Shown here piece after piece: positions 1 through 64,000 of a stretch of 64,000 bases of DNA. Position 1 is the stretch's first letter; every line of letters starts with the position of its first letter. Position numbers and translations under genes: made by a program. The notes below the pieces were generated by a model. That model was not told the origin of the DNA, searched no databases, and saw only the letters and a program-made list of their open reading frames with translations. The stretch is from Tenericutes bacterium MZ-XQ (GTDB lineage: Bacteria; Bacillota_I; Bacilli_A; Acholeplasmatales; Acholeplasmataceae): the NCBI GenBank assembly GCA_002838205.1, contig CP017950.1, forward strand, positions 372,001 through 436,000, written 5' to 3'.

Positions 1-828
1 TTGATATCTCGCAAGTTCAGCTAAAGCTTTTTCTTCAATTGCTTTAGGCATCTTAGCTTGTAAGATTTTAGTTCTTAACTCATCAATTTCTTCTTCTTTT
101 TTCGCTTTATCGCCTAATTCATTTTGAATGGCTCTCATCTTTTCTCTTAAATAATACTCTTTTTGATTTTCATCAATTGATTTCTTGATTTCATCATTAA
201 TCTTTTGTTCAAGATTAACAATCATCTTTTGCTTATTAATATCTTCTAAAACCATTCTTAAACGTTTGTTTAAATCATTTTCTTCTAAGTATTTATATTT
301 CTCTTGCTCAGATGATTTTAAATTAAACGCAACCATGTCACATACTTTTTCAGATGTCAATCCTTGTTGAATTTTTTCCATGACTTGATTGTTTGGTTGT
401 AGAATAGTTTGTTGATGAGATGCAATTTCAGATACAACCATTTTCACAAGGGTTACTTCTTCATCAGTATTTGATAATACCGTTTCTTGCTCATCATATT
501 CGATGACATAATAAGGGTCAGTTAAAAAATAATCCTTAACTTTAATACGGTTTAGGATGGATAACTTCACTTTATAAGCATCATTTGGTAATTTAATTTT
601 CATTTGAATCTTAGCTAAAACACCATAAGTTTCAATATCTTCTGTCGTTGGCTCTTCGATTAATGGGTTTTTTTGAATGAGGATAATCACGTATGATCCA
701 AAGTTCTTTTCTGCTTCTTCAACAGCCTTTAATGAGATCTTACGTCCTACTTCGATTCTAAAATCATTATTCGGAATTGGCATGGTGCCACGAACAACGA
801 TTGCCGGAAGACTTTTTGATAATTCCAT
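1..828 (-). CDS. lon: ATP-dependent protease Lon, N-terminal part (cut by window edge)
   Basis: This is the first 276 residues of a Lon protease, an ATP-driven cytoplasmic serine protease that degrades misfolded and regulatory proteins. The protein starts MELSKSLPAIVVRGTMPIPN, typical of the substrate-recognition LAN domain. The coiled helical stretch carries the family hallmark YYLREKMRAIQNELGD near residues 221-236. The AAA+ module and the Ser-Lys protease dyad lie beyond position 1. The ATG at 826-828 is preceded by AGGAAGTGA. The reading frame is still open at the window edge. A promoter with a CIRCE-like heat-shock operator lies directly upstream. The family call is secure; the C-terminal domains cannot be seen. 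Confidence 0.96.
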   Translation of the reverse strand, partial: MELSKSLPAIVVRGTMPIPNNDFRIEVGRKISLKAVEEAEKNFGSYVIILIQKNPLIEEPTTEDIETYGVLAKIQMKIKLPNDAYKVKLSILNRIKVKDYFLTDPYYVIEYDEQETVLSNTDEEVTLVKMVVSEIASHQQTILQPNNQVMEKIQQGLTSEKVCDMVAFNLKSSEQEKYKYLEENDLNKRLRMVLEDINKQKMIVNLEQKINDEIKKSIDENQKEYYLREKMRAIQNELGDKAKKEEEIDELRTKILQAKMPKAIEEKALAELARYQ

Positions 829-860
829 AGACTTCACTTCCTTTATTTTGTTTCAGTATT

Positions 861-888
861 ATTATAGCATAATTGTTTAGATTTGCAA
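861..888 (-). promoter_or_regulatory. lon promoter with extended -10
   Basis: On the minus strand the -35-like TTGCAA (883-888) and TATAAT (861-866) are 16 bases apart. TGC directly before TATAAT makes an extended -10 element (TGnTATAAT). The -35 lies inside the right half of the CIRCE-like operator, so a bound repressor would block polymerase. The -10 is clear and the -35 is weak. Confidence 0.7.
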
Positions 889-908
889 TCAATATGATTG
901 AGTGCCAA
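882..908. promoter_or_regulatory. CIRCE-like HrcA operator upstream of lon
   Basis: On the plus strand the sequence is TTTGCAATC, nine bases, then GAGTGCCAA. The CIRCE consensus is TTAGCACTC-N9-GAGTGCTAA, so 15 of 18 arm positions match and the 9-base spacer is exact. It overlaps the -35 of lon. HrcA-CIRCE control of lon is known in mycoplasmas. HrcA itself is not in this window, so regulation is inferred. Confidence 0.68.
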
Positions 909-920
909 TTTTATTTTTTT

Positions 921-947
921 AAAAGAGGGGAAAATGTATTTCCCCTT
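921..947 (-). terminator. Probable terminator of tig
   Basis: An 8-bp stem AGGGGAAA/TTTCCCCT (926-933 with 939-946) with a 5-base loop lies just past the tig stop codon. In the minus direction it is followed by CTTTT and then A residues. The U tract is short, so this terminator is of moderate strength and transcription into lon is possible. Confidence 0.55.
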
Positions 948-954
948 TGCTTCA

Positions 955-2238
955 TTAAACTCTTTTTGCGCTATCTACAACAAATTGATAAGCTTTTTGA
1001 ATCAGTACATCTTTTTCTAAAATAGATGCTGGGATATATTTTTTAATCTCTGCAACTTCCATTTTATATTGCTTAGCAAGTTCATCATATTTTTCAGTTA
1101 ATTCTTCTTCAGTAGCAGTAATACCTTCAACCTTAGCGATTTCTTCAATAACTAATGTAGTACGTACTCTTTTTTCTGATTCGACTTTAACTTGTTCATC
1201 AAATTGTTCAGGTGTGATACCATTCATTTGTAAGAACATTTCGTATTCTAAACCATATTGTTTCGCTTGATTCGCTACGTTATCTTTATATTGTTTGATT
1301 TCATCATCAATCATTACTTGAGGAATGTCTAACTCTGCAGCATCAACAACTTTATTAATGACTTCATTGGTAATTGTGTTTTGAACTTCTGTTTTCTTCT
1401 TGTCTTCTAATTCTTGTTTAGTAACAGCTTTTAGTTCTTCAACAGTATTCACGTTTTCTTTTTCAAGTGATTTAACGAACTCATCGTTTAGTTCTGGTAA
1501 ATTTTTAGTTTTGATTTCATGTAATTTAACCTTGAAAACAACATCTTGACCAGCTAAGTTTTCTGCTTGATATTGTTCAGGGAATGTTACATTTAAATCT
1601 TTTTCTTCGCCAGTATTCATACCGATCATTTGTTCTTCAAATCCTGGAATGAATTGACCAGATCCGATTTCTAATTGATAGTTTTCTGCTTTTCCACCTT
1701 CAAAAGCTTCTCCTTTTAAGAAACCTTCAAAATCAAAGATTGCAGTATCACCATGTTCTAGTGATCCTTCTTCTTTTAAGACTAACTCAGATTTTTGACC
1801 AAGTAAGGCTTTGATTTCAGCGTTAACTTCTGATTCAGTAACATCAGTTTTCATATCTTTTACTTCAACATCTTTATATTGACCAAGTTTAACTTCTGGT
1901 CTTACTGGTGCATCAAATGAAACTTCAAATGATTCACCTCTTTTGATACTTGCAAAATCAACGTTTACATCTGGTTGACCTACGATTTCAAAATCAGGAT
2001 GTTGTTGTGCTTCATGATATTTATGATGAAGTACATGATTGATTGCATCTTCATATAAAGATTCAACACCAAATTTTGTTTCATAAACTTTTCTTGGTAC
2101 ATGTCCTTTTCTAAATCCTTTTAATTCTACATCTTTTTGTACATGATCAAATGCATGATCAAGTCCATGTTCAAATTCATCTGATGTGACTTCAAATGTA
2201 TATTTCACACGGTTTGTTGATAGTTTTTCTACTTTCAT
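955..2238 (-). CDS. tig: Trigger factor, ribosome-associated chaperone
   Basis: Trigger factor docks near the ribosome exit tunnel and shields nascent chains, with peptidyl-prolyl isomerase activity. All three domains are visible in 427 residues, the usual length. The N-terminal ribosome-binding domain carries the signature GFRKGHVPRK at residues 41-50. The FKBP-like PPIase domain (about 160-245) has the DTAIFDFEGFLKGEAFEGG and IPGFEEQMIGM segments. The rest is the long helical C-terminal chaperone domain. The ATG follows AAAGGAGTTATATAAC, a strong ribosome site. It lies upstream of lon on the same strand but has its own promoter and a probable terminator. Confidence 0.97.
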   Translation of the reverse strand: MKVEKLSTNRVKYTFEVTSDEFEHGLDHAFDHVQKDVELKGFRKGHVPRKVYETKFGVESLYEDAINHVLHHKYHEAQQHPDFEIVGQPDVNVDFASIKRGESFEVSFDAPVRPEVKLGQYKDVEVKDMKTDVTESEVNAEIKALLGQKSELVLKEEGSLEHGDTAIFDFEGFLKGEAFEGGKAENYQLEIGSGQFIPGFEEQMIGMNTGEEKDLNVTFPEQYQAENLAGQDVVFKVKLHEIKTKNLPELNDEFVKSLEKENVNTVEELKAVTKQELEDKKKTEVQNTITNEVINKVVDAAELDIPQVMIDDEIKQYKDNVANQAKQYGLEYEMFLQMNGITPEQFDEQVKVESEKRVRTTLVIEEIAKVEGITATEEELTEKYDELAKQYKMEVAEIKKYIPASILEKDVLIQKAYQFVVDSAKRV

Positions 2239-2297
2239 GTTATATAACTCCTTTAAATATTTTTTGGTATGTATCTATTTTTTATTCGACCTTTTCT

Positions 2298-2306
2298 ATT
2301 ATAACA
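2298..2306 (-). promoter_or_regulatory. tig extended -10 promoter element
   Basis: The minus strand reads TGTTATAAT, a TGn-extended -10 element, about 60 bases upstream of the tig start codon. No convincing -35 is seen, which is usual for extended -10 promoters. Confidence 0.55.
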
Positions 2307-2341
2307 TAGATTATTTTTAAATAAAGTAATTTAGATAAAGA

Positions 2342-2370
2342 TTGCACAATTTCCCAAATTGAGATAAAAT
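2342..2370 (+). promoter_or_regulatory. Promoter of the GNAT-like gene at 2398
   Basis: TTGCAC (2342-2347), a 17-base spacer and TAAAAT (2365-2370) lie on the plus strand. They are followed by GATGGAGG and the ATG at 2398. Spacing is ideal and the boxes are near consensus. Confidence 0.6.
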
Positions 2371-2397
2371 AATCCTATGTGATGGAGGTTACAAGCA

Positions 2398-3516
2398 ATG
2401 ATTACAATTAAAGAAGTTAAAAGTTGGTTAGATGGTATTCGTTTTACAGAGTTTCCAAATAAGTTATATAAAGGCGTCGATCCTTTCGTTCCTGCTCTGT
2501 CCTTAGATGAAAGAAATGTCTTTAATACAAAGAAAAACCCTGTACACGATTATTGTGATTCAATTCGCTTTCTAGCTTACAAAGATGGCAAAATTGTAGG
2601 TCGTATCGCTGGTATTGTTAACCACAAAATCAACGAAGCGTTTAACAAAAAGGAAGTTAGATTTACAAGAATTGATATGATTGATGATTTTGAAGTAACA
2701 AAATTATTAATCAAGGCAGTTGAAGATTGGGGTAAAGCTAAAGGTATGACGGAGATGATCGGACCGATTGGTTTTACAGATTTAGGCCGTCAAGGATTAC
2801 TTGTTGATGGTTTTGATCAGTTATCGATGTTTATTACGATTTATAATCATCCCTATTATATGGAACATTTAGAGAAACTAGGTTTCTTAAAAGATGTTGA
2901 CTGGACAGAAAAACAAATTCAGTGGCCGAATGAAGTCCCTGACAAAGTGGCACGTGGTGCTAAAATCGCTCGTGAACGTTATGGTTATGAACTGATTAAA
3001 TGCACGCGTAAAAAAGATTTATTTAAATATGTGTATGAAGCATTCGATATGTATAACGTAGCATTTGAAGAACTTTACGGCTTCTTTCCAATCACAAATA
3101 AAGTCATGGATTATTATATCAAACAAGTGATTACGCTTGTTCAACTTGATTATATTTGGTTCGTTTTAGACAAAGAGAAAAAAGTTGTTGGATTTACAGT
3201 CATTATGCCAAGTTTAGCAATGGTAAACAAAAAGAACAATGGTCATTTATTCCCATTTGGCTGGATCAGATTATTATGGGGGCTAAAACACTACGATATC
3301 ATTGATTTGTATTTCATTGCTATTGATCCAAAACATCAAGGACGAGGCTTAATTGCGATGATGTTTGAAGATGGTATTAAAATTGGTAACCAACATGGTG
3401 TTAGATTTGCTGAATCTGGACCAGAGCTAGAACTTAATGCAGGCATTCAAAATCAATGGAAAACATTTGAGTATAAAGAACATAAGCGTAGACGTTGTTA
3501 CAGAAAAGCTATTTAA
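2398..3516 (+). CDS. GNAT-superfamily-like protein of unknown substrate
   Basis: A soluble 372-residue protein that resembles the long two-part GNAT-like acyltransferases. The N-terminal part has a GNAT-type strand pattern (FLAYKDGKIVGRIAGIVNH). The C-terminal part has the acetyl-CoA-binding style motif IAIDPKHQGRGLIAMMFEDG near residues 306-325, close to the classic QGRG loop. Length is about twice that of a single GNAT domain, suggesting a duplicated fold. The substrate is unknown. The ATG is supported by GGAGG nine bases upstream. It is a single-gene unit between its own promoter and a bidirectional terminator. Confidence 0.7.
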   Translation: MITIKEVKSWLDGIRFTEFPNKLYKGVDPFVPALSLDERNVFNTKKNPVHDYCDSIRFLAYKDGKIVGRIAGIVNHKINEAFNKKEVRFTRIDMIDDFEVTKLLIKAVEDWGKAKGMTEMIGPIGFTDLGRQGLLVDGFDQLSMFITIYNHPYYMEHLEKLGFLKDVDWTEKQIQWPNEVPDKVARGAKIARERYGYELIKCTRKKDLFKYVYEAFDMYNVAFEELYGFFPITNKVMDYYIKQVITLVQLDYIWFVLDKEKKVVGFTVIMPSLAMVNKKNNGHLFPFGWIRLLWGLKHYDIIDLYFIAIDPKHQGRGLIAMMFEDGIKIGNQHGVRFAESGPELELNAGIQNQWKTFEYKEHKRRRCYRKAI

Positions 3517-3522
3517 ATAAAT

Positions 3523-3574
3523 AAAAATCCCTTATCTAAACATATGATGTTATAAGATAATGGGATTTTTTTTA
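3523..3574. terminator. Bidirectional terminator between convergent genes
   Basis: A long stem AAATCCCTTATCT paired with AGATAATGGGATTT (one bulged T) ends in TTTTTTT on the plus strand and in a matching A/T run on the other. It lies between the convergent genes ending at 3516 and 3591 and can serve both. Confidence 0.8.
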
Positions 3575-3590
3575 TGATATTACTTTATTT

Positions 3591-6404
3591 CTATTCAAAA
3601 TAGCTTCTTGGGTAAATACTGATGCGTAAATTCCCAATTGGATACTGACTAGATACTAAATAATAAGTACCTGGTTCAAACGATACAAATTTAGACACAT
3701 TACTAGAGACTCCACCTATTTGCTTTAATTCAGCATCATATATATAAATGGTTTTATTTGCAGAAATATAATAATCAGTCGTTTCATCCACAGTTAATTT
3801 GATAACTTCATAATCATATGAATGATTTGTTGTAAATGTCATTGGAGATACCATATCTTCATAAAGCATGGGTGAAATAATATGATATGTATCTTGGATG
3901 ACTGGCGTATCTACGATTGCAACAGGTAACTGATAATCTACAAATGTATCATATGGATGTTTCAAAAATGGTGAAATTTCATAAGTGCCAGCTTCTAAAA
4001 AATATAACGTTCTTGTAAATCCGTAATTGACATGATTAAATGTCAAAAGGTTTCCTTGTTCGTCATATAATCTATGACCAAAATGAATCGTATCGACAAC
4101 AATCGTAGAAGGTTCATCTAAAGTAAATCGATGTCTTGGTTCATGATAGAAATTGATGAGCATACCTTCCACATATGGTATCTGATCAATTGCGGTATCA
4201 AATGTTGAAACATGACCTAATGTTTCATCTATAACTTGATTTTCAATGGGTACTGCTGTAGCTTTTAAATTAAACTCTACATAATTACCAGCAGCAATCA
4301 CAATATAATAAGTTCCTTCTTCCATAATGACATCATAATGATCTTTTTGATCAAAATAGACATAATCAATCAGTTCATCATCCGATGCCCGATATATACT
4401 TATGCTCGGTGTTAATATATGATTAGAAGATTCATAACTAAATGTATATACTGCTTTGATTGCATCAAATTTCAGATAACTTTTTCCCATTTGATGCCCA
4501 AGTAGCATAGGAACTTCTAAATAGGCATCACTGATTGAAGCCATCTCAGCTATTTGACTTGACTTATGCGCTAATGCTCCATAATCTTTAACATGTATCG
4601 TCGCTTCTATAGGTGTAGGATGATTGAAGTATATATAATTTAATCCTTCTTCGACATAGATCCAGTTTCTACCAACTCCAAACTCAAAGAGATAATAATT
4701 TTGGATATAATTCTTTTTATATGTTTTGCTTTGGAAAAACAGAAGTGTCGTTTGATCGCTAGTGACTTCTAGAAACATATCTTTTGGTGCATCAAAAACA
4801 AAATAATCCAAATCATATCTTTCATTGATTGTGATCTGGTTTTCTCCATAAACTAACGTTTTAGGTTCGTATATTTCAGCTTCATAATCTAATTTTTCTG
4901 CATAAAAAGTATACTCATCTATTGAATAATTGCTGTGAGCTACAAAATAATAATACCCATCATTTTTGATAAAAAAAGTATCTTGAAAATCCCAAGTGCT
5001 TGGATCTTGATATCCGATAAATGTGTTTCCTTCAAAACCATCTTGGTCTAATACATCAATTAAAACATAATCATTATCGATATGCATCACATACTGACCA
5101 GCTTCTAAATATACTTTATAAACATGGGGTTCTGGTGAAAAGTGAATGGTATTTGAAACAAGAGGATCTGTTTCAAAGATAACATCTTCCATCGATGTTG
5201 CAGGCGCAATCAAGAGATCATCATCTAGTATATGTTTAGGTGTAAACTCACTATAATCAATCTTATAAATAACTGTTGAACGAATCGTTTGCTTGATTGG
5301 TTCAAGAAAATTAAAAGCCATGGTTATAGTTAACTCATATATTTTATCGATTTGGGTTAGTCGCATGGTAACTTGTGATGTATCTAATACACTTGGATCT
5401 AATCCTTGAGATTCATAAATCAAGACAAGTTCATGATATGCATCTTCTGGCATGAAATCTTTTAGCAAGGCATTAACTCTATAGCCATAATCAATCTCAT
5501 CAAATATCATTTTATCAGGATCATAATAAAAATCATCTGATATTTCAGATTCATTCATCCCTCCCATTTGCTCGATTAAACTAATCATCGCGTGTCGATC
5601 AATAAGGGTAGGATGTACAATATATTGGTTTTCGTGCATATACTCATGACTTGTTTCATAAATTATGAATTGTTCACTATCTTCAAACTGTTCGATATGC
5701 GTTGTTGCACCATTTTGAGTAAATCCAAAATAAAACGGATCATTTTGCATGTGCATATGTGAATATATTTCTTCTGCATAGGTTTGATTATCTTGAAGCA
5801 CACGTGTTTTTTGAGTCGTACGAACTTGCATGTGATTCGATTTTATGAGATCCATAGATTCAAATAAATCCATGAATTGTTCATAGTTTTTTCTGTTTTC
5901 TATTGGATCTTGAATATCAATAAGTTTATTGTCTTCATTGTTAAATCTGATTGGATATGTAAAACTTTCTAGAGTTAGTTGATGTGTAGTAGTTACAGTT
6001 CCTGAACTGACTGACAAGTCGAACCTTGAAATATAAGCATTTGTCATGGTAGATATAAGCTCACTTTTATAAACATGGTCATCATTATTGATAGACTCTA
6101 AGTTTAACTCATACCGTTCCATACGATCTTTGTCTTGATAGACTTCTATGACATCTAAATATACGGTGACATCAAGGTCTACTACTTCAAAGTCAAAGTA
6201 AGTGTCAAAGTTTATAGTGACTTCATATGCCCCTTCTACATCATAACTCAAATGATACTTAACTTCATAAAAATTCTCAAAATTGATCGTTTCTAGTTGA
6301 TAAGTTTGAGCCACTGGTGTATCATCACTTGGATCATCTATATCTTGACATGCAGATAGAAAAAAAAGAATGAAAGTCATAAATAAAAAACCCTTTTTAA
6401 CCAT
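3591..6404 (-). CDS. Very large surface lipoprotein of unknown function
   Basis: A 937-residue exported lipoprotein. The N-terminus has Lys residues, a hydrophobic core and the lipobox LSAC with Cys19, so lipid attachment to the outer membrane face is expected. The mature part is rich in Tyr, Asp, Glu and aromatic beta-strand patterns, with repeated phrases such as 'GTYYIVIAAGNY', 'GTYYLVSS', 'AGQYVMHIDND' and 'AGTYEISP'. These look like several copies of a small beta-sandwich unit. No catalytic motif is recognised. Large lipoproteins of this sort are common surface proteins in mollicutes. It is a single-gene unit with a terminator after it and an extended -10 (TGTTATAAT) about 60 bases upstream of its ATG. 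Confidence 0.75.
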   Translation of the reverse strand: MVKKGFLFMTFILFFLSACQDIDDPSDDTPVAQTYQLETINFENFYEVKYHLSYDVEGAYEVTINFDTYFDFEVVDLDVTVYLDVIEVYQDKDRMERYELNLESINNDDHVYKSELISTMTNAYISRFDLSVSSGTVTTTHQLTLESFTYPIRFNNEDNKLIDIQDPIENRKNYEQFMDLFESMDLIKSNHMQVRTTQKTRVLQDNQTYAEEIYSHMHMQNDPFYFGFTQNGATTHIEQFEDSEQFIIYETSHEYMHENQYIVHPTLIDRHAMISLIEQMGGMNESEISDDFYYDPDKMIFDEIDYGYRVNALLKDFMPEDAYHELVLIYESQGLDPSVLDTSQVTMRLTQIDKIYELTITMAFNFLEPIKQTIRSTVIYKIDYSEFTPKHILDDDLLIAPATSMEDVIFETDPLVSNTIHFSPEPHVYKVYLEAGQYVMHIDNDYVLIDVLDQDGFEGNTFIGYQDPSTWDFQDTFFIKNDGYYYFVAHSNYSIDEYTFYAEKLDYEAEIYEPKTLVYGENQITINERYDLDYFVFDAPKDMFLEVTSDQTTLLFFQSKTYKKNYIQNYYLFEFGVGRNWIYVEEGLNYIYFNHPTPIEATIHVKDYGALAHKSSQIAEMASISDAYLEVPMLLGHQMGKSYLKFDAIKAVYTFSYESSNHILTPSISIYRASDDELIDYVYFDQKDHYDVIMEEGTYYIVIAAGNYVEFNLKATAVPIENQVIDETLGHVSTFDTAIDQIPYVEGMLINFYHEPRHRFTLDEPSTIVVDTIHFGHRLYDEQGNLLTFNHVNYGFTRTLYFLEAGTYEISPFLKHPYDTFVDYQLPVAIVDTPVIQDTYHIISPMLYEDMVSPMTFTTNHSYDYEVIKLTVDETTDYYISANKTIYIYDAELKQIGGVSSNVSKFVSFEPGTYYLVSSQYPIGNLRISIYPRSYFE

Positions 6405-6564
6405 GATAAAATCCCCTCTTGATAATAGTTTTTATAAATAATATTAAATCTATTATAACATAGATATCATGTAAACACTTACAATTATTCAACTCATCTT
6501 TCGATTATCATTTTTTTTAATAAACATGGTAAAATAGACCAAACACATAAAGGAATGATGCCCA

Positions 6565-8268
6565 ATGAAAAGATTTCATTTAACAGAGAATTATGTCTTA
6601 ATCAACTTTAACGCATCCTTATGCGATAGCGAGATTCAAATTGTTTCATCAAAGAGTTTTGAGATGGTGCTCGCTCAATACATTAAAGACCTAAGAAAAC
6701 GAAAAGACCCAACCATCCTTAAACTAAAGGGTGTAAGAGTCTCTACTTTTCACGATGCTTATAAACAATTATTGATCTATGATTATGATCATTTATTAAA
6801 AAAAGATACTTCTCTTTCGGTTTTACTCAAGGAAAGACAAGCATTTTATCGATTCACTGAAATGTTTTATGATCAATGGCGTAAACTAGAACGTTTTGGG
6901 ATGATTTTAAAAAACAGGAGATATCCTTATCAATCACATGCCCAAGATCTCATAACTAAATCTGATAATTTTAATCAAAAAATCTTATTTTTATATAGAA
7001 CCATCGCTCAAAACATTTTGGGTAGGGAGTTTTTAACGTTTAGACAACTACCTGCAGGTATAAATGCAAATATGGTTTTAATGCCACATAAATTTTCAAA
7101 CTTACCTAAATATCAGATGATTCAAAATGTTCACTTCATTCAAGATATACTGACTAGACCTCCTTTTATCATCTATTCAAAATCAAATAAACGTGAAGGT
7201 CTTTTTAGAGAAATCAAAGAAAATCCATTAAAGAAACTTAACATCAATAGATTACACTATATTGTTTATCCCATCAAAGTGGGTAAACTCATTGCGTTCG
7301 TTTATATCCATAGAGACTTTATCCATCATGGGATTGCTTTGAGTAATCTATTTGAACCTGCTGCATTTAGCGAATATGAGCATATAAATCCTAATTTAGT
7401 TTATATTTATGGTGTAAGAGAAAATGAGTTCGACTGTACATATTATAAAGATACTGATTTTATTGTTGGTATCGTATCAAGACTAGATAAGAACGATTAT
7501 TTTGGATATTTAAAGAAAATGTTATTGACTTTGCATAATATCTATCAAATCGATCATGGACAACTGCCAATCCATGGAGCAATGGTTAGAGTACTCCTTA
7601 ACAATGGAAACTCAAAAAATATTGCTGTAATTGGTGATAGTGGTGCAGGTAAATCTGAAACCTTAGAAGCTTTAAGAATCATTGGTAAAGACTATATTAA
7701 AGATATGCGCATCATATTTGACGATATGGGGACTTTCTTTATAAAGAACAATGAAGTTTATGCCAATGGTACAGAAATTGGTGCATTTGTAAGATTAGAT
7801 GATCTAGATGCAGGATATGCATATCAAGAAATGGATAGAGCCATATTCTTAAATCCAGATCAAACAAATGCTAGAGTCATTCTGCCTGTATCTACCTATG
7901 ATTTCATATCATTAGATCATAAAGTCGATGTCTTATTATATGCAAACAATTATATAGATACAAACGAGGGATTAAGATACTTTAATACTTTAGATGAAGC
8001 AAAAGCTATTTTTAAATCTGGTAAAAGATACGCAAAAGGAACCACTGCTGAAGTTGGTTTAGTAGAAAGTTATTTTGCCAATCCATTTGGACCAGTTCAA
8101 GAACAGGCAAAAACAGATCTTTTAATTGACCATGTTTTCGCAAAACTCTTCGATCAAAACATCAAAGTTGGTGAGCTTTATACCAGATTAGCAATTAAAG
8201 GTAAAGAGATGGATGGGCCCATAGAGGCAGCTAAAAAATTATTACAATTCTTAACAAAAGAGATATAA
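6565..8268 (+). CDS. P-loop protein resembling PEP carboxykinase / HPr kinase
   Basis: A 567-residue cytoplasmic protein. The C-terminal half has the motif order of the PEPCK/HPr-kinase fold: LPIHGAM at residues 334-340, Walker A GDSGAGKS at 357-364, and an acidic pair FDDMG at 385-389 like the metal-binding DD of PEPCK and HprK. The Walker A ending in SE rather than TT is closer to HPr kinase (GxSGxGKSE), whereas the length is near that of PEPCK. The N-terminal half is not recognised. Activity is unproven: it could be a kinase, a carboxykinase relative or a degenerate paralogue. It is followed by a terminator overlapping its stop codon, then a polysaccharide ligase-like gene. Confidence 0.55.
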   Translation: MKRFHLTENYVLINFNASLCDSEIQIVSSKSFEMVLAQYIKDLRKRKDPTILKLKGVRVSTFHDAYKQLLIYDYDHLLKKDTSLSVLLKERQAFYRFTEMFYDQWRKLERFGMILKNRRYPYQSHAQDLITKSDNFNQKILFLYRTIAQNILGREFLTFRQLPAGINANMVLMPHKFSNLPKYQMIQNVHFIQDILTRPPFIIYSKSNKREGLFREIKENPLKKLNINRLHYIVYPIKVGKLIAFVYIHRDFIHHGIALSNLFEPAAFSEYEHINPNLVYIYGVRENEFDCTYYKDTDFIVGIVSRLDKNDYFGYLKKMLLTLHNIYQIDHGQLPIHGAMVRVLLNNGNSKNIAVIGDSGAGKSETLEALRIIGKDYIKDMRIIFDDMGTFFIKNNEVYANGTEIGAFVRLDDLDAGYAYQEMDRAIFLNPDQTNARVILPVSTYDFISLDHKVDVLLYANNYIDTNEGLRYFNTLDEAKAIFKSGKRYAKGTTAEVGLVESYFANPFGPVQEQAKTDLLIDHVFAKLFDQNIKVGELYTRLAIKGKEMDGPIEAAKKLLQFLTKEI

Positions 8269-8286
8269 AAAGTCTCTTTTTCTTTA
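8256..8286 (+). terminator. Terminator overlapping the stop of the P-loop gene
   Basis: The 8-bp stem AAAAGAGA/TCTCTTTT (8256-8263 with 8273-8280) is followed by a T-rich tract. The first arm is inside the last codons of the gene ending at 8268. Confidence 0.7.
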
Positions 8287-8338
8287 TTTACAAGCAAAAA
8301 CATAATATAATAGATTTAAGTCATCTTAGGAGGCACAC

Positions 8339-9724
8339 ATGAAAGCACTTGAAAAGTTCTTAAACAGTGGTCTTTTCATCGCAATCATCTTTGCAATTAC
8401 CTTTATTGCTTGGACCAATTTCGAGGAAACACCACCACATGCATTTAATATTTATAATATATATGGCATCTTTATATTAGCTGGTTTGATGTTTATCATA
8501 CTTGTTTTTTTTGAAAACACGTTATATATAACACCTATTTTAATGTCTTTTTTATTTATCGTTAATAAAAGCGATATGAACTTTGAGACGACTGTTTCCT
8601 TTGGTTGGATTTATATCGCACTAGGCATCATTTTTTTAGGTCCAATCATTCATTTCATAAGATATAAGCCTAAGTTCAAGAAAGGCTTTTTTACGTTGGG
8701 ATTAACACTGATTGCGATATCATATGTTGCATCATTATTGTTTCTACCATTTGATATTCAAGCAATACCTGTTTCCATATTAGGGTTTGTATATCTTGGG
8801 TTTTATCTTTTCTTAACTTCTACGGTTAAAGGCAACATATCTTATATTTTTAAGATCATGTTATTTGCAAATATTTTATTATCTTTACAAGTTGGTTTTT
8901 ATGTTTATCAGGGATATATGAATAACCCTGAATTAGGATTTGTCGATCGTATTTTTATCGGATGGGGAAGAAACCTTGGATGGGCAAACGTTAATGATAT
9001 GTGTTTTTATATCGCATTAACATTCCCTTCATACATCTACTTTATCTATAAAAAGCCATATCGCAATATGTATTTGTGGCTAGTGATGGTCATTCCACTA
9101 CTCATGGTTATACTAACCAAGTCAAGAGGTGGCATGATTGGATTTGTAGTAAGCTTCTTGGGTGTGTTGGCATTTAATACGGTTAAAGGACACCGAGTAC
9201 AGTTTATTCAAATGATTGTTTTCTTGTCTATTATTGGCATTATATTTTTTACCAATCAAGATGCACTGATCAAATGGTGGGAAATATTCCTAGATTCACT
9301 AGGTGATGATATCAACGATTTTTCTACAGGTCGTATCGCCATTTATCAACAAGGCTTAGAGGTCTTTAAAGCACATCCACTCTTTGGTGGTGGCTGGTTA
9401 TCCTTACAACAGTTAAATCCCGGCTCAAGGCTATTTATGTACCATTCTACACCAATTCAGTCTTTGGCTACAATGGGGTTATTTGGATTAGCAGCATTAT
9501 TCATACATTACGCTCAAGTAGTACTATTCTTCTTTAAAAACATTACGCTTGAAAAATCTTTATTTATCATTGGTTATTTCGCTAGTCAAGTTCATGGGTT
9601 AATCGATAATGTTCAATATGCTGTACCTTATTCATTGATTATGGTGATCTTCTTTGCAATATGGGAAAACAGCGAAAAACAAACAGATTTTAATATCGTA
9701 CATTTAAGATATGAACTGATATAG
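8339..9724 (+). CDS. O-antigen ligase / polymerase-like membrane protein
   Basis: A 461-residue integral membrane protein with about ten to twelve hydrophobic segments. The conserved block of the O-antigen ligase/Wzy-type family is visible: SRGGMIGFVV near residue 262, and TGRIAIYQQGLEVFKAHP followed by LFGGGW near residues 330-353. This is the lumenal loop that in WaaL/Wzy proteins joins undecaprenyl-linked glycans. Polysaccharide or glycolipid polymerisation is therefore likely, but substrate is unknown. ATG at 8339 follows AGGAGG, with TATAAT about 40 bases upstream. A terminator follows directly. It may work with the Wzz/BY-kinase trio at 15.9-18.0 kb. Confidence 0.75.
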   Translation: MKALEKFLNSGLFIAIIFAITFIAWTNFEETPPHAFNIYNIYGIFILAGLMFIILVFFENTLYITPILMSFLFIVNKSDMNFETTVSFGWIYIALGIIFLGPIIHFIRYKPKFKKGFFTLGLTLIAISYVASLLFLPFDIQAIPVSILGFVYLGFYLFLTSTVKGNISYIFKIMLFANILLSLQVGFYVYQGYMNNPELGFVDRIFIGWGRNLGWANVNDMCFYIALTFPSYIYFIYKKPYRNMYLWLVMVIPLLMVILTKSRGGMIGFVVSFLGVLAFNTVKGHRVQFIQMIVFLSIIGIIFFTNQDALIKWWEIFLDSLGDDINDFSTGRIAIYQQGLEVFKAHPLFGGGWLSLQQLNPGSRLFMYHSTPIQSLATMGLFGLAALFIHYAQVVLFFFKNITLEKSLFIIGYFASQVHGLIDNVQYAVPYSLIMVIFFAIWENSEKQTDFNIVHLRYELI

Positions 9725-9752
9725 TAGCATTGATTAGAAAACAGAAAAATAT

Positions 9753-9780
9753 ACGCATCTTTAGATGCGTTTTTTATTTC
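9753..9780 (+). terminator. Terminator of the O-antigen ligase-like gene
   Basis: Stem ACGCATCT/AGATGCGT (9753-9760 with 9763-9770) with a 2-base loop is followed by TTTTTATTTC. The last bases are part of the 8-bp target site of the adjacent IS element. Confidence 0.85.
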
Positions 9781-9783
9781 GAA

Positions 9784-9808
9784 AACTGTGTTCAAGATAA
9801 ATACTGAT
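9784..9808 (+). repeat. Left terminal inverted repeat of the IS1595 element
   Basis: This 25-bp sequence is the exact reverse complement of 11035-11059. It also encodes the last five residues (YQYLS) and the TGA stop of the transposase on the minus strand. Confidence 0.95.
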
Positions 9809-10838
9809 ATGGCTTAAAAATATCAATAGGCCAATCTCTTTGATGAATATCACTTGATTTGATTGAAACATGGTTTGATATGACATATTTTAATGCCGCA
9901 TTTAAGTGCTTGTCATACTCCAATTGATACTTTAAATACTTCATGAACCTAAACCACATCAAGTAACCCTCTAAATGTTTCGTAGATACGCCTCTAAATC
10001 TTCTAAACCAGGTTTTTAATTCACTATGATAATTATTAATAACTCCTAAACTGTATTCATCTTTGGTGTGTTCACCAGAAGGAATTTGTGTAACTGAACA
10101 TTCTAATTGATGAGCAATATCAAAATAAGATGATTTACTATCTGATGTGATATGACTACCCGCTTTAACCTTACCTTTAATGGCATCGAAGATATCATCT
10201 TTCCACGGATTTCCTTGACCAACGACCTTCGTTAAAACCTGATCATTTTCATCAAGTGCGATAAGAACACAAACATGTTCATTAGAAACACCACGTAAAA
10301 CGGCGGGTTCACCTTTCTTCTTAGCAGATCTTGGCATTTGTTTACCTTTCCAAGGACCCTTCATGTTAAGAAGAAAATAAGTTTCATCAATCTCTATTTC
10401 CCCAGACAGTTTGACAACTTCCTGATAGTCTTTCATCGCTTCGATGACTTTATGACGCCACGCAAAGGCAGTAGTCGTTGAAATCCCAACTTCAGATGCA
10501 CTCTTTCTTAAAGATAGACCATAGAGCATACATTTGATAAACATCAACCACTGTTCATATGACTTCTTGGAGTAACGAACGATGGAATGATGGGTATCTG
10601 AAATAGATCTACTGGTTTGAGGATTGAGATACTTTTGACGACCAGTAGGTGTCTTACCGTTTCTAACATATCCGTTAGGAACTCGACGCTCTCTAAAGAT
10701 GATTTTATGAAGAGCATTCGCAGCATCATTGATTATCTTTTGATTCAGCTGCATTTTCTTAAGCAGTTCATTATAATCATCAGCACATAAAGTTTGAATG
10801 ATTGGGTACAATGTTTCTGGTGTTATAGCTTGATTCAT
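9792..10838 (-). CDS. IS1595-family (ISXO2-like) transposase
   Basis: This DDE transposase moves the surrounding element. The N-terminal part has a helix-turn-helix-like stretch (LRKSASEVGISTTTAFAWRHKV). The ISXO2-like catalytic domain follows, with acidic residues in EIDETYF, in TSDSKSSYFD and in NNYHSELKTWFRRF, then a conserved FRxFRGVSTKHLEGYLMWF-like tail. The open frame extends to a TTG at 10877. The ATG at 10838 is preferred because AAGGAGT (10848-10854) lies nine bases before it, giving 348 residues. The leader holds two interlocked inverted repeats that may limit translation. The stop codon is inside the left inverted repeat. Confidence 0.93.
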   Translation of the reverse strand: MNQAITPETLYPIIQTLCADDYNELLKKMQLNQKIINDAANALHKIIFRERRVPNGYVRNGKTPTGRQKYLNPQTSRSISDTHHSIVRYSKKSYEQWLMFIKCMLYGLSLRKSASEVGISTTTAFAWRHKVIEAMKDYQEVVKLSGEIEIDETYFLLNMKGPWKGKQMPRSAKKKGEPAVLRGVSNEHVCVLIALDENDQVLTKVVGQGNPWKDDIFDAIKGKVKAGSHITSDSKSSYFDIAHQLECSVTQIPSGEHTKDEYSLGVINNYHSELKTWFRRFRGVSTKHLEGYLMWFRFMKYLKYQLEYDKHLNAALKYVISNHVSIKSSDIHQRDWPIDIFKPYQYLS

Positions 10839-10874
10839 GTTTGGTAGACTCCTTAAATGATAAATGTCCTTAAG

Positions 10875-10983
10875 CAACCAGCTTGAATAGGAACTTTCTT
10901 ATCGCCAAACAAGAAATAGTGTCCAAGCTGGTTGATTAAAGACATCAACTTAAAAGGTATTCTATTCACTATTCTTGTTTGGC
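10875..10983 (-). repeat. Interlocked inverted repeats in the transposase leader
   Basis: Two inverted repeats alternate in the order A-B-A'-B'. A is CAACCAGCTTG (10875-10885), paired with its exact complement at 10924-10934. B starts GCCAAACAAG (10904-10921) and pairs with 10967-10983 over 17 bases with one bulged A. Because they interleave, both stems can form together only as a pseudoknot; otherwise they compete. They lie 20-130 bases upstream of the transposase ribosome site. Confidence 0.8.
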
Positions 10984-11034
10984 ATAATCATTTTACCAAA
11001 CGTAAGGTTATTATTCAATTATGAGTTATACAAA

Positions 11035-11059
11035 ATCAGTATTTATCTTGAACACAGTT
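11035..11059 (-). repeat. Right terminal inverted repeat of the IS1595 element
   Basis: A 25-bp exact reverse complement of 9784-9808, followed by the second copy of the target duplication ATTTCGAA at 11060-11067. The space from here to the transposase start (10839-11034) has no gene, only the leader repeats described separately. Confidence 0.95.
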
Positions 11060-11097
11060 ATTTCGAAAATAATTTTATACATTTTTTAAAAAAAGTA

Positions 11098-11126
11098 TTG
11101 ATTAAAAATGATGAATAAGATACAAT
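11098..11126 (+). promoter_or_regulatory. Promoter of the DUF2975/YozG-type operon
   Basis: TTGATT (11098-11103), a 17-base spacer and TACAAT (11121-11126) lie on the plus strand. AGGGGGA is just before the ATG at 11161. The IS element sits 38 bases upstream and left this promoter intact. Confidence 0.7.
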
Positions 11127-11160
11127 ATTATCGAAAAACAATAATTCAGGGGGACATCCA

Positions 11161-11964
11161 ATGAAAAGACCATGGATCTTAATCATACTCGGTATACTCG
11201 TTATATTAACACTTATGCTGACATACAATAACAATGATGAAAATTTTCTACCTATCTATGAAGATACTGAAATTTATAGTGAAGCATTGATTAAAACAGG
11301 TGCAAATGAAAGTGATTATACACCCTATCAAACATGGGTTATATACAATCAAGAAGATTTAAGTTATGTAAAAAAATTTCATGAAGAAGCATATACAGGT
11401 CTAAGCAGTAATCCAGTAGTCTTTATGCGTGACTGGGGTGAAGCTTCAAAAGTTGATTGGGATCAATCATTAGATCTAGAAACTGACATCTCTTTGTTTG
11501 AATCTGATCAACAGTATTTGATTATACTTACATTTGAAATACCCTATGTTTATACGACTTCACAAAATCAAATCGGGTATATCGATATTAGACACTCTAA
11601 TAACTTTTATATATCATCAAGTCTTCATATATCTTATGTTGACGATAATAAAGAATATATCTTATCTGCGACTTCACTCTTTCCAAATAATCATCTTGAA
11701 ATGATTCCTATTTATCAGAATACTACACCAATTAATCAAATCATAAAACCATCGTTAATATATACATATATCTTTAATGTTCATCCGACAAGTGACAATG
11801 ATCTTGGAATAGATATGTACTTAGGTATGGATATTGATATATATATGCCAAAACCAAATACAAACAATGCTGTTCAAATTGGTTTTAATGAGTTTAAAGA
11901 AGCAAATCATATCTTCTTGGTTACAAGAAAATCTGTTCAATATAGAAAGGAAATAAGCCAATGA
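11161..11964 (+). CDS. Membrane-anchored extracytoplasmic protein, unknown
   Basis: A 267-residue protein with an N-terminal membrane anchor (about residues 4-24, hydrophobic after MKRP) and no lipobox Cys, so the rest should lie outside the membrane. The outer part is rich in Tyr, Asp and Asn with no recognised motif. It is the first gene of a four-gene operon: its stop overlaps the next start as ATGA. The company of a DUF2975/YozG-type pair and a second anchored protein at the operon end suggests a shared envelope role. Function unknown. Confidence 0.65.
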   Translation: MKRPWILIILGILVILTLMLTYNNNDENFLPIYEDTEIYSEALIKTGANESDYTPYQTWVIYNQEDLSYVKKFHEEAYTGLSSNPVVFMRDWGEASKVDWDQSLDLETDISLFESDQQYLIILTFEIPYVYTTSQNQIGYIDIRHSNNFYISSSLHISYVDDNKEYILSATSLFPNNHLEMIPIYQNTTPINQIIKPSLIYTYIFNVHPTSDNDLGIDMYLGMDIDIYMPKPNTNNAVQIGFNEFKEANHIFLVTRKSVQYRKEISQ

Positions 11965-12506
11965 CTCTATTTTTCATCATATCAGCTTTAGTATTTGGAT
12001 TTGGGATATTCATTATCTATTTAGCATACATCATTAATAAAGAAAACAAAGATATATTAAAACTACTTACAATTTTTGTGAAATTTGGTCTATTATTATA
12101 TATCCTTGTATCCATGATTATTACAGGATTTGCAATCTTTTCTTTAACAAGTGAGTTACTCATCACTGCGATGATTATTAAGCAAATCATTACAACGATT
12201 TATTATATCTTCATATATCAACTATCATCAAAATTATTATATAATCTTAAAGTTAATCATATTTTCACTTTAGATAACAGTAGCATTATTAAACGTATTG
12301 CCTTAATGTTCTTATATTTATCCATCACAGAAATTGTTGTCGGGTTATTCTTTGCGATTATAACGTTCTCATCAACTAGAAGTTTCAATGTTTCGACAAA
12401 TAATACGATTTTTGTATATGTTATTATTGCTCTAGTTCTTGAAGTGATATCACTACTTCTTAAAAAAGCAACCCATATTTATGAGGAAAACCAATTAACC
12501 ATATGA
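11961..12506 (+). CDS. DUF2975-like four-helix membrane protein
   Basis: A 181-residue protein with four predicted membrane segments (about 3-25, 39-65, 95-125 region and 145-165) separated by short loops, including the loop motif KVNHIFTLDNSSIIKRI. This matches the DUF2975 pattern, in which such proteins are encoded directly before a small YozG-type XRE regulator, as also here. Start overlaps the previous stop (ATGA) and its own stop overlaps the next start (ATGA), so translation is probably coupled. The molecular role of DUF2975 proteins is not established. Confidence 0.72.
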   Translation: MTLFFIISALVFGFGIFIIYLAYIINKENKDILKLLTIFVKFGLLLYILVSMIITGFAIFSLTSELLITAMIIKQIITTIYYIFIYQLSSKLLYNLKVNHIFTLDNSSIIKRIALMFLYLSITEIVVGLFFAIITFSSTRSFNVSTNNTIFVYVIIALVLEVISLLLKKATHIYEENQLTI

Positions 12507-12733
12507 TAAAGATAAATCTGTCAGAACTTTTAAAAGATAGACAAATGTCATCTAAAGAATTGACACAAATTATTGATATCACAGAAGCAAATTTGTCAAT
12601 ATTAAGAAGTGGAAAAGCGAAAGCTATTCGCTTTTCTACATTAGATAGTATCTGTAAGGCGCTTCATTGTCAGCCCGGAGATATTCTTGAATACATTGAA
12701 GGGGATTTAGAAGAGGGTGATTTAGATGATTAG
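12503..12733 (+). CDS. YozG-type Cro/CI (XRE) transcriptional regulator
   Basis: A 76-residue DNA-binding protein made of one HTH_3-like five-helix domain. The helix-turn-helix covers about residues 13-38 (MSSKELTQIIDITEANLSIL) and the tail has the family-typical phrase TLDSICKALHCQPGDILEY. This is the YozG-like group usually paired with a DUF2975 membrane protein, directly upstream here. The tail is very acidic. Its start overlaps the previous stop and its end overlaps the next gene by eight bases. It probably regulates this operon, but no operator was identified. Confidence 0.85.
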   Translation: MIKINLSELLKDRQMSSKELTQIIDITEANLSILRSGKAKAIRFSTLDSICKALHCQPGDILEYIEGDLEEGDLDD

Positions 12734-13721
12734 TAATATCCAAAGCAGTGTCATCATTTTACTGTTTGTCTTAAGTTTAGTCACATTAATAAAATTTTGG
12801 AAGCATAAAAATTATAGATATAGTGTCATTGGTGGATATGTGCTGATTCTCGTTTTCTTTATAATTTATATATTTAGTTTTTCAAATGATCAAAGTGTAC
12901 CAGCACAAATAGTCACTGATAAAAGATTATCTCTTCTGCTAGAAGAAACGGCTGATCGTAACTATCTATCAAATCATAATGAAGAAGCTTTATACATAGA
13001 TTTTTATGACAACAATCCAAAAATACTTAAAGCATGGCATCCGATTTATTTGGATGAAATCGATAACTATTATATTGTCATATTTAGTAAGAATAAGGAT
13101 AAAAGCATATCTTATTTGAGATTTAGACAAGGTGATTTTGAAAGATTTGATGACATCGATAGATTAGTTGTGATCAATAAAGATACTGGATTCATCTTTC
13201 ATACTACGCATTATGATCTTATCGGACATGAGATTGATCTAACGAGTTTTCAAGAAGGCAATAACATCGTAACATTTAATGTGTTTTTACCATATGAAGA
13301 AAAAATATCTTATATAAGATATATCAGTTACACAGACGACTACTCAGTAATGGAAAGTCATGAGAATTTTCATTCTGAACCTATGGGTGGTAATTGGATT
13401 GGCATGGTTGGTCATACACATACACTCGGTGATCCCTCTTGGGTTGAAGATTTCATTTTATATGAGGATTTGTATTATTACGAAGATAGTTATGGGGAAG
13501 CTTATTATGGATATTTAGAATATCAAGGCGGCTGGGTTCAGTTTAGAAAAAGTTATCATTTTACAGATGAAACCTATGTGAAAGAAGGCTATTTAAAGTT
13601 CACTAGTGATGGCTTATATTATGTAGATAATGATTTAAACCTCGTCAAAATTAGAGGACCTTATAAAACAACGATTACTTCTAACATCGATATTAACGAT
13701 TGGGAATCATATATCAATTAA
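12726..13721 (+). CDS. Membrane protein with large outer domain, unknown
   Basis: A 331-residue protein with two N-terminal membrane segments (about 4-22 and 35-53) followed by a domain of some 275 residues. That domain is rich in Tyr, Asp and Glu, including YEDLYYYEDSYGEAYYG near residue 245. No catalytic motif was recognised. It is the last gene of the four-gene operon and overlaps the regulator by eight bases. Its composition resembles that of the first gene, so the two may be partners or distant paralogues. A terminator follows. Confidence 0.62.
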   Translation: MISNIQSSVIILLFVLSLVTLIKFWKHKNYRYSVIGGYVLILVFFIIYIFSFSNDQSVPAQIVTDKRLSLLLEETADRNYLSNHNEEALYIDFYDNNPKILKAWHPIYLDEIDNYYIVIFSKNKDKSISYLRFRQGDFERFDDIDRLVVINKDTGFIFHTTHYDLIGHEIDLTSFQEGNNIVTFNVFLPYEEKISYIRYISYTDDYSVMESHENFHSEPMGGNWIGMVGHTHTLGDPSWVEDFILYEDLYYYEDSYGEAYYGYLEYQGGWVQFRKSYHFTDETYVKEGYLKFTSDGLYYVDNDLNLVKIRGPYKTTITSNIDINDWESYIN

Positions 13722-13743
13722 AGATTTTCACTCATAAAATAAA

Positions 13744-13775
13744 AGCGGAACTCCCTTAGGAATTCCGCTATTTTT
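13744..13775. terminator. Terminator between convergent units
   Basis: Stem AGCGGAA/TTCCGCT (13744-13750 with 13763-13769) is followed by ATTTTT on the plus strand, ending the operon at 13721. On the minus strand AAAAGCGG precedes a TTTT tract, so it may also end the small gene at 13774-13851. Confidence 0.75.
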
Positions 13776-13851
13776 ATGCTACAAATGCGTAAATTAAGCC
13801 AGTAGCAAGTAACAATAAATCAACAATTAATATAATGTGTTTTCTCTTCAT
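13774..13851 (-). CDS. Candidate 25-residue single-span membrane peptide
   Basis: A short open frame begins ATG at 13851 and ends TAA at 13774. The peptide starts MKRKHIILIVDLLLLA and ends IYAFVA: positive residues first, then one continuous hydrophobic span. AAAGGA lies nine bases before the ATG. It sits just downstream of ilvE on the same strand and directly before a terminator hairpin. Such a start, composition and position are what real small membrane proteins show, but chance cannot be ruled out at this length. Confidence 0.42.
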   Translation of the reverse strand: MKRKHIILIVDLLLLATGLIYAFVA

Positions 13852-13882
13852 GTCTTTAAATCCTTTTCTAACTATTTTGTAT

Positions 13883-14899
13883 TTACTCGTGAGGTTTTAA
13901 AATGGTGATCCAATTACTTGGATCAGGAATATCGCCAACTTGAATACCTGTGATAATCTCTAAGAGTTGTTTTGTTACAGGACCCATGTCTTTATGGCAT
14001 TTAAACTGATGCACATGACCAAGATGCTCAATCGATCCGATAGGTGTTACGATTGCTGCTGTGCCACAAGCACCAGCTTCATCAATATGATCAAGTTTTT
14101 CAATAAATATATCTGTTTCTTCAACGTCCAGATTTAACATATGTCTTGCAATATATCTTAATGAACGATTGGTTATACTATTTAAAATCGAAGGTGATTT
14201 AGGCGTAATATAGGCCTTTTGTTTGGTAATCGCAAAGAAATTGGCTGCGCCAACTTCTTCAATTTTAGTATGTGTTTTTGGATCTAAAAAGATAGTATCT
14301 GCAAATCCCTTTTTTCTAGCTTCTACTTGTGCATAAAGACTAGCTGCATAATTACCACCAACTTTGACATCTCCAGTCCCGTGTGGTGCTGCTCGATCAA
14401 TTTCAGAGGTAATCATGTTCACAGGTTTCATCGGTCCTTCAAAATATTTTTCAACTGGTGATACAATCACACTAAATATATATTCTGGCGCTGGACGAAG
14501 TCCTAAATTATTTCCTACACCAATCATAAATGGTCTTATGTATAAAGTTGCACCTGTACCATAAGGTGGTACATACTCATGGTTTGCTAAAACAGTCATT
14601 TTAACAGCTTCAACAAATATATCTAAAGGTACTTTAGGCATCATCATGCGTTCGCATGATTCCTGAAACCTTTTTGCATTATCCATGACTCTAAATAAGT
14701 TGATGTCACCATCTTTTCTTCTGTATGCTTTCAATCCTTCAAATGCTTGTTGACCATAATGAAGTGATGTCGATGTTGCAGCTATTGTAAATGTGTCTTC
14801 TTCTCTTAAAATCCCTTCAGTCCAATTACCATCCTTGAAATAGGATATGTAGTTGTATGGTGTTTTAACATAAGTAAATCCTTTTGCCTTATTTTCCAT
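13883..14899 (-). CDS. ilvE: Branched-chain amino acid aminotransferase
   Basis: A PLP-dependent fold-type IV enzyme that exchanges amino groups between Leu/Ile/Val and 2-oxoglutarate in the cytoplasm. At 338 residues it fits the BCAT group close to the mitochondrial/BcaT type. Key segments are FEGLKAYRRKDGDINLFR (near 54-71), the Schiff-base lysine in KVGGNYAASL (near 180), EEVGAANFFAI and the GACGTAA phosphate-binding turn. Nothing else for branched-chain biosynthesis is nearby, so it may serve catabolism or interconversion of imported amino acids. The ATG has GGAGG-like sequence upstream. It follows a YwaF-like gene by 20 bases and could share its transcript. Confidence 0.94.
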   Translation of the reverse strand: MENKAKGFTYVKTPYNYISYFKDGNWTEGILREEDTFTIAATSTSLHYGQQAFEGLKAYRRKDGDINLFRVMDNAKRFQESCERMMMPKVPLDIFVEAVKMTVLANHEYVPPYGTGATLYIRPFMIGVGNNLGLRPAPEYIFSVIVSPVEKYFEGPMKPVNMITSEIDRAAPHGTGDVKVGGNYAASLYAQVEARKKGFADTIFLDPKTHTKIEEVGAANFFAITKQKAYITPKSPSILNSITNRSLRYIARHMLNLDVEETDIFIEKLDHIDEAGACGTAAIVTPIGSIEHLGHVHQFKCHKDMGPVTKQLLEIITGIQVGDIPDPSNWITILKPHE

Positions 14900-14919
14900 A
14901 ATCTCCTCCGGTTATTTTC

Positions 14920-15825
14920 TTATATTTTTTGCGATTCTTCAGACTTAATCGATCTCGGATTAAATACTTGTTTAAAAAATAATTTTGTATCTTCTTTATC
15001 GTAAATGAAACAGAAAATCAGTGCAATCATGCCACCATAAACAATGGTTGGTAAGATTAACCAAATCACTGGCATTAAAAATGTGAACTCATAAACTGGG
15101 TGTGTTAGGACAAAGAAACTTGGTATTAATGCACCTACCATCATGCCTATACCAGTAAACTCTTCTTTAGTGCCAAAGATAAATGAAGGGTTTCTTTTAT
15201 TTGGATCAAATAAATGCTCTTTTGGTACCCATCCTAAAGCAGTAATGATAAGCTCATTGATAAAGATAACTAAGAAGATGAGTAATAGCATAAACGGTGC
15301 TCGGTAAGCTCTTCTAATGGATATTTCATGCATCTTGTAATGCATCATTAAAAATGGGATTAAAAATAGCAGGTAATGTGCAAAATAAAACCTAATGTTC
15401 TCAAGTAAAAATGCTGGTCTTACACCAATTGAGATGGTTCCATTAAAGATAGAACTCATCGCATCGACAGGTGCTATAAATGTAATCACACCAGATGCCA
15501 TCCCAACCATGACCATATAATCTTTAATGGTTTTGTTTTTAACAAAATATAATAATGGGAATAACAAAACACTCGTTGCACAAATATTTTCAAATGTCAC
15601 TTTAGTCCAGACATGATCCACTAATGTATATGGATAGATCATCACTTTTAGAAAGTGGATGACAAAATTTAACATAATAAGACCAAAAATAAAACGACTT
15701 CTAAATCTATTTGTTTTATTTTTTAGAAATTTAACTGATAGTATGGTCACCCCAACTGCAAGTGCTATATATAAAAAATAATAGAAATTAAATAAACCAA
15801 CTTGTCCCATAACTTTTCGCCCCAT
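14920..15825 (-). CDS. YwaF / TMEM164-like integral membrane protein
   Basis: A 301-residue membrane protein with about seven to eight hydrophobic segments and a charged C-terminal tail. The pattern, with conserved Asn, His and Arg in membrane segments (FVIHFLKV, FENICATSVLLFP, FYFAHYLLFLIPF), resembles the YwaF/TMEM164 family (TIGR02206). Function in bacteria is unknown. Two starts are possible: ATG at 15825, or ATG at 15810 which has GGGGCG nine bases upstream and may be the real one. It lies directly upstream of ilvE. Confidence 0.65.
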   Translation of the reverse strand: MGRKVMGQVGLFNFYYFLYIALAVGVTILSVKFLKNKTNRFRSRFIFGLIMLNFVIHFLKVMIYPYTLVDHVWTKVTFENICATSVLLFPLLYFVKNKTIKDYMVMVGMASGVITFIAPVDAMSSIFNGTISIGVRPAFLLENIRFYFAHYLLFLIPFLMMHYKMHEISIRRAYRAPFMLLLIFLVIFINELIITALGWVPKEHLFDPNKRNPSFIFGTKEEFTGIGMMVGALIPSFFVLTHPVYEFTFLMPVIWLILPTIVYGGMIALIFCFIYDKEDTKLFFKQVFNPRSIKSEESQKI

Positions 15826-15873
15826 TTCATAATTCGATTATACCATAATCTATTTTAAATATAAATATTTAAA

Positions 15874-15895
15874 AACAACCACAAACGTGGTTGTT
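15874..15895 (-). terminator. Terminator of the polysaccharide-control operon
   Basis: Perfect 9-bp stem AACAACCAC/GTGGTTGTT with loop AAAC, followed on the minus strand by TTTTTAAAT. The first arm touches the stop codon of the CpsB-like gene. Confidence 0.85.
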
Positions 15896-16569
15896 TATAA
15901 CTGAATACGATTGAATAATAAGTCTAATGCATCCTGATCATAATACTTTTTGAGATAGGTTTTCGCTTCTAATAAATTAGGCGGTCTTTTATCCATATTA
16001 TGCGTATCAGTTGCTATGATATCTATTAAATTAAGCTTAATAAGTTTTTTTACAGTCTTTTTATTTGCTAGTTTATCAATATTTAGAATTGCTGATGCGT
16101 TGACTTGGATTAAAGCTCCTGAAAGCTTTATTTTTTCAATATCTTCTATGGTTAAATAGTTGTATCTTTCGATATGGGCAACAATCACCTGATATCCCAT
16201 CGCCATGACATCATAACATACATCTTCAATCGGAGATTCAGCTTTTGTTGAAAACTCGATTAAAACATATTTATGTGCTCCAAACTGATATTTGCTAAAA
16301 TCAGTTTCAATATGTGAATGATACATGATTTCAGCACCTAGATGCAAGTTCACTGCTAAGCCTAGATTTGAAACTTCTGCTTTTAACATTTCAAACTGTG
16401 CTTTTCTCTTTGCTGTATTTGCTTTTGTTACTCTTGATTGAACATGCGGTGTTAAAACAATATCAGTAACACCTTGTTCGATTTCTTTTTCAATCATTTG
16501 AATGGATGTTTCTAAATCTTTAGAACCATCATCCACATTAGGTAAGATATGTGTGTGAATATCGATCAT
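15895..16569 (-). CDS. CpsB/YwqE-type tyrosine phosphatase (PHP family)
   Basis: A 224-residue metal-dependent PHP-fold phosphatase. The N-terminal DIHTHILPNVDDGSKD (residues 2-17) is the signature of CpsB/Wzb/YwqE enzymes, with further metal ligands in TPHV, HLGAEIMY and VAHIERYNY, and the last in ATDTHNMD. In this family the enzyme removes phosphate from the tyrosine tail of the partner BY-kinase, here encoded immediately upstream with start and stop sharing base 16569. It is the last gene of the Wzz-BY-kinase-phosphatase trio. Confidence 0.9.
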   Translation of the reverse strand: MIDIHTHILPNVDDGSKDLETSIQMIEKEIEQGVTDIVLTPHVQSRVTKANTAKRKAQFEMLKAEVSNLGLAVNLHLGAEIMYHSHIETDFSKYQFGAHKYVLIEFSTKAESPIEDVCYDVMAMGYQVIVAHIERYNYLTIEDIEKIKLSGALIQVNASAILNIDKLANKKTVKKLIKLNLIDIIATDTHNMDKRPPNLLEAKTYLKKYYDQDALDLLFNRIQL

Positions 16570-17318
16570 TACTCATCATCTTCTTCTGAATAATTATAAT
16601 ACGAATAATCTTTATTATAACCATATCCAGATTTCATATCAAATTGTGTTAAAACCATACCCAATATCGGTGTACCATGATCCTTTAAACTAGATATTGC
16701 TTCTTTGACAAGTGCTTTTTTCGCTTTGTTTTGAGCAACAATATAAATGATACCATCAGCTAAATTAGCAATATAAAGTGCATCTGATACAGAAATCACT
16801 GGTGGTGTATCAAGTAATACGTAATCATATGTTTCTCTTAATTGAGCAATTAAGTCTTTTAATTTCTTTGCTTCTAAAACATTAACTACAGCACTTGTTT
16901 TTTCACCTGCAGTGATAAAGTCAATACCAATTTCATCTGAATGATTAATTGCTTTATCTAGAGGGATTTTACCAGCTAGATAATCAGTTAAGCCATTCTT
17001 ATTTGGTACATTAAACACTCTATTCATCTTAGGTTTTCTTAAGTCTAAATCAAGTAAAATAACCTTCTTACCTTTTTGACCTATCAAATAAGATAAATTA
17101 GATACGAATGTTGATTTACCTTCTGAAGGAAGTGTTGATGTAAACTGAATCACTTTATAATCACCATCAACATTAGAATATTCAATATTGATAATCACTT
17201 TTTGAAATGATTCAGTAACAAATGATAGAGGATCTTGTTTGGTGACTAAATAATCATATTTTGAAACGCGTTCACCATTAATTAAACGCTCTAATGAGAA
17301 ATTCTTCTTTTTTGCCAT
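16569..17318 (-). CDS. BY-kinase (CpsD/CapB/YwqD type) with Tyr-rich tail
   Basis: A 249-residue cytoplasmic bacterial tyrosine kinase with a MinD-like fold. Walker A TLPSEGKST is at residues 62-70, Walker A' in LLDLDLRKPKM follows, and Walker B is in YVLLDTPPV. The C-terminus is a Tyr cluster (YGYNKDYSYYNYSEEDDE), the expected autophosphorylation tail. It works with the separate membrane activator encoded just upstream (17320-18033), the split arrangement usual in Firmicutes. Phosphorylation state normally controls the length or amount of an extracellular polysaccharide. Confidence 0.92.
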   Translation of the reverse strand: MAKKKNFSLERLINGERVSKYDYLVTKQDPLSFVTESFQKVIINIEYSNVDGDYKVIQFTSTLPSEGKSTFVSNLSYLIGQKGKKVILLDLDLRKPKMNRVFNVPNKNGLTDYLAGKIPLDKAINHSDEIGIDFITAGEKTSAVVNVLEAKKLKDLIAQLRETYDYVLLDTPPVISVSDALYIANLADGIIYIVAQNKAKKALVKEAISSLKDHGTPILGMVLTQFDMKSGYGYNKDYSYYNYSEEDDE

Positions 17319-17319
17319 C

Positions 17320-18033
17320 TTAGAAATCCTCCTTTACTTCAAACTCAGGAATTACACCTAAAACTTGAATCTTAAAGGCTGCTTCAAGTTGTTCTTTTGA
17401 TTTATATGAATTATTCATAAGTTCTTTTATAAACACAAATCCTAATCCAGTAATACCACCTAAGATAATACCGATAACGACATAAAGTGGTTTATTTGGT
17501 GCTTCATAGACACCAACATCAGCAAAGGATGTACGTGTCACTTTATTTTTAAGTGTAGAAAATGCATCATTTCCGTTTGCTACTTGAATAGCATTATTGA
17601 TGACCTCATCGACGATTTGTCTTGCGAGTTCTGGATCTTCATCCACAAACTTTATGTTAATAAAGAAACTTGTATTGGACGAAGTGATCGTTAGATTACT
17701 TCTAATTTGTTTTGGTGTATAACTTAAATCCAAATCTCTAACCACTTCATCTAAAACAACATCTTTACTCATAAACTCAGTAATAGTTGCAAGCAACTTT
17801 TGTGCTGTATTGTAATCATATGATCCATCAACAGTTTGATCTGTTTGAACTTGAACCATCACATCTGCATTGGATGCATACGTCTCATCTACGATTAAAA
17901 ATGCATATCCTGCAGCAATCATCGCAAATAGAGTTGTGAATGTCAAGATGAGGACGATATGTTTCCTTACGATTAAATATAAGTCTAACAAACTAATTTC
18001 ATTCTCTTGCATATCCATATTTTGCTCATTCAT
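17320..18033 (-). CDS. Wzz/CapA-type chain-length determinant, BY-kinase activator
   Basis: A 237-residue membrane protein of the Wzz family with two membrane spans (about residues 29-52 and 180-203) around an extracytoplasmic domain, and a cytoplasmic tail (KSKEQLEAAFKIQVLGVIPEF) of the type that activates the partner BY-kinase. First gene of the trio; only one base separates its stop from the kinase start. The ATG has GGGAGG upstream. The trio controls polysaccharide export or length, but no glycosyltransferases lie beside it. Confidence 0.88.
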   Translation of the reverse strand: MNEQNMDMQENEISLLDLYLIVRKHIVLILTFTTLFAMIAAGYAFLIVDETYASNADVMVQVQTDQTVDGSYDYNTAQKLLATITEFMSKDVVLDEVVRDLDLSYTPKQIRSNLTITSSNTSFFINIKFVDEDPELARQIVDEVINNAIQVANGNDAFSTLKNKVTRTSFADVGVYEAPNKPLYVVIGIILGGITGLGFVFIKELMNNSYKSKEQLEAAFKIQVLGVIPEFEVKEDF

Positions 18034-18067
18034 CTTCTAATCCTCCCTTGGACATTTGTTTAAATAG

Positions 18068-18076
18068 ATTATAGCA
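18068..18076 (-). promoter_or_regulatory. Extended -10 promoter of the polysaccharide-control trio
   Basis: Minus strand TGCTATAAT about 35 bases upstream of the Wzz-type gene. A weak TGTTTA lies 17 bases further upstream. Confidence 0.6.
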
Positions 18077-18103
18077 CATTTTCATCACCATAAACAACAT
18101 ATA

Positions 18104-19852
18104 TTATTTTTTAAATAATAGGATTACTTCATCGATATCCTTTTTGACTTGTTCAAGTGAAGAAATCCAGAAATCTTTAGATGTCACATCGATATCCATA
18201 GTTTTCGCAACTTCTTCTACTGATGTTTTCGTTGTAAGTTCAAGTAAGTGATCATAATGTAGTAAGAATTTATCTGGATCTTTTAAATAAGTTGCATATA
18301 ACCCTTTACCAAATAGAAGACCAAATGCATAAGGAAAGTTATAAAAACTTAAACCAGCACTATAATAATGGCCTTTATTAAGCCACATGTAAGGATGTAA
18401 GACCTCGTGATCAAGTCCATCGGTATATGCTTCTTTTTGAGCTTCAAGCATCCACTCTTTCATTTGTTTCTTATTGATTGGACCCGTTGAATTTTCAAAC
18501 AGTTTAGACTCAAACATATATCTAGACAATATATCTATAATGACTTGAGTATCTCCTTGAAGAGAATTTTCTAGAACTGATAATTTTTCTTCATCTTTAG
18601 TCAGTGATTTTAATAAATAATTATTAACAATCGTTTCACAGAAAATAGAAGCAGTCTCAGCAAGTGGCATTGGATATGACCAATGTAGAGGATCATTATT
18701 AGCAATAATTTCTCCATGATATCCATGACCAAGTTCATGAGCCAATGTCAACACATCAGATAACGATCCTGTGAAGTTAGATAGGATTCTAGATTGTTTA
18801 ATTTGTGGTTGATTAGAACAGAAAGCTCCACCTCTTTTACCTTTTTTAGGAAATGGATCAATCCAGTTATGGTCAAATGCTTTTGTAGCAAAATCACCTA
18901 AATGTTTAGAGTATCCATAAAAAGCATCTTTAATGATTTTTTGTGCTTCGTCGTATGTATAAGTTTTTGCAAGTTTTCCAACTGGCGCAAACAAATCATA
19001 AAAAGGTAGTGCACCTTTATGCCCTAGATAATGTGCTTTTTCTTTTAAGTAAGCCGCAAAATGAGGACGATATTCCAGCATAGCTTCAATCATCGCATCC
19101 AATGTTTCTTTTGTCATATTAGATTGCGATAAAGTTTTAGATAGTGCTGATTCATAACCTCGAAGTTCATTCATTGTAGTGACTTCACGTTTGATATTTG
19201 ATAAAGCAAAAGCTACTTGATCTTCAATTTTTTCGTATGCTTTAAGTTCAGCATGATATGCTTTTTCTCTTACGTCTTTATCATTTTCGTAAGCCATATT
19301 TCTAATTTCACTTAATGTGATTTCTTTACCTTCATAATCTACTGGAAGGTTAGCAGTCGTGATTGAGTGAAGTTGAGACCATCCTGATGAAGCAAACTCT
19401 CTCATCTTTGAATATAAAACCTCTTCTTTCTCAGATAAAAGATGAGTAGCATCTTCTTGATCTTTTTTAAGTAGATATAAATATTTTCTAATAAGACTAG
19501 AGTGTTCTTTTACCTTGTCAAGATCGACAGATGCTAGGTATCTTTGAAAAATGACTTGTTCTGCAGTTACTTTTCTAAAGATTTGTTGGAGTTTCGCCAT
19601 ATATCTAGGTGCAACCTCATGATTCACATCAGTAGCCATCGTGAGTGAAGCAAATGCTCCCAAAGATCTTGATGTTTTTACAATTTCTTCTTCTCTTTTA
19701 ATATAACCCTCGATATATTGCATATCGTTTTCTTGTTTTTGATATAGAATGTAATTTTTTAGGTCATCCATTTTTTCTTCAAGTTTTTTTAGATCACGCT
19801 CATAAGCATCATCAAAACCATGATATAGATCATTTAAATCCCAATTTTTCAT
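18104..19852 (-). CDS. pepF: Oligoendopeptidase F
   Basis: A 582-residue zinc metallopeptidase of family M3B that cuts short peptides in the cytoplasm. The zinc site HELGH is in LAHELGHGYHGEI near residues 371-383, followed by the conserved ETASIFCETIV about 25 residues later with the third ligand. Length is close to the usual 600. The ATG follows AGGAGGA. It is transcribed alone from an extended -10 promoter overlapped by an 18-bp palindrome. No clear terminator was seen after it. Confidence 0.95.
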   Translation of the reverse strand: MKNWDLNDLYHGFDDAYERDLKKLEEKMDDLKNYILYQKQENDMQYIEGYIKREEEIVKTSRSLGAFASLTMATDVNHEVAPRYMAKLQQIFRKVTAEQVIFQRYLASVDLDKVKEHSSLIRKYLYLLKKDQEDATHLLSEKEEVLYSKMREFASSGWSQLHSITTANLPVDYEGKEITLSEIRNMAYENDKDVREKAYHAELKAYEKIEDQVAFALSNIKREVTTMNELRGYESALSKTLSQSNMTKETLDAMIEAMLEYRPHFAAYLKEKAHYLGHKGALPFYDLFAPVGKLAKTYTYDEAQKIIKDAFYGYSKHLGDFATKAFDHNWIDPFPKKGKRGGAFCSNQPQIKQSRILSNFTGSLSDVLTLAHELGHGYHGEIIANNDPLHWSYPMPLAETASIFCETIVNNYLLKSLTKDEEKLSVLENSLQGDTQVIIDILSRYMFESKLFENSTGPINKKQMKEWMLEAQKEAYTDGLDHEVLHPYMWLNKGHYYSAGLSFYNFPYAFGLLFGKGLYATYLKDPDKFLLHYDHLLELTTKTSVEEVAKTMDIDVTSKDFWISSLEQVKKDIDEVILLFKK

Positions 19853-19883
19853 TTTAATCCTCCTAAACGATTATCTTATTTAA

Positions 19884-19904
19884 ATTATATCACTAATGTG
19901 ATAT
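19884..19904 (-). promoter_or_regulatory. pepF promoter with palindromic operator
   Basis: Minus strand TGATATAAT is an extended -10 (TATAAT at 19884-19889). It is overlapped by the perfect palindrome ATATCAC-TAAT-GTGATAT (19887-19904). A dimeric repressor bound there would cover the -10. The regulator is unknown. Confidence 0.55.
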
Positions 19905-19908
19905 TAAA

Positions 19909-19930
19909 AAAAGGCGAAATATCGCCTTTT
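19909..19930 (-). terminator. Terminator of glnA
   Basis: Stem AAAAGGCG/CGCCTTTT with a 6-base loop, followed on the minus strand by a T run. The first arm overlaps the glnA stop codon. Confidence 0.88.
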
Positions 19931-21266
19931 AGATGATTGGTAAGTACTTTTCAAGTTCAAATGCTGTCACTCTAACTTTATACTCATCCCATTCTCTTGA
20001 TTTTGCTTCAATCAATTTAGTAAAAAGAAAATCTCCAACTGTTTCTCGCATGAGTGAAGAACTACTAAAGTTTTCAACAGCTTCTTTTAATGATTCGGGT
20101 AAATTTTTGATGCCCAAACGTTTACGTTCTGAGTCACTCATCTTAAATAAGTTTTTCTTAAGTGGGCTTAATGGAGTCATCTCATTTTTCAATCCCTCTA
20201 ACCCTGAAGCCAATAATCCTGACATTGCTAAATATGGGTTAGCTGATGGATCAACTGATCTCACTTCAATTCTTGTCGCGTTACCTCCTGCAGCTGGAAT
20301 TCTAACCATTGTTGAACGATTCGCATCACTCCATGAGATGTAGCATGGCGCTTCATATCCTGGAACTAAACGTTTATATGAGTTAATTGTAGGATTTGTA
20401 AGCAATGCAAATTCTTGAGCATATTTCATCACACCAGCAATGAATCTAAGTGCGGTTTCTGATAGTTGGTTTTCTGTTGTTGGATCATAAAATAAATTCT
20501 TACCATCTGTTGATAATGAACAGTTTGTATGCATCCCTGAGCCATTAATGCCTTGAATAGGTTTTGGCATGAATGTTGCATGATACCCGTGGCGTCTCGC
20601 AACATTTTTGACAACAATCTTAAATGTTTGAATATTATCACATGCTTCAAGTGCATTATCAAAATGGAAATTAATTTCATGTTGGCCAAATGCCACTTCA
20701 TGGTGCGATACTTCCATATCAAAACCCATTTTTTCAAGCTCTAAAACGATATCACGTCTGACATCTTCTGATCCATCAATTGGAGCTAAATCAAAATAGC
20801 CACCTAAATCAGAAAATTCCATCGTTGGTTTTCCGTGCTCATCAAGTTTAAATAAGAAAAACTCAGGTTCAACACCGACATTAAACTTCTCAATACCTAG
20901 CTCTTTCATTTTTTCTAAGTTCTTTCTTAAAATGTATCTTGGATCTCCTTCAAAAGGTACATGATCTGTAGTATAAACATCACAAATCAATCTTGCTACT
21001 TTTCCTTCTGGAAGGCTTTCCCACTCAAGAATTAACCAAGTCGATAAATCTGGATATAAATACATATCTGCTTCATCGATACGCACAAAACCTTGAATAG
21101 ATGACCCATCAAACATAATTTCGTTTGATAATGCACGTTCAAGGTTGGTTGCAGGTATTTCTACATTCTTTACAGTCCCTAACATATCTGTAAATTGTAG
21201 TCTTACATACTTAACGTTGTTTTCTTTGGCTTCTCTTAAGATATCTAATCTTGTATATTCTTTCAT
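19929..21266 (-). CDS. glnA: Glutamine synthetase, type I
   Basis: The enzyme makes glutamine from glutamate, ammonia and ATP. At 445 residues it matches the GSI-alpha type of Firmicutes, which lacks the adenylylation site region and is feedback-controlled through GlnR/TnrA partners. Signatures seen are [24 protein letters not shown] (beta-grasp latch, near 51-75), [24 protein letters not shown], the glutamate-binding flap region [25 protein letters not shown], and the C-terminal RETVGD segment. The gene stands alone with a strong promoter and an upstream inverted repeat. The start codon is ATG at 21266 with AGGGG further upstream than usual. Confidence 0.96.
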
Positions 21267-21298
21267 AAATTTACACTTTATCCCCTTTTTTTGATTAA

Positions 21299-21327
21299 AT
21301 TGTATGTCAAAAGAGATAAAATGTCAA
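21299..21327 (-). promoter_or_regulatory. Strong sigma-A promoter of glnA
   Basis: TTGACA (21322-21327), a spacer of exactly 17 bases and TACAAT (21299-21304) on the minus strand. This is one of the best-matching promoters in the window. Confidence 0.82.
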
Positions 21328-21332
21328 TCTAA

Positions 21333-21359
21333 ATGTAAATTATTGTCATTTCTTTACAT
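21333..21359. promoter_or_regulatory. Inverted repeat upstream of the glnA promoter
   Basis: ATGTAAA (21333-21339) and TTTACAT (21353-21359) form a perfect 7-bp inverted repeat with a 13-base gap, just upstream of the -35. The half-sites resemble GlnR/TnrA half-sites (TGTNA/TNACA), but the spacing differs from the TGTNA-N7-TNACA consensus. Possible nitrogen-responsive operator. Confidence 0.4.
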
Positions 21360-21367
21360 TAATATGC

Positions 21368-23212
21368 TTAGAATGTACCATAAGTTACATATTTTATAAA
21401 TTGATTGTAATAAATACATCCTAGATATGGATCATCGTCGTTTGCAATATTCAATTGACGTTCATCAAGCATATCAATCGATGAAATATGTCCATCAGTA
21501 TAACTCAAAATAATATCTTTAATTTCTTCTAGTCTTTGAATTAGACCACCAAAACGATAAGATTGAACTTCAAATCCATACATCTTATTTTCTAAGTACC
21601 ATTGTTTTCTAAAAACAAACAGTAGTTTCTTAATATCTTTAACGATTTTTACAATTTTGTGTTCGGCTAGCTCTTTTAAAACATTCACATCTTTTTGATG
21701 ATAAGCTTCATAAATTTTCAAGCTCAATAATGCTTTATCCTCTAGAATATGAGTAAGTCTATAAATGGTATCAAAGATATACTGGTAACTTGACTCAATT
21801 TTGGTATATGGTTTAAGTTTATCTTTAATCTTTTGATAAGTTTTCTCATAAGATTTATGCATATATATATTTGGATCACCTAAAAGTGCATCTTCAAATA
21901 ATAAGTATTTAGAAGGGTTTACGGTTTTAATCTCTTTTGCTGGATAGATTTGATTAGGTAAATCCAAATCTAACCATGCTTGTTTAGGATAACCTGTCAA
22001 ATTTAATAAGAAATGATCCATATTTTCTAGTTCATCACCATAAAAACGATCTGCAATAAAATAAAGACTTGGCAAAATAGAAAACATTGATGCTTCTGCG
22101 CCGTTATCACCCCATGATGTAACTACAAAGTGATTGACGTTCGCTCGTTTACATGCAGATATGGCTGGAATAGAACTTCTTCTTGAAAAACCGTTAAATG
22201 GCACAAAACCTACCCATTTCCAAGCACCACCAGCAAACCCATAGTTCGAGGTTAATGTTTTTAATGAATCAAATTTATCATCATAATCTTTTTGATCTAC
22301 GTGATAATAATCCCAATAGACAAGTTCAACATCACTTGGTATCATATCTTTGATGTCATCAAATGATGTGACACCTTTAGCAAAATATTGTCCACCTCTT
22401 AAATGAAAAAACATATCTGCCCACATGGATGGTTTGATGTCATGTTTCTTGCAGATATCTAACACCTTATTTAAGTGCTTAATCATGATATCCATACGGT
22501 TTTGATATCCATGTTTCGATAAGTATTTACCTAAACCTAACATCCAAGCTTCATCCATACCAATATTAATGATGTGTGTTTCAAATAAATCTTTAACTGT
22601 CACTAACATTTTTTCAACAAGTTCATAAGTTTTTGGTTCATCTACGAGCATAATATCGTTAATATCTAAGATTTGATTGTACTCCTTATGCTTAAAGATT
22701 GCATTTAAGTGTGCGAGTGTTTGAATATATGGGATAACCTTGATATCAAACAGTTTAGAAAAAGCGATTAAATCCTTGATTTCGGCTTTTGTGTAACGTC
22801 CGCGCATATAGCCAAACTTAGGTTCACTCTCGATTTCAAATAAATCTTCTAAATATAAACCAATATAGGTATATCCCATTAAAGATAAATTAACGATTTG
22901 TCTTTTGAGTGTTTCAATGGTTGGTACTGCATTTCTAGCACAGTCAATCATATACCCAAGTTCATTTAATTGTCGAGTTCTTTTGATATGATAATCATTT
23001 TCATCTAAATGACTAAAGATATAACCGATTGCTGCAAAGATATCTCTTTTTTTGTGGTAAAAAACCTGGTAGTCTTTGTTGTTTTTAATGATTTGATAAT
23101 CTTGATCATTTGATTGTTCAAACTGAATAGAATCAACTTGATTAAAGTCAAATTGACTATAGTTTTTAATCATTTCTAATTGTTTTTTAATGTCTAGTTC
23201 TTTAATTTGCAT
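21368..23212 (-). CDS. GH20-like beta-N-acetylhexosaminidase, cytoplasmic
   Basis: A 614-residue protein with no signal peptide. The central TIM barrel carries INIGMDEAW near residues 215-223, the adjacent Asp-Glu pair being the catalytic dyad of GH20 enzymes using substrate-assisted hydrolysis. Other family-like segments are MGYTYIGLYLEDLFEI, IPYIQTLAHLNAIFK and KPSMWADMFFHLRGG. It would remove terminal GlcNAc or GalNAc from imported oligosaccharides. The start ATG has GGGAGA upstream. Placing it beside the glmSMU operon (with a GNAT gene between) suggests amino-sugar salvage. Exact substrate unknown. Confidence 0.75.
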   Translation of the reverse strand: MQIKELDIKKQLEMIKNYSQFDFNQVDSIQFEQSNDQDYQIIKNNKDYQVFYHKKRDIFAAIGYIFSHLDENDYHIKRTRQLNELGYMIDCARNAVPTIETLKRQIVNLSLMGYTYIGLYLEDLFEIESEPKFGYMRGRYTKAEIKDLIAFSKLFDIKVIPYIQTLAHLNAIFKHKEYNQILDINDIMLVDEPKTYELVEKMLVTVKDLFETHIINIGMDEAWMLGLGKYLSKHGYQNRMDIMIKHLNKVLDICKKHDIKPSMWADMFFHLRGGQYFAKGVTSFDDIKDMIPSDVELVYWDYYHVDQKDYDDKFDSLKTLTSNYGFAGGAWKWVGFVPFNGFSRRSSIPAISACKRANVNHFVVTSWGDNGAEASMFSILPSLYFIADRFYGDELENMDHFLLNLTGYPKQAWLDLDLPNQIYPAKEIKTVNPSKYLLFEDALLGDPNIYMHKSYEKTYQKIKDKLKPYTKIESSYQYIFDTIYRLTHILEDKALLSLKIYEAYHQKDVNVLKELAEHKIVKIVKDIKKLLFVFRKQWYLENKMYGFEVQSYRFGGLIQRLEEIKDIILSYTDGHISSIDMLDERQLNIANDDDPYLGCIYYNQFIKYVTYGTF

Positions 23213-23247
23213 AATGTTCTCCCTTCAATGAAAAACATGGCTTATTT

Positions 23248-23712
23248 CTAAACCATGCGTGTATATATTTTTTTGCTGTTATCAATAGGTACTGCACCTG
23301 AAGCTTTTTCATAAAACACCCAGTTCTTTGGTTCAACGCCACCGATGATTGCATAACCATAACCATCATGTTTCATTGACACTAAGCACTTTAAGAGTAA
23401 TGCTTTTCCAATGCCTTGCCCACGATAGGTTTGATCTACACCTGTTGGCCCAAAATATGCTTTAGCAGTTGAGTCATAACAAGCAAATCCAATGATTTTA
23501 CCTTCATCAACTGCAATATAGCATGTTGGATGGTTTTGGTATAGTCCAGCTTTCGCCTCTGATACCCATCCTGCTGAGAAGTTCTCTTCAATAAACTTTA
23601 AAACTTTATCACTGTTTGGTGATAATACTCTTTTGATCTCATATTTGCACTCTACATCTTTAATGATCGGTTGATATAAATCAACTAACATATCTTTAGA
23701 ATCGCTTGCCAT
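23248..23712 (-). CDS. GNAT-family N-acetyltransferase
   Basis: A single-domain 154-residue acetyl-CoA-dependent acyltransferase. The acetyl-CoA loop is TYRGQGIGKALLLKCLV (near 91-107), preceded by GFACYDSTAKAYFGPTGV with the usual beta-4 strand. The substrate is unknown. It has its own -10 (GATATAATC, about 35 bases upstream of the ATG) after the glmU terminator, and lies 35 bases before the GH20-like gene on the same strand, so the two probably form one transcript. Confidence 0.85.
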   Translation of the reverse strand: MASDSKDMLVDLYQPIIKDVECKYEIKRVLSPNSDKVLKFIEENFSAGWVSEAKAGLYQNHPTCYIAVDEGKIIGFACYDSTAKAYFGPTGVDQTYRGQGIGKALLLKCLVSMKHDGYGYAIIGGVEPKNWVFYEKASGAVPIDNSKKIYTRMV

Positions 23713-23760
23713 TTTAATAATCTCCCTATTTTCATATTTATACCTTGATTATATCATATA

Positions 23761-23790
23761 AAAAATGGCTTAAATCATCTTTAAGCCATT
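23761..23790 (-). terminator. Terminator of the glmSMU operon
   Basis: Stem AATGGCTTAAA/TTTAAGCCATT (23764-23774 with 23780-23790), followed on the minus strand by TTTTTTATATG. Confidence 0.88.
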
Positions 23791-23816
23791 CTTACAATTA
23801 TTGAAATTTATTTACA

Positions 23817-25211
23817 TTATTTATCAGCTTTTGGTTTTGGTTTAATCAAGTTATGATAGTAATCTGCTTTATTGATTTGTTGGTTTCTTGCAATCGATAG
23901 TGATCCTTTAGGAACATCAGTAGTCACTGTTGAACCAGCAGCAATAAAAACTTCATCTTCGATGGTAAGAGGTGCAACCATATTGACATTACAACCAATA
24001 AAGACATCATCACCAATCTTAGTCTTATGCTTATTTACGCCATCATAGTTAACCGTAATTGATCCACAACCAAAGTTTACATTCGATCCAACTTCTGCAT
24101 CACCAATATAAGATAGGTGTGCAGCTTTTGTATTTGTGCCTGTAGAGGATTTTTTAACCTCAACGAAGTTACCAATTCTATTATGCGTACCAATCTCTGC
24201 ATGATTTCTTAAATGGGCGAATGGACCCACAGTTGTATAAGCTCCGACGATAGAATCATAGACTAATGAATGCTTAATTTCTGCATGCTCATCAATGCGA
24301 CCATTATGAATTTCCGTGTTTGGTCCAATAACTGCACGTTCTCTTATCACAGAATCACCAGTGATGGTTGTATTTGGATAAATGGTAACACCTGGTTCAA
24401 TAATGACATTATGACCAATGGTAATGGTATTTGGTGATACCATTTCAACACCATTTAACATATGATTTCTATTGATTTCATCTCTTAAATATCTTTCAGC
24501 GATACTTACAGAATATAAATCATTTACACCCATCATTTGATATGCGTCACGCACAACAAATGATCCGATTTTGTAATCATGCCTCATGAGTGCAACGATA
24601 TCAGTTAAATAATACTCACCTTTACGTTCATTTTTCTTAATCGTTCTTAATACTTTAAATAAAGCCTTATTATTAACGACATAAACACCAGAATTGACTT
24701 CTTGGATTTTCTTTTGTTCACCAGTACAATCTTTATCCTCAACGATTGCAGCAATCGCACCATACTGATCTCTAACGATACGACCGTATGATTTTGGATT
24801 ATCAAAAACCATGGAAACCACAGTTAAATCATTACCCATTTCCTCATGTGCTTTTAAAATCTTATCTGTTAATTTGATTTCCATTAAAGGCATATCACCA
24901 GGCAAGATAAAAGTGACACCTTCTTTATCTTCTAAAATCGGCGCTGCAGATAAAGCTGCATGGCCTGTGCCTAATTGTTCTGTTTGTTCAGCATAATGAA
25001 CACGATCCTTTAAGATGTCCATTAAGACTTCTTTTTGGTGTCCCACAACAACAACTGTCTCTTCAATCTTTGTTTTTTCCAATTTTTCAACGATATATTC
25101 AATCATTGGTTTTTTCAAAATTGGATACGCACATTTTGGCATTTCTGTTTTCATTCTTGTGCCTTTGCCGGCTGCAAGCACAAGTCCATAAGTTTTAGGC
25201 ATAGTTTTCAT
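23817..25211 (-). CDS. glmU: GlmU: GlcN-1-P acetyltransferase / UDP-GlcNAc pyrophosphorylase
   Basis: A bifunctional enzyme for the last two steps of UDP-GlcNAc synthesis. The N-terminal nucleotidyltransferase domain has LAAGKGTRMKTEMPK (residues 11-25) and LPGDMPLM. The C-terminal half is a left-handed beta-helix of hexapeptide repeats (IGHNVIIEPGVTIYPNTTI) with the acetyltransferase segments VEVKKSSTG and AHLSYIGDAEVG. Length 464 is typical. The start lies inside the 3' end of glmM (17-base overlap), giving coupled translation. With glmS and glmM it forms a complete pathway operon ended by a terminator. Confidence 0.97.
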   Translation of the reverse strand: MKTMPKTYGLVLAAGKGTRMKTEMPKCAYPILKKPMIEYIVEKLEKTKIEETVVVVGHQKEVLMDILKDRVHYAEQTEQLGTGHAALSAAPILEDKEGVTFILPGDMPLMEIKLTDKILKAHEEMGNDLTVVSMVFDNPKSYGRIVRDQYGAIAAIVEDKDCTGEQKKIQEVNSGVYVVNNKALFKVLRTIKKNERKGEYYLTDIVALMRHDYKIGSFVVRDAYQMMGVNDLYSVSIAERYLRDEINRNHMLNGVEMVSPNTITIGHNVIIEPGVTIYPNTTITGDSVIRERAVIGPNTEIHNGRIDEHAEIKHSLVYDSIVGAYTTVGPFAHLRNHAEIGTHNRIGNFVEVKKSSTGTNTKAAHLSYIGDAEVGSNVNFGCGSITVNYDGVNKHKTKIGDDVFIGCNVNMVAPLTIEDEVFIAAGSTVTTDVPKGSLSIARNQQINKADYYHNLIKPKPKADK

Positions 25212-26505
25212 CTCCCCAGTTTTTTATTTTTGATACGATGCTTAAAATAGTATGTTTCATGATATGTTCATTTTGATGTGATACAGTCACTCTAATCAAA
25301 TTTTCAGTGCCTGATGGTCTAACTAAAAGTAGACTATCTTCACCTAATGAGTGTTTCACATCTTCTAAAAAGCGTTTCATTTCGTCAGTTTTTAAAATCG
25401 ATTTATCAACATCTTTAATATTAATGAGTTGATAAGGAAATAATGTAATATCTGCAGTTAACTCAGCAATAGATTTATCTTCTTCTGCGATAATTGCTAA
25501 GAGATACATCGCAACTAATAAGCCGTCACCAGTGTGTAATAAGTTTCTCATAATGATATGTCCACTATTTTCACCACCAATGATGTAATCATTTGAGGTG
25601 AGTTCCAGTGATACATATTTATCACCAACATCGGTTAAAGAATAATCAATTCCATTTAATTTAAGTGCTTTAAGTATACCAGGATTACTCATTTTTGTTA
25701 AGACAACATGATTTTTAGCAAGCAATCCTTTTTTCTTTAAGTAATTAGAAATGATATAGATGATTTCGTCGCCATCATAAACGCGATCTTTATCACAAAT
25801 AAGGAGTCGATCTCCATCACCATCAAAACTAAAGCCTAAATCAAGTTCATTTTCCCTAACATAACTTTGAATCAGTTCCATATGCGTTGATCCACAACCC
25901 TTATTGATATTTAGGCCATCAGGTACATTACCAATTTGCACACTATTTGGTGCAACTTTAGATATAAGTTCATGAGCGATTTGATAGTTTGCGCCATTCG
26001 CACTATCGTATGCAAGTTTAATATCTGTTTGTTTTAACTCAAATTGATCATAAACTTCTAAATAGGTTTCTTTAAAATCAATTGCATATTCGAATGTCCC
26101 AAAGGTTTCAATGGTTCCTTTAGGTTCATCAATAAACTTTTCTAAGACTTTTTCTTCGTCATCTGTAGTCTTAAAGCCTTTATTAAAAACTTTAATACCG
26201 TTATCTGTATATGGGTTATGTGACGCAGTCACCATCACTCCTATGATTTCTTTTCTTTTTGAATAATATGCCACCATCGGTGTTGAACACACACCAGCAA
26301 ATCTCACATGGCAACCTTCAGACAATGCACCAGCTGCAATCATATAAGCTAACATTGGTGATGATAATCTTGTATCATACCCAATAATCACTTCTTTTGA
26401 TTCAATTGCATGTGATAATCCTTGTCCAATTTTGTAAGCTAGGTTTGCATCCAATTTCTCAAATGCAACGCCTCTAACGCCATCTGTTCCAAAATATTTT
26501 CCCAT
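25195..26505 (-). CDS. glmM: Phosphoglucosamine mutase
   Basis: Interconverts GlcN-6-P and GlcN-1-P through a phosphoserine. The active-site motif TASHNPYTDNG is at residues 93-103, with Ser95 the expected phosphoserine. The metal-binding loop FSFDGDGDRLL, the sugar loop GGENSGHII and the phosphate-binding RPSGTENLIRV all follow in order. Length 436 is near the usual 445. It sits 11 bases after glmS and overlaps glmU. Confidence 0.97.
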   Translation of the reverse strand: MGKYFGTDGVRGVAFEKLDANLAYKIGQGLSHAIESKEVIIGYDTRLSSPMLAYMIAAGALSEGCHVRFAGVCSTPMVAYYSKRKEIIGVMVTASHNPYTDNGIKVFNKGFKTTDDEEKVLEKFIDEPKGTIETFGTFEYAIDFKETYLEVYDQFELKQTDIKLAYDSANGANYQIAHELISKVAPNSVQIGNVPDGLNINKGCGSTHMELIQSYVRENELDLGFSFDGDGDRLLICDKDRVYDGDEIIYIISNYLKKKGLLAKNHVVLTKMSNPGILKALKLNGIDYSLTDVGDKYVSLELTSNDYIIGGENSGHIIMRNLLHTGDGLLVAMYLLAIIAEEDKSIAELTADITLFPYQLINIKDVDKSILKTDEMKRFLEDVKHSLGEDSLLLVRPSGTENLIRVTVSHQNEHIMKHTILSIVSKIKNWGDENYA

Positions 26506-26516
26506 CTAACTCCTCC

Positions 26517-28301
26517 TTATTCTACCGTAACACTTTTTGCAAGATTTCTTGGTTTATCAATATCAAGACCACGTTCTAAAGCTGCATAGTATGCAAAAAG
26601 TTGTGTCGGTACAACCATCGCCATAGGTGTTAACAATGGATGTACATCTTTTAAGATAATGTCATCATCTTTATGTGATGTTGATTTCAATGAAATTTTA
26701 ATGGTTGATGCACCACGTGCAATCACTTCATTTAAGTTCGATCTTGTGTTACTTGATATTTCTTTATTTGAGATTAAAGCAATCACAGGTGTTCCATCTT
26801 CAATTAAAGCAATCGTTCCATGCTTTAACTCACCTGCAGCAAACCCTTCTGTTTGAATGTATGATATTTCTTTTAACTTTAAAGCAGCCTCTAAGGCAGT
26901 ATAGTAATCGATCGTTCTACCGATATAAAAACAATTTCTTTTAATGATAATCTTATGAACCAAAGATGATACATCTTGAGTTGATAAGAAGTCTTCAATG
27001 GATAATGCAACTTCAGTTAATGCTTTCTTTAAATCAAAGGTTTGTTCAGATAAAGCATAGGCTAAAACTGCTAATACACCGATTTGTGCAACATAAGCTT
27101 TTGTCGATGCTACTGCAATTTCAGGACCTGCAAAAAGTTCTAAGTAATAATTAGATTCTCTTGCGAGTGTTGATGTTTTCACATTTGTTACAGTTAAAGT
27201 TTTATAGTTCATCTTTTTAGTCTTCATGAGACATGCTCTAAGATCAGCTGTCTCCCCTGACTGTGAAATCATTAAAAAGAATGGTTTTTCAGTTAAAAGT
27301 GGTGTATGATATGCAAATTCTGATGCAATATGTACTTCAACTGGGATTTCTACAAGTTCTTCTAAAATATATTTTCCAACATAACCTGCATGCATGGATG
27401 TTCCAGCAGCAAGTATATAAATCCGATCAGATGCTTTGATATCTTTTAAGACTTGCTTAGCAATCTTAATCTCTCCATCTTCAAAGTAATTTTGTACAAT
27501 TCTTCTAACGACTGATGGTTGTTCATAAATCTCTTTCAACATATAATGCTGATATTCTCCAATATCGGCATCAGCTTCGTCTAAGTCAATGTCTAAAAAT
27601 GAAGTCGGTAATGGTTCATGATTTAAATTATACATGGTTACTCGATCAGCTTCACACACAACAAACGTATGATCCGCTAATGCAATATACTGATCACTAT
27701 ACCCCACTAGAGCCATCAAATCAGATGCAATCGTTACACCATCTTCGGATTGTCCTAAAACTAGTGGTGACTTGTTTTTAGCTGCATAAATCGTATGTGG
27801 TGATTCTGTATCAATGACTAAAAGTGCGTAAGATCCTTCTAAAAGTTTAAGTGTTGTTAAAATCGCATTTTCAACACTTAAAGTTTCACTAAATGATTCG
27901 ATGAGTTGTGCAATCACTTCAGTATCTGTTTCAGAGTAAAAAAGTGCGTTTGCTAAATATTGTGACTTGAGTTCCTCATGATTTTCAATCACACCATTAT
28001 GAACAATGATAAATCTTTTTGATTGTGAATAATGGGGATGTGCATTTTCTTTTGTAACTTTCCCATGTGTTGCCCATCTTGTGTGGCCAATACCTATGTT
28101 TGAAATCAATGTATCTTTTGTCAGTTCTTTTAATTTTGAGACGCGTCCAAAATCTTTATAAATATCAAATGCTCTAAACTTTGAATTAAATAAAGAAATA
28201 CCTGCGGAGTCATATCCACGGTATTCTAATTTCGTAAGTCCATTTAAGACGACATCTTTTGCGTCATGTTTATGTCCGATAAATCCAACTATGCCACACA
28301 T
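26517..28301 (-). CDS. glmS: Glutamine-fructose-6-phosphate aminotransferase
   Basis: First committed enzyme of UDP-GlcNAc synthesis, making GlcN-6-P from Fru-6-P and glutamine. Cys2 of MCGIVGFIG is the glutaminase nucleophile, followed by the RGYDSAG, HTRWATHG and NGVIENHEEL segments. Two SIS isomerase domains follow, with AAGTSMHAGYVGKY and SQSGETADLRACL, and it ends in the conserved PRNLAKSVTVE. Length 594. It leads the glmS-glmM-glmU operon. No glmS ribozyme fits in the short leader; TATAAT lies at 28338-28343 on the minus strand. Confidence 0.97.
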   Translation of the reverse strand: MCGIVGFIGHKHDAKDVVLNGLTKLEYRGYDSAGISLFNSKFRAFDIYKDFGRVSKLKELTKDTLISNIGIGHTRWATHGKVTKENAHPHYSQSKRFIIVHNGVIENHEELKSQYLANALFYSETDTEVIAQLIESFSETLSVENAILTTLKLLEGSYALLVIDTESPHTIYAAKNKSPLVLGQSEDGVTIASDLMALVGYSDQYIALADHTFVVCEADRVTMYNLNHEPLPTSFLDIDLDEADADIGEYQHYMLKEIYEQPSVVRRIVQNYFEDGEIKIAKQVLKDIKASDRIYILAAGTSMHAGYVGKYILEELVEIPVEVHIASEFAYHTPLLTEKPFFLMISQSGETADLRACLMKTKKMNYKTLTVTNVKTSTLARESNYYLELFAGPEIAVASTKAYVAQIGVLAVLAYALSEQTFDLKKALTEVALSIEDFLSTQDVSSLVHKIIIKRNCFYIGRTIDYYTALEAALKLKEISYIQTEGFAAGELKHGTIALIEDGTPVIALISNKEISSNTRSNLNEVIARGASTIKISLKSTSHKDDDIILKDVHPLLTPMAMVVPTQLFAYYAALERGLDIDKPRNLAKSVTVE

Positions 28302-28337
28302 ATGCGTTTCCCTCCAGCTTCACTTTGTGTTATGTCT

Positions 28338-28343
28338 ATTATA
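28338..28343 (-). promoter_or_regulatory. -10 element of the glmSMU promoter
   Basis: TATAAT on the minus strand about 37 bases before the glmS start. No good -35 at standard spacing (TTGAAA lies too close). Confidence 0.45.
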
Positions 28344-28375
28344 CAATAGATTTCTTTCAAATTTGATACATTATG

Positions 28376-28418
28376 AAAAAAAGATTGTTGATTGAAAAAA
28401 AACTTTCACAACAATCTT
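28376..28418 (-). terminator. Terminator of the glycine betaine transporter operon
   Basis: Stem AAGATTGTTG/CAACAATCTT (28381-28390 with 28409-28418), followed on the minus strand by a T run. It ends the operon whose last gene stops at 28428. Confidence 0.85.
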
Positions 28419-28427
28419 CATTTTTTT

Positions 28428-29609
28428 CTATTCAGCTAATGCATCAATGACGTCATCATAACCTAATACGCCACGTAAACGCCCTTTTTGATCAATAACG
28501 GGAATATCATGGTTTGATTCTTTGAGTTCCTTTAAGACGTCTTTAATATAGCTATTTCTTAAGACTGGACGATACGTATCGTCTTTGATTAATGCTTTAA
28601 TGGTCTTATTTCTTGTTTTTTCAACATCTTCTTTTAAAACAACGCCTAAAAGCATGTTGTTATCGTCTGTCACATAAACAGAATCAATTTCCTTCTCATC
28701 CATAAAAGTTTTCGCTTCTTCAATCGATGCGGTTGGATGAAGTGCGTTTTTCACTTTTCGCATAATCCCTCTCACTTTTAAGATTCTTGAACGATCGACA
28801 TCTGCAATAAAATCTCTCACATAATCATTTGCTGGTGTTTTAAAGAAATCATTGAATGTTCCAATTTGTACAACTTCTCCATCTTTCATGAGTGCAATTT
28901 TATCACCCATTCTAAATGCTTCATTCATATCGTGAGTAATAAATACGATTGTACGATCTTCGTCTTCATCTTCAAGTGATAATAATTCATTTTGCATATC
29001 ACGTCTAATTAATGGATCTAACGCACTATAAGGTTCATCCATGAGTAATAAAGCTGGGTTATTGGTTAAAGCTCTTGCAAGCCCTACACGTTGTCTCATC
29101 CCACCTGAGAGTTCAGAAGGCATGTAGTGCTCCCAACCTTTAAGTCCTACCTTTTCGGTTGCGATCATCGCTTGTTTAACCATTTCTTCTTTTTCAACAC
29201 CTTGGATTTCTAATGGATATTGCACGTTTTCTAAAACAGTTCTATGTGAAAAGAGTCCAAAGTGTTGAAACACCATTGAAACATCTTTTCTTCTATAATC
29301 TCTTAGTTCTTCTTTAGATAACTTTGTAATATCTTTTCCATTGATAAGGATTTCTCCTCTTGTCGGTTTGTTTAAAAGGTTTAGCGTTCTAATAAATGTT
29401 GATTTCCCACTACCAGATAAACCAACAATCACAAATAGTTCATTCTTGTTGATTTCAAAGTTCACATTTTTATTAGCAACTGTTGCGCCTGTTTTCTTTT
29501 TAATTTCTGCAGCTGATAGACCTTCATCAATCAGCTTTAAAGCTTTTTCTTTTTGTTTAGGCGTACCAAAAATAACAGATAAGTTCTTAACAGTAATATC
29601 TACACTCAT
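28428..29609 (-). CDS. opuAA: Glycine betaine/proline ABC importer, ATPase with CBS domains
   Basis: The energy subunit of an osmoprotectant importer. Walker A GLSGSGKSTF, the signature LSGGMRQRVGLARAL and Walker B ALLLMDEPYSALDPL are all present, plus the N-terminal extension typical of ProV/OpuAA. The C-terminal 120 residues form a pair of CBS motifs (VRGIMRKVKNALHPTASIEE and YRPVLRNSYIKDVLKEL), which in OpuA proteins sense ionic strength or cyclic di-AMP. Length 393. The start overlaps the permease stop (ATGA). Last gene of the operon: binding protein, permease, ATPase. Confidence 0.93.
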   Translation of the reverse strand: MSVDITVKNLSVIFGTPKQKEKALKLIDEGLSAAEIKKKTGATVANKNVNFEINKNELFVIVGLSGSGKSTFIRTLNLLNKPTRGEILINGKDITKLSKEELRDYRRKDVSMVFQHFGLFSHRTVLENVQYPLEIQGVEKEEMVKQAMIATEKVGLKGWEHYMPSELSGGMRQRVGLARALTNNPALLLMDEPYSALDPLIRRDMQNELLSLEDEDEDRTIVFITHDMNEAFRMGDKIALMKDGEVVQIGTFNDFFKTPANDYVRDFIADVDRSRILKVRGIMRKVKNALHPTASIEEAKTFMDEKEIDSVYVTDDNNMLLGVVLKEDVEKTRNKTIKALIKDDTYRPVLRNSYIKDVLKELKESNHDIPVIDQKGRLRGVLGYDDVIDALAE

Positions 29610-30646
29610 TTTTGTTCACCTCTTTTTTCTTCAAGTTTCTTCGCAACACCTTGTAACACTCTATCTAATATGATTGCTAAAAAGACAATTGCAAATCCAC
29701 CGACAAAGCCACTACCAACATCAATGTTTCTATTCGCTATTAAAACGATTGATCCTAATCCACCTGCACCAATCATCGATGCAATAACAACCATAGCGAC
29801 AGCCATCATCGTTGTTTGATTTAAACCAGTCGCAATCGTTGATAAAGCTTGTGGTAATTCGATCTTAAATAGTAATTGTTTTGAAGTTGAACCAAAAGAT
29901 TTACCTGCTTCAATCATTTCCTTATCAACATTTCTAATTCCTAAGAATGTTAATCTAATCAGAGGTGGTACCGCATAAATGATGGTTGCAAACGTCGCTG
30001 GTACTCTACCGACTTTAAATAACATCACGGCAGGAATTAAATAAACAAATGAAGGAATGGTTTGCATCATGTCTAATATCGGTTTTAAAATGCTTTCAAC
30101 ACGTTCTGATTTTGCCATCCATATACCAAAAGGTATACCGATTAAAAAACTGATGAATACAGCGATGATGATAATCGTCACAGTTGAGATCATTTCATCC
30201 CATACACCAAAGATCCCTATGGATGCTAATAAAGCAGATAATACAATTGCTGTTTTATAATTATATAAGTATTTGGTAAACGCAAATAATAAAACTACAA
30301 AAATCCACCAAGGGGTTTGTAAGTTTCCTAAATTAAGATCGATTGCTGGATTTTCTATAACCATGTTATAAAAAAGTAACCATACAAGTAATAATCCAAA
30401 AATATAACCCCAAACATACTTCATCTTAAATACTTTCTTTCCTAAAATATAAACAAGTACTGCAACCACCCAAATCCACCAAGGGGTTTGCGTTAGCAAA
30501 TTACTCATCATATTGATTGATGTTAGAATCACAACTCTAACAAATTCAAACAACCAGCTAAAAGCTTCTTTAATCCAATTAAAGGCTGCATCAATCGCAT
30601 TAGCCAGTTGATCTCCAAAATTCAAAAACTCTGGAAAATTTAACAT
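29606..30646 (-). CDS. opuAB: Glycine betaine/proline ABC importer, permease
   Basis: A 346-residue membrane permease of the ProW/OpuAB type. The C-terminal half is the BPD_transp_1 fold with the EAA-like loop EMIEAGKSFGSTSKQLLFKIELPQA. The N-terminal half holds extra spans, including two copies of a segment QTPWWI(W/F)VV, reflected in a duplicated DNA stretch at about 30300 and 30471. The ATG follows AGAGGATTGATTTT. It lies after the binding-protein gene with a strong intergenic hairpin between. Confidence 0.92.
   Translation of the reverse strand: MLNFPEFLNFGDQLANAIDAAFNWIKEAFSWLFEFVRVVILTSINMMSNLLTQTPWWIWVVAVLVYILGKKVFKMKYVWGYIFGLLLVWLLFYNMVIENPAIDLNLGNLQTPWWIFVVLLFAFTKYLYNYKTAIVLSALLASIGIFGVWDEMISTVTIIIIAVFISFLIGIPFGIWMAKSERVESILKPILDMMQTIPSFVYLIPAVMLFKVGRVPATFATIIYAVPPLIRLTFLGIRNVDKEMIEAGKSFGSTSKQLLFKIELPQALSTIATGLNQTTMMAVAMVVIASMIGAGGLGSIVLIANRNIDVGSGFVGGFAIVFLAIILDRVLQGVAKKLEEKRGEQK
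30300..30490 (-). repeat. Internal duplicated segment in the opuAB permease gene
   Basis: The 19-base sequence beginning AAATCCACCAAGG appears at about 30300-30318 and again at about 30471-30489. Both encode QTPWWI(F/W), so a short membrane segment is repeated within the permease. Confidence 0.75.
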
Positions 30647-30676
30647 AAAATCAATCCTCTCTTTTTCTCATAAAAA

Positions 30677-30706
30677 TAATATGTAGTGCGGTGGCACTAC
30701 ATATTA
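30677..30706 (-). terminator. Strong hairpin between opuAC and opuAB
   Basis: A perfect 13-bp stem (30677-30689 with 30694-30706) closes the 4-base loop GGTG. On the minus strand it is followed by ATTTTTATG. With only about 70 bases between genes and no promoter seen, it likely acts as a leaky terminator or 3'-end stabiliser favouring the binding-protein mRNA. Confidence 0.75.
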
Positions 30707-30718
30707 GTTGTTTTGTTC

Positions 30719-31687
30719 TTATAGTGAAGCTTCTACTTTGGTAACAATATCTTCTGGAACCCAAGCAGTCCACATATCTTTGTTGTTTGCTAACCACCAT
30801 ACTGCAGTGTCAGCTGCAGATAATTCATTTTCAGCCATATATGCAAGTGCATCAGATGCAACTTGTGCAGATGTTCTAAAGTTTTCTAAAAACTCTGCAA
30901 TTTCTGGATGTGTTTCTACAAAATTATTAGAAGCAACAACAGTTACATCATTTGTAGGCACCATACCAGCACCTGTATCTTTATCATAATCCGCTTGATC
31001 TTTTAATAAAGTCATATCAAATAAACCCATAATCGTTGTAGGTTCCCAGTTATAACCAGCCCAAGGCTCTTCGCTATTATATGCGTCAGTTAATGTCGCA
31101 TCTAATAATGCAGTTGATTCAAGTGGTCTAAAATCGAAATGTTCTACTAACTCTGGATAGACTTCATCATTGGTAAATTTATTGACTAAAAATGCTGTTA
31201 CTTGCCAACCTGAAGGTCCACCATAAACAACAGCTTTATCTGTTGCTGGATCCCAGTTTGTTACTTCTGGATCAGGAAATAACTCTTTATGATCAACTAA
31301 ATCTGTAATATATTCGATATCATATTGATCAGCTAAATATGTTGGTATATAAATACCTTGAAAATTATCATTAAAATTAAGTCCTAATTCTTGATAATTT
31401 CCAGTTTCAATATCATTTTCATATGTAGGCATATTGTCAGACCATGTTTCTAAGTTTAAATCAATTGAACCATCTGTTAAAGATGCTATGAGTAGTGGTG
31501 TATCCACTTGCATTACTTCAACTTCAACGCCATAACCTTCTTCAATAATGATTTTTGCAACTTGGTTATAAAATTGATTGGATTGCCAGTCGCCTTCACC
31601 AATCACAATCGTGTTTGATTCATATTGACAAGCAGCAAGTGACACTCCTGCAAGCAATACTGTAAATATTAATAATAGTTTCTTCAT
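30719..31687 (-). CDS. opuAC: Glycine betaine-binding lipoprotein of the Opu importer
   Basis: A 322-residue lipoprotein: charged start, hydrophobic core and lipobox LAAC with Cys20, then the OpuAC/ProX-like fold (EGDWQSNQFYNQVAKIIIEE, GGPSGWQVTAFLV, WEPTTIMGLFD). Trp residues in GDWQS and NWEPT could form the aromatic cage for the trimethylammonium group. It is first in the operon, so it can be made in excess over the membrane parts. The promoter is strong (TTTACA-N17-TATAAT) and overlapped by an inverted repeat. Confidence 0.92.
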   Translation of the reverse strand: MKKLLLIFTVLLAGVSLAACQYESNTIVIGEGDWQSNQFYNQVAKIIIEEGYGVEVEVMQVDTPLLIASLTDGSIDLNLETWSDNMPTYENDIETGNYQELGLNFNDNFQGIYIPTYLADQYDIEYITDLVDHKELFPDPEVTNWDPATDKAVVYGGPSGWQVTAFLVNKFTNDEVYPELVEHFDFRPLESTALLDATLTDAYNSEEPWAGYNWEPTTIMGLFDMTLLKDQADYDKDTGAGMVPTNDVTVVASNNFVETHPEIAEFLENFRTSAQVASDALAYMAENELSAADTAVWWLANNKDMWTAWVPEDIVTKVEASL

Positions 31688-31708
31688 GTTATCTCTCCTT
31701 TTTTTCTC

Positions 31709-31748
31709 ACAACTTCTATTATACCTATAGGTTGTCAGTTTGTAAAGG
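31709..31748 (-). promoter_or_regulatory. opu operon promoter with candidate BusR-type operator
   Basis: Minus strand TTTACA (31743-31748), 17 bases, TATAAT (31720-31725). An inverted repeat TGACAAC-N17-GTTGTGA (31733-31739 and 31709-31715, one mismatch) spans the -10 and start site. Two spaced half-sites fit the idea of a bipartite operator, as used by BusR, but the motif match itself is not proven. Confidence 0.6.
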
Positions 31749-31780
31749 ATAACTATAATGAAAACGGTTTTAACTCATAA

Positions 31781-31808
31781 AAAAAAGCCATCGATTGATG
31801 GCTTTATA
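31781..31808 (-). terminator. Terminator of the ABC-2 exporter operon
   Basis: Stem AAAGCCATC with GATGGCTTT, loop of four, ending in a T run on the minus strand, 18 bases past the permease stop at 31826. Confidence 0.88.
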
Positions 31809-31825
31809 AATGGATTTTATCGCGT

Positions 31826-32590
31826 TTAAATCTCTTGTCTCTTGAAAATATGATTTGTTAATAAGAATAAGACAATACTAAAGCATGCTGTCGATAAAAT
31901 TGGTTTCCAAAGTTCACTTTGTTCGATCGTACCTGTAAGGATACTATTGACAATTGATGATGCACCTGAAGGATTAAACACAGCGATTTCAATGGAAATA
32001 TTTAGGATTTGTAAAACTGCATAGATGGCAAAAGCAAGTAAAGCTGAAGTTGTTGTTGTTTTACCAATCACACTTACGAATAACGCAACTGCAGTAAAGA
32101 AAATACCCATTAACCAATAGAGTAGTAAACTCATCCAAAATCCATCATACATGTATGCGCCAAATAAAAGATTTGTATACCATCCAGATAAGATTGTAGA
32201 TACTAAAAGCAAGATGGTAAAGACCAAGATACCAATGATGAACTTACTTACTAAAAACTGGAATCTAGAGACTTTTTTTGTTAAAACGAGTAAGATTGAT
32301 CCTTTACTTTTTTCTTGTGACACTGTTGTAGACATGACAATCAAATAAACAATTAAACAAATAGAGTTCATGTTTTTAAAGACTTGTCCCCAAGAATCAT
32401 ATAAGGTAGGATCTGGAAAACTAATCGTAATATCCCCTGCAACTGCTGCAAGAATTTCATTCATGAACTTCGCTGTTGCAGGCGAAGATATCGCAAAAAA
32501 TACGAAAACTGCAGTAAGGATAAATCCCTTAGATGTCTTGATATATTCGATTAACTCTTTTTTGAGCAACTGGAATTTAAGCATTTCCAT
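31826..32590 (-). CDS. ABC-2 type exporter permease
   Basis: A 254-residue membrane protein with six hydrophobic segments in the ABC-2 pattern, starting with a short cytoplasmic helix (LLKKELIEYIKTSKGFILT) before the first span, and the typical SQEKSKGSILLVLTKKVSR loop after span two. It is encoded after the ATPase with a 14-base overlap. The cargo is unknown; such small systems often export peptides, drugs or lipids. Confidence 0.86.
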   Translation of the reverse strand: MEMLKFQLLKKELIEYIKTSKGFILTAVFVFFAISSPATAKFMNEILAAVAGDITISFPDPTLYDSWGQVFKNMNSICLIVYLIVMSTTVSQEKSKGSILLVLTKKVSRFQFLVSKFIIGILVFTILLLVSTILSGWYTNLLFGAYMYDGFWMSLLLYWLMGIFFTAVALFVSVIGKTTTTSALLAFAIYAVLQILNISIEIAVFNPSGASSIVNSILTGTIEQSELWKPILSTACFSIVLFLLTNHIFKRQEI

Positions 32591-33506
32591 TCACCACCTT
32601 AATAAAGATATCTTCAAGTGATACTTCTCTCACTTGAATTTTTTTAACATAGACTTTACGTTCATAAAGTAGGCCACTTACAAGATGTCTCATTTGATCA
32701 ATGTCTGAACCAAAGATGGCAACTCTAAATTTATCAATTTCCACATGATCAATAGATTCGTGTTTAGCGAAATCTTCAAAAATCTTTGCATCTTCCTCAT
32801 TTTCACATTCAATATCTAATGTTCTAATATCAGGTACTTCTTTAATATGTTCAATCGAATCTTCTAATAATTTTTTACCTTCATTAATGATAATGATGCG
32901 GTCACAGATTCTTTCAACATCTGCTAAGATATGTGTTGAAAAGAATACTGTTACTTTTCCAGCGAGTGATTGAATGATGTCCATCACTTCTTTTCTTCCG
33001 ATCGGATCAAGGGCTGATACAGGTTCATCAAGTAAAACGACTTTTGGATTGTTGATGAGTGCTTGAGCGATACCTAAACGTTGTTTCATACCTCTTGAAA
33101 AAGTTCCGATTTTTCGATTTTGAACTTTTTTAAGATTAACTAATTCCAGAAGTTCTTTGGTTCTCTTGATGATCTCTTCTTTAGACATATCATAAAGTCC
33201 ACCTGAAAAATGTAAGAACTCTTTTGGAGTCATCCAATCATAAAACCCTGGAACATCTGGTAAATATCCAATGACATCTATAAACTCATTACTTCCAAAG
33301 ACAACTTTTTTACCCATGATTTCAATCTCACCGGCAGTTGGTTCTGTCATGCCTATGATCATTTTAAGTGTTGTTGTTTTTCCAGCGCCATTAGATCCTA
33401 AGAATCCATAAATTGACCCTTCTGGTACAGATAAATCTAAGTTGTTAACAGCAAAGACACCATTATAATTCTTAACGAGTCCCTTAATCTTCACTGCTGT
33501 CGACAT
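32577..33506 (-). CDS. ABC exporter ATPase
   Basis: An ABC ATPase of the drug/Na+ exporter type. Walker A GSNGAGKTT, the signature FSRGMKQRLGIA and Walker B VVLLDEPVSALDP are intact, and the C-terminal extension after the H-loop (STHILADVERI) is usual for this class. The open frame begins upstream at 33557, but the ATG at 33506 follows AGAGGAGAAG and gives a normal start (MSTAVKIKGL). It overlaps the small upstream gene by 23 bases and the permease by 14. Confidence 0.9.
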   Translation of the reverse strand: MSTAVKIKGLVKNYNGVFAVNNLDLSVPEGSIYGFLGSNGAGKTTTLKMIIGMTEPTAGEIEIMGKKVVFGSNEFIDVIGYLPDVPGFYDWMTPKEFLHFSGGLYDMSKEEIIKRTKELLELVNLKKVQNRKIGTFSRGMKQRLGIAQALINNPKVVLLDEPVSALDPIGRKEVMDIIQSLAGKVTVFFSTHILADVERICDRIIIINEGKKLLEDSIEHIKEVPDIRTLDIECENEEDAKIFEDFAKHESIDHVEIDKFRVAIFGSDIDQMRHLVSGLLYERKVYVKKIQVREVSLEDIFIKVVNGNA

Positions 33507-33696
33507 CTTCTTCTCCTCTAAAAACAAAGTAACCAACTGATCCGAATAATCCACCAAGGATAATTATTAAGACCCATACTTTTTTACTATCGAATCTAAC
33601 TTTTTGTCTCTTTGACAAACTAATAAGAGCAGTCACTTGCAGTATAATTTGTACAACCGCAAATGGCCATAAATACTTTAACATTTCATCAAACAT
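33484..33696 (-). CDS. Small membrane protein with PLDc_N-type domain
   Basis: A 70-residue protein with two membrane spans (about 8-26 and 42-60) and an acidic tail (EEDVDSSED). The pattern fits the PLDc_N family, short two-span proteins related to the N-terminus of cardiolipin synthases and often encoded in ABC-2 exporter operons beside the ATPase. Its end overlaps the ATPase start by 23 bases. The ATG follows AGGAGAAA. Likely an accessory of the exporter. Confidence 0.75.
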   Translation of the reverse strand: MFDEMLKYLWPFAVVQIILQVTALISLSKRQKVRFDSKKVWVLIIILGGLFGSVGYFVFRGEEDVDSSED

Positions 33697-33716
33697 TTCT
33701 TTTCTCCTTTAATCTT

Positions 33717-34262
33717 TTATGATTTATTTAACATTGTCGTTGTGACAACGTGTGAAATTTTTCTTAGCTTTCTACCATCATCTGCGCGGTTTTGAATACG
33801 TTTCATAATGCTTTCAGATAGTTCTTTTGATAACTCCATCATTTCTTCATTTGTTAAATAGATGGATACACTACTAAACCCAATATTATTGGCAACATCT
33901 TTTAAAGCATCTTTATGATTCATATATTCAGAAAAATCTGATAATAAAGAAATGATATACTGACTAAACAATCTTAAATAGTCATCTTTTGTAAGATTTT
34001 TTGGATCACTTACAACACTGTTTAATCCATCTTTCTTTAATCCATATACTTTTTCAATAATGCCATTAATACGATTTTCTGAAACTACTTCAATGATTTC
34101 TAATGACAATAATGATTTAAGATGCCTATATAAAGTCGCTTGTGATGTATCTGCACATGCTTCTTGGATTTCTTTGGTTGTTGCCTGCTGTCTAATGCCT
34201 AATTCTTGTATAATTTTCATGCATACTGGATGCATTATTGCTTTAATTGCATCTTTTTCCAT
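33717..34262 (-). CDS. Winged-helix (ArsR-like) regulator of the exporter operon
   Basis: A 181-residue regulator. The N-terminal 80 residues are a winged helix (MHPVCMKIIQEL ... TTKEIQEACADTSQATLYRHLKSLLSLEIIEVVSENRI) of the HTH_20/ArsR kind seen in exporter regulators. The remaining helical part is likely an effector or dimer domain. It is the first gene of the operon with the PLDc_N protein, ATPase and permease. A perfect palindrome sits between the -35 and -10 of its promoter, as expected for autorepression. Confidence 0.85.
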   Translation of the reverse strand: MEKDAIKAIMHPVCMKIIQELGIRQQATTKEIQEACADTSQATLYRHLKSLLSLEIIEVVSENRINGIIEKVYGLKKDGLNSVVSDPKNLTKDDYLRLFSQYIISLLSDFSEYMNHKDALKDVANNIGFSSVSIYLTNEEMMELSKELSESIMKRIQNRADDGRKLRKISHVVTTTMLNKS

Positions 34263-34307
34263 ATTTACACCTTCTTTTTATATTTGCTAACGTTATCATG
34301 CATGTAT

Positions 34308-34336
34308 ATGTTATCATTTGTGATAATGTTTGTCAA
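34308..34336 (-). promoter_or_regulatory. Exporter operon promoter with operator in the spacer
   Basis: Minus strand TTGACA (34331-34336), 17 bases, TAACAT (34308-34313). The palindrome TTATCA-TTTG-TGATAA (34311-34326) fills most of the spacer. A second half-site GTTATCAT lies at 34292-34299, an exact repeat of 34310-34317. This is a classic repressor arrangement, probably for the regulator encoded just downstream. Confidence 0.75.
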
Positions 34337-34344
34337 TACATAAA

Positions 34345-34375
34345 ATAAAAAAAATCATCGAAGTGATGACTTTTT
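34345..34375 (-). terminator. Terminator of the GntR-RCK_C gene
   Basis: Short stem TCATC/GATGA around AAGT-like loop bases, followed on the minus strand by a run of eight T. It overlaps the end of the gene stopping at 34377. Confidence 0.7.
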
Positions 34376-34376
34376 A

Positions 34377-35006
34377 TCATTTAAGATATTTTATTGTCTG
34401 TTCTTTAACCTTTTTATCGCCTAAAATGTATAGGGTCATTCCAGATTCTATGATTGTTTTCGGATCAGGGATTTGATATAAATCTCCTTCTTTTTCATAC
34501 GCTATAATCAAGCCTTTGGTGTTATCATATATTTTTAAAGACTCAAATGATTGTCCTAAATGCAAAGAATTATTTGGTATTTCACATGTGAAATATGAAA
34601 ATGGGAAAACATCTTTTTCATAAGTGTTAACGATTTGTTTAAATTTCTTTTCTAGTTGTTGATTGATTTTTGCCTGCTCATTTAAAAGATGTTCTGTTTC
34701 TTTTACAATGTTTTTATTTGATCTGGTATGTTCGAAATGTTTGATATATGCCCTCGCATCTAAAATCGAAGATACATAAATCCCACTTCTTTCTTTAACA
34801 GATACAACATTGTAATTTGATAAAAGCTGCATTGCTTTTCTAATCGTCTCACTTGAGACATTATATTCAGAAGATAGTAAAGAACGACCTCTTAGTTTTT
34901 CGTTTTCTTTAATATTTCCTGATACGATTCTTTTAGCAATTAAATAAGCGATTTCTTCATATCTTGATAAGTGTTCACTTGATTTCATATGATCCATCCA
35001 TTCCAT
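34377..35006 (-). CDS. busR: BusR-like GntR regulator with RCK_C (TrkA_C) domain
   Basis: A 209-residue regulator: GntR winged helix (about residues 14-78, ENEKLRGRSLLSSEYNVSSETIRKAMQLL), a coiled-coil linker (about 88-125) and a C-terminal RCK_C domain (about 130-209, PDPKTIIESGMTLYILGDKK). This order and size match BusR, a tetrameric repressor that senses cyclic di-AMP and controls the BusA/OpuA glycine betaine importer in streptococci and lactococci. An OpuA-type operon lies 3 kb away. The symbol rests on architecture only. The leader from the promoter is very short and lacks a clear ribosome site; ATG codons at residues 4 and 7 are alternatives. Confidence 0.78.
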   Translation of the reverse strand: MEWMDHMKSSEHLSRYEEIAYLIAKRIVSGNIKENEKLRGRSLLSSEYNVSSETIRKAMQLLSNYNVVSVKERSGIYVSSILDARAYIKHFEHTRSNKNIVKETEHLLNEQAKINQQLEKKFKQIVNTYEKDVFPFSYFTCEIPNNSLHLGQSFESLKIYDNTKGLIIAYEKEGDLYQIPDPKTIIESGMTLYILGDKKVKEQTIKYLK

Positions 35007-35023
35007 ATGATTTATATAGGATT

Positions 35024-35052
35024 ATTATACCTTTATTTGTGAATCTTTTAAA
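35024..35052 (-). promoter_or_regulatory. Promoter of the BusR-like gene
   Basis: Minus strand TTTAAA (35047-35052), 17 bases, TATAAT (35024-35029). The -35 overlaps the stop codon of the upstream MFS gene. Transcripts would start only about 10-15 bases before the ATG, near-leaderless. Confidence 0.55.
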
Positions 35053-36223
35053 GTGTATCTTTTATAGATTCATAAGATTTGAGTTTATATATAAATATAT
35101 AGCCAATGCCTAATAATCCTAAAATTGCGATATATAAATATAAGGTATCTCCTAGTGCATCAATAATGGATCCAGATATTAATGTGGAGATGATTGCACC
35201 TAAACCATAAGCGGTAAAGATCATGCCATAAACTCTAGCATAATAGTTAGAACCATAGTAAGCTTTTACCATCGATGGCATAATCGATAACCATGCACCT
35301 AAATTAAACCAAAACAATCCATAGGTGATTATATATAATAAAAAACTTTGTCCCTGATTTAAAATACCGATAAGTGCAGCTAATCCAATAAGTGATAAAC
35401 TGATCATGCTTGGTTTAATCAAACCAAGACGATCAATAAGATATCCAAAAAGTGGTCTTGCAAAACCATTACAAATCGCGAAAATTGACAATGATAAAGT
35501 TACTAGTTTATCGTCAAAAGCATAATATTGTGCACCGGCTTGATAAGACAAACCAATCATCATTAACCCGATTGCGGTTGTAATCATGAAAAGACCATAT
35601 AAAATATAAAACTTATGTTTGAGTAATTTATCTAAAACAAGAGGTTCTCTTTGTTCTTTTTCATCAAAATGCAGCTTATAAAATGCACCAAGTGGAAGTT
35701 GTGTTAATAAAAAGATAGCCGCAAATATTAAAAATGTTTGATCAAGGCCAACATTAACCAATAATACTCTACCGATCGGTGCTGTAATTAACGGTGATAA
35801 ACCAAATCCTAATAAAACTATACCAGTATATAATCCTTTTTTTTCGATATGCGATCTTTGAATGATATAGATGGGTATACCATAAACCATACCAACCCCG
35901 GTACCTATGAGGATCCCATATCCTAGTATTAGGAGTAAAAAATGAGAAGCGACACTAGAGATGACGAATCCGAAAATAATCATCATGGTCCCTAAAATCA
36001 TGGTAGACCTTAAATATTTCTCATTTAAGAACTTTCCTGTCATCATCATTGCTAATGCATAAAAAAGGAGTGAAAACATATATGGAAGTCCACTTTCTAA
36101 AGTGGACAGATTGTACATAGATTCTACTTCAGTTCTAAAAATACTATATGCATAAACAGTTCCCATCAGTAACATCATCCATATGCTTGAGATGATGATA
36201 TAGATAAATTTTCTTCTTGTCAT
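35048..36223 (-). CDS. MFS transporter, OFA (oxalate/formate antiporter)-like
   Basis: A 391-residue carrier with twelve predicted membrane spans and the central cytoplasmic loop of the major facilitator superfamily. The opening (WMMLLMGTVYAYSIFRTEVE) and segments such as LILGYGILIGTGVGMVYGIPIY and GFARPLFGYLIDRLG are characteristic of the OFA subgroup, which exchanges small carboxylates. The substrate is not predictable. ATG after CGGAGGCATC. TGCTATAAT lies about 40 bases upstream. The BusR-like gene follows after 41 bases. Confidence 0.82.
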   Translation of the reverse strand: MTRRKFIYIIISSIWMMLLMGTVYAYSIFRTEVESMYNLSTLESGLPYMFSLLFYALAMMMTGKFLNEKYLRSTMILGTMMIIFGFVISSVASHFLLLILGYGILIGTGVGMVYGIPIYIIQRSHIEKKGLYTGIVLLGFGLSPLITAPIGRVLLVNVGLDQTFLIFAAIFLLTQLPLGAFYKLHFDEKEQREPLVLDKLLKHKFYILYGLFMITTAIGLMMIGLSYQAGAQYYAFDDKLVTLSLSIFAICNGFARPLFGYLIDRLGLIKPSMISLSLIGLAALIGILNQGQSFLLYIITYGLFWFNLGAWLSIMPSMVKAYYGSNYYARVYGMIFTAYGLGAIISTLISGSIIDALGDTLYLYIAILGLLGIGYIFIYKLKSYESIKDTL

Positions 36224-36336
36224 GATGCCTCCGTTTGTTTGAATTTCAAATCTTTTTTATTATAGCATAATCAAGCAAAAGATATGAAGTAAAAAGATAA
36301 AAAAGACGTCATTTGAGATGATGTTAATTTACATAT

Positions 36337-37104
36337 CTAGAAAACGTACTTTAGAAGAACAGCTTTTGCATGCTCATCTTTACAAATAAAAAGGTTCTCA
36401 TCACCGAGTTGATAAGGCTTGCCTTGTTCATTAAGAAGGATTGCACCTGCTTCTTTAGAAAGTAAGATGCCTGGACACAAATCCCAAAGGTTTGTAACAT
36501 TAGAATAAAATAAATTAAATATTCCTTCAGAAGTTAGTGCTAGCTCTAAACCCATGGTCCCCAAAATTCTAAGTTTAAATCTATGGGTGATTGATAAATC
36601 AATGATCTGCTTAAAATATGATTTATTTTCATTTTTATGACTTAGTCCACACATAGAAATCATAAAATTTGAAGGTTGGTTTTTATCAGTGACTAAGTAT
36701 CTTTGATCATTGACATATGCACCTTGACCTTTAATCGCATAATAAACCTTGTCAAACTTAGGTGCATATATAAATGATAATGCGATATCATTTTGATCAT
36801 AAAGTGCAATTTGAACAACATATAGACTTAAATCTACAGCATAATTACTGGTTCCGTCTATAGGATCAATAATCCACATACGATTTTTTAAAGCTGTTTG
36901 ATTATGATACTCTTCACTATGAAATAAGTCATTAGGAAATGCTTTTTTAATAGCTTCAATGAGATGCCTTTCGATATATAAATCTGTTGATGTTACTAAG
37001 TCCTGTTCGCCTTTAAAAGTTACTGACTTAGCAAAAAGAACAGCATCATTATATATAGGTTTTACGATATCTTTTAACAAATTTAATTCTTGATTATAAT
37101 TCAT
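36337..37104 (-). CDS. Inositol monophosphatase-family phosphatase
   Basis: A 255-residue Mg-dependent phosphatase with the IMPase metal motifs: the first Glu region (LFHSEEYH near 57-64), IDPIDGTSNYA near 80-90, and the C-terminal WDLCPGILLSKEAGA. It may act on inositol phosphates, nucleotide phosphate (pAp, CysQ-like) or fructose bisphosphate; the sequence does not decide. It stands alone with a possible weak hairpin in the 100 bases after it. Confidence 0.88.
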   Translation of the reverse strand: MNYNQELNLLKDIVKPIYNDAVLFAKSVTFKGEQDLVTSTDLYIERHLIEAIKKAFPNDLFHSEEYHNQTALKNRMWIIDPIDGTSNYAVDLSLYVVQIALYDQNDIALSFIYAPKFDKVYYAIKGQGAYVNDQRYLVTDKNQPSNFMISMCGLSHKNENKSYFKQIIDLSITHRFKLRILGTMGLELALTSEGIFNLFYSNVTNLWDLCPGILLSKEAGAILLNEQGKPYQLGDENLFICKDEHAKAVLLKYVF

Positions 37105-37170
37105 GAAATCACGCTTTCTTATGTTTATAAATAGTATATCATGAAATAGAAACCTAATGCCTTTAAATGA

Positions 37171-37197
37171 AAAAAGATTCAGAACATCTGAACCTTT
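37171..37197 (-). terminator. Terminator of the baeRF-like gene
   Basis: Imperfect stem GGTTCAGA/TCTGAATC with a two-base loop, T run on the minus strand, 12 bases past the stop codon. Confidence 0.75.
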
Positions 37198-37208
37198 TTT
37201 GTACTTAA

Positions 37209-38357
37209 TTAATATCTAAATATAGCTGCTACACTCGTATCTGTAGGCATTTGTTTTTTATCTAAAACATATACCTTAGAACCAGTCTTTATCGCAAGCT
37301 CTATCATATCATCTAAGATATCATCGGTATTTGGGTCTGATAAACTACCTTTGATGATTTTTCCTTGTTTGTAATCGATTTTTCCTGGGATAATTTTTTG
37401 ATCCTCTATAAATAGGGTTTCTACTTTTTTCTCTATAAGTGCTTTAATAATGGTATTGAGTTGATCTGAACTTAGATGACTTTGTTTAAGTGTATGATAT
37501 TGCTCTATCAGTTTATCTAACACTGTTTTAAATCGCTTTTGATTGATTTCATAGATTTTTTGTTTAAGTGCTTTATCGGATACATCTTTTATGGATCCAT
37601 CAATACTCTCTTCAATCAAATAAGGATTTTTTGATAAATCCTTAAACACATGATGATGTTCCTTATGAGATAAGAGAATGAGTGGATATTTCTGATGTTT
37701 TGAAATTTCTTCTAATACAGTTTTATCAACATATCTAAAGAAATTTAATCGATCAATATCAATTTCATCTGATTTACCACCATGACCATGGAATGTAGAT
37801 CCATCTTCGGCTCCACCATATGTACCATGTGTTTGATAACTTTCTGTATGCTCTTTGCCTAACACTTCTTTTGAGGTTGTTTTAATCTTAGAAGGTAAGT
37901 CAATCTTTTTAATCGTTATATAGTCACCTTGATGAACCTCAAATCTATCTTGATCGAGTGCTAAGATATGATATGTTTCAAGTGATTGAAAATATCCATG
38001 CAGTGGTTTTAAATGATAAGTGTTTGACACAATCGCTAAAGGGTTGACTTCCTGTTCTAAAAGATAAATCACTATTTCTTTTTGGTTTGCAAAAAGCGCA
38101 AGCCCTGAAGTTACCTGATCCCAGAAGAGTTTATCATCTTCTATGGACTCAAGATCTTTAAGGATCAATTTCATATCCTTGTAATCTTCATCTGTTTCAA
38201 GTGAATCAGCGATTTTTTTAACAAGATTTTTAAAGACCAGCTGATCTTTTTTGTGATCAAACCCTTTTGGATCTGCAGGCATGTATAAAGAGATGCATGG
38301 CTGATTTTGTTCTTCAAAAAATTCATGTGAATATGTTTTTAATAATGTATAATTCAT
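37209..38357 (-). CDS. baeRF-like protein (bacterial eRF1-related family)
   Basis: A 382-residue soluble protein with the pattern of the bacterial archaeo-eukaryotic release factor (baeRF) group: N-terminal SLYMPADPKGFDHKKDQL, then LFANQKEIVIYLLEQEVNPLAIV, a central Gly/His-rich loop (GTYGGAEDGSTFHGHGG, near residues 190-206) where eRF1 has its GGQ loop, and an eL30-like C-terminal domain ending KVYVLDKKQMPTDTSVAAIFRY. Known baeRFs are proposed to act on stalled or damaged ribosomes; activity is unproven. ATG at 38357 has GAAGGGA before it and is preferred over ATG at 38381. Probably its own transcript; no clear promoter was identified. Confidence 0.68.
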   Translation of the reverse strand: MNYTLLKTYSHEFFEEQNQPCISLYMPADPKGFDHKKDQLVFKNLVKKIADSLETDEDYKDMKLILKDLESIEDDKLFWDQVTSGLALFANQKEIVIYLLEQEVNPLAIVSNTYHLKPLHGYFQSLETYHILALDQDRFEVHQGDYITIKKIDLPSKIKTTSKEVLGKEHTESYQTHGTYGGAEDGSTFHGHGGKSDEIDIDRLNFFRYVDKTVLEEISKHQKYPLILLSHKEHHHVFKDLSKNPYLIEESIDGSIKDVSDKALKQKIYEINQKRFKTVLDKLIEQYHTLKQSHLSSDQLNTIIKALIEKKVETLFIEDQKIIPGKIDYKQGKIIKGSLSDPNTDDILDDMIELAIKTGSKVYVLDKKQMPTDTSVAAIFRY

Positions 38358-38496
38358 AATTCCCTTCTTTCCAAGACTCATAAAAAAGCATTTTGACTGC
38401 TTGATTAGGCCTTTATTTTGTTTAGGATGAATCTATTCTATGTACATTATCTACTTTCACTATAACATGTTTAGACGCATAATGAAATCCATATAC

Positions 38497-38527
38497 AAAA
38501 GAGCACCTTTCAAAAATAGGTACTCTT
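38497..38527 (-). terminator. Probable terminator of the AraC-family gene
   Basis: Stem AAGAGTACC/GGTGCTCTT (one G-T pair) followed by TTGTAT on the minus strand, about 55 bases past the AraC stop codon. The rest of the 38382-38580 gap holds no supported gene. Confidence 0.6.
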
Positions 38528-38580
38528 ATTATGTATAAGATGCATTTTTTAATGATTATGATCAAAAGAAAGATACATAG

Positions 38581-39540
38581 TTAAATATCTTTACTCATTT
38601 CAAATAAATGTTTGAACTTGCCTTGATCCAAATTTTTAATACATGTCTTTAAAACTTCTACACATTTTGCATATGCTTCAGGTTCTGATACACAGACATT
38701 TTCACATGCATGGTCATTTCGATATTTTAATGCTGATTGATCAAATCTTTCTTTCATCATTTGATTTAAATATTTGTGATCAGAAAACCCTGATAATTTT
38801 GATACTTCACTTACAGGTAGCTTTGTTTCTTTTAAAAGTTTTAATGCGTGTTCAAACCTAGCATTTTGCAAGAACTCTCTATAAGGAATACCTAGAGATT
38901 CTTTGACAAAATGAGATAACCGGTATTCAGATATGTCGACCAGTTTAGCGATATCATTCAAAGTTATTTTTTCATGAAAGTGTTGATATGTATACTCAAC
39001 AATCACATGAATTCGATTTAAATAATCATCATTATTAATATGCTTCACATCTAAATATCTTTCTTTTAAAATCATTCGGTATAAATCTAAGATATACATA
39101 TGATAGTATCCATTAATCTTATATCTAATCGCTGAACTCGTTTCATTTGAAACCAATAAACGAACAATTTGAATGATTAATAATGGCACTTCTTTATATT
39201 TAACGCTGAGCTCATCAAATGTATAGACTCTTTCGTTAAAATGAATTTTTTCAAAAAATAGATTATGTTTGTGTAAATAAGTCTTTTTTAAGCGAAAGCC
39301 AAGAATCATCGTATCATGATCTGATTCGATTTTGTGTTTTTTATACATGTATATTAAAAAAATGGTGTGCTCATCCATCTGATAGGTTCTATCATCAACT
39401 GTAATTTTAGCACTACCTTTAATGACCCATATGATCTCCATTTCCTCATGAATGACTTCATCGTGATGATGTCCTTGATAAAGATAGGTTTCAAATGGTA
39501 GATTGAGTTCTTTAAATAAATCGCAACATGTTTCTTTCAT
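38581..39540 (-). CDS. AraC-family regulator with cupin domain and Cys-rich tail
   Basis: A 319-residue transcription factor. The N-terminal cupin-like domain has YQGHHHDEVIHEEMEIIWVIKGSAKI, the usual ligand pocket. The two helix-turn-helix motifs of AraC are in ITLNDIAKLVDISEYRLSHFVKE and LPVSEVSKLSGFSDHKYLNQMMKE. The C-terminal 50 residues add four Cys (HACENVC, AKC, LKTC), unusual for AraC proteins and possibly metal- or redox-sensing. The ATG at 39540 follows GTGGTGAAC and is preferred to ATG 39570. It is divergent from the HypAB operon, so control of that operon is a natural guess. Confidence 0.85.
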   Translation of the reverse strand: MKETCCDLFKELNLPFETYLYQGHHHDEVIHEEMEIIWVIKGSAKITVDDRTYQMDEHTIFLIYMYKKHKIESDHDTMILGFRLKKTYLHKHNLFFEKIHFNERVYTFDELSVKYKEVPLLIIQIVRLLVSNETSSAIRYKINGYYHMYILDLYRMILKERYLDVKHINNDDYLNRIHVIVEYTYQHFHEKITLNDIAKLVDISEYRLSHFVKESLGIPYREFLQNARFEHALKLLKETKLPVSEVSKLSGFSDHKYLNQMMKERFDQSALKYRNDHACENVCVSEPEAYAKCVEVLKTCIKNLDQGKFKHLFEMSKDI

Positions 39541-39644
39541 ATGTTCACCACTTTCATTATAACAAAACATAACTCAATTTAATCTCTTCCAACAAATTAT
39601 GGGATTTTATGACTTTCTTGCTATAAAGAAGTACTTATTTCTAC

Positions 39645-39673
39645 TTGCATAACATACGTTATCTTTGTATCAT
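39645..39673 (+). promoter_or_regulatory. Promoter of the HypAB operon with spacer palindrome
   Basis: TTGCAT (39645-39650), 17 bases, TATCAT (39668-39673). The perfect palindrome ATAAC-ATAC-GTTAT (39649-39662) lies across the -35 end and spacer, suited to a repressor. It is unlike the long NikR palindrome. The regulator may be the divergent AraC-family protein. Confidence 0.65.
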
Positions 39674-39720
39674 ATAGGTAGCATAAAGCGATAAATTAGT
39701 AAATAAATAGGAGGATTTTT

Positions 39721-40575
39721 ATGCCAGCATTAAGTTATATTGTTTCAATGGGCATATATATGTTATTATTGTTTTTATTTTTGGATGCAACCAGAGAAAA
39801 ACCGAAGTTTTATAAATGGTTTTTTATCTTAGTATTATTTTCAGCACCATTATGGTTTATGAACGACTTATCATGGTTTAGATGGGCAAAAGTTTTAAGT
39901 GTCTTAATTCCATTATGTTTCGTTTCATTTGTCAGAATGGCAAATGATGGTAGAGGCGTAAATGTGATAGAGTCTTTAAAAAAGAGATGGCCATTATGGG
40001 TATTATATTTCATTTTAATGTTAAACATCGTCGAAGCTACACTTTCTGATTTTGAAATGGGTAACTACTTCAATGCAGCTTGTGGTGTGATTCTGTGTAT
40101 CACAATTCCACTACCAACAAAACATTGGCGCATTTCATCATTTGATGGTAAACATCGTTTTGGTGAACTCATTGCAGATCTACCTTTAGCTTGGTGTATT
40201 TTATATACAACTTGGAATGTCACTTTTGTTTATGCAGAAAACACTGGCTTTGTTGCTTCTAGTATTTGTATCTTAACGATTCCATTTGTTTGGATGTTAT
40301 TTAGAAAACGTTCTGATTTATGGCTCATGGGTAGAATGTATACCTTAGGTCTTCATATCCTAATTCGTTCTAGTTATGATATCTTCTCTCCAGTCATGGA
40401 TTCAAGTGCATGGTGGAATGCAGATGTTGCATATTACTTAGGTTTAGCAAACTTAATTGGTCATGTGATTTATTTAGTTTATTGGTTCTTTAAAATCAGA
40501 AACAAAGATTACTATTTATCTCATGGCATTGATAACCCAAGCTACCAAAGAAAGTTAGAGGTATCTTATGAATAA
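39721..40575 (+). CDS. Trp-rich polytopic membrane protein (possibly DUF5692)
   Basis: A 284-residue membrane protein with seven to eight hydrophobic segments and many Trp (KWFFILVLFSAPLWFMNDLSWFRW). It may belong to the DUF5692 family, though I cannot confirm this. No transport motif is recognised. First gene of the operon, with AGGAGG before its ATG; its stop overlaps the hypB start by eight bases, so the two are translated together. A role in metal uptake or in anchoring the oxidoreductase is conceivable but unsupported. Confidence 0.65.
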   Translation: MPALSYIVSMGIYMLLLFLFLDATREKPKFYKWFFILVLFSAPLWFMNDLSWFRWAKVLSVLIPLCFVSFVRMANDGRGVNVIESLKKRWPLWVLYFILMLNIVEATLSDFEMGNYFNAACGVILCITIPLPTKHWRISSFDGKHRFGELIADLPLAWCILYTTWNVTFVYAENTGFVASSICILTIPFVWMLFRKRSDLWLMGRMYTLGLHILIRSSYDIFSPVMDSSAWWNADVAYYLGLANLIGHVIYLVYWFFKIRNKDYYLSHGIDNPSYQRKLEVSYE

Positions 40576-41239
40576 AGTTAAAGTGATTGAAATTCAAAAA
40601 AGAGTTTATGCGAATAATGATGAACAAGCAGCAATCTTAAGAGATGAGATTAACACAAACAAAACGTTTGTGATGAATCTCATGTCAAGTCCAGGTAGTG
40701 GTAAAACAACCATGCTTGTAAACACCATTAATCGCATTAAGCATAAAGTCAAGATTGGTATCGTAGAAGCTGATATTGATAGTGATGTTGATGCGTATAC
40801 GATTTTAGATCAAACTGGTGTTAAAGTAAACCAACTCCATTCTGGTGGTATGTGTCATTTAGATGCAGGTATGGCTAAAGAAGGATTAGAAGATATCGGT
40901 TATCAAGATTTAGATTTTGTCGTCATCGAAAATATCGGAAACTTGATATGTCCAGCATCTTATGATTTAGGACAATCCATGAATGCGATGATCTTATCTG
41001 TGCCTGAAGGTGATGATAAACCACTTAAATATCCAAAGATGTTTACAAAAGTTGACGTCTTAGTTATCAGTAAGATCGATACATTATCAGTTTTTGATTT
41101 TGATTTTAAACGCTTAGAAGAGAATGTTAGAAAATTAAATCCAGATATTAAGATATTCCCAATATCTGCAAAAACTGGAGAGGGTATGGATCAATGGTGT
41201 GACTTTTTAGTCGATAACATCGTTGCATTCAAAAATTAG
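40568..41239 (+). CDS. hypB: HypB-type nickel-insertion GTPase
   Basis: A 223-residue SIMIBI-class GTPase that, with HypA, delivers nickel into enzyme active sites. Walker A is SSPGSGKTT (residues 40-48), the nucleotide/metal switch contains EADIDSDVDA, the subunit-interface metal site is MCHLDA (Cys96, His97), and the base-recognition part is ISKIDTL. It lacks the N-terminal CXXCGC and His-rich nickel-storage segments found in some HypB proteins. It is translated with the upstream membrane gene and lies nine bases before the oxidoreductase. Confidence 0.94.
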   Translation: MNKVKVIEIQKRVYANNDEQAAILRDEINTNKTFVMNLMSSPGSGKTTMLVNTINRIKHKVKIGIVEADIDSDVDAYTILDQTGVKVNQLHSGGMCHLDAGMAKEGLEDIGYQDLDFVVIENIGNLICPASYDLGQSMNAMILSVPEGDDKPLKYPKMFTKVDVLVISKIDTLSVFDFDFKRLEENVRKLNPDIKIFPISAKTGEGMDQWCDFLVDNIVAFKN

Positions 41240-41247
41240 GAGGATAT

Positions 41248-43941
41248 ATGGCAAATCAAGAAAAATTATTAAGGTTTTGTAACAAAGTATCAAACACAAA
41301 AATGGGATCTAAAAATGGTGTTACCTATGACGATCCTAGATTTAAACTATTAGAAAAAGTCGTCACTGAAGAAATGGCTGAGGTTGCTTTAAAACTAGAG
41401 TTTAGAGGACCACAAACAGCTAAACAAATTGCAGATAAGCTTGGATGGACGGAAGACCGTACATTAGAATTGTTATGGCAACTCTCTTATGCTGGTGCTG
41501 CAGTTGTTAATAAAAAAGATGGCGAATTTAAGTTTTGGCATGAAACATGGGTTCCAGGTATATTTGAAATGGCAGTTAACAACTTAGAAAATGTTCGAAA
41601 ATACCCACAAATTGCTAAAGCATTTGATGATTATGGACTACTTAGAAATCCGATTGGATTTGGTAAAATCCCAATGGGTAATGGACTCATGAGAGTCATT
41701 CCGATTGCTTCTTCTATTGATGGTACATCACAAGTGGTTACCGCTGAAAAAGTAGATTTATACTTAGAAAAAGCAAGATTGATCTCCGTATCTGATTGTT
41801 CATGCCGTACGTCTCGTGAAGAGATGGGTCAAGGCTGTGGACATTTAAAAGAAGATATGTGTATTCAATTGGATGATGCAGCTGAACTTTATATTAGAAC
41901 AGGTAAAGCTAGACAAATTACTGTTGAAGAAGCGAAAGAGATCATGAGACGTGCTGAAGAAAACGGACTGATGCATCAAATTCCAAATACAGAAGGTGAA
42001 GGACATACACATGCGATTTGTAACTGCTGTGGATGTTCATGTTACGCACTACGTGCAGCAACCATGTATTCTAACCCTGACATGGTTAGATCAAACTTCA
42101 CTGCTGAAGTTGATCCTGACAAGTGTGTAGGTTGTGGTGAATGTACAATTTACTGTCCAACCAATGCAATTAAACTTGGACAACGTTTAATCGGATCGAT
42201 TGAAGAACAAAAACCTGTTCATAACCATAAAGCATGTAACACTGAATGGAATGAAGAACTTCACTTCCATCCAGATTATAGAACCAATAGAAAAGAATCC
42301 CTTGATACAGGTACTGCACCATGTAAGAGCGAATGTCCTGCACATATTTCTATTCCAGGATACATTCAACTTGCAGCTCAAGGTAAATATAAAGAAGCAT
42401 TAGCTTTAATTAAGAAAAACAATCCTTTCCCTGCTGTATGTGGTAGAGTTTGTCCAGCATTGTGTGAATCAGCTTGTACGAGATGTGCGATCGATGAAGC
42501 AGTTGCAATCGATGATATTAAAAAATTCATTGCTGAACAAGATTTAAATGAAGAAACAAGATATGTTCCAGAAATCAAGCACAACTATCAAGATAAACAT
42601 ATCGCAGTCATCGGTGGTGGTCCTTCTGGATTGTCATGTGCTTACTATTTAGCTGTTGAAGGATATAAAGTCACTGTTTTTGAAAAAGAAAAGACTTTAG
42701 GTGGTATGCTTCAATTTGGTATTCCAGCATTTAGATTACAAAAAGATGTCATTAACGCTGAAATTGATATCTTAAGAGCTTTAGGTGTTACTTTTGAAAT
42801 GGGTGTTCACGTTGGTGAAGATATCACCATACCTGAAATGAAAAAAGCAGGTTATAACGGATTCTTTATCGCGATCGGTGCTCAAAGTGGACGTCGTCTA
42901 GGTTTAGATAATGAAAATGCTAGAGGTATTGATACAGGTATTGATTTCTTAAGAGATGTTGCTTTAGGAAAACATAAGAAACTTACTGGTAAGACAGTTG
43001 TTATTGGTGGGGGTAACGTTGCAATCGATGTTGCAAGAACAGCTCAAAGAGTGGGTTCTAAAGATACACAAATGTTTTGTTTAGAAACTAGAGAAACCAT
43101 GCCAGCCTTAAAAGATGAAATTCATGAGGCTTTAGAAGAAAATATTACAATCAATAACTCTTATGGTCCTAAATCTTTTATCGTTGAAGAAGGTAAGGTT
43201 AAGGGTGTTGTGTTTAAAAAATGTTTATCAGTCTTCAATGAACAAGGACGATTTGCACCAGTATTTGATGAAGAAGACACGATTAGTGTTGAAGCAGACC
43301 ATGTATTAATTTCGGTAGGTCAATCGTTTGATTGGGGCAAATTACTTGCTGGAACAAGTGTTAGATTGAATCCAAATGGTACAGTGATGGTTGATAGTTT
43401 CACATTGCAATCAACTGATCCAGACATCTTCTTCGGTGGCGATGTAGTGACTGGTCCAAGATTTGCAATTGATGCAATCGCACTTGGTAAAGAAGGTGCT
43501 ATTTCACTGCATAGACATGTACAACGTGGTCAAAGCTTAGTTTATGGTCGTCAAAGACATCATTATGTATCTTTAGATCGTGATCAAATTGATTTAAGTA
43601 GTTATGATCAAGCAGGACGTCAAAGAGCAACTGCGAAGCATCTTAAAAAACTTGAAGGAAACTTCACAGATCCTAGAGGTATCTTAACTGAAGCACAAAT
43701 CGCTGCAGAAACCAATAGATGTTTAAAATGTGGTATCGCGATTGTTGATGAATATATGTGTGTTGGTTGTGGCCAATGTACAACCAAATGTAATTTTGAT
43801 GCCATACATTTAGTGAAAACAAGCAATGTCCATGGTGTTGATTTCCCTGATTTAAAGAAAGTCGTTATTAAAAACGTCTTAAAGAGAAAAGTTAAGATTA
43901 CTGCTAAAAACATTAGCAATGTCTTTAAAAGAAAAGATTAA
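41248..43941 (+). CDS. Multidomain FAD/Fe-S oxidoreductase (GltD-like core)
   Basis: An 897-residue fusion. Residues 1-150 include a winged-helix-like part (AKQIADKLGWTEDRTLELLWQL). About 180-275 is a Cys/His-rich block (SDCSCRTS, GQGCGHL, CNCCGCSCYAL). A ferredoxin-type 4Fe-4S motif (CVGCGECTIYCP) starts near 293. About 355-420 is the GltD-type N-terminal cluster domain (ECPAHISIP, VCGRVCPALCESACTR). The FAD site VIGGGPSGLSCAYYLA is near 454 and the NAD(P) site VIGGGNVAIDVARTA near 585. A second 4Fe-4S motif (CVGCGQCTTKC) is near 838. It should pass electrons between NAD(P)H, flavin and low-potential clusters. Its redox partner is unknown; it sits between hypB and hypA. Confidence 0.9.
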   Translation: MANQEKLLRFCNKVSNTKMGSKNGVTYDDPRFKLLEKVVTEEMAEVALKLEFRGPQTAKQIADKLGWTEDRTLELLWQLSYAGAAVVNKKDGEFKFWHETWVPGIFEMAVNNLENVRKYPQIAKAFDDYGLLRNPIGFGKIPMGNGLMRVIPIASSIDGTSQVVTAEKVDLYLEKARLISVSDCSCRTSREEMGQGCGHLKEDMCIQLDDAAELYIRTGKARQITVEEAKEIMRRAEENGLMHQIPNTEGEGHTHAICNCCGCSCYALRAATMYSNPDMVRSNFTAEVDPDKCVGCGECTIYCPTNAIKLGQRLIGSIEEQKPVHNHKACNTEWNEELHFHPDYRTNRKESLDTGTAPCKSECPAHISIPGYIQLAAQGKYKEALALIKKNNPFPAVCGRVCPALCESACTRCAIDEAVAIDDIKKFIAEQDLNEETRYVPEIKHNYQDKHIAVIGGGPSGLSCAYYLAVEGYKVTVFEKEKTLGGMLQFGIPAFRLQKDVINAEIDILRALGVTFEMGVHVGEDITIPEMKKAGYNGFFIAIGAQSGRRLGLDNENARGIDTGIDFLRDVALGKHKKLTGKTVVIGGGNVAIDVARTAQRVGSKDTQMFCLETRETMPALKDEIHEALEENITINNSYGPKSFIVEEGKVKGVVFKKCLSVFNEQGRFAPVFDEEDTISVEADHVLISVGQSFDWGKLLAGTSVRLNPNGTVMVDSFTLQSTDPDIFFGGDVVTGPRFAIDAIALGKEGAISLHRHVQRGQSLVYGRQRHHYVSLDRDQIDLSSYDQAGRQRATAKHLKKLEGNFTDPRGILTEAQIAAETNRCLKCGIAIVDEYMCVGCGQCTTKCNFDAIHLVKTSNVHGVDFPDLKKVVIKNVLKRKVKITAKNISNVFKRKD

Positions 43942-43943
43942 TC

Positions 43944-44285
43944 ATGCATGAATTAGGATTAGTCATTCAAATCGTTAGACAAGTTGAATCGTATATGGTT
44001 GAAAACAACTTATCAAAAGTTGAAAAGATTGTTTTACAAGTTGGTAAACTTAGTGAAGTTTATCCTAAATACTTAAAAGATGTTTATCCGATAGCTGTTG
44101 AAGGCACAAAACTTCAAGATACCATACTAGAAGTTGAGGAAACTGCAGGTATTGGTAAATGTGAGTCATGCGGATTTGTCTATGATTTAACAGAGAATAA
44201 TAATGTATGTCCACTTTGTGAAGAAAACAAGTTTTCAATCATTAGTGGAAGAGAATTTTTGATTAAAGAACTACACGCATATTAA
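43944..44285 (+). CDS. hypA: HypA-type nickel metallochaperone
   Basis: A 113-residue chaperone. The nickel site is the N-terminal Met-His-Glu (MHELGL), and the structural zinc site is two CXXC pairs, Cys73/Cys76 (CESC) and Cys89/Cys92 (CPLC). Length is standard. It follows the oxidoreductase by two bases and ends the operon at a terminator. HypA normally partners HypB in maturing NiFe hydrogenase and in some species urease; neither enzyme is in this window. Confidence 0.95.
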   Translation: MHELGLVIQIVRQVESYMVENNLSKVEKIVLQVGKLSEVYPKYLKDVYPIAVEGTKLQDTILEVEETAGIGKCESCGFVYDLTENNNVCPLCEENKFSIISGREFLIKELHAY

Positions 44286-44291
44286 CGTTAG

Positions 44292-44325
44292 AAAGCTAGT
44301 GTTGATTTCCAATACTAGCTTTTTA
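44292..44325 (+). terminator. Terminator or attenuator between hypA and the FmdE operon
   Basis: Stem AAAGCTAGT/ACTAGCTTT (44292-44300 with 44314-44322), 13-base loop, then TTTT. It lies only 28 bases before the next start, which leaves no room for a normal promoter. The downstream genes need read-through or a promoter inside hypA. Confidence 0.8.
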
Positions 44326-44352
44326 TAGGTTTATATGAAGAAAGGAATCATT

Positions 44353-44877
44353 ATGAAAAAAGAATTTAAAGGATGTATAGAATTTCATGGACATGCATGT
44401 CCTGGACTTGCGATTGGATATCAAGCTTATTTATATTTTTTAGAACATACAAACATAGATATGTTTAGTCTTGATGAAGAAATTGTCTGTATCAGTGAAA
44501 ATGATAGTTGTGCTGTTGATGCACTTCAATATTGTTTAGGATGTACTGTTGGTAAAGGTAATATGATGATTAACATGGTTGGTAAAATGGCTTTTTCATT
44601 TTATGTTAGAGATCAAAAAATCGCTTTTCGTATTGTTTTAAAACCATTACCTGAGATGTCAAAGGCAGATAAGCTTCGATATATACTTAATCAAGATCCT
44701 AAGGATTTATTTACATTAACAGATGTGAGTGAACCACTGCCTAAAAAAGCACGGATATATGCAAATATGAAGTGTCCGATGTGTCATGAATACTTTGCTG
44801 AACCTTTAAAGAAAGTACACCAAGGAGTTGAGATGTGTGCAACATGTTTTAAAGAAAGAAATCACGAATTCTATTGA
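44353..44877 (+). CDS. FmdE-family protein with zinc-ribbon tail
   Basis: A 174-residue protein of the FmdE family, named after subunit E of tungsten/molybdenum formylmethanofuran dehydrogenase. The core motif FHGHACPGLAIG is at residues 11-22, with further Cys in SENDSCAVDALQYCLGCTVG. The C-terminus is a CXXC-type zinc ribbon (CPMCHEYF ... CATCFKE). Stand-alone FmdE proteins often occur beside metal-chelate ABC importers, as here, and may handle metal or cofactor. ATG 44353 follows AAAGGA and is preferred over ATG 44335. It overlaps the permease start. Confidence 0.85.
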   Translation: MKKEFKGCIEFHGHACPGLAIGYQAYLYFLEHTNIDMFSLDEEIVCISENDSCAVDALQYCLGCTVGKGNMMINMVGKMAFSFYVRDQKIAFRIVLKPLPEMSKADKLRYILNQDPKDLFTLTDVSEPLPKKARIYANMKCPMCHEYFAEPLKKVHQGVEMCATCFKERNHEFY

Positions 44878-45901
44878 TCGTTATAAGTTCATCAAACGAA
44901 AGAAAAGGCTCGTTTTATATGCTTTATCTTTCTTATTAATTAAATTAAGTATCAGTGCGCTTTTTATAGGCACATATGATATCACTTTTTTAGAGATGCT
45001 AACAGCACTCTTTAAAACAAGTGAAGAGCAAGCGCATGTGTTACTCATGTGGAACATGAGGCTTCCAAGAGTTGTTGTTGCGGTTGTGGCCGGAGCAGGT
45101 TTATCTATATCAGGTGCGATTATGCAAACGACCCTAAACAATGACTTAGCATCTCCTTCTACTCTAGGCATTACTTCAGCAGCAACTTTTGGAGCCAATC
45201 TTTCCATTATTTTTATAGGGTCTACAGTACTCATGCAAATGCCCTATATCACTACACTTACGGCATTTTTATGTTCAATGATTGCTGTATCTTTGATATT
45301 AGGATTATCAAAATTAAAAACTTTTACCCCTGGTGTGATCATCTTAGCGGGGGTTGCAATGAGCTCTTTATTTCAAGCAATGACGACTATACTCCAGTAC
45401 TTCTCAGACCAAAATACTTTGTCACAAGCAGTTTTTTGGACGTTTGGGGATTTATCTAGAGCGAACTGGCAAGATATTATCATCTTAACTGTAACTGTGA
45501 TTTTATCTTATGTCTTCTTTTATATAAAGCGTCATGATTATGAAGGATTATCTCATGGAGAGTTATATGCAGCAAGTATAGGTATAAAAACACAAAAGCT
45601 TAGACTGATATCCATATTGGTTGCATCTCTTTTGACAAGTGTTTGTGTGTCTTTTTTAGGTATGATTGGTTTTATTGGACTCATTGGTCCTCATATCATG
45701 AAAAAAATGATTGGAAAGGATCATCGCTTATTTATTCCAGGAAGTGCCCTTTTAGGTAGCATCATCTTACTTTTTGCAGATATGATTTCAAGAACGATTA
45801 TTGCACCAATCACACTACCAATTGGCGCAATCACTTCTTGTTTAGGTGCTGGTTTATTCTTATATATTTTACTTAAGAAAAAGGAGTCATCATCATGTTA
45901 A
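44837..45901 (+). CDS. FecCD-type metal-chelate ABC permease
   Basis: A membrane permease of the FecCD/BtuC family with about ten spans. Family segments are WNMRLPRVVVAVVAGAGLSISG, LASPSTLGITSAATFGANL and FIGLIGPHIMKKMIGKDHR, the last being the ATPase contact. No ATG fits: the frame opens with TTG at 44828 directly against AAGGAG, and the GTG at 44837 is nine bases after that ribosome site, so GTG is preferred (354 residues). It overlaps the FmdE end by about 40 bases, implying coupled expression. Substrate could be an iron, nickel, cobalt or other metal complex. Confidence 0.87.
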   Translation: MQHVLKKEITNSIDRYKFIKRKKRLVLYALSFLLIKLSISALFIGTYDITFLEMLTALFKTSEEQAHVLLMWNMRLPRVVVAVVAGAGLSISGAIMQTTLNNDLASPSTLGITSAATFGANLSIIFIGSTVLMQMPYITTLTAFLCSMIAVSLILGLSKLKTFTPGVIILAGVAMSSLFQAMTTILQYFSDQNTLSQAVFWTFGDLSRANWQDIIILTVTVILSYVFFYIKRHDYEGLSHGELYAASIGIKTQKLRLISILVASLLTSVCVSFLGMIGFIGLIGPHIMKKMIGKDHRLFIPGSALLGSIILLFADMISRTIIAPITLPIGAITSCLGAGLFLYILLKKKESSSC

Positions 45902-46644
45902 GTGTCAATAACCTCTCTTTTGCATATGGTCATAAAGTCGTATTAAAAGACATTAGTTTTTCAATTCAAAAAGGGGACTGTTTGGTCATTTTGGGCCATA
46001 ATGGTGCTGGAAAATCAACACTTTTAAAAACGCTCAATCATTTGCTAAAAGCAAACACTGGTAGTGTGATTATGAATAATCAAAACATCAAGGATATGAC
46101 TCCCATTAAAAGAGCTCAGAAGATTGCATATGTCCCACAGTCTTTATCATTTCATGAAGCATCTGTTTTTGATACAGTTTTATTAGGTAGAAAACCTTAT
46201 ATGTCACATAGAGTTTCAGATGATGATTTAATCAAAACTGATCAAATCATCAAAGCGCTAAATCTTGATGAGATCGCGTTTGATGATATTACAAAATTAA
46301 GTGGAGGGCAAAGACAAAAAGTTGCGATTGCTAGAGCACTTAATCAAGAAACAGAGTTACTGCTGCTTGATGAACCCACTGCAAATCTTGATTTAAAAAA
46401 TCAACTTGAACTAACACAATTCATGAAACATATTGCACAAAATCATGATAAGACAATGATTGTAACGATGCATGACCTCAATCTTGCACTTCGATTTGGA
46501 AACAAATTTTTATTTCTAAAAGATCATCAAGTCTATGAGTTTGGCACAGGTGACATCATCACTGAAAAACTCATCAAAGCTATTTATCAAGTTGATGTAA
46601 AAATGATTGAGCATGACTTTAAAAAACACATGATAACACTATAG
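45895..46644 (+). CDS. Metal-chelate ABC importer ATPase (FepC-like)
   Basis: A 249-residue ABC ATPase of the FepC/BtuD/FecE group. Walker A LGHNGAGKST, signature LSGGQRQKVAIARAL, Walker B LLLLDEPTANLD and the H-loop VTMHDLNLAL are intact. The start overlaps the permease stop by seven bases. With the FecCD permease and the downstream binding lipoprotein it forms a complete type II importer. Confidence 0.93.
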   Translation: MLSVNNLSFAYGHKVVLKDISFSIQKGDCLVILGHNGAGKSTLLKTLNHLLKANTGSVIMNNQNIKDMTPIKRAQKIAYVPQSLSFHEASVFDTVLLGRKPYMSHRVSDDDLIKTDQIIKALNLDEIAFDDITKLSGGQRQKVAIARALNQETELLLLDEPTANLDLKNQLELTQFMKHIAQNHDKTMIVTMHDLNLALRFGNKFLFLKDHQVYEFGTGDIITEKLIKAIYQVDVKMIEHDFKKHMITL

Positions 46645-46653
46645 GAGATTAAA

Positions 46654-47751
46654 ATGAAAAAATCAATAATGATATGCATTATAATAATCTTATTCATGAC
46701 TCTAACAGGATGCATGAATACGGATGAAACACTAAATGATGACATCAAAATCATTGATGTCTATGATCGTGAAGTTTATATACCTAAAGATGCTTCGACA
46801 TTTGTTTGTATAGGACCTAACGCACTTAGATTATACACATATATAGCTGATCCAAATCACATTGTAGGTATCGAAAACTTTGAACTATTACAACAAACAA
46901 AAGGTAGACCTTATATCTTAAAATATCAAGATATCATTGATCAATTACCAATCATTGGTGAAGGTGGACCTAAAGCATCTCCAAATGCAGAACTTATCTT
47001 ATCTGCAAATCCAGATGTGATCATTGCGAGCAGTCTTTATGAAAAAAACGTTATTGATGATTTATATCAAACGCTAAACATTCCAATCGTAACGATAACC
47101 AATGATACATCTGAAGGTAGTTTGTTTAGTGAAGATCTCATGAACTCTCTAGAAAATATAGGCATCATCACAGGAAATACTGAAAGATCAACACAACTCA
47201 TTGAATATATCAATAGTATAAAAGCTGATTTAAACCAAAGAACCAAGGAATTAAATCATAAAAAAACTGCCTATATCGGCAGTTTATCAAAAGCTGGACA
47301 TCAGCAAATCACAAGCACTTCTGGCAGCTATGAAATTTTTGATTTAGTCAATGTCATAAATATTGCACATACAAAAGGTATTGATCAATATGCAAATATC
47401 GAGAAAGAAACACTTCTTTCTTGGAATCCAGAGATTATTATTCTTGATCTTAATGGATATGACCTGTTTTTAACAGATTATCAAACACATCAAACATACT
47501 ATGAGCACTTAAATGCATTTCAAAACAACGAGGTCTATATGCAGTTTCCATATAATTTCTATTCAACAAACATTGAGGTTGCGATTGCTAACTGTTACCA
47601 TTTAGGATCTGTACTTTATCCAGATGAGTTTAGTGATATTGATATAGAAGATAAAGTAAATGACATAGGACAAGCATTCTTAAACATCGATATTTATGAA
47701 AGTCTTCATAGTGACTATCATCAAGGTTATCAAACTGAACTACAAAAATGA
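46654..47751 (+). CDS. Metal-chelate-binding lipoprotein (PF01497-like)
   Basis: A 365-residue exported lipoprotein: N-terminus MKKSIMICIIIILFMTLTGC with the lipobox LTGC at Cys20. The mature part is the BtuF/FepB-type fold with DVYDREVYIPKDASTFVCIGPNALRLYTYI, SANPDVIIASSLYEKN and the second-lobe start. It would capture the ligand for the FecCD importer. ATG follows GGAG. A bidirectional terminator ends the operon. Confidence 0.9.
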   Translation: MKKSIMICIIIILFMTLTGCMNTDETLNDDIKIIDVYDREVYIPKDASTFVCIGPNALRLYTYIADPNHIVGIENFELLQQTKGRPYILKYQDIIDQLPIIGEGGPKASPNAELILSANPDVIIASSLYEKNVIDDLYQTLNIPIVTITNDTSEGSLFSEDLMNSLENIGIITGNTERSTQLIEYINSIKADLNQRTKELNHKKTAYIGSLSKAGHQQITSTSGSYEIFDLVNVINIAHTKGIDQYANIEKETLLSWNPEIIILDLNGYDLFLTDYQTHQTYYEHLNAFQNNEVYMQFPYNFYSTNIEVAIANCYHLGSVLYPDEFSDIDIEDKVNDIGQAFLNIDIYESLHSDYHQGYQTELQK

Positions 47752-47770
47752 CCCTAGTGGTCATTTTTTT
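47744..47770. terminator. Bidirectional terminator
   Basis: Stem AAATGACC/GGTCATTT with a 5-base loop and T runs on both sides, between the convergent genes ending at 47751 and 47817. Confidence 0.88.
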
Positions 47771-47816
47771 ATATGTTTGTTATGTTTTTAATAAATTTAT
47801 GAGTTCATTTGTTGAA

Positions 47817-48629
47817 TCATTTGAGTATGATACTCGGTGTATCATAATGGATCTTAGTCTTTTTAAATCCAAGTGAATGATAGAGTTTTAATGCTTTAAA
47901 ATTAATGCTCCAAACTTCTAGTTCGAGATCATCAATCCTTAGATTCGCAAAATATTGATAAATATCTGCCATGATTTGTCTTGAGAATCCTTGACCTTGA
48001 TATTTAGGATCAACCCAAATGGTTTCAATATATCCTTTTTGGTCTTTTAAATATACTTTGGAACTTCCAATAATGGCTTCATTATGATAATAATAGACCA
48101 TTCTAAAATGCTGATGATTTGATATTTCTTTAAGTTTTTCATCATTCATAGGCGTCACAAAAAGTCGATTATGTGTTTCAATATATGCTTGTGATACTTT
48201 CTCATCAGCAACATCGATCAATACTTTATTTAAGGATATATGTCCCTGAAATGAAGCTTCTACTTTATTTTCCATATAATATACTGAAGCATCATCATGA
48301 TGACGGTCTTTAAGAAACTTTAAATCACGCTCAGTTTCACAAGTCGTATAAAACCTTGCAGTTAAGTTAGGATAAATCTTCTTAATTTCAAGTGCTCGTT
48401 CATATACTTTTTGATATAACTCATTTTTTATAGATTCATTTTCAGTTTCAATATAAAAATAAAGCAGCAATGGTGTTTGTTCAGTTTGAAATACATTAAA
48501 CGATTGATAAATATATGCATGACTAATCACTTCACTTTTTTCATCTAAAACTAAAAATATATTTTCTTTGATGTTATAAGCCATATCTTCTTTCGGATGA
48601 ATTATTGTATGTTTCATGGTGTTCCTCAT
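47817..48629 (-). CDS. GNAT-family N-acetyltransferase
   Basis: A 270-residue protein with a C-terminal GNAT domain: VDPKYQGQGFSRQIMADIYQYF is the acetyl-CoA loop near residues 213-234 and LEVWSINFKALKLYHSLGFKK the closing motif. The N-terminal half may be a second, degenerate GNAT domain. It is the last gene of the exporter/two-component operon and overlaps the response regulator end by four bases (ATGA). Its role could be self-protection or modification of a compound, but that is a guess. Confidence 0.83.
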   Translation of the reverse strand: MRNTMKHTIIHPKEDMAYNIKENIFLVLDEKSEVISHAYIYQSFNVFQTEQTPLLLYFYIETENESIKNELYQKVYERALEIKKIYPNLTARFYTTCETERDLKFLKDRHHDDASVYYMENKVEASFQGHISLNKVLIDVADEKVSQAYIETHNRLFVTPMNDEKLKEISNHQHFRMVYYYHNEAIIGSSKVYLKDQKGYIETIWVDPKYQGQGFSRQIMADIYQYFANLRIDDLELEVWSINFKALKLYHSLGFKKTKIHYDTPSIILK

Positions 48630-49240
48630 TTTTTATCATGTTTGGTTTGCCAATAATATATTGCAAGTTGTGTACGATCTCGTAAGTTTAGTTTATCTAA
48701 GATGACACTAATCACATTTCTTACAGATCCTTCGCTAATCCATAGTTTTTGCGAGATCTCTTTATTAGAATACCCATGAGCAATGAGTTCTAAACAACTA
48801 TTTTCTCTTTCTGTTAATGAATCGATAAATTCACTTGAAGTCATCATTTTTAAAACTTCATCGCTTAAAACTGCTTGACCTAAATATACATTTTGAATCG
48901 TTGTGATTTGTTTTTCTATATCATCAGTTTTAAGTAAATACCCATCAGCTTTCGCATGAAGTGCCTGATGGATGTTTTTGAAGTCATTAAAAGTTGTAAG
49001 CATTATGATTTTAATCTCTTGTTTCATCGATTTAATGATTGCAGTGGCATCAATCCCATTTAAAACAGGCATTCTAATATCCATTAAAATCATATCAACA
49101 TCATGATTTGACACAAAGTCAATTGCTTTTTGGCCATTTTCAACTTTACCAACAATGTGAAAGTCTTTAGTTTTTGATAATATGATGTCTAAACTATCCC
49201 TAATGGTTTGATCATCATCGACAAGTAGTATACGCATCAT
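48626..49240 (-). CDS. NarL/LuxR-family response regulator
   Basis: A 204-residue two-component regulator. The receiver domain has the acidic pair DDDQ, the phospho-Asp in DMILMDIRMPVLNGID and the conserved Lys in LLKTDDIEKQ. The LuxR-type helix-turn-helix is LTERENSCLELIAHGYSNKEISQ onward with VRNVISVILDKL as the recognition helix. It is paired with the histidine kinase directly upstream (ATGA overlap). Confidence 0.94.
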   Translation of the reverse strand: MMRILLVDDDQTIRDSLDIILSKTKDFHIVGKVENGQKAIDFVSNHDVDMILMDIRMPVLNGIDATAIIKSMKQEIKIIMLTTFNDFKNIHQALHAKADGYLLKTDDIEKQITTIQNVYLGQAVLSDEVLKMMTSSEFIDSLTERENSCLELIAHGYSNKEISQKLWISEGSVRNVISVILDKLNLRDRTQLAIYYWQTKHDKK

Positions 49241-50319
49241 AATCCTCCTTCAAGTGCTAGTGGCATAACACATATCAAAACAAACTTATCGTTTCTTTGA
49301 TATGTTAATGTACCACCAACGGCTTCAATGGTTTTTCTCATATAACTTAATCCAACACCAGATGGTGATTTTTTTGATTTGATTCCATCATTTTTAATCA
49401 TCAATCTTAAGACAGGTTCAACAACCTCTATTCTTATCTCAATCGTTTTTGCATCAGCATGTTTTAAGATATTAGTTAAGCCTTCTTTGATAACTGATGC
49501 CATCATAAAATAATGCGTTTGACTCAGTTTAAGCATATTTCCAGTTGTTTTTAAATCAACTGCTGGTCCTGGATGAGCCTCAATCAATGCTCTAACGCGA
49601 TCCATCCCATAAGACTCTTGAGGTTTTGTGTAGCTTACAGTTTCTTTTAAAGCTGATACTGATTGTTCTAGCTTTACTTTTAACGTTTTAAAACTGTCAT
49701 CTTCTATTAAATGATCTTGAGACATTTCATATGCTCTTAAAGATAATAATGCGCCAGTTAACTCATGACCCAAATTATCATGAAGCTTATGAGCAATTCG
49801 ATCTCTTTCAGATAGAATACTAATTCTTGATAATTCATCTAAGGATGACATCATTTTAATTTTCTCGTTTTCTCTGATGTGCGCATCATGATGCCATTGA
49901 TCAAGTTTTCTTAAATGTGAATCATAAGATTTCTTCCATTGATATAAAACAAATGATAACAACATCTGATAGCTATAAAACCCATATGCTAAAGGTGTCT
50001 TTAACATGGTAAGGATCCATATAGACATGATCACTCCAAAAATGAGATAACGATCTTTATAGATCATCACCATGATATAAGGTATCATCAATAAAGCCAA
50101 AGATTGATCAAAATATATGATAATAGCAAGTATTATACCTTCAATATATAAATAGTTGATATACTGATGAAATCGCATGCGTATTAACATCGCTATGGCT
50201 GATACCAACCATAGCAAAAAAACTGCAGGGTCTTGCAGTTTTATTGCAAATAAGATGATTAAATATGTCACTACCATGATGCCATAAAAGACATGTGATG
50301 GGGTGATGCGTTTAACCAT
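49237..50319 (-). CDS. Sensor histidine kinase, NarL-type partner (HisKA_3)
   Basis: A 360-residue membrane histidine kinase. Five to six N-terminal spans form a compact membrane sensor as in DesK/LiaS-like kinases. The phosphorylated His is in RDRIAHKLHDNLGHELTGALLSLRAYE (near residue 178). The HATPase domain has VIKEGLTNILKHADAK (N box) and SGVGLSYMRKTIEAVGG. Overlaps with the genes on both sides suggest one transcript. Probably senses the exporter cargo or membrane stress. Confidence 0.92.
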   Translation of the reverse strand: MVKRITPSHVFYGIMVVTYLIILFAIKLQDPAVFLLWLVSAIAMLIRMRFHQYINYLYIEGIILAIIIYFDQSLALLMIPYIMVMIYKDRYLIFGVIMSIWILTMLKTPLAYGFYSYQMLLSFVLYQWKKSYDSHLRKLDQWHHDAHIRENEKIKMMSSLDELSRISILSERDRIAHKLHDNLGHELTGALLSLRAYEMSQDHLIEDDSFKTLKVKLEQSVSALKETVSYTKPQESYGMDRVRALIEAHPGPAVDLKTTGNMLKLSQTHYFMMASVIKEGLTNILKHADAKTIEIRIEVVEPVLRLMIKNDGIKSKKSPSGVGLSYMRKTIEAVGGTLTYQRNDKFVLICVMPLALEGGL

Positions 50320-51008
50320 TAATCAAATCTCCTTCTTGAACCTAATATAAGACACATCATCGAAAATCCTAAAATGATACTTATGCTTAACATGATTTGT
50401 AAGAAATCCTTAGATACAACTTGTTCAATACCATAAGCATACCAATATGTTGGTAAAACAATTGCATAATCTTTAATGGCTTGCGGTAACATCGATAATG
50501 GAAATGTCAATCCACCAACCAGTGCGATCACATTTGCGACGACACTATAAATGGAAATAGATGTTGAAAATCTTTTATATAATGTATGCCAAAAGAGTGC
50601 AAATGCTAATGAAAAGATTGAAAAAGCGAATATCATCAACATACCAAATCCAGTAAAGTAAAACGTTAAATCGTACACCATATGTGCGACGATCGCAAAC
50701 ATCAATATTTGCATAGCCATAATCATAAAATATGCTAGCAAATGACCACATAAGTAAGCCAAATGCGATATGGGTGATGCTGCAATTCTTATAATCGTTT
50801 TATACGAACGATCATCAATCATTTGTTTGGCTAAAAGTACAGAACTAAACAGCATAATCAATCCAAACAATCCGTATGCAATCTGTGGTGCTGTCGTATT
50901 TCCAGTTGATGGTATCAATAAGACAATCATCGGAAATATCGTAAGCACCACCAGCATGATTTTTTGTTTCCATAATCTCTTGAGTGCTAATCCATAGATC
51001 TCTTTCAT
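50319..51008 (-). CDS. ABC-2 type exporter permease, second subunit
   Basis: A 229-residue membrane protein with six spans in the ABC-2 pattern, including LLAKQMIDDRSYKTIIRIAASPISHLAY, a cytoplasmic loop typical of antibiotic exporters, and FPLSMLPQAIKDYAIVLPTYW before the final spans. Ends one base into the kinase start. It forms a heterodimer with the next permease upstream. Confidence 0.87.
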   Translation of the reverse strand: MKEIYGLALKRLWKQKIMLVVLTIFPMIVLLIPSTGNTTAPQIAYGLFGLIMLFSSVLLAKQMIDDRSYKTIIRIAASPISHLAYLCGHLLAYFMIMAMQILMFAIVAHMVYDLTFYFTGFGMLMIFAFSIFSLAFALFWHTLYKRFSTSISIYSVVANVIALVGGLTFPLSMLPQAIKDYAIVLPTYWYAYGIEQVVSKDFLQIMLSISIILGFSMMCLILGSRRRFD

Positions 51009-51740
51009 TTATAATACCTTCTTTAACGCTTTTTTCATCAATAATGCACAGATGATCGTTAGAAGGATCAGTAAACCAATCCCCATGAATGCTTCATTAT
51101 AATTTTGATTCATAAATCCATAAACACTTGTGTGTGTCCATGCAATTGGAGATCCGTATTCATTTAGAAAATCTGTCAATCTAGAAGATTTAAATGGAAT
51201 GAAATATCCACCTGCAAACATCGATACGATGATAAACCCAGTCATGATCGTTTGCACAACAGAAGCCTTCTTAAATACTAAGATTAAATACGTTCCAAGG
51301 AAATGCAATGTGATTGAAGCAATCATTAAAACTAATACAACAAATCCAAACATCGGTATTTGAATGTTATAAATCAGCCATATCGTCGCTAAAATGATAA
51401 ATGTTTGACAAAGGGATGTGATGATACTTCCAATCAAATTCATATATATGAATCGCATTTGCGATACAGGTGCAATCATTAATCTTGCTCGAAAGGGTTT
51501 AAAAAAGTCATGTTCGATACCCTCAAAAGCATAAGCTGTACCAAACCCTTGAAACATGATGATATAAACTAAACTAATATATAAGATCACGTCATTGCGT
51601 TCACTTGGGTCTGCTATACCCTGATTGATGAAAACCATCGCAATAATCATCACAATCGGTAATCCAATTAAGATGATATGCCCAATATAATCTCTTAGAA
51701 ATCTAAGTCCGTAAAACCTAATCATATAAAACACCACCAT
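51009..51740 (-). CDS. ABC-2 type exporter permease, first subunit
   Basis: A 243-residue membrane protein with six spans and the same layout as the following permease (EGIEHDFFKPFRARLMIAPVSQMRF loop, then the FIPFKSSRLTDFLNEYGSPIAWTH region). It overlaps the ATPase end by 23 bases and ends directly before the second permease. The two similar subunits fit a heterodimeric linearmycin/bacitracin-type exporter. Confidence 0.87.
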   Translation of the reverse strand: MVVFYMIRFYGLRFLRDYIGHIILIGLPIVMIIAMVFINQGIADPSERNDVILYISLVYIIMFQGFGTAYAFEGIEHDFFKPFRARLMIAPVSQMRFIYMNLIGSIITSLCQTFIILATIWLIYNIQIPMFGFVVLVLMIASITLHFLGTYLILVFKKASVVQTIMTGFIIVSMFAGGYFIPFKSSRLTDFLNEYGSPIAWTHTSVYGFMNQNYNEAFMGIGLLILLTIICALLMKKALKKVL

Positions 51741-52677
51741 CTCTTAAATGCTTACCTGTAAGCATTAAGAATACATCTTCTAAGTTTGGTTCATTGTGTT
51801 TAATATGAAGTACTGTTTCTTTAGAGACAATCTGTAAGATTTGATCTAAGATATTGACTGATGTTTCAATCATAATCTTATAGGTTTGATGCTCTAAATG
51901 GACATCTTTAACATCAGGCAATGCTTTGATTGACTTCACTGTTTCTTCTTCAGGATGTCTGACTTCAATGTCAATGATTTGATCTCCCTTCATCTTTGAG
52001 ATTAAATCTTTGACTGTGCCTTTCGCAATGATATGTCCTTGATCGATGATATAGACAAAATCACTGATTTGTTCGACTTCTTCGATATAATGTGATGTAT
52101 AGATTATAGATATATCTTTATCTTTTGCTAGTTTTTTAACAAACTCTAAGATATAATTTCTACTTTGTGGATCTATCCCTACAGTCGGTTCATCTAAAAT
52201 CACAAGCTCAGGATCATGAAGGAGTGCACATCCGATATTTAATCTTCTTTTCATTCCACCTGAGTATTTCTTAGGTATGACATGTAGTTTTTCGGTAATC
52301 CCAACAAGTTCAGCAACTTCATGAATCTTATCTTCTAATGCCCTACCTTTTAAGCCATAAAGACTTCCGAAAAATCTAAGGTTTTCATATGCACTTAAAT
52401 CTTCATATACAGTTACTTCTTGCGTAACTAAACCTATTTTTCTCTTAACATTTTTGTTTTTAGGTGTTTGTTTTTCACCAAAAACAAAAATCTCACCTTC
52501 ATCCAGTTCTAACAAACCAGAAATAATGTTGATGGCAGTCGTCTTACCTGCACCATTAGGACCAAGTAGTCCAACCACTTCACCCTTTTTAATCTCTAAA
52601 TTTAAATAATCTAGTGCCATGACTTCATCGCCATAACGTTTAATAACATCTTTCATTTTTACAATCATTTTGTTCAT
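51718..52677 (-). CDS. ABC exporter ATPase, antibiotic/peptide type
   Basis: A 319-residue ABC ATPase. Walker A GPNGAGKTT, signature YSGGMKRRLNIG and Walker B LVILDEPTVGID are intact, with a C-terminal extension found in drug-export ATPases. It is the first gene of the exporter plus two-component plus GNAT operon. The ATG at 52677 has no close Shine-Dalgarno. The only strong one (AAAGGGGA) is about 50 bases upstream, and a stable hairpin fills exactly the space between them. Confidence 0.9.
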   Translation of the reverse strand: MNKMIVKMKDVIKRYGDEVMALDYLNLEIKKGEVVGLLGPNGAGKTTAINIISGLLELDEGEIFVFGEKQTPKNKNVKRKIGLVTQEVTVYEDLSAYENLRFFGSLYGLKGRALEDKIHEVAELVGITEKLHVIPKKYSGGMKRRLNIGCALLHDPELVILDEPTVGIDPQSRNYILEFVKKLAKDKDISIIYTSHYIEEVEQISDFVYIIDQGHIIAKGTVKDLISKMKGDQIIDIEVRHPEEETVKSIKALPDVKDVHLEHQTYKIMIETSVNILDQILQIVSKETVLHIKHNEPNLEDVFLMLTGKHLRDGGVLYD

Positions 52678-52679
52678 GT

Positions 52680-52734
52680 AAGATTTAAACTGTATTAAGT
52701 TAGTACTTAAGACGGATTTAAATCTTTCCCCTTT
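52680..52734 (-). promoter_or_regulatory. Leader hairpin looping out the SD-to-start spacer
   Basis: Arms AAGATTTAAA (52680-52689) and TTTAAATCTT (52717-52726) pair perfectly over 10 bp; inside, TTAAGT/ACTTAA (52695-52700 with 52705-52710) closes a 4-base loop. In the mRNA the SD AAAGGGGA (52727-52734) ends next to one arm and the ATG starts three bases after the other. Folding would bring SD and ATG to a workable distance. The same inverted repeats could alternatively be DNA operators. Confidence 0.6.
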
Positions 52735-52905
52735 CTTTCTAATTTAATATAATAATAATGTACTGTGGATTTGTTTCATTTTTATATAGCTTAGACTATT
52801 TCGAGGTGACGCTTACCACGGTCTTTATTTTAATCAGCAATAGTTAGTTAGCGCAAGACGCTTTTTACATGATTATGAGATAAAGATTAGCTGGACTTAC
52901 CACAT

Positions 52906-52931
52906 GTACACATAATTTTAAGGAGGTGTAC
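52906..52931 (+). promoter_or_regulatory. Hairpin around the transposase ribosome site
   Basis: GTACAC (52906-52911) pairs with GTGTAC (52926-52931). The loop contains AAGGAG, and the SD's last G is in the stem. It may damp translation of the IS110 transposase. Confidence 0.5.
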
Positions 52932-52933
52932 TT

Positions 52934-54094
52934 ATGATCTATATCGGTATCGATATTTCAAAGTACAAGCACGACTGTTTCATCGCCACCGAAACAGTTG
53001 ATTATCAGTTCTCATTTGAGAACAGTCAGTCCGGGTTTAAAGAACTTTTAGAGCATTTTAAACCCTATGTGAAGCAAGAAATGATAATAGGCTTAGAGGC
53101 TACAGGTCATTATGGTGAAAATCTTAAGTCATTTCTTACCCTCCATGGCTATTCGTTCATGGAGATTAATCCTTTTCTAGTGAAGAAGTTTGGAGAAGCC
53201 CATTCACTAAGAAAAACAAAGACGGATAAGAAAGATGCTCAATTGATTTCAACTTATATGAGATCTGTAGACTACAAAGCCTATCATCATCAATCTTATC
53301 ATATAAGTGCTTTAAAATCACTGACTAGGTTACGATTTAAACTCATTTCTATACGGACAAAGCACTACAATATGATGACTAAGGTCTTAGATGTCATCTT
53401 TCCTGAATATAAGCCTTTTATGCGAGAACAAGGCTATAGTGGTACATCTTTGCACATTTTAAAACGTTTTTCTTCTCCAGATAAAATCGCTAAGATGACC
53501 GATAGTCATTTCGATAAACTTCGAAGACTATCAAAGGGTAAGTTCAATTATCCTAAGTTTGTGAAGCTGAAAGACCTCGCGAAATCAACCATTGGTGTCA
53601 CTCAAGATCATCAACTCTTTAAATTAAAGACCTCAATCTCATATGTTGAGAAACTTAACACTGATATCGAAGAAACTGAGAAACAAATCACTTCTTTAAT
53701 GGAACGGTATCCAACAAAGATTCAAACAATTATGGGTATTGGCATCATTTCAGCAGCTATTATTATATGTGAATACGGAGACATTCGGCTTTTCTCAAAT
53801 CCCTCTGAAATGTTATCCTATGCAGGTCTAGATTCAACCATCAAACAATCTGGCACCATGTCTTCTACAGGTAAACTTGTCAAACGCGGTAGTAAATATC
53901 TACGTTCTACGCTCGTTAATATTTGCCTGATGGTTATGACTCACAACCCTGTGTTCTATGATTATTACACCAAGAAGAAACAAGAGGGGAAACATCACCG
54001 TGTCGCACTTATTCATCTCGCCAAAAAACTGATTAGAGTGATTCATCATTTGGAAACTCATCATGAAGATTTTGATTCTTCTAAACTCAAATAA
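52934..54094 (+). CDS. IS110-family transposase (DEDD / Transposase_20)
   Basis: A 386-residue RNA-guided-type recombinase. The N-terminal RuvC-like DEDD domain has MIYIGIDISKYKHDCFI, IIGLEATGHYGENL and KTKTDKKDAQLIS. The C-terminal Transposase_20 domain has IMGIGIISAAIIICEYGDI, LSYAGLDSTIKQSGT and the serine/Arg-rich KRGSKYLRSTLVNIC, which contains the catalytic Ser of the family. Length is usual and the frame is intact, so it may be active. ATG follows AAGGAGGTGTACTT. Confidence 0.94.
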   Translation: MIYIGIDISKYKHDCFIATETVDYQFSFENSQSGFKELLEHFKPYVKQEMIIGLEATGHYGENLKSFLTLHGYSFMEINPFLVKKFGEAHSLRKTKTDKKDAQLISTYMRSVDYKAYHHQSYHISALKSLTRLRFKLISIRTKHYNMMTKVLDVIFPEYKPFMREQGYSGTSLHILKRFSSPDKIAKMTDSHFDKLRRLSKGKFNYPKFVKLKDLAKSTIGVTQDHQLFKLKTSISYVEKLNTDIEETEKQITSLMERYPTKIQTIMGIGIISAAIIICEYGDIRLFSNPSEMLSYAGLDSTIKQSGTMSSTGKLVKRGSKYLRSTLVNICLMVMTHNPVFYDYYTKKKQEGKHHRVALIHLAKKLIRVIHHLETHHEDFDSSKLK

Positions 54095-54146
54095 CTGATT
54101 ACTTAAACTGTGGCGGTTAAGTAAAAAGTCATCTGTAATATAAGCT

Positions 54147-54180
54147 AACCTCCATATTTTATCTGCTATAGGAGGTTTTT
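54147..54180 (+). ncRNA. Structured 3' region of IS110: candidate seek/bridge RNA or terminator
   Basis: Stem AACCTCC/GGAGGTT (54147-54153 with 54171-54177), 17-base loop, then TTTTT. Bridge/seek RNAs lie in the non-coding flanks of these elements, downstream of the gene in the IS1111 group. The same shape would also fit a simple terminator. RNA identity is inferred from family knowledge only. Confidence 0.35.
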
Positions 54181-54262
54181 ACAGTATGTCTAATAAAAGT
54201 ACTTGACTTTTAATAGTTAGTCACCTCGACACTATCATATCAAATCATAAACAATCGTCATA

Positions 54263-54284
54263 GTGACATTTGTCACATCTTTTT
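54263..54284 (+). terminator. Possible plus-strand terminator at the SDR gene end
   Basis: GTGAC-ATTT-GTCAC (54263-54276) is followed by ATCTTTTT on the plus strand. It could stop transcripts leaving the IS from running antisense into the SDR operon. The stem is short. Confidence 0.4.
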
Positions 54285-55064
54285 AGGTTTTTTTAAATTG
54301 TTTTGATATCTATCTGTCATCATACTCATAAATCGACCTAATCTTACAGGCATGAGATACATGAGCGCTACCATCACTCTATTTCTTTTAGTATATGTAA
54401 TGATTCTTTTTTTATGATGCATCCTTTTCGCTAATCTTTCACCAACAACTTTTGGATCAGCCATCATTTCCTTAGGCATACCTAAACCGCTTGCTGATTT
54501 GGTATGCGTTAATGGTGGATGAATCAGATGACATTTTATATTGGTATCTTTTAATTCAATATTTAAACACTTGGCAAGTGATTCTAATGCGCCTTTAGAT
54601 GAAGCATAAGGACTGATATTTTTAAAGCCCATAATGCCTACGCCAGAGCTTGTTAAAAAGATATGTCCTTGATGTCGTTGATTAAAATGAGGCAGTATAT
54701 GCTTAATCATATGGATTGCCCCAAAATAATTGATATCTAGCACTTCTTTCATTGTTTTGATATCAGTGTCCATGAAACTCTCAAATGTACACATACACGC
54801 ATTATGTATGGCATAATCGATATGTCCAAGAGTGTTTATTGCTTTTGCAATACTCGCTTTGACCATATCTTCATCTTTCATATCGCATATCGTATATGCG
54901 AGCGCTTCTTGATTATAGGTTTTAGATAAAATTTTAAGTTGATCGAGCTCGATATCTAAAACATAGACATGATGACCTTGTTTTAATAATGTATGAACCA
55001 TATGATAGCCAATACCTTGATTACCACCACTGATCAGTATCTTTAAAGGTTTATTTGATTTCAT
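54273..55064 (-). CDS. Short-chain dehydrogenase/reductase
   Basis: A 263-residue NAD(P)-dependent oxidoreductase with a Rossmann fold. The coenzyme motif is ISGGNQGIGYHMV (residues 11-23), the NAG-type motif appears as HNACM, and the catalytic triad is Ser in TSSGVGIMG with YASSK (Tyr and Lys) near residues 152-156. The C-terminal tail is basic (RYQNNLKKPKKM) and could touch the membrane. Substrate unknown. It follows the methyltransferase after one base, so both are one operon. Confidence 0.92.
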   Translation of the reverse strand: MKSNKPLKILISGGNQGIGYHMVHTLLKQGHHVYVLDIELDQLKILSKTYNQEALAYTICDMKDEDMVKASIAKAINTLGHIDYAIHNACMCTFESFMDTDIKTMKEVLDINYFGAIHMIKHILPHFNQRHQGHIFLTSSGVGIMGFKNISPYASSKGALESLAKCLNIELKDTNIKCHLIHPPLTHTKSASGLGMPKEMMADPKVVGERLAKRMHHKKRIITYTKRNRVMVALMYLMPVRLGRFMSMMTDRYQNNLKKPKKM

Positions 55065-55065
55065 C

Positions 55066-55722
55066 TTATTTCCTCTTTATCATAAATGATCGATTATATG
55101 TATCGTGTTTTGGATAATAGATTTTTCTATAATCGATGATATCACCATACATATTAAAAAACTCTTCCCATACTTCTGTTTTTTGATTAAGCAGTAATAA
55201 ACCATCATCGACTAAATCATTTTCAATGACTTTAATACCATATGACTCGTAGAGTCTAGGATCTATATAATCATTAAGTTTAATCCATATCAACCCGTTA
55301 GGTTTTAGAAGTCTTATAGCGCTGGTGAGTATATGATTGGTCTCAGCATAATCGGTATTGTCAATGATATTGGACAAGATAATTTTATCAAAGCTCTGAT
55401 CCTTAATTTGAGTTAACTGCTGAGCGTCGCCTTGAATAAAACTAAATCCTCTTTTACGTCCAGTTCTTCTTTTGCATAAACGAATCGCTTCTTCACTTAA
55501 ATCAATACCTGTAAGCTTTGAAGCTCCTCTTAATTTTGCGTAAATCAGCATAGATCCATTGCCACACCCAAAGTCTAAGACTACATCATTGGGTTTGATT
55601 AATTGATCCAACATGTCATCTAAATCTTTATTTCCAGTTGATTTGGTTTTCGGATAAACTGCTTCTTCACGTTTAAAAACATCATCCCAAAATAACTTTA
55701 TTTTTTCTTTTTTATTTTCCAT
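55066..55722 (-). CDS. SAM-dependent class I methyltransferase
   Basis: A 218-residue methyltransferase. Motif I VVLDFGCGNGSMLIYAKLRGA (SAM-binding glycine loop) is near residues 47-67, the acidic ribose contact is in GIDLSEEAI, and motif II-like FIQGDAQQL and IILSNIIDNTDY follow. The acceptor is unknown. It heads a two-gene operon with the SDR enzyme; the pair may modify the same small molecule. Confidence 0.88.
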   Translation of the reverse strand: MENKKEKIKLFWDDVFKREEAVYPKTKSTGNKDLDDMLDQLIKPNDVVLDFGCGNGSMLIYAKLRGASKLTGIDLSEEAIRLCKRRTGRKRGFSFIQGDAQQLTQIKDQSFDKIILSNIIDNTDYAETNHILTSAIRLLKPNGLIWIKLNDYIDPRLYESYGIKVIENDLVDDGLLLLNQKTEVWEEFFNMYGDIIDYRKIYYPKHDTYNRSFMIKRK

Positions 55723-55806
55723 TTGATAAACTCCTAATAGCGCTTATTCGTTAAGTTCATGATATCAATATTTAGTAAGTTAATCAATATGTTATAGATA
55801 AAAATG

Positions 55807-55836
55807 AAAAAAGCACTATATATATAGTACTTTTTG
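55807..55836. terminator. Bidirectional terminator
   Basis: A nearly perfect palindrome from AAAAAG to CTTTTT centred on TATATATA (one mismatch) lies just past the TIM-barrel gene stop at 55843. It can act on either strand. Confidence 0.8.
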
Positions 55837-55842
55837 AAAGTT

Positions 55843-56583
55843 TTAATTTAATATCATCTTAATTTGTTCTAATTGCTTTTTAACATCTGACTGATCAAAA
55901 GATTTAAAAACTAAATTGATATCTTTAAAACCTTTGATGATATTTAATGTTGATGTTTGTTTTAATAGATTGCCTTTTAAAATGCTTAAATGAGCATCAC
56001 TTTTTTGATCGTTTGAATGGATATAGACTGTATGAATATATGGCTTTATTTGTTCATAAAAAGCGTTTAAATCCATGGTTGCATATGCAAGTGCGTGACC
56101 CATGTCAAATGCAAGAGAAAAGCGTTTAGACGATATGCCATAATAGATATCAAGCATCATCTTTGGGTTATGCTCAAAGGTGTTACAAAGTGAGATGGTG
56201 ATATCTTTGGAATGTTTAATCATATGTTTCCAAAATGAGATGGATTTTTGTAAAAAATCATCATCATAAAACGAAACATTGATATTTGGAATGTAGTTCG
56301 AAAGAAAAATAATTTCTTTGGCTCCTAATCGGTGTGCCTCATGAATGGCATTTAGCACTTTACGTTTAACAATTTCAAATATATCTAAATCTTGGGTTGC
56401 TGGACTCATATCGATATAAGGTCCATCAACAATCAGTATTTGATTTGAGTTTAGATGAAAATCAGATACATGATTGATATTAGAGTTCATAAGCGTCTCT
56501 AGATTGATGACTTCCATTTGATTTAGATCAACGATCTTATGGTTTTGAATCAAAACCCCTTGTTTTATATCATGTCTTTTCAT
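55843..56583 (-). CDS. Sugar-phosphate isomerase/epimerase-like TIM barrel
   Basis: A protein of about 246 residues resembling the xylose-isomerase-like (AP_endonuc_2) TIM-barrel group. Typical segments are AHRLGAKEIIFLSNY, SLCNTFEHNPKMMLDIYY (metal-binding Glu), LAFDMGHALAYA (Asp/His) and HTVYIHSNDQKSDAHLSILKG (His/Asp near the end). The usual metal ligands appear present. Substrate unknown. The GTG at 56589 is too close to AGGAGA, so ATG 56583 (seven bases after AGGAG) is chosen. It follows the flavin reductase by 16-20 bases in one operon. Confidence 0.72.
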   Translation of the reverse strand: MKRHDIKQGVLIQNHKIVDLNQMEVINLETLMNSNINHVSDFHLNSNQILIVDGPYIDMSPATQDLDIFEIVKRKVLNAIHEAHRLGAKEIIFLSNYIPNINVSFYDDDFLQKSISFWKHMIKHSKDITISLCNTFEHNPKMMLDIYYGISSKRFSLAFDMGHALAYATMDLNAFYEQIKPYIHTVYIHSNDQKSDAHLSILKGNLLKQTSTLNIIKGFKDINLVFKSFDQSDVKKQLEQIKMILN

Positions 56584-56604
56584 AATCACTCTCCTAACGA
56601 TATT

Positions 56605-57252
56605 TTATTGACTCATTTGGTTTATGACATATCCCACATAATCTTTCATCCGATGTTCTACATACGATTCTTGATGAGAAATATCAGGAAAGATGTTATC
56701 TTTGTCCATTTTTATTGAGTGATCACTTTCTAATCCAAACGTGAGTCCATATGGATACGCTTTTGGATCAACAATCACTTTAAATCCTAAACCATTTAGA
56801 GTTTTTACCATAGGCTCATTAAGCATCGTTTGATAATGTTTTACTACATCAACACGATCTACAAGTCCACCGTGAGTAACAAGACCAATCTTTGCCTTTT
56901 GAAGAGGATGAACATAAGACGGATCTTTTAACCAAGATGCATAAAATATTTCGTTTAGTTTCTCTAAAAAAATCATCAGTTTTGATGGGAATGGTGCATA
57001 AAAAGGAATGACAAAAAAGATGAGATCTGGATGTTTGATATCTTCCAATAATTTTTTAAAAGATGAATCTACTTCACATGTTTTACTTTCCGCACACTTA
57101 CCACATAAGTGACATGGCTTTAATCCATAATCTTTGATGTTGATGATATCAACATCTTGATGTGTCAGTTTTTGGATGACTCTACCAATCTGTGTTGAGT
57201 TTGTTACAGCTTTACTCGTATTTTGTGAAAATGATATGACTGTCATTTGCAT
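56605..57252 (-). CDS. NADPH-dependent FMN reductase-like flavoprotein with Cys cluster
   Basis: A 215-residue flavodoxin-fold protein. The FMN phosphate loop is SFSQNTSKAVTNS (residues 7-19). After it comes the compact motif CHLCGKCAESKTC (near 48-60), CX2CX2CX5C, which matches iron-sulfur flavoproteins of anaerobes. The aromatic loop FVIPFYAPFPSKL (near 77-89) binds flavin or substrate. It may carry a 4Fe-4S cluster and pass electrons. First gene of a two-gene operon with the TIM-barrel protein. ATG with AAGGG upstream. Confidence 0.8.
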   Translation of the reverse strand: MQMTVISFSQNTSKAVTNSTQIGRVIQKLTHQDVDIINIKDYGLKPCHLCGKCAESKTCEVDSSFKKLLEDIKHPDLIFFVIPFYAPFPSKLMIFLEKLNEIFYASWLKDPSYVHPLQKAKIGLVTHGGLVDRVDVVKHYQTMLNEPMVKTLNGLGFKVIVDPKAYPYGLTFGLESDHSIKMDKDNIFPDISHQESYVEHRMKDYVGYVINQMSQ

Positions 57253-57347
57253 ATGTTTATATCCCTTTTCCTTTGATCGTTTTTATCTACTTTATTCTAG
57301 CATAAGTGTTCTAAAAAGGAAAGATGACCTCACACGTTTAAAAAAGG

Positions 57348-57380
57348 AAAAAACAAGTAGGTATGAATCTACTTGTTTTA
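57348..57380 (-). terminator. Terminator of the sugar-utilisation operon
   Basis: Stem AAAACAAGTAG/CTACTTGTTTT (57350-57360 with 57369-57379), 8-base loop, T run on the minus strand, about 12 bases past the GH31 stop. Confidence 0.88.
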
Positions 57381-57390
57381 GGAGGAGATG

Positions 57391-59334
57391 TTATTTAAAG
57401 TTTATCTTAAACTGAATGTTTGATTCATTTTTTAATTGATATGATTGATCTCTCCATGTAATGGAAACTTCTTTTTGGTTAATCATAAATGTATCTTTGC
57501 CTTGTTCACCATAAAGATTGATCGAAAGTAACTTAAAGTCTAAGTCATTAGTGATCGGTGATAATAGATCATCACCTTGAGTAATTAATGCTTTTCCTGA
57601 TCTCAAAAAGACTAGCATATCATAAAGATCAACATCAAAGGTATGTGTTTGATTACCTTGATAGGCTTCATTACTTAGTAAATGTATCCAAGTACCTTCT
57701 GGAAAGATTACTTCTCTTTGTTTTTGATTTGGATTTAACACAGGTGCAACCAATAGATTACCAAACATATGTTGATCATCGATATGTGCATACTTCTCAT
57801 CATTAAACGCAACCATCATATGCTTCATCACTGTGGTATGATCTAATATCGCCTGTGTTGTCCAACTATAGATGGATGGGAGTAAATGCATACGCAAATA
57901 ATAATAGTTAATCAGTTGTGGTAGTTCTTCTATTTTTTCATGATAAGATGCAATATGCCATGGAGTGCGTTCATTATGTAATTCTTTAGATGGATCTAGT
58001 TTTGCAAACTGTCCACCTACAGGCTCAGAATGACATTGCATGATTGGCACAAACACCGCAAGTTGTGTTGATCTCACATAAAGTTCATAAGAAGGCATAT
58101 CACCTGCAAATCCGCCAATGTCAAAACTCCATAACGCATGACCAGATAGTGCTGCAGATAAGCCTGCACCATAAACATGTCTTAATTCATCCCACGTTGA
58201 TTTTTGATCTCCTGCCCAGATAATCGTATCTTTTTTACTGCCATGATAGCCAGCTCTAGAAAATAGAACTTGATCATCTGTCATCTTTTCTTTATACGTT
58301 TCAGTATAAAGTCTTGAATAATCGTTGGTCATTTGTTTTCCAGTTGAACCATCATAAAAACTACATTTTTCATCTGAGATAAACTCACCACCATCGGTTT
58401 TAAATCCATCAACACCAATATCTAGTAAGTATCTTCTTTGTTTCATCCACCAATCTCTTGTTTTTGGATTGGTGAAATCTGGAACATATGATCCAGGAAA
58501 CCAACGACCCTCAGGTATTTTAAAGGGCTTTTCATCTAGTTTTACAATCATATCTTCTTTAACTGCATAAGCCTTATCATTTTCATGCTTTGGATTAAGC
58601 TTCTCATGAGATTCCATGTGTTTTAAAACCGGAATTTGCCAAAGTAGGACTTTGATATTTTCGTCATGTAGTGCTTTGATCATGGCTTTTGGATCTGTCC
58701 AAAGGCCATGTGGATCAAATGTAAAGTCCTCATAACGATAAGGTGTATCTTTGATTTGATAAGATGCACCGTTAAAAATATAGAAGGTTGCTTCATCACT
58801 CCACTGTTCAATCACTAAAGCTGAAACTGGAATTTGATGCTTTTTTAGTATGTTTAATTGGTTTAATATCAGTTCTTGTGAGTTCCATCTGTGAGCTGAA
58901 ATCCAAGGACCAAATACCCAAAGTGGTGGCATTAATGTTTCTGTTAATGCATTATATGATTTGATGATGTCTTCATAAGATCCTTCAAAGATATAAATCT
59001 CTGTATGTTCATCTAACTTAGAAATATCAATCATGATCGGTTGTTTAAACTCAAAATTGATGACATCTTTCGTATGAATAAATACACCTAATCCATGTTC
59101 TAAGATAAAGAAAGGACATGGATAGTATGTCTTTTCACCTTGATTACAAAACTTCTCAAAAACCTCATTAACGACTATATGATGTTTTTGATTGATACCA
59201 TTATATTTTTCACCAAGTCCATAGACAAATGATGATTCACCCATAATCATCAGATGACTACGTGTTTTTGTAATGAGATATGATTTGGTTTTAATTGATG
59301 TTAAATCTTTTAACTTATACATTTTATGCATCAT
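57391..59334 (-). CDS. GH31-family alpha-glucosidase/xylosidase
   Basis: A 647-residue glycosidase with no signal peptide, so it works on imported sugars. The GH31 nucleophile region GVDGFKTDGGEF is near residues 305-316, with the preceding barrel segments VFGPWISAHRWNSQELI, VLLWQIPVLKH and SYVPDFTNPKTRDWW. RAGYHGSKK and WAGDQKSTWDEL carry the acid/base region. Substrate could be alpha-glucosides, isomalto-type or alpha-xylosides. It overlaps the upstream GH15-like gene by 11 bases; last gene of the operon. Confidence 0.9.
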   Translation of the reverse strand: MMHKMYKLKDLTSIKTKSYLITKTRSHLMIMGESSFVYGLGEKYNGINQKHHIVVNEVFEKFCNQGEKTYYPCPFFILEHGLGVFIHTKDVINFEFKQPIMIDISKLDEHTEIYIFEGSYEDIIKSYNALTETLMPPLWVFGPWISAHRWNSQELILNQLNILKKHQIPVSALVIEQWSDEATFYIFNGASYQIKDTPYRYEDFTFDPHGLWTDPKAMIKALHDENIKVLLWQIPVLKHMESHEKLNPKHENDKAYAVKEDMIVKLDEKPFKIPEGRWFPGSYVPDFTNPKTRDWWMKQRRYLLDIGVDGFKTDGGEFISDEKCSFYDGSTGKQMTNDYSRLYTETYKEKMTDDQVLFSRAGYHGSKKDTIIWAGDQKSTWDELRHVYGAGLSAALSGHALWSFDIGGFAGDMPSYELYVRSTQLAVFVPIMQCHSEPVGGQFAKLDPSKELHNERTPWHIASYHEKIEELPQLINYYYLRMHLLPSIYSWTTQAILDHTTVMKHMMVAFNDEKYAHIDDQHMFGNLLVAPVLNPNQKQREVIFPEGTWIHLLSNEAYQGNQTHTFDVDLYDMLVFLRSGKALITQGDDLLSPITNDLDFKLLSINLYGEQGKDTFMINQKEVSITWRDQSYQLKNESNIQFKINFK

Positions 59335-61150
59335 TTCTTACCTTCCATACATATCTGATATATGCAGCACAAACAAACTCTGCATTTGCCCACATCAGTG
59401 GGTTAATGAGTGGTCGTGCTTCTAATTGAGCATCAATGGCTTCTGGTAACATGCCATATCCATTTTGATGTGCTTTCATGAAATCCATAAAATTTAAATA
59501 ATCTTTTTCATAACCTAATACATAAGCAGTCTCTGCAGCTGCAGCTGTATTAAAGATCCAAGGACCATCATGATATTCTTGTTCACTATAACCAATGCCA
59601 TATGTATAATAGGCTGCGTGTGTTTTTAATGTGTGATATGATGCTCTATATTTATCCGTTAAGGGATAATGGAAACTTGTCCCAAAGAGCTGTGGTGTAT
59701 CATAACGTTTAATCACATCATGATGATAATCCACATAGCCATAATAGTAATAGTCTTCTTGACCATAAGTAGCTTCAATTGCTTGATGAAGATTTTCATA
59801 ATGCTTCATCCATTTATCTTTTAAATCCTTCATCTGAAAGATAGCAAACATATCTAGTGCAGCTTTTAATCCTCCACAAATAAACATGTTGGTTGACGTA
59901 ATAAATGCAGGTCCGTAAACCCCTTCATTGACACCACCTTCAGGCCCATATAAACCGTTTTTCTTCTCGGTTTGTAAGAGAATACTTAAGATGCGATCTA
60001 ACGTCTCAAAATCGCATAATAGTTCGCCTTTAGCTAAATAATAGTCTTTAAATATCGATGCGAAATAACCGATAAAGTCAATTTGCTTAAAAACATCATT
60101 GTTTGCGCCTTCATCACCGGTTTGATCGAAGCGATATCTTTGAAAATATTCACCATTTTCTTTAAGTTCACACTTTAAGAAAAATTGAATGATTGACATG
60201 AAATCATCAAACAGATGTGCATATAAAAATGCTCTTGCACCCATCAGTGCATCTCTTGAATAAAAGGCAACATGTCCATTTGCGAAATAATGTCCGGTTA
60301 AATCAGCTGGAAGAAGTCCACCAAGTAAAGCGCCTTTTAATGCTACCAATTTCACTTTAACTTCTTCAGTCATGATCATATCCGGATTGATTTTTGATAA
60401 ATAATGATTCCAATAGGTTTTGACATCATCAAAACCTTTTGAAAAATCATATGAGTTTTGAGCCTTAACAGATAACATCCAATTAAATGTATATGATTCA
60501 CCTTGGTCTAAAATGATATCTGAACAAATGATAGATGCTAAAGGTGTTTTCGTCATCCCCTTAGATGCATCTGTTCTATGCTCATTAAATAACATGGATT
60601 GAAACCCACGATACATAAAACCACTGGGTGCATCTTCTACGATATATGCATAAGTTTTTTGTTGATCGGTTTTTATCCCTAATGGATAACCATCAACATC
60701 AAGTTCTAGTTTCCCATCTTGATAATTCCACTTTGAAGTTGTTTTCAGTTGAGTAATCGCAAGTGCACCTACTGAAAACTGTTGTTTTTCATTGCTTGTA
60801 TTCATAATTGTTGTTTGAAATCTAATATATGTCTCATGAGCAGCAACTTGATCGATTTTCTCAAAACCATCATAAACAAAATGATCTTTCATGATTGCAT
60901 AATCAATCACTTCACTTACTTTTGCATGGTGCCTTTTCGGATGTCCAACTTTAGGTTTAACCCGGTCTGCATAATAGAGTACATCATCTTTTTTAACAAC
61001 AGATGTTGCGGTATGAATCAAATCTTTTTCATAAGTATCTACATATAAGTGTTGTAGTCCACAAGCTTTCTGATCAATGATGGTATCATGAAGACCATAT
61101 AAAGCACTAAATGTATTTGATCCAATATATGTTAGCCCTGGATATCTCAT
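59324..61150 (-). CDS. GH15-like (alpha/alpha)6-barrel glycosidase, tentative
   Basis: A 608-residue protein without a signal peptide. The N-terminal 250 residues look like a beta-sandwich domain (QFSVGALAITQLKTTSKW), and the C-terminal part like a helical toroid: HVAFYSRDALMGARAFLYAH near 290-308 resembles the (W/Y)xRDxxM site of GH15 and related glucoamylases, followed by RYRFDQTGDEGANNDVFKQIDFIG and EGGVNEGVYGPAF. Catalytic residues cannot be fixed. It is tightly coupled to the permease upstream (ATGA) and to GH31 downstream, so both enzymes should digest the transported oligosaccharide. Confidence 0.6.
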   Translation of the reverse strand: MRYPGLTYIGSNTFSALYGLHDTIIDQKACGLQHLYVDTYEKDLIHTATSVVKKDDVLYYADRVKPKVGHPKRHHAKVSEVIDYAIMKDHFVYDGFEKIDQVAAHETYIRFQTTIMNTSNEKQQFSVGALAITQLKTTSKWNYQDGKLELDVDGYPLGIKTDQQKTYAYIVEDAPSGFMYRGFQSMLFNEHRTDASKGMTKTPLASIICSDIILDQGESYTFNWMLSVKAQNSYDFSKGFDDVKTYWNHYLSKINPDMIMTEEVKVKLVALKGALLGGLLPADLTGHYFANGHVAFYSRDALMGARAFLYAHLFDDFMSIIQFFLKCELKENGEYFQRYRFDQTGDEGANNDVFKQIDFIGYFASIFKDYYLAKGELLCDFETLDRILSILLQTEKKNGLYGPEGGVNEGVYGPAFITSTNMFICGGLKAALDMFAIFQMKDLKDKWMKHYENLHQAIEATYGQEDYYYYGYVDYHHDVIKRYDTPQLFGTSFHYPLTDKYRASYHTLKTHAAYYTYGIGYSEQEYHDGPWIFNTAAAAETAYVLGYEKDYLNFMDFMKAHQNGYGMLPEAIDAQLEARPLINPLMWANAEFVCAAYIRYVWKVRNDA

Positions 61151-61971
61151 TTGACACCGCCTTCTTGTACGCCTCTGATAAAGTATTTTTGTGCAAATGC
61201 ATAAACCAATAAGATTGGCCCCATAGAAACAAGTGATCCTGCCATCAGTGTATTATACTCAGTACCATACTGTGCATTCAGTTTACTTAAAAGTACAGGT
61301 AAAGTCACCTTATCTGGATCAGTAAGGATAATTAAAGGCCAAAAGTAATCATTCCAGTAATGCATGAAATTGATCACGAATAACGTTGTTAATGGCACAA
61401 TACTAATCGGAATAATAATCTTAAAAAATACATGAATTAATGAAGCTCCATCCATATAAGCTGCTTCAATGAGTTCATTTGAGATCTTTCTCATAAATTG
61501 TCTGAGCAAGAAAATCGCAAACACATTATAAACAGATGGTAATATAACACCTAAGTATGAATTATTCAAACCCAATTTCGTTAAAATAATGAATATTGGA
61601 ATTCCAGTCACTTGTAGAGGAATCATCATACTCATTAAAAACAACACGAATAACACATTCTTAAATCTAAATTCAAATTTCGCAAAAATAAACGCTGCGA
61701 AACTCGCACTTAGAAGCGTTAATATGGTTGAACTTAATGTGATGAGCAAACTGTTAAACGTTGATCTTAAAAATGGTAGTTTCGTCAAAACCTTAATAAA
61801 AGCATCAAAAGAAACATTTTTAGGTATCCATTCGATCGGAATGGCCATCAAAGCTTCTTGACTCTTTAAAGATGTTGAAATCATCCAAAAAAAGGGAATA
61901 ATGCTTAAGAAAGTGATTACGCATAAGATTAAAATGACATTCATGCTTTTCAGCTTAAATTTCTTATTCAT
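61147..61971 (-). CDS. Sugar ABC importer permease, MalG type
   Basis: A 274-residue permease with six spans. The EAA loop ELIEAAYMDGASLIHVFFKI contacts the ATPase. Short N-terminus and C-terminal QKYFIRGVQEGGVK are typical of MalG/MsmG-type subunits. Start overlaps the MalF-type stop by eight bases and stop overlaps the GH15-like start. Confidence 0.93.
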   Translation of the reverse strand: MNKKFKLKSMNVILILCVITFLSIIPFFWMISTSLKSQEALMAIPIEWIPKNVSFDAFIKVLTKLPFLRSTFNSLLITLSSTILTLLSASFAAFIFAKFEFRFKNVLFVLFLMSMMIPLQVTGIPIFIILTKLGLNNSYLGVILPSVYNVFAIFLLRQFMRKISNELIEAAYMDGASLIHVFFKIIIPISIVPLTTLFVINFMHYWNDYFWPLIILTDPDKVTLPVLLSKLNAQYGTEYNTLMAGSLVSMGPILLVYAFAQKYFIRGVQEGGVK

Positions 61972-62845
61972 AAAACACCCACTTCTTCTGAAATACCAGT
62001 TGTATAATCGTCACAATCACAATCATAATGAGTAAGACAATAGACAGTGCTGCAGCATAACCCATATTGAAATATCTAAATCCATAGGTATAAATACGCT
62101 CAACTAACACTTGAGTCGATCCAAATGGTCCGCCTCCAGTCATAACCATGACTTGAGGGAAAAGTTGGAACGAGTTAATCATTGTCGTAATCAATACAAA
62201 AAATAAAGTTGGTGATACAAGTGGTAATGTAATTTTTAAAGTCTTTTTAAATGAGCTAGCTCCATCAATCTCAGCCGCTTCATAAACCTCTTTATCAACA
62301 TTTCTAAGTGCCCCAAAGATGATCAGTGAAAAGAAACCTAAGTCTTTCCAAATACTCACCATCACAATCGATACCATCGACCATTTTGGATCAGTTAGCC
62401 ATCCAGGTCCCTGGATGCCCACAAGATCAAGTAAGTTATTGATAATACCATATTGTCCATTTAAAGCTGATCTCCATATAATAGAACCTGCAACCCAACT
62501 GGTGAGTACTGGAATGAATAATAAGACTCTAAATGCACCGACACCTTTAACTTTTTGATCAAAGAGTAATGCTAATAAGAAAGATGAAATCATGATTAAC
62601 GGTATATACATCACAATAAATTTTAATGTATTTTTTAAAACCCGGTAAAATTCATCAGAACTAAAGATATCTTTATAATTCGTGATACCTATCCAGTCTG
62701 GTGTTCCACCGATAATATCCCATGACGTAAAACTTAAATAAAAAGCAGATAACATAGGAAGTAGTGAAAAGATGATGTAGCCAAGAATACTTGGTACTAG
62801 AAATAAAACAATATAGAATTTGATGTTTTTTTGTAAGTGGTTCAT
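61964..62845 (-). CDS. Sugar ABC importer permease, MalF type
   Basis: A 293-residue permease with six spans, opening LVPSILGYIIFSLLPMLSAFYLSFTSWD, and with the EAA loop EVYEAAEIDGASSFKKTLKI. It forms the membrane channel with the MalG-type subunit. It follows the binding-protein gene by 40 bases. Confidence 0.93.
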   Translation of the reverse strand: MNHLQKNIKFYIVLFLVPSILGYIIFSLLPMLSAFYLSFTSWDIIGGTPDWIGITNYKDIFSSDEFYRVLKNTLKFIVMYIPLIMISSFLLALLFDQKVKGVGAFRVLLFIPVLTSWVAGSIIWRSALNGQYGIINNLLDLVGIQGPGWLTDPKWSMVSIVMVSIWKDLGFFSLIIFGALRNVDKEVYEAAEIDGASSFKKTLKITLPLVSPTLFFVLITTMINSFQLFPQVMVMTGGGPFGSTQVLVERIYTYGFRYFNMGYAAALSIVLLIMIVIVTIIQLVFQKKWVFYE

Positions 62846-62885
62846 GCTTTTTTCCTACTTCCTATAGATATATCTACTCTATGAA

Positions 62886-64000
62886 TTAACTAAATTTTGA
62901 AACGATTTCTGCTTGTGCATCATCAAGAGCTTTTTGTGCAGTAATCTCACCAGCGATTGCTAAATCTAAGTAAGATTGAAGTACATCTGCAACTTGACCA
63001 AATTTTTCTAATGATGGTGGCATCACTAAATGATTCAGTGATTCAAATACTGCTTCTTTATTTGCAGGAGGTGTAATCGCTGTATATGCAGTTCTTACTT
63101 CATCTGTAAGTGCAACTGGTAAATCCCAGTTCGCGTTTGCTCTAAGTAATGCAGCTTCTTCACTACCTGATAAGAATGCAGCAAATTTTTGAGCAGCTTC
63201 ACTTTCTTCTGTTTGTGCACTTACAACAACTGCATCAGAGAAGAAATGCGTAGCTTTTTGTGAGATACCTGGTTCAACTTCGATATCCCAAGCAAATGAT
63301 GCATTTTCAGCAAAGTTACTAAATGCCCAAATACCAGTAACGATCATACCTAAGCGACCTGATAAGAATAAATCCCAGTCACCCATACCACCCATTTGTT
63401 CTGCATTAGGTGTTACATTGGTTTCATTGATTCTTGCAATCATCATTTCTAATGCTTCAACGTTTTCAGTTGAGTTGATTGTAAATGCGCTTTGATCAGC
63501 ATTCATCATTGATCCGCCGTTTTGTGCAACAGTCTTATAAAACTCCCATGTTTGAATTGGACGGAAAATACCATAGATATCTGTACCTAAGTCACTAATT
63601 GCTTGTGCAGCAGCTAATTCTTCTGCCCAAGTCCAAGAGCTTGTAGGATAAGCTATTTCTGCTTGATCAAATAGATCTTTGTTATAGATTAACACAACAT
63701 TTGAAAATTTAGTAGGTAATCCGAATTGTTTATCACCAATTTGGAATGCTTCTAAAGTTGTTGCATGAACGTTATCTAAATCAAGATCATCTGTTTCGAT
63801 TTCTAGTAATGCATTTTTATCTGCATATGCTCTAAAGTTTTCGATGTTTAATTCAAATACATCTGGTGCTTGATTTCCAGCAACTCTAATTGCTAATTGA
63901 GTGAAATAATCATCATATCCAAGTGTTTCTACGTTTACCGTAATGTTTGGATTTTCTTCCTCAAAAGCTTCAACCATATCAGTAAGTGTATCTTCCTGAC
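62886..64000 (-). CDS. Extracellular sugar-binding protein, N-terminus cut by window edge
   Basis: At least 371 residues of a family 1 solute-binding protein (MalE/UgpB-like). The open frame continues past 64000 with no start, so the signal peptide and probable lipobox are missing. Visible segments include VEAFEEENPNITVNVETLGYDDY, NQAPDVFELNIENF, FGLPTKFSNVVLIYNKDLFDQA and LFLSGRLGMIVTGIWAFSNF, all usual for this family. It would deliver an oligosaccharide to the two permeases downstream. The ATPase is not in this operon and is presumably a shared MsmX/MsmK-type protein. Confidence 0.92.
   Translation of the reverse strand, partial: QEDTLTDMVEAFEEENPNITVNVETLGYDDYFTQLAIRVAGNQAPDVFELNIENFRAYADKNALLEIETDDLDLDNVHATTLEAFQIGDKQFGLPTKFSNVVLIYNKDLFDQAEIAYPTSSWTWAEELAAAQAISDLGTDIYGIFRPIQTWEFYKTVAQNGGSMMNADQSAFTINSTENVEALEMMIARINETNVTPNAEQMGGMGDWDLFLSGRLGMIVTGIWAFSNFAENASFAWDIEVEPGISQKATHFFSDAVVVSAQTEESEAAQKFAAFLSGSEEAALLRANANWDLPVALTDEVRTAYTAITPPANKEAVFESLNHLVMPPSLEKFGQVADVLQSYLDLAIAGEITAQKALDDAQAEIVSKFS

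Follow-up and report, generated by a model that had tools for sequence, protein, structure and literature searches.

Which protein receives nickel from HypA and HypB when both chaperones are encoded around a large redox protein and no hydrogenase, urease or CODH gene lies nearby? This question was raised by a 64,000-nt window of the complete genome of Tenericutes bacterium MZ-XQ (here G000; 2.157 Mb, one contig). A sequence-only reading had described hypB and hypA on either side of an 897-residue FAD/Fe-S fusion protein, followed by genes for an FmdE-like protein and a FecCD-type importer, and had proposed as client an enzyme encoded elsewhere, the fusion itself or FmdE. Profile scores and coordinates showed that these genes are real and that their order is as it had described (Table 1).

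Table 1. Features of the hypB-fusion-hypA region, in window coordinates
Feature	Position	Strand	Evidence
AraC-family regulator, divergent from the operon and upstream of it	38581..39570	-	Pfam HTH_18 58 bits, AraC_binding 33 bits
DUF5692 membrane protein	39721..40575	+	PF18948 34.4 bits (cut-off 27); 8-bp overlap with hypB
HypB GTPase, nickel insertion protein	40568..41239	+	TIGR00073 246 bits (cut-off 121)
Fusion protein of 897 aa, IsrA-type (clade 9) oxidoreductase (FAD, NAD(P)H, [4Fe-4S]); candidate nickel client	41248..43941	+	Fer4, Fer4_20, Pyr_redox_2
Codons for the invariant Cys/His residues in the N-terminal domain of the fusion, proposed nickel/Fe-S site	41797..42042	+	58-homologue alignment
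HypA nickel metallochaperone	43944..44285	+	PF01155 100 bits (cut-off 28.9)
Hairpin and T-run between hypA and fmdE	44289..44325	+	fold of 44286-44335, -20.7 kcal/mol
FmdE-family protein	44335..44877	+	PF02663 111 bits; PDB 2gvi, 2glz
FecCD-type metal-chelate ABC importer permease	44828..45901	+	PF01032 288 bits, residues 37-350
ABC importer ATPase, FecE-like	45895..46644	+	PF00005 116 bits
Substrate-binding lipoprotein of the importer (Peripla_BP_2)	46654..47751	+	PF01497 78 bits
Terminator-like hairpin, end of the importer operon	47744..47768	+	

The tightly packed operon runs from the DUF5692 gene through hypB and the fusion to hypA, and the FmdE and importer genes lie 3' of hypA, beyond a terminator-like hairpin whose predicted fold makes it a probable terminator or attenuator. 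This hairpin, the DUF5692 protein as first reading frame and the divergent AraC-type regulator had been absent from the sequence-only reading. AraC-type homologues also adjoin the fusion in loci L031, L032 and L034-L038. For the DUF5692 protein a helical bundle with about seven helices of transmembrane length was predicted (AlphaFold model, pLDDT 79.6). No known transporter fold could be assigned to it: Foldseek returned no PDB match to the model at E <= 0.001, and structural matches were only generic seven-helix proteins with Z < 8. Translation of fmdE probably starts at the ATG at 44353, which is preceded by a Shine-Dalgarno-like AAAGGA, and the start listed for the permease is a TTG inside fmdE, the true start probably being further downstream. 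Permease, ABC ATPase and Peripla_BP_2 protein occur together, as in a FecCD-type ABC importer. Two transposase genes are located within the window.

Both chaperones retained the metal sites that had been recognized before. HypA carries Met1-His2-Glu3 and CxxC pairs at 73/76 and 89/92 (PDB structures 3a43, 6g81 and 2kdx were used for comparison), and in HypB, Cys96-His97 as well as Cys128 align with the Cys-His and Cys metal-site residues of Helicobacter pylori HypB (4lps). Against the NCBIfam hydrogenase equivalog TIGR00100, HypA scored 68.0 bits, under the cut-off of 88.1; judged by this score it is a HypA-family protein that has diverged from the hydrogenase equivalog.

Family searches of the complete genome, which covered five families, gave no match for the [NiFe]-hydrogenase large subunit (PF00374), the CODH/Hcp family (PF03063, cooS/hcp), LarA (PF09861), urease (PF00449, ureC) or HypD. 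PF03063 does not distinguish CODH from hybrid-cluster protein; only its total absence was counted as evidence. G000 thus lacks the combination of HypD and large subunit that defines a [NiFe]-hydrogenase maturation system, and the suggestion of a client elsewhere in the genome does not hold where hydrogenase, urease, CODH or LarA is concerned.

The fusion holds Fer4, PF14691 and PF07992 in one chain. Among its relatives, 58 could be aligned over nearly the full length at 57-90% identity, and in all 58 of them C184, C186, C197, H199, C205, H243, H255, C258, C260, C261, C263 and C265 are invariant, including two CxC motifs (184/186 and 258/260) at a distance of 74 residues. Structural comparison of the predicted model (pLDDT 87.9) showed that residues 354-854 resemble NfnABC/StnABC with Z of about 40. 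For the N-terminal 344 residues, sequence searches of Pfam and PDB found nothing but ferredoxin motifs, and the structural matches of the whole fusion were dominated by the C-terminal module and barely covered the N-terminal fold. By published anatomy and motif positions, the fusion can be placed with the IsrA-type oxidoreductases of clade 9. According to Kronen et al. 2023 (PMC10134865), this clade includes IsrA, the putative isoprene reductase of the isr operon in Acetobacterium wieringae ISORED-2, which has CxC motifs at 180/182 and 254/256; proteomic data, rather than work with purified enzyme, underlie its role in isoprene reduction (PMC10134865). That operon comprises five genes, namely isrA, two hypA, hypB and a separate 4Fe-4S ferredoxin gene, and the neighbours of the family include hypA, hypB and DUF5692, the latter near 40% of 988 homologues (PMC10134865). 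IsrA has already been proposed as a nickel client, in a host that also has CODH and lactate racemases (PMC10134865). Neither the fusion family nor the nickel-client idea is therefore new, both being found in Kronen et al. 2023 (PMC10134865). The literature that we searched contained no metal measurement for any IsrA-type protein and no biochemical work on IsrA after that study.

We studied how the fusion and the chaperones are distributed. Among 61 genomes of the order, the full-length fusion is present only in G000 and G002, exactly the two in which HypA and HypB exceed the cut-off, and HypD is found in none. Such a perfect match would arise by chance once in 1,830 cases if genomes were independent, but G000 and G002 belong to one genus and the co-occurrence may reflect one acquisition event. 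In the nearest relative the unit is 90% identical with the gene order kept. The HypB-fusion-HypA trio recurs in at least five phyla and dozens of anaerobes, and because of this recurrence its arrangement is not due to chance. Near the fusion, HypA was detected at 71 of 79 loci and HypB at 65 of 79; where one of the two is missing next to the fusion, the genome still encodes HypA in 14 of 14 cases and HypB in 13 of 14. In one 1.9 Mb MAG (G113), fusion and HypA are present and a HypB match is absent. PF00374 is missing from 33 of 50 fusion-bearing genomes, and seven lack PF00374, PF03063, PF09861 and PF00449 altogether. Nickel/cobalt ECF importers of the CbiM-PDGLE/CbiQ/CbiO type adjoin the trio in L039, L041 and L064, and in L097 NikA/NikB-like proteins of a NikABC-like importer and a second HypB lie beside it. 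The order-wide match, the 33 hydrogenase-free genomes, the retention of distant HypA and HypB and the importers at these four other loci are new. On these four grounds the fusion is probably the client of HypA and HypB, which favours this option of the earlier reading. Other recurrent neighbours are GntR, TetR and AraC regulators, DUF5692, an amine-oxidase-like flavoprotein, an ECF S component and a methyltransferase, and no enzyme that would hint at the substrate was consistently found across the fusion loci.

Other explanations have to be weighed against this assignment. Sharing an operon does not prove a client-chaperone relation, and the assembly of an Fe-S/Ni site might be helped by a redox partner, so HypA and HypB might serve a different nickel enzyme in the genome, with the fusion acting only as electron-transfer or maturation partner. 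We consider this unlikely, since the five searched families are missing from the complete genome and the chaperones accompany the fusion in phyla that differ widely in their nickel enzymes. To our knowledge HypA/HypB are not required by Ni-SOD, acireductone dioxygenase or glyoxalase I, which are not among these five. It is likewise doubtful, and slightly more so, that the pair handles cobalt or zinc or serves an Fe-S or corrinoid-type function of the fusion instead of nickel. The cargo of CbiM-type ECF importers is cobalt or nickel, with cobalt in the names of the NCBIfam matches, the usual cargo of FecCD importers is iron chelates, haem or cobalamin, and the low equivalog score of HypA fits such a departure; against it stand the conserved nickel site of HypA, the Cys-His...Cys site of HypB and the nickel-transporter proteins with the second HypB in L097.

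FmdE, alone or together with the FecCD importer, is a very improbable nickel client. It adjoins hypA here, and an FmdE-FecCD-ATPase-SBP set lies near hypB in L046, L053, L061 and L070. However, FmdE occurs in only 1 of the 61 order genomes and was detected at no more than 4 of the 79 other loci with the fusion, a distribution on which it was rejected; it was not detected in G002, which bears the trio and whose contig ends beside hypA, L032 has the importer but no FmdE, and the hairpin separates hypA from fmdE. Hardly any weight was given to the view that the unit was acquired and persists as a functionless relic: its sparse occurrence, in 2 of the order's 61 genomes, and the transposase genes could be read this way, but all reading frames are intact, the metal and cluster ligands are invariant, and the nearest relative, 90% identical, has the same gene order.

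Altogether, we favour with fair confidence the explanation that the fusion is an IsrA-type oxidoreductase and that HypB and HypA are its own nickel-insertion pair. HypB would load Ni(II) and hand it to HypA upon GTP hydrolysis, and from HypA the metal would go to the N-terminal domain of the fusion, which is rich in Cys and His (C184/C186, C197/H199/C205, H255, C258-C265) and where we infer that nickel is held within an Fe-S site or next to one. Residues 354-854, the Nfn/GltD-like module for FAD and NAD(P)H that is flanked by [4Fe-4S] clusters, would take up electrons from NAD(P)H and pass them to the N-terminal site. The substrate reduced there would be unsaturated, probably with conjugated C=C bonds, in line with the proposal for IsrA and isoprene. 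DUF5692 may act as membrane accessory and the AraC-type protein as likely regulator, and FmdE/FecCD would be an optional neighbouring metal-chelate import unit, its cargo probably nickel.

About ten nickel enzymes are known. If the IsrA-type reductase is a nickel enzyme, one more that is widespread in anaerobes would be added, and HypA and HypB could not be used as markers of hydrogenase or urease in genome annotation. We see an even chance that these fusions form a new class of nickel enzyme, an NAD(P)H-driven reductase with nickel in a Cys/His-rich Fe-S site of a domain without known family, served by a HypA/HypB pair of its own, which has departed from the hydrogenase pathway, and being here the sole nickel enzyme of the searched kinds. 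In the published case CODH or lactate racemase could not be excluded as chaperone clients; G000 has no match for either, so that a nickel phenotype would implicate the fusion much more directly. This organism is therefore a good test organism, with unusually clean evidence for the fusion as nickel recipient. The nature of the substrate (isoprene, other conjugated dienes or unsaturated lipids) bears on anaerobic C=C hydrogenation.

Compared with IsrA, the fusion has a similar length of about 900 residues, the same order of Fer4, PF14691 and PF07992, the same 74-residue distance between two CxC motifs and an N-terminal domain that belongs to no known family; next to the fusion lie hypA and hypB, DUF5692 is a frequent neighbour, and the genome, like that of A. 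wieringae, is without [NiFe]-hydrogenase. In contrast to the isr operon proper, the window operon begins with DUF5692, has an AraC-type regulator and contains one hypA and no ferredoxin gene, so that the substrate need not be isoprene, and its host differs from A. wieringae in having no CODH or lactate racemase match. FmdE and the FecCD importer, which follow the trio, are not named as neighbours in the published text (PMC10134865); they share PF02663, PF01032, PF00005 and PF01497 with FmdE and FecCD/BtuCD-type importers, which are tied to HypB-fusion-HypA in few lineages only. With the H. pylori and Escherichia coli proteins that mature [NiFe]-hydrogenase and urease, HypA shares MHE and two CxxC pairs and HypB a G-domain with Cys-His and Cys, whereas this genome has no HypD, hydrogenase or urease and its HypA, unlike that of hydrogenase maturation, stays under the equivalog cut-off. 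The NfnABC/StnABC electron-bifurcating transhydrogenases, GltD and dihydropyrimidine dehydrogenase share the double [4Fe-4S] domain and FAD/NAD(P)H fold of residues 354-854 (Z 26-41), and the fusion differs from all of them in having 350 additional residues at its N-terminus, which contain the Cys/His site.

The HypB-fusion-HypA trio recurs as a unit: a search across 84,980 species genomes found 79 loci with relatives of the fusion (57-90% identity). They come from Bacillota, Mycoplasmatota, Spirochaetota, Chloroflexota, Pseudomonadota and Thermodesulfobacteriota, for the most part anaerobe groups. According to tblastn, HypA was present at 71 and HypB at 65 of these loci, usually in the order HypB-fusion-HypA; when HypA or HypB was not adjacent, the genome encoded HypA elsewhere in 14/14 and HypB in 13/14 cases. 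In a tree of 58 fusions, the window protein groups with Acholeplasmataceae, HGW-Tenericutes, Izemoplasma and Erysipelotrichaceae-like sequences. Several genomes appear to hold more than one IsrA-type fusion (L048, L089, L101/L104; genomes G065, G109). Where a copy has no adjacent hyp genes, HypB and HypA are encoded elsewhere at a distance of about 2.8 kb, enough for another fusion between them, which suggests that chaperones are shared.

The genome holding the window is complete (single contig, 2,157,199 bases, 99.98% completeness); among sequences in collections, an uncultured Acholeplasmataceae bacterium (L031) is the nearest named relative of the window. Here, the DUF5692 gene, hypB, the fusion gene and hypA form a nearly gapless row of four genes; beyond a hairpin follow fmdE and the genes for a FecCD permease, ATPase and binding protein. 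The placement of HypA and HypB around the fusion, as described in the sequence-only reading, was confirmed. The metal residues named there were also found: Met-His-Glu and two CxxC in HypA, and Cys96-His97 in HypB, which together with Cys128 align with the corresponding H. pylori HypB residues. The near-perfect inverted repeat (16 bp) between hypA and fmdE was read as a terminator or attenuator; alternatively, it could be an operator.

Features in the window and at related loci
Feature	Position	Strand	Remark
AraC-type regulator gene	38581-39570		upstream, pointing away from operon
DUF5692 membrane protein	39721-40575	+	
hypB	40568-41239	+	8 bp overlap with DUF5692 gene
897-aa fusion	41248-43941	+	
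hypA	43944-44285	+	starts 2 bp past fusion gene
Hairpin, inverted repeat and T-run	44289-44325		3' of hypA, before fmdE; -20.7 kcal/mol
Terminator-like hairpin	at 47744		closes fmdE/importer gene set
Transposase genes (IS110 and IS1595 types)	52934-54094; 9792-10877	+; -	distant flanks of region
CbiM, PDGLE/NikN-like, CbiQ, CbiO (ECF importer)	L039:12976-15543; L041:12976-15486; L064:13093-15721		beside trio, three spirochaete loci
Second HypB, NikA/NikB-like proteins, two ATPases	L097:13659-20069		adjoins trio
HTH/amine-oxidase-like flavoprotein cassette	L044, L053, L054, L061, L066, L070, L085, L086, L092, L100		

Within the order (61 genomes: own, genus, family and order), the full-length fusion occurred only in the own genome (G000) and one genome of the same genus (G002), and HypA and HypB exceeded the cut-off in exactly these two; HypD was found in none of the 61. 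The chance of such a match is 1 in 1,830 if genomes are taken as independent, and because both belong to one genus, it may reflect one acquisition of the whole unit. Single acquisition or not, it is the fusion, and no known nickel enzyme, that the chaperones accompany. Family searches of the complete own genome, with positive controls matching in well-known genomes, gave no match to the [NiFe]-hydrogenase large subunit, CODH/hybrid-cluster proteins, LarA, the urease alpha subunit or HypD, families largely among those that the sequence-only reading had proposed to look for. A [NiFe]-hydrogenase match was likewise absent from 33 of 50 fusion-bearing genomes, and seven (G000, G002, G061-G064 and G091; completeness known for G000 only) matched none of the four nickel-enzyme families.

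In two spirochaetes (L039, L041) a CbiM-PDGLE fusion gene lies directly past hypA with CbiQ and CbiO behind it, together a nickel/cobalt ECF importer, and in L064 the same set is convergent to the trio; in Clostridium algidicarnis (L097) a second, more divergent HypB precedes NikA/NikB-like transporter proteins. As the FecCD-type importer takes the corresponding place in the window, L032 and L033, its position suggests that it may bring in a nickel chelate. These importer links are not among the trio neighbours named in the part of Kronen et al. 2023 (PMC10134865) considered here. An FmdE-FecCD-ATPase-SBP set also stands upstream of hypB in L046, L053, L061 and L070, of which the last three form one clade; counted independently, there are about three arrangements with FmdE. 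FmdE can be dispensed with: it occurs in 1/61 order genomes, is missing beside the L032 importer and was not detected in G002, where the contig stops next to hypA and may leave a gap. DUF5692 comprises two subfamilies (window gene and genes in L034-L106), and the window type of Mycoplasmatota/Erysipelotrichia shares 21-25% identity with the main type; both occur in L035 and L037, two main-type copies in L045, L075, L095, L096 and L106, and no clear match was found among solved structures. A cassette of an HTH protein (~353 aa) and an amine-oxidase-like flavoprotein (~420 aa) recurs near the trio in Tissierellia-like genomes, at several loci with an ECF S component and a methyltransferase past hypA.

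In the fusion, C184, C186, C197, H199, C205, H243, H255, C258, C260, C261, C263 and C265 were invariant in all 58 aligned relatives, and the same holds for the residues that serve as ligands in the ferredoxin-like and double [4Fe-4S] domains. In an AlphaFold model of good quality (pLDDT 87.9), residues 354-854 match the FAD-, NAD(P)H- and [4Fe-4S]-carrying subunits of NfnABC and StnABC (Z ~40, rmsd ~2.3 over 480 residues). We infer nickel, electron path and substrate as follows: NAD(P)H would give electrons to the C-terminal module, the clusters would relay them to the N-terminal domain, and at a nickel/Fe-S site there an unsaturated substrate would be reduced. Overall, of the two clients offered by the sequence-only reading, the fusion is best supported and reasonably likely to be served by HypA/HypB, whereas FmdE is an unlikely nickel client. 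That the fusion is a nickel client is quite probable; that it performs ene-reduction is tentative. Because the own genome is small, complete and devoid of the tested nickel enzymes, whether IsrA-type proteins are nickel enzymes becomes directly testable.

Neither the fusion family nor its neighbourhood nor the client idea is new, all three being in print in Kronen et al. 2023 (PMC10134865). It defines 'clade 9', lists Tenericutes among the hosts, reports hypA, hypB and DUF5692 in the vicinity of 73%, 56% and 40%, respectively, of 988 homologues, and proposes the IsrA-type protein as nickel client with Cys6 'cluster V' as possible site. The window fusion almost certainly carries the family features, a relation resting on anatomy rather than direct alignment: like the published IsrA, a putative isoprene reductase of Acetobacterium wieringae, it has ~900 aa, a ferredoxin motif, a double [4Fe-4S] domain, a FAD/NAD(P)H module and a C-terminal ferredoxin motif. 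In an N-terminal region without known domain, both proteins also carry a pair of CxC motifs spaced by 74 residues (184/186 and 258/260 in the fusion, 180/182 and 254/256 in IsrA). The window fusion belongs to a known though still unproven kind, the IsrA type.
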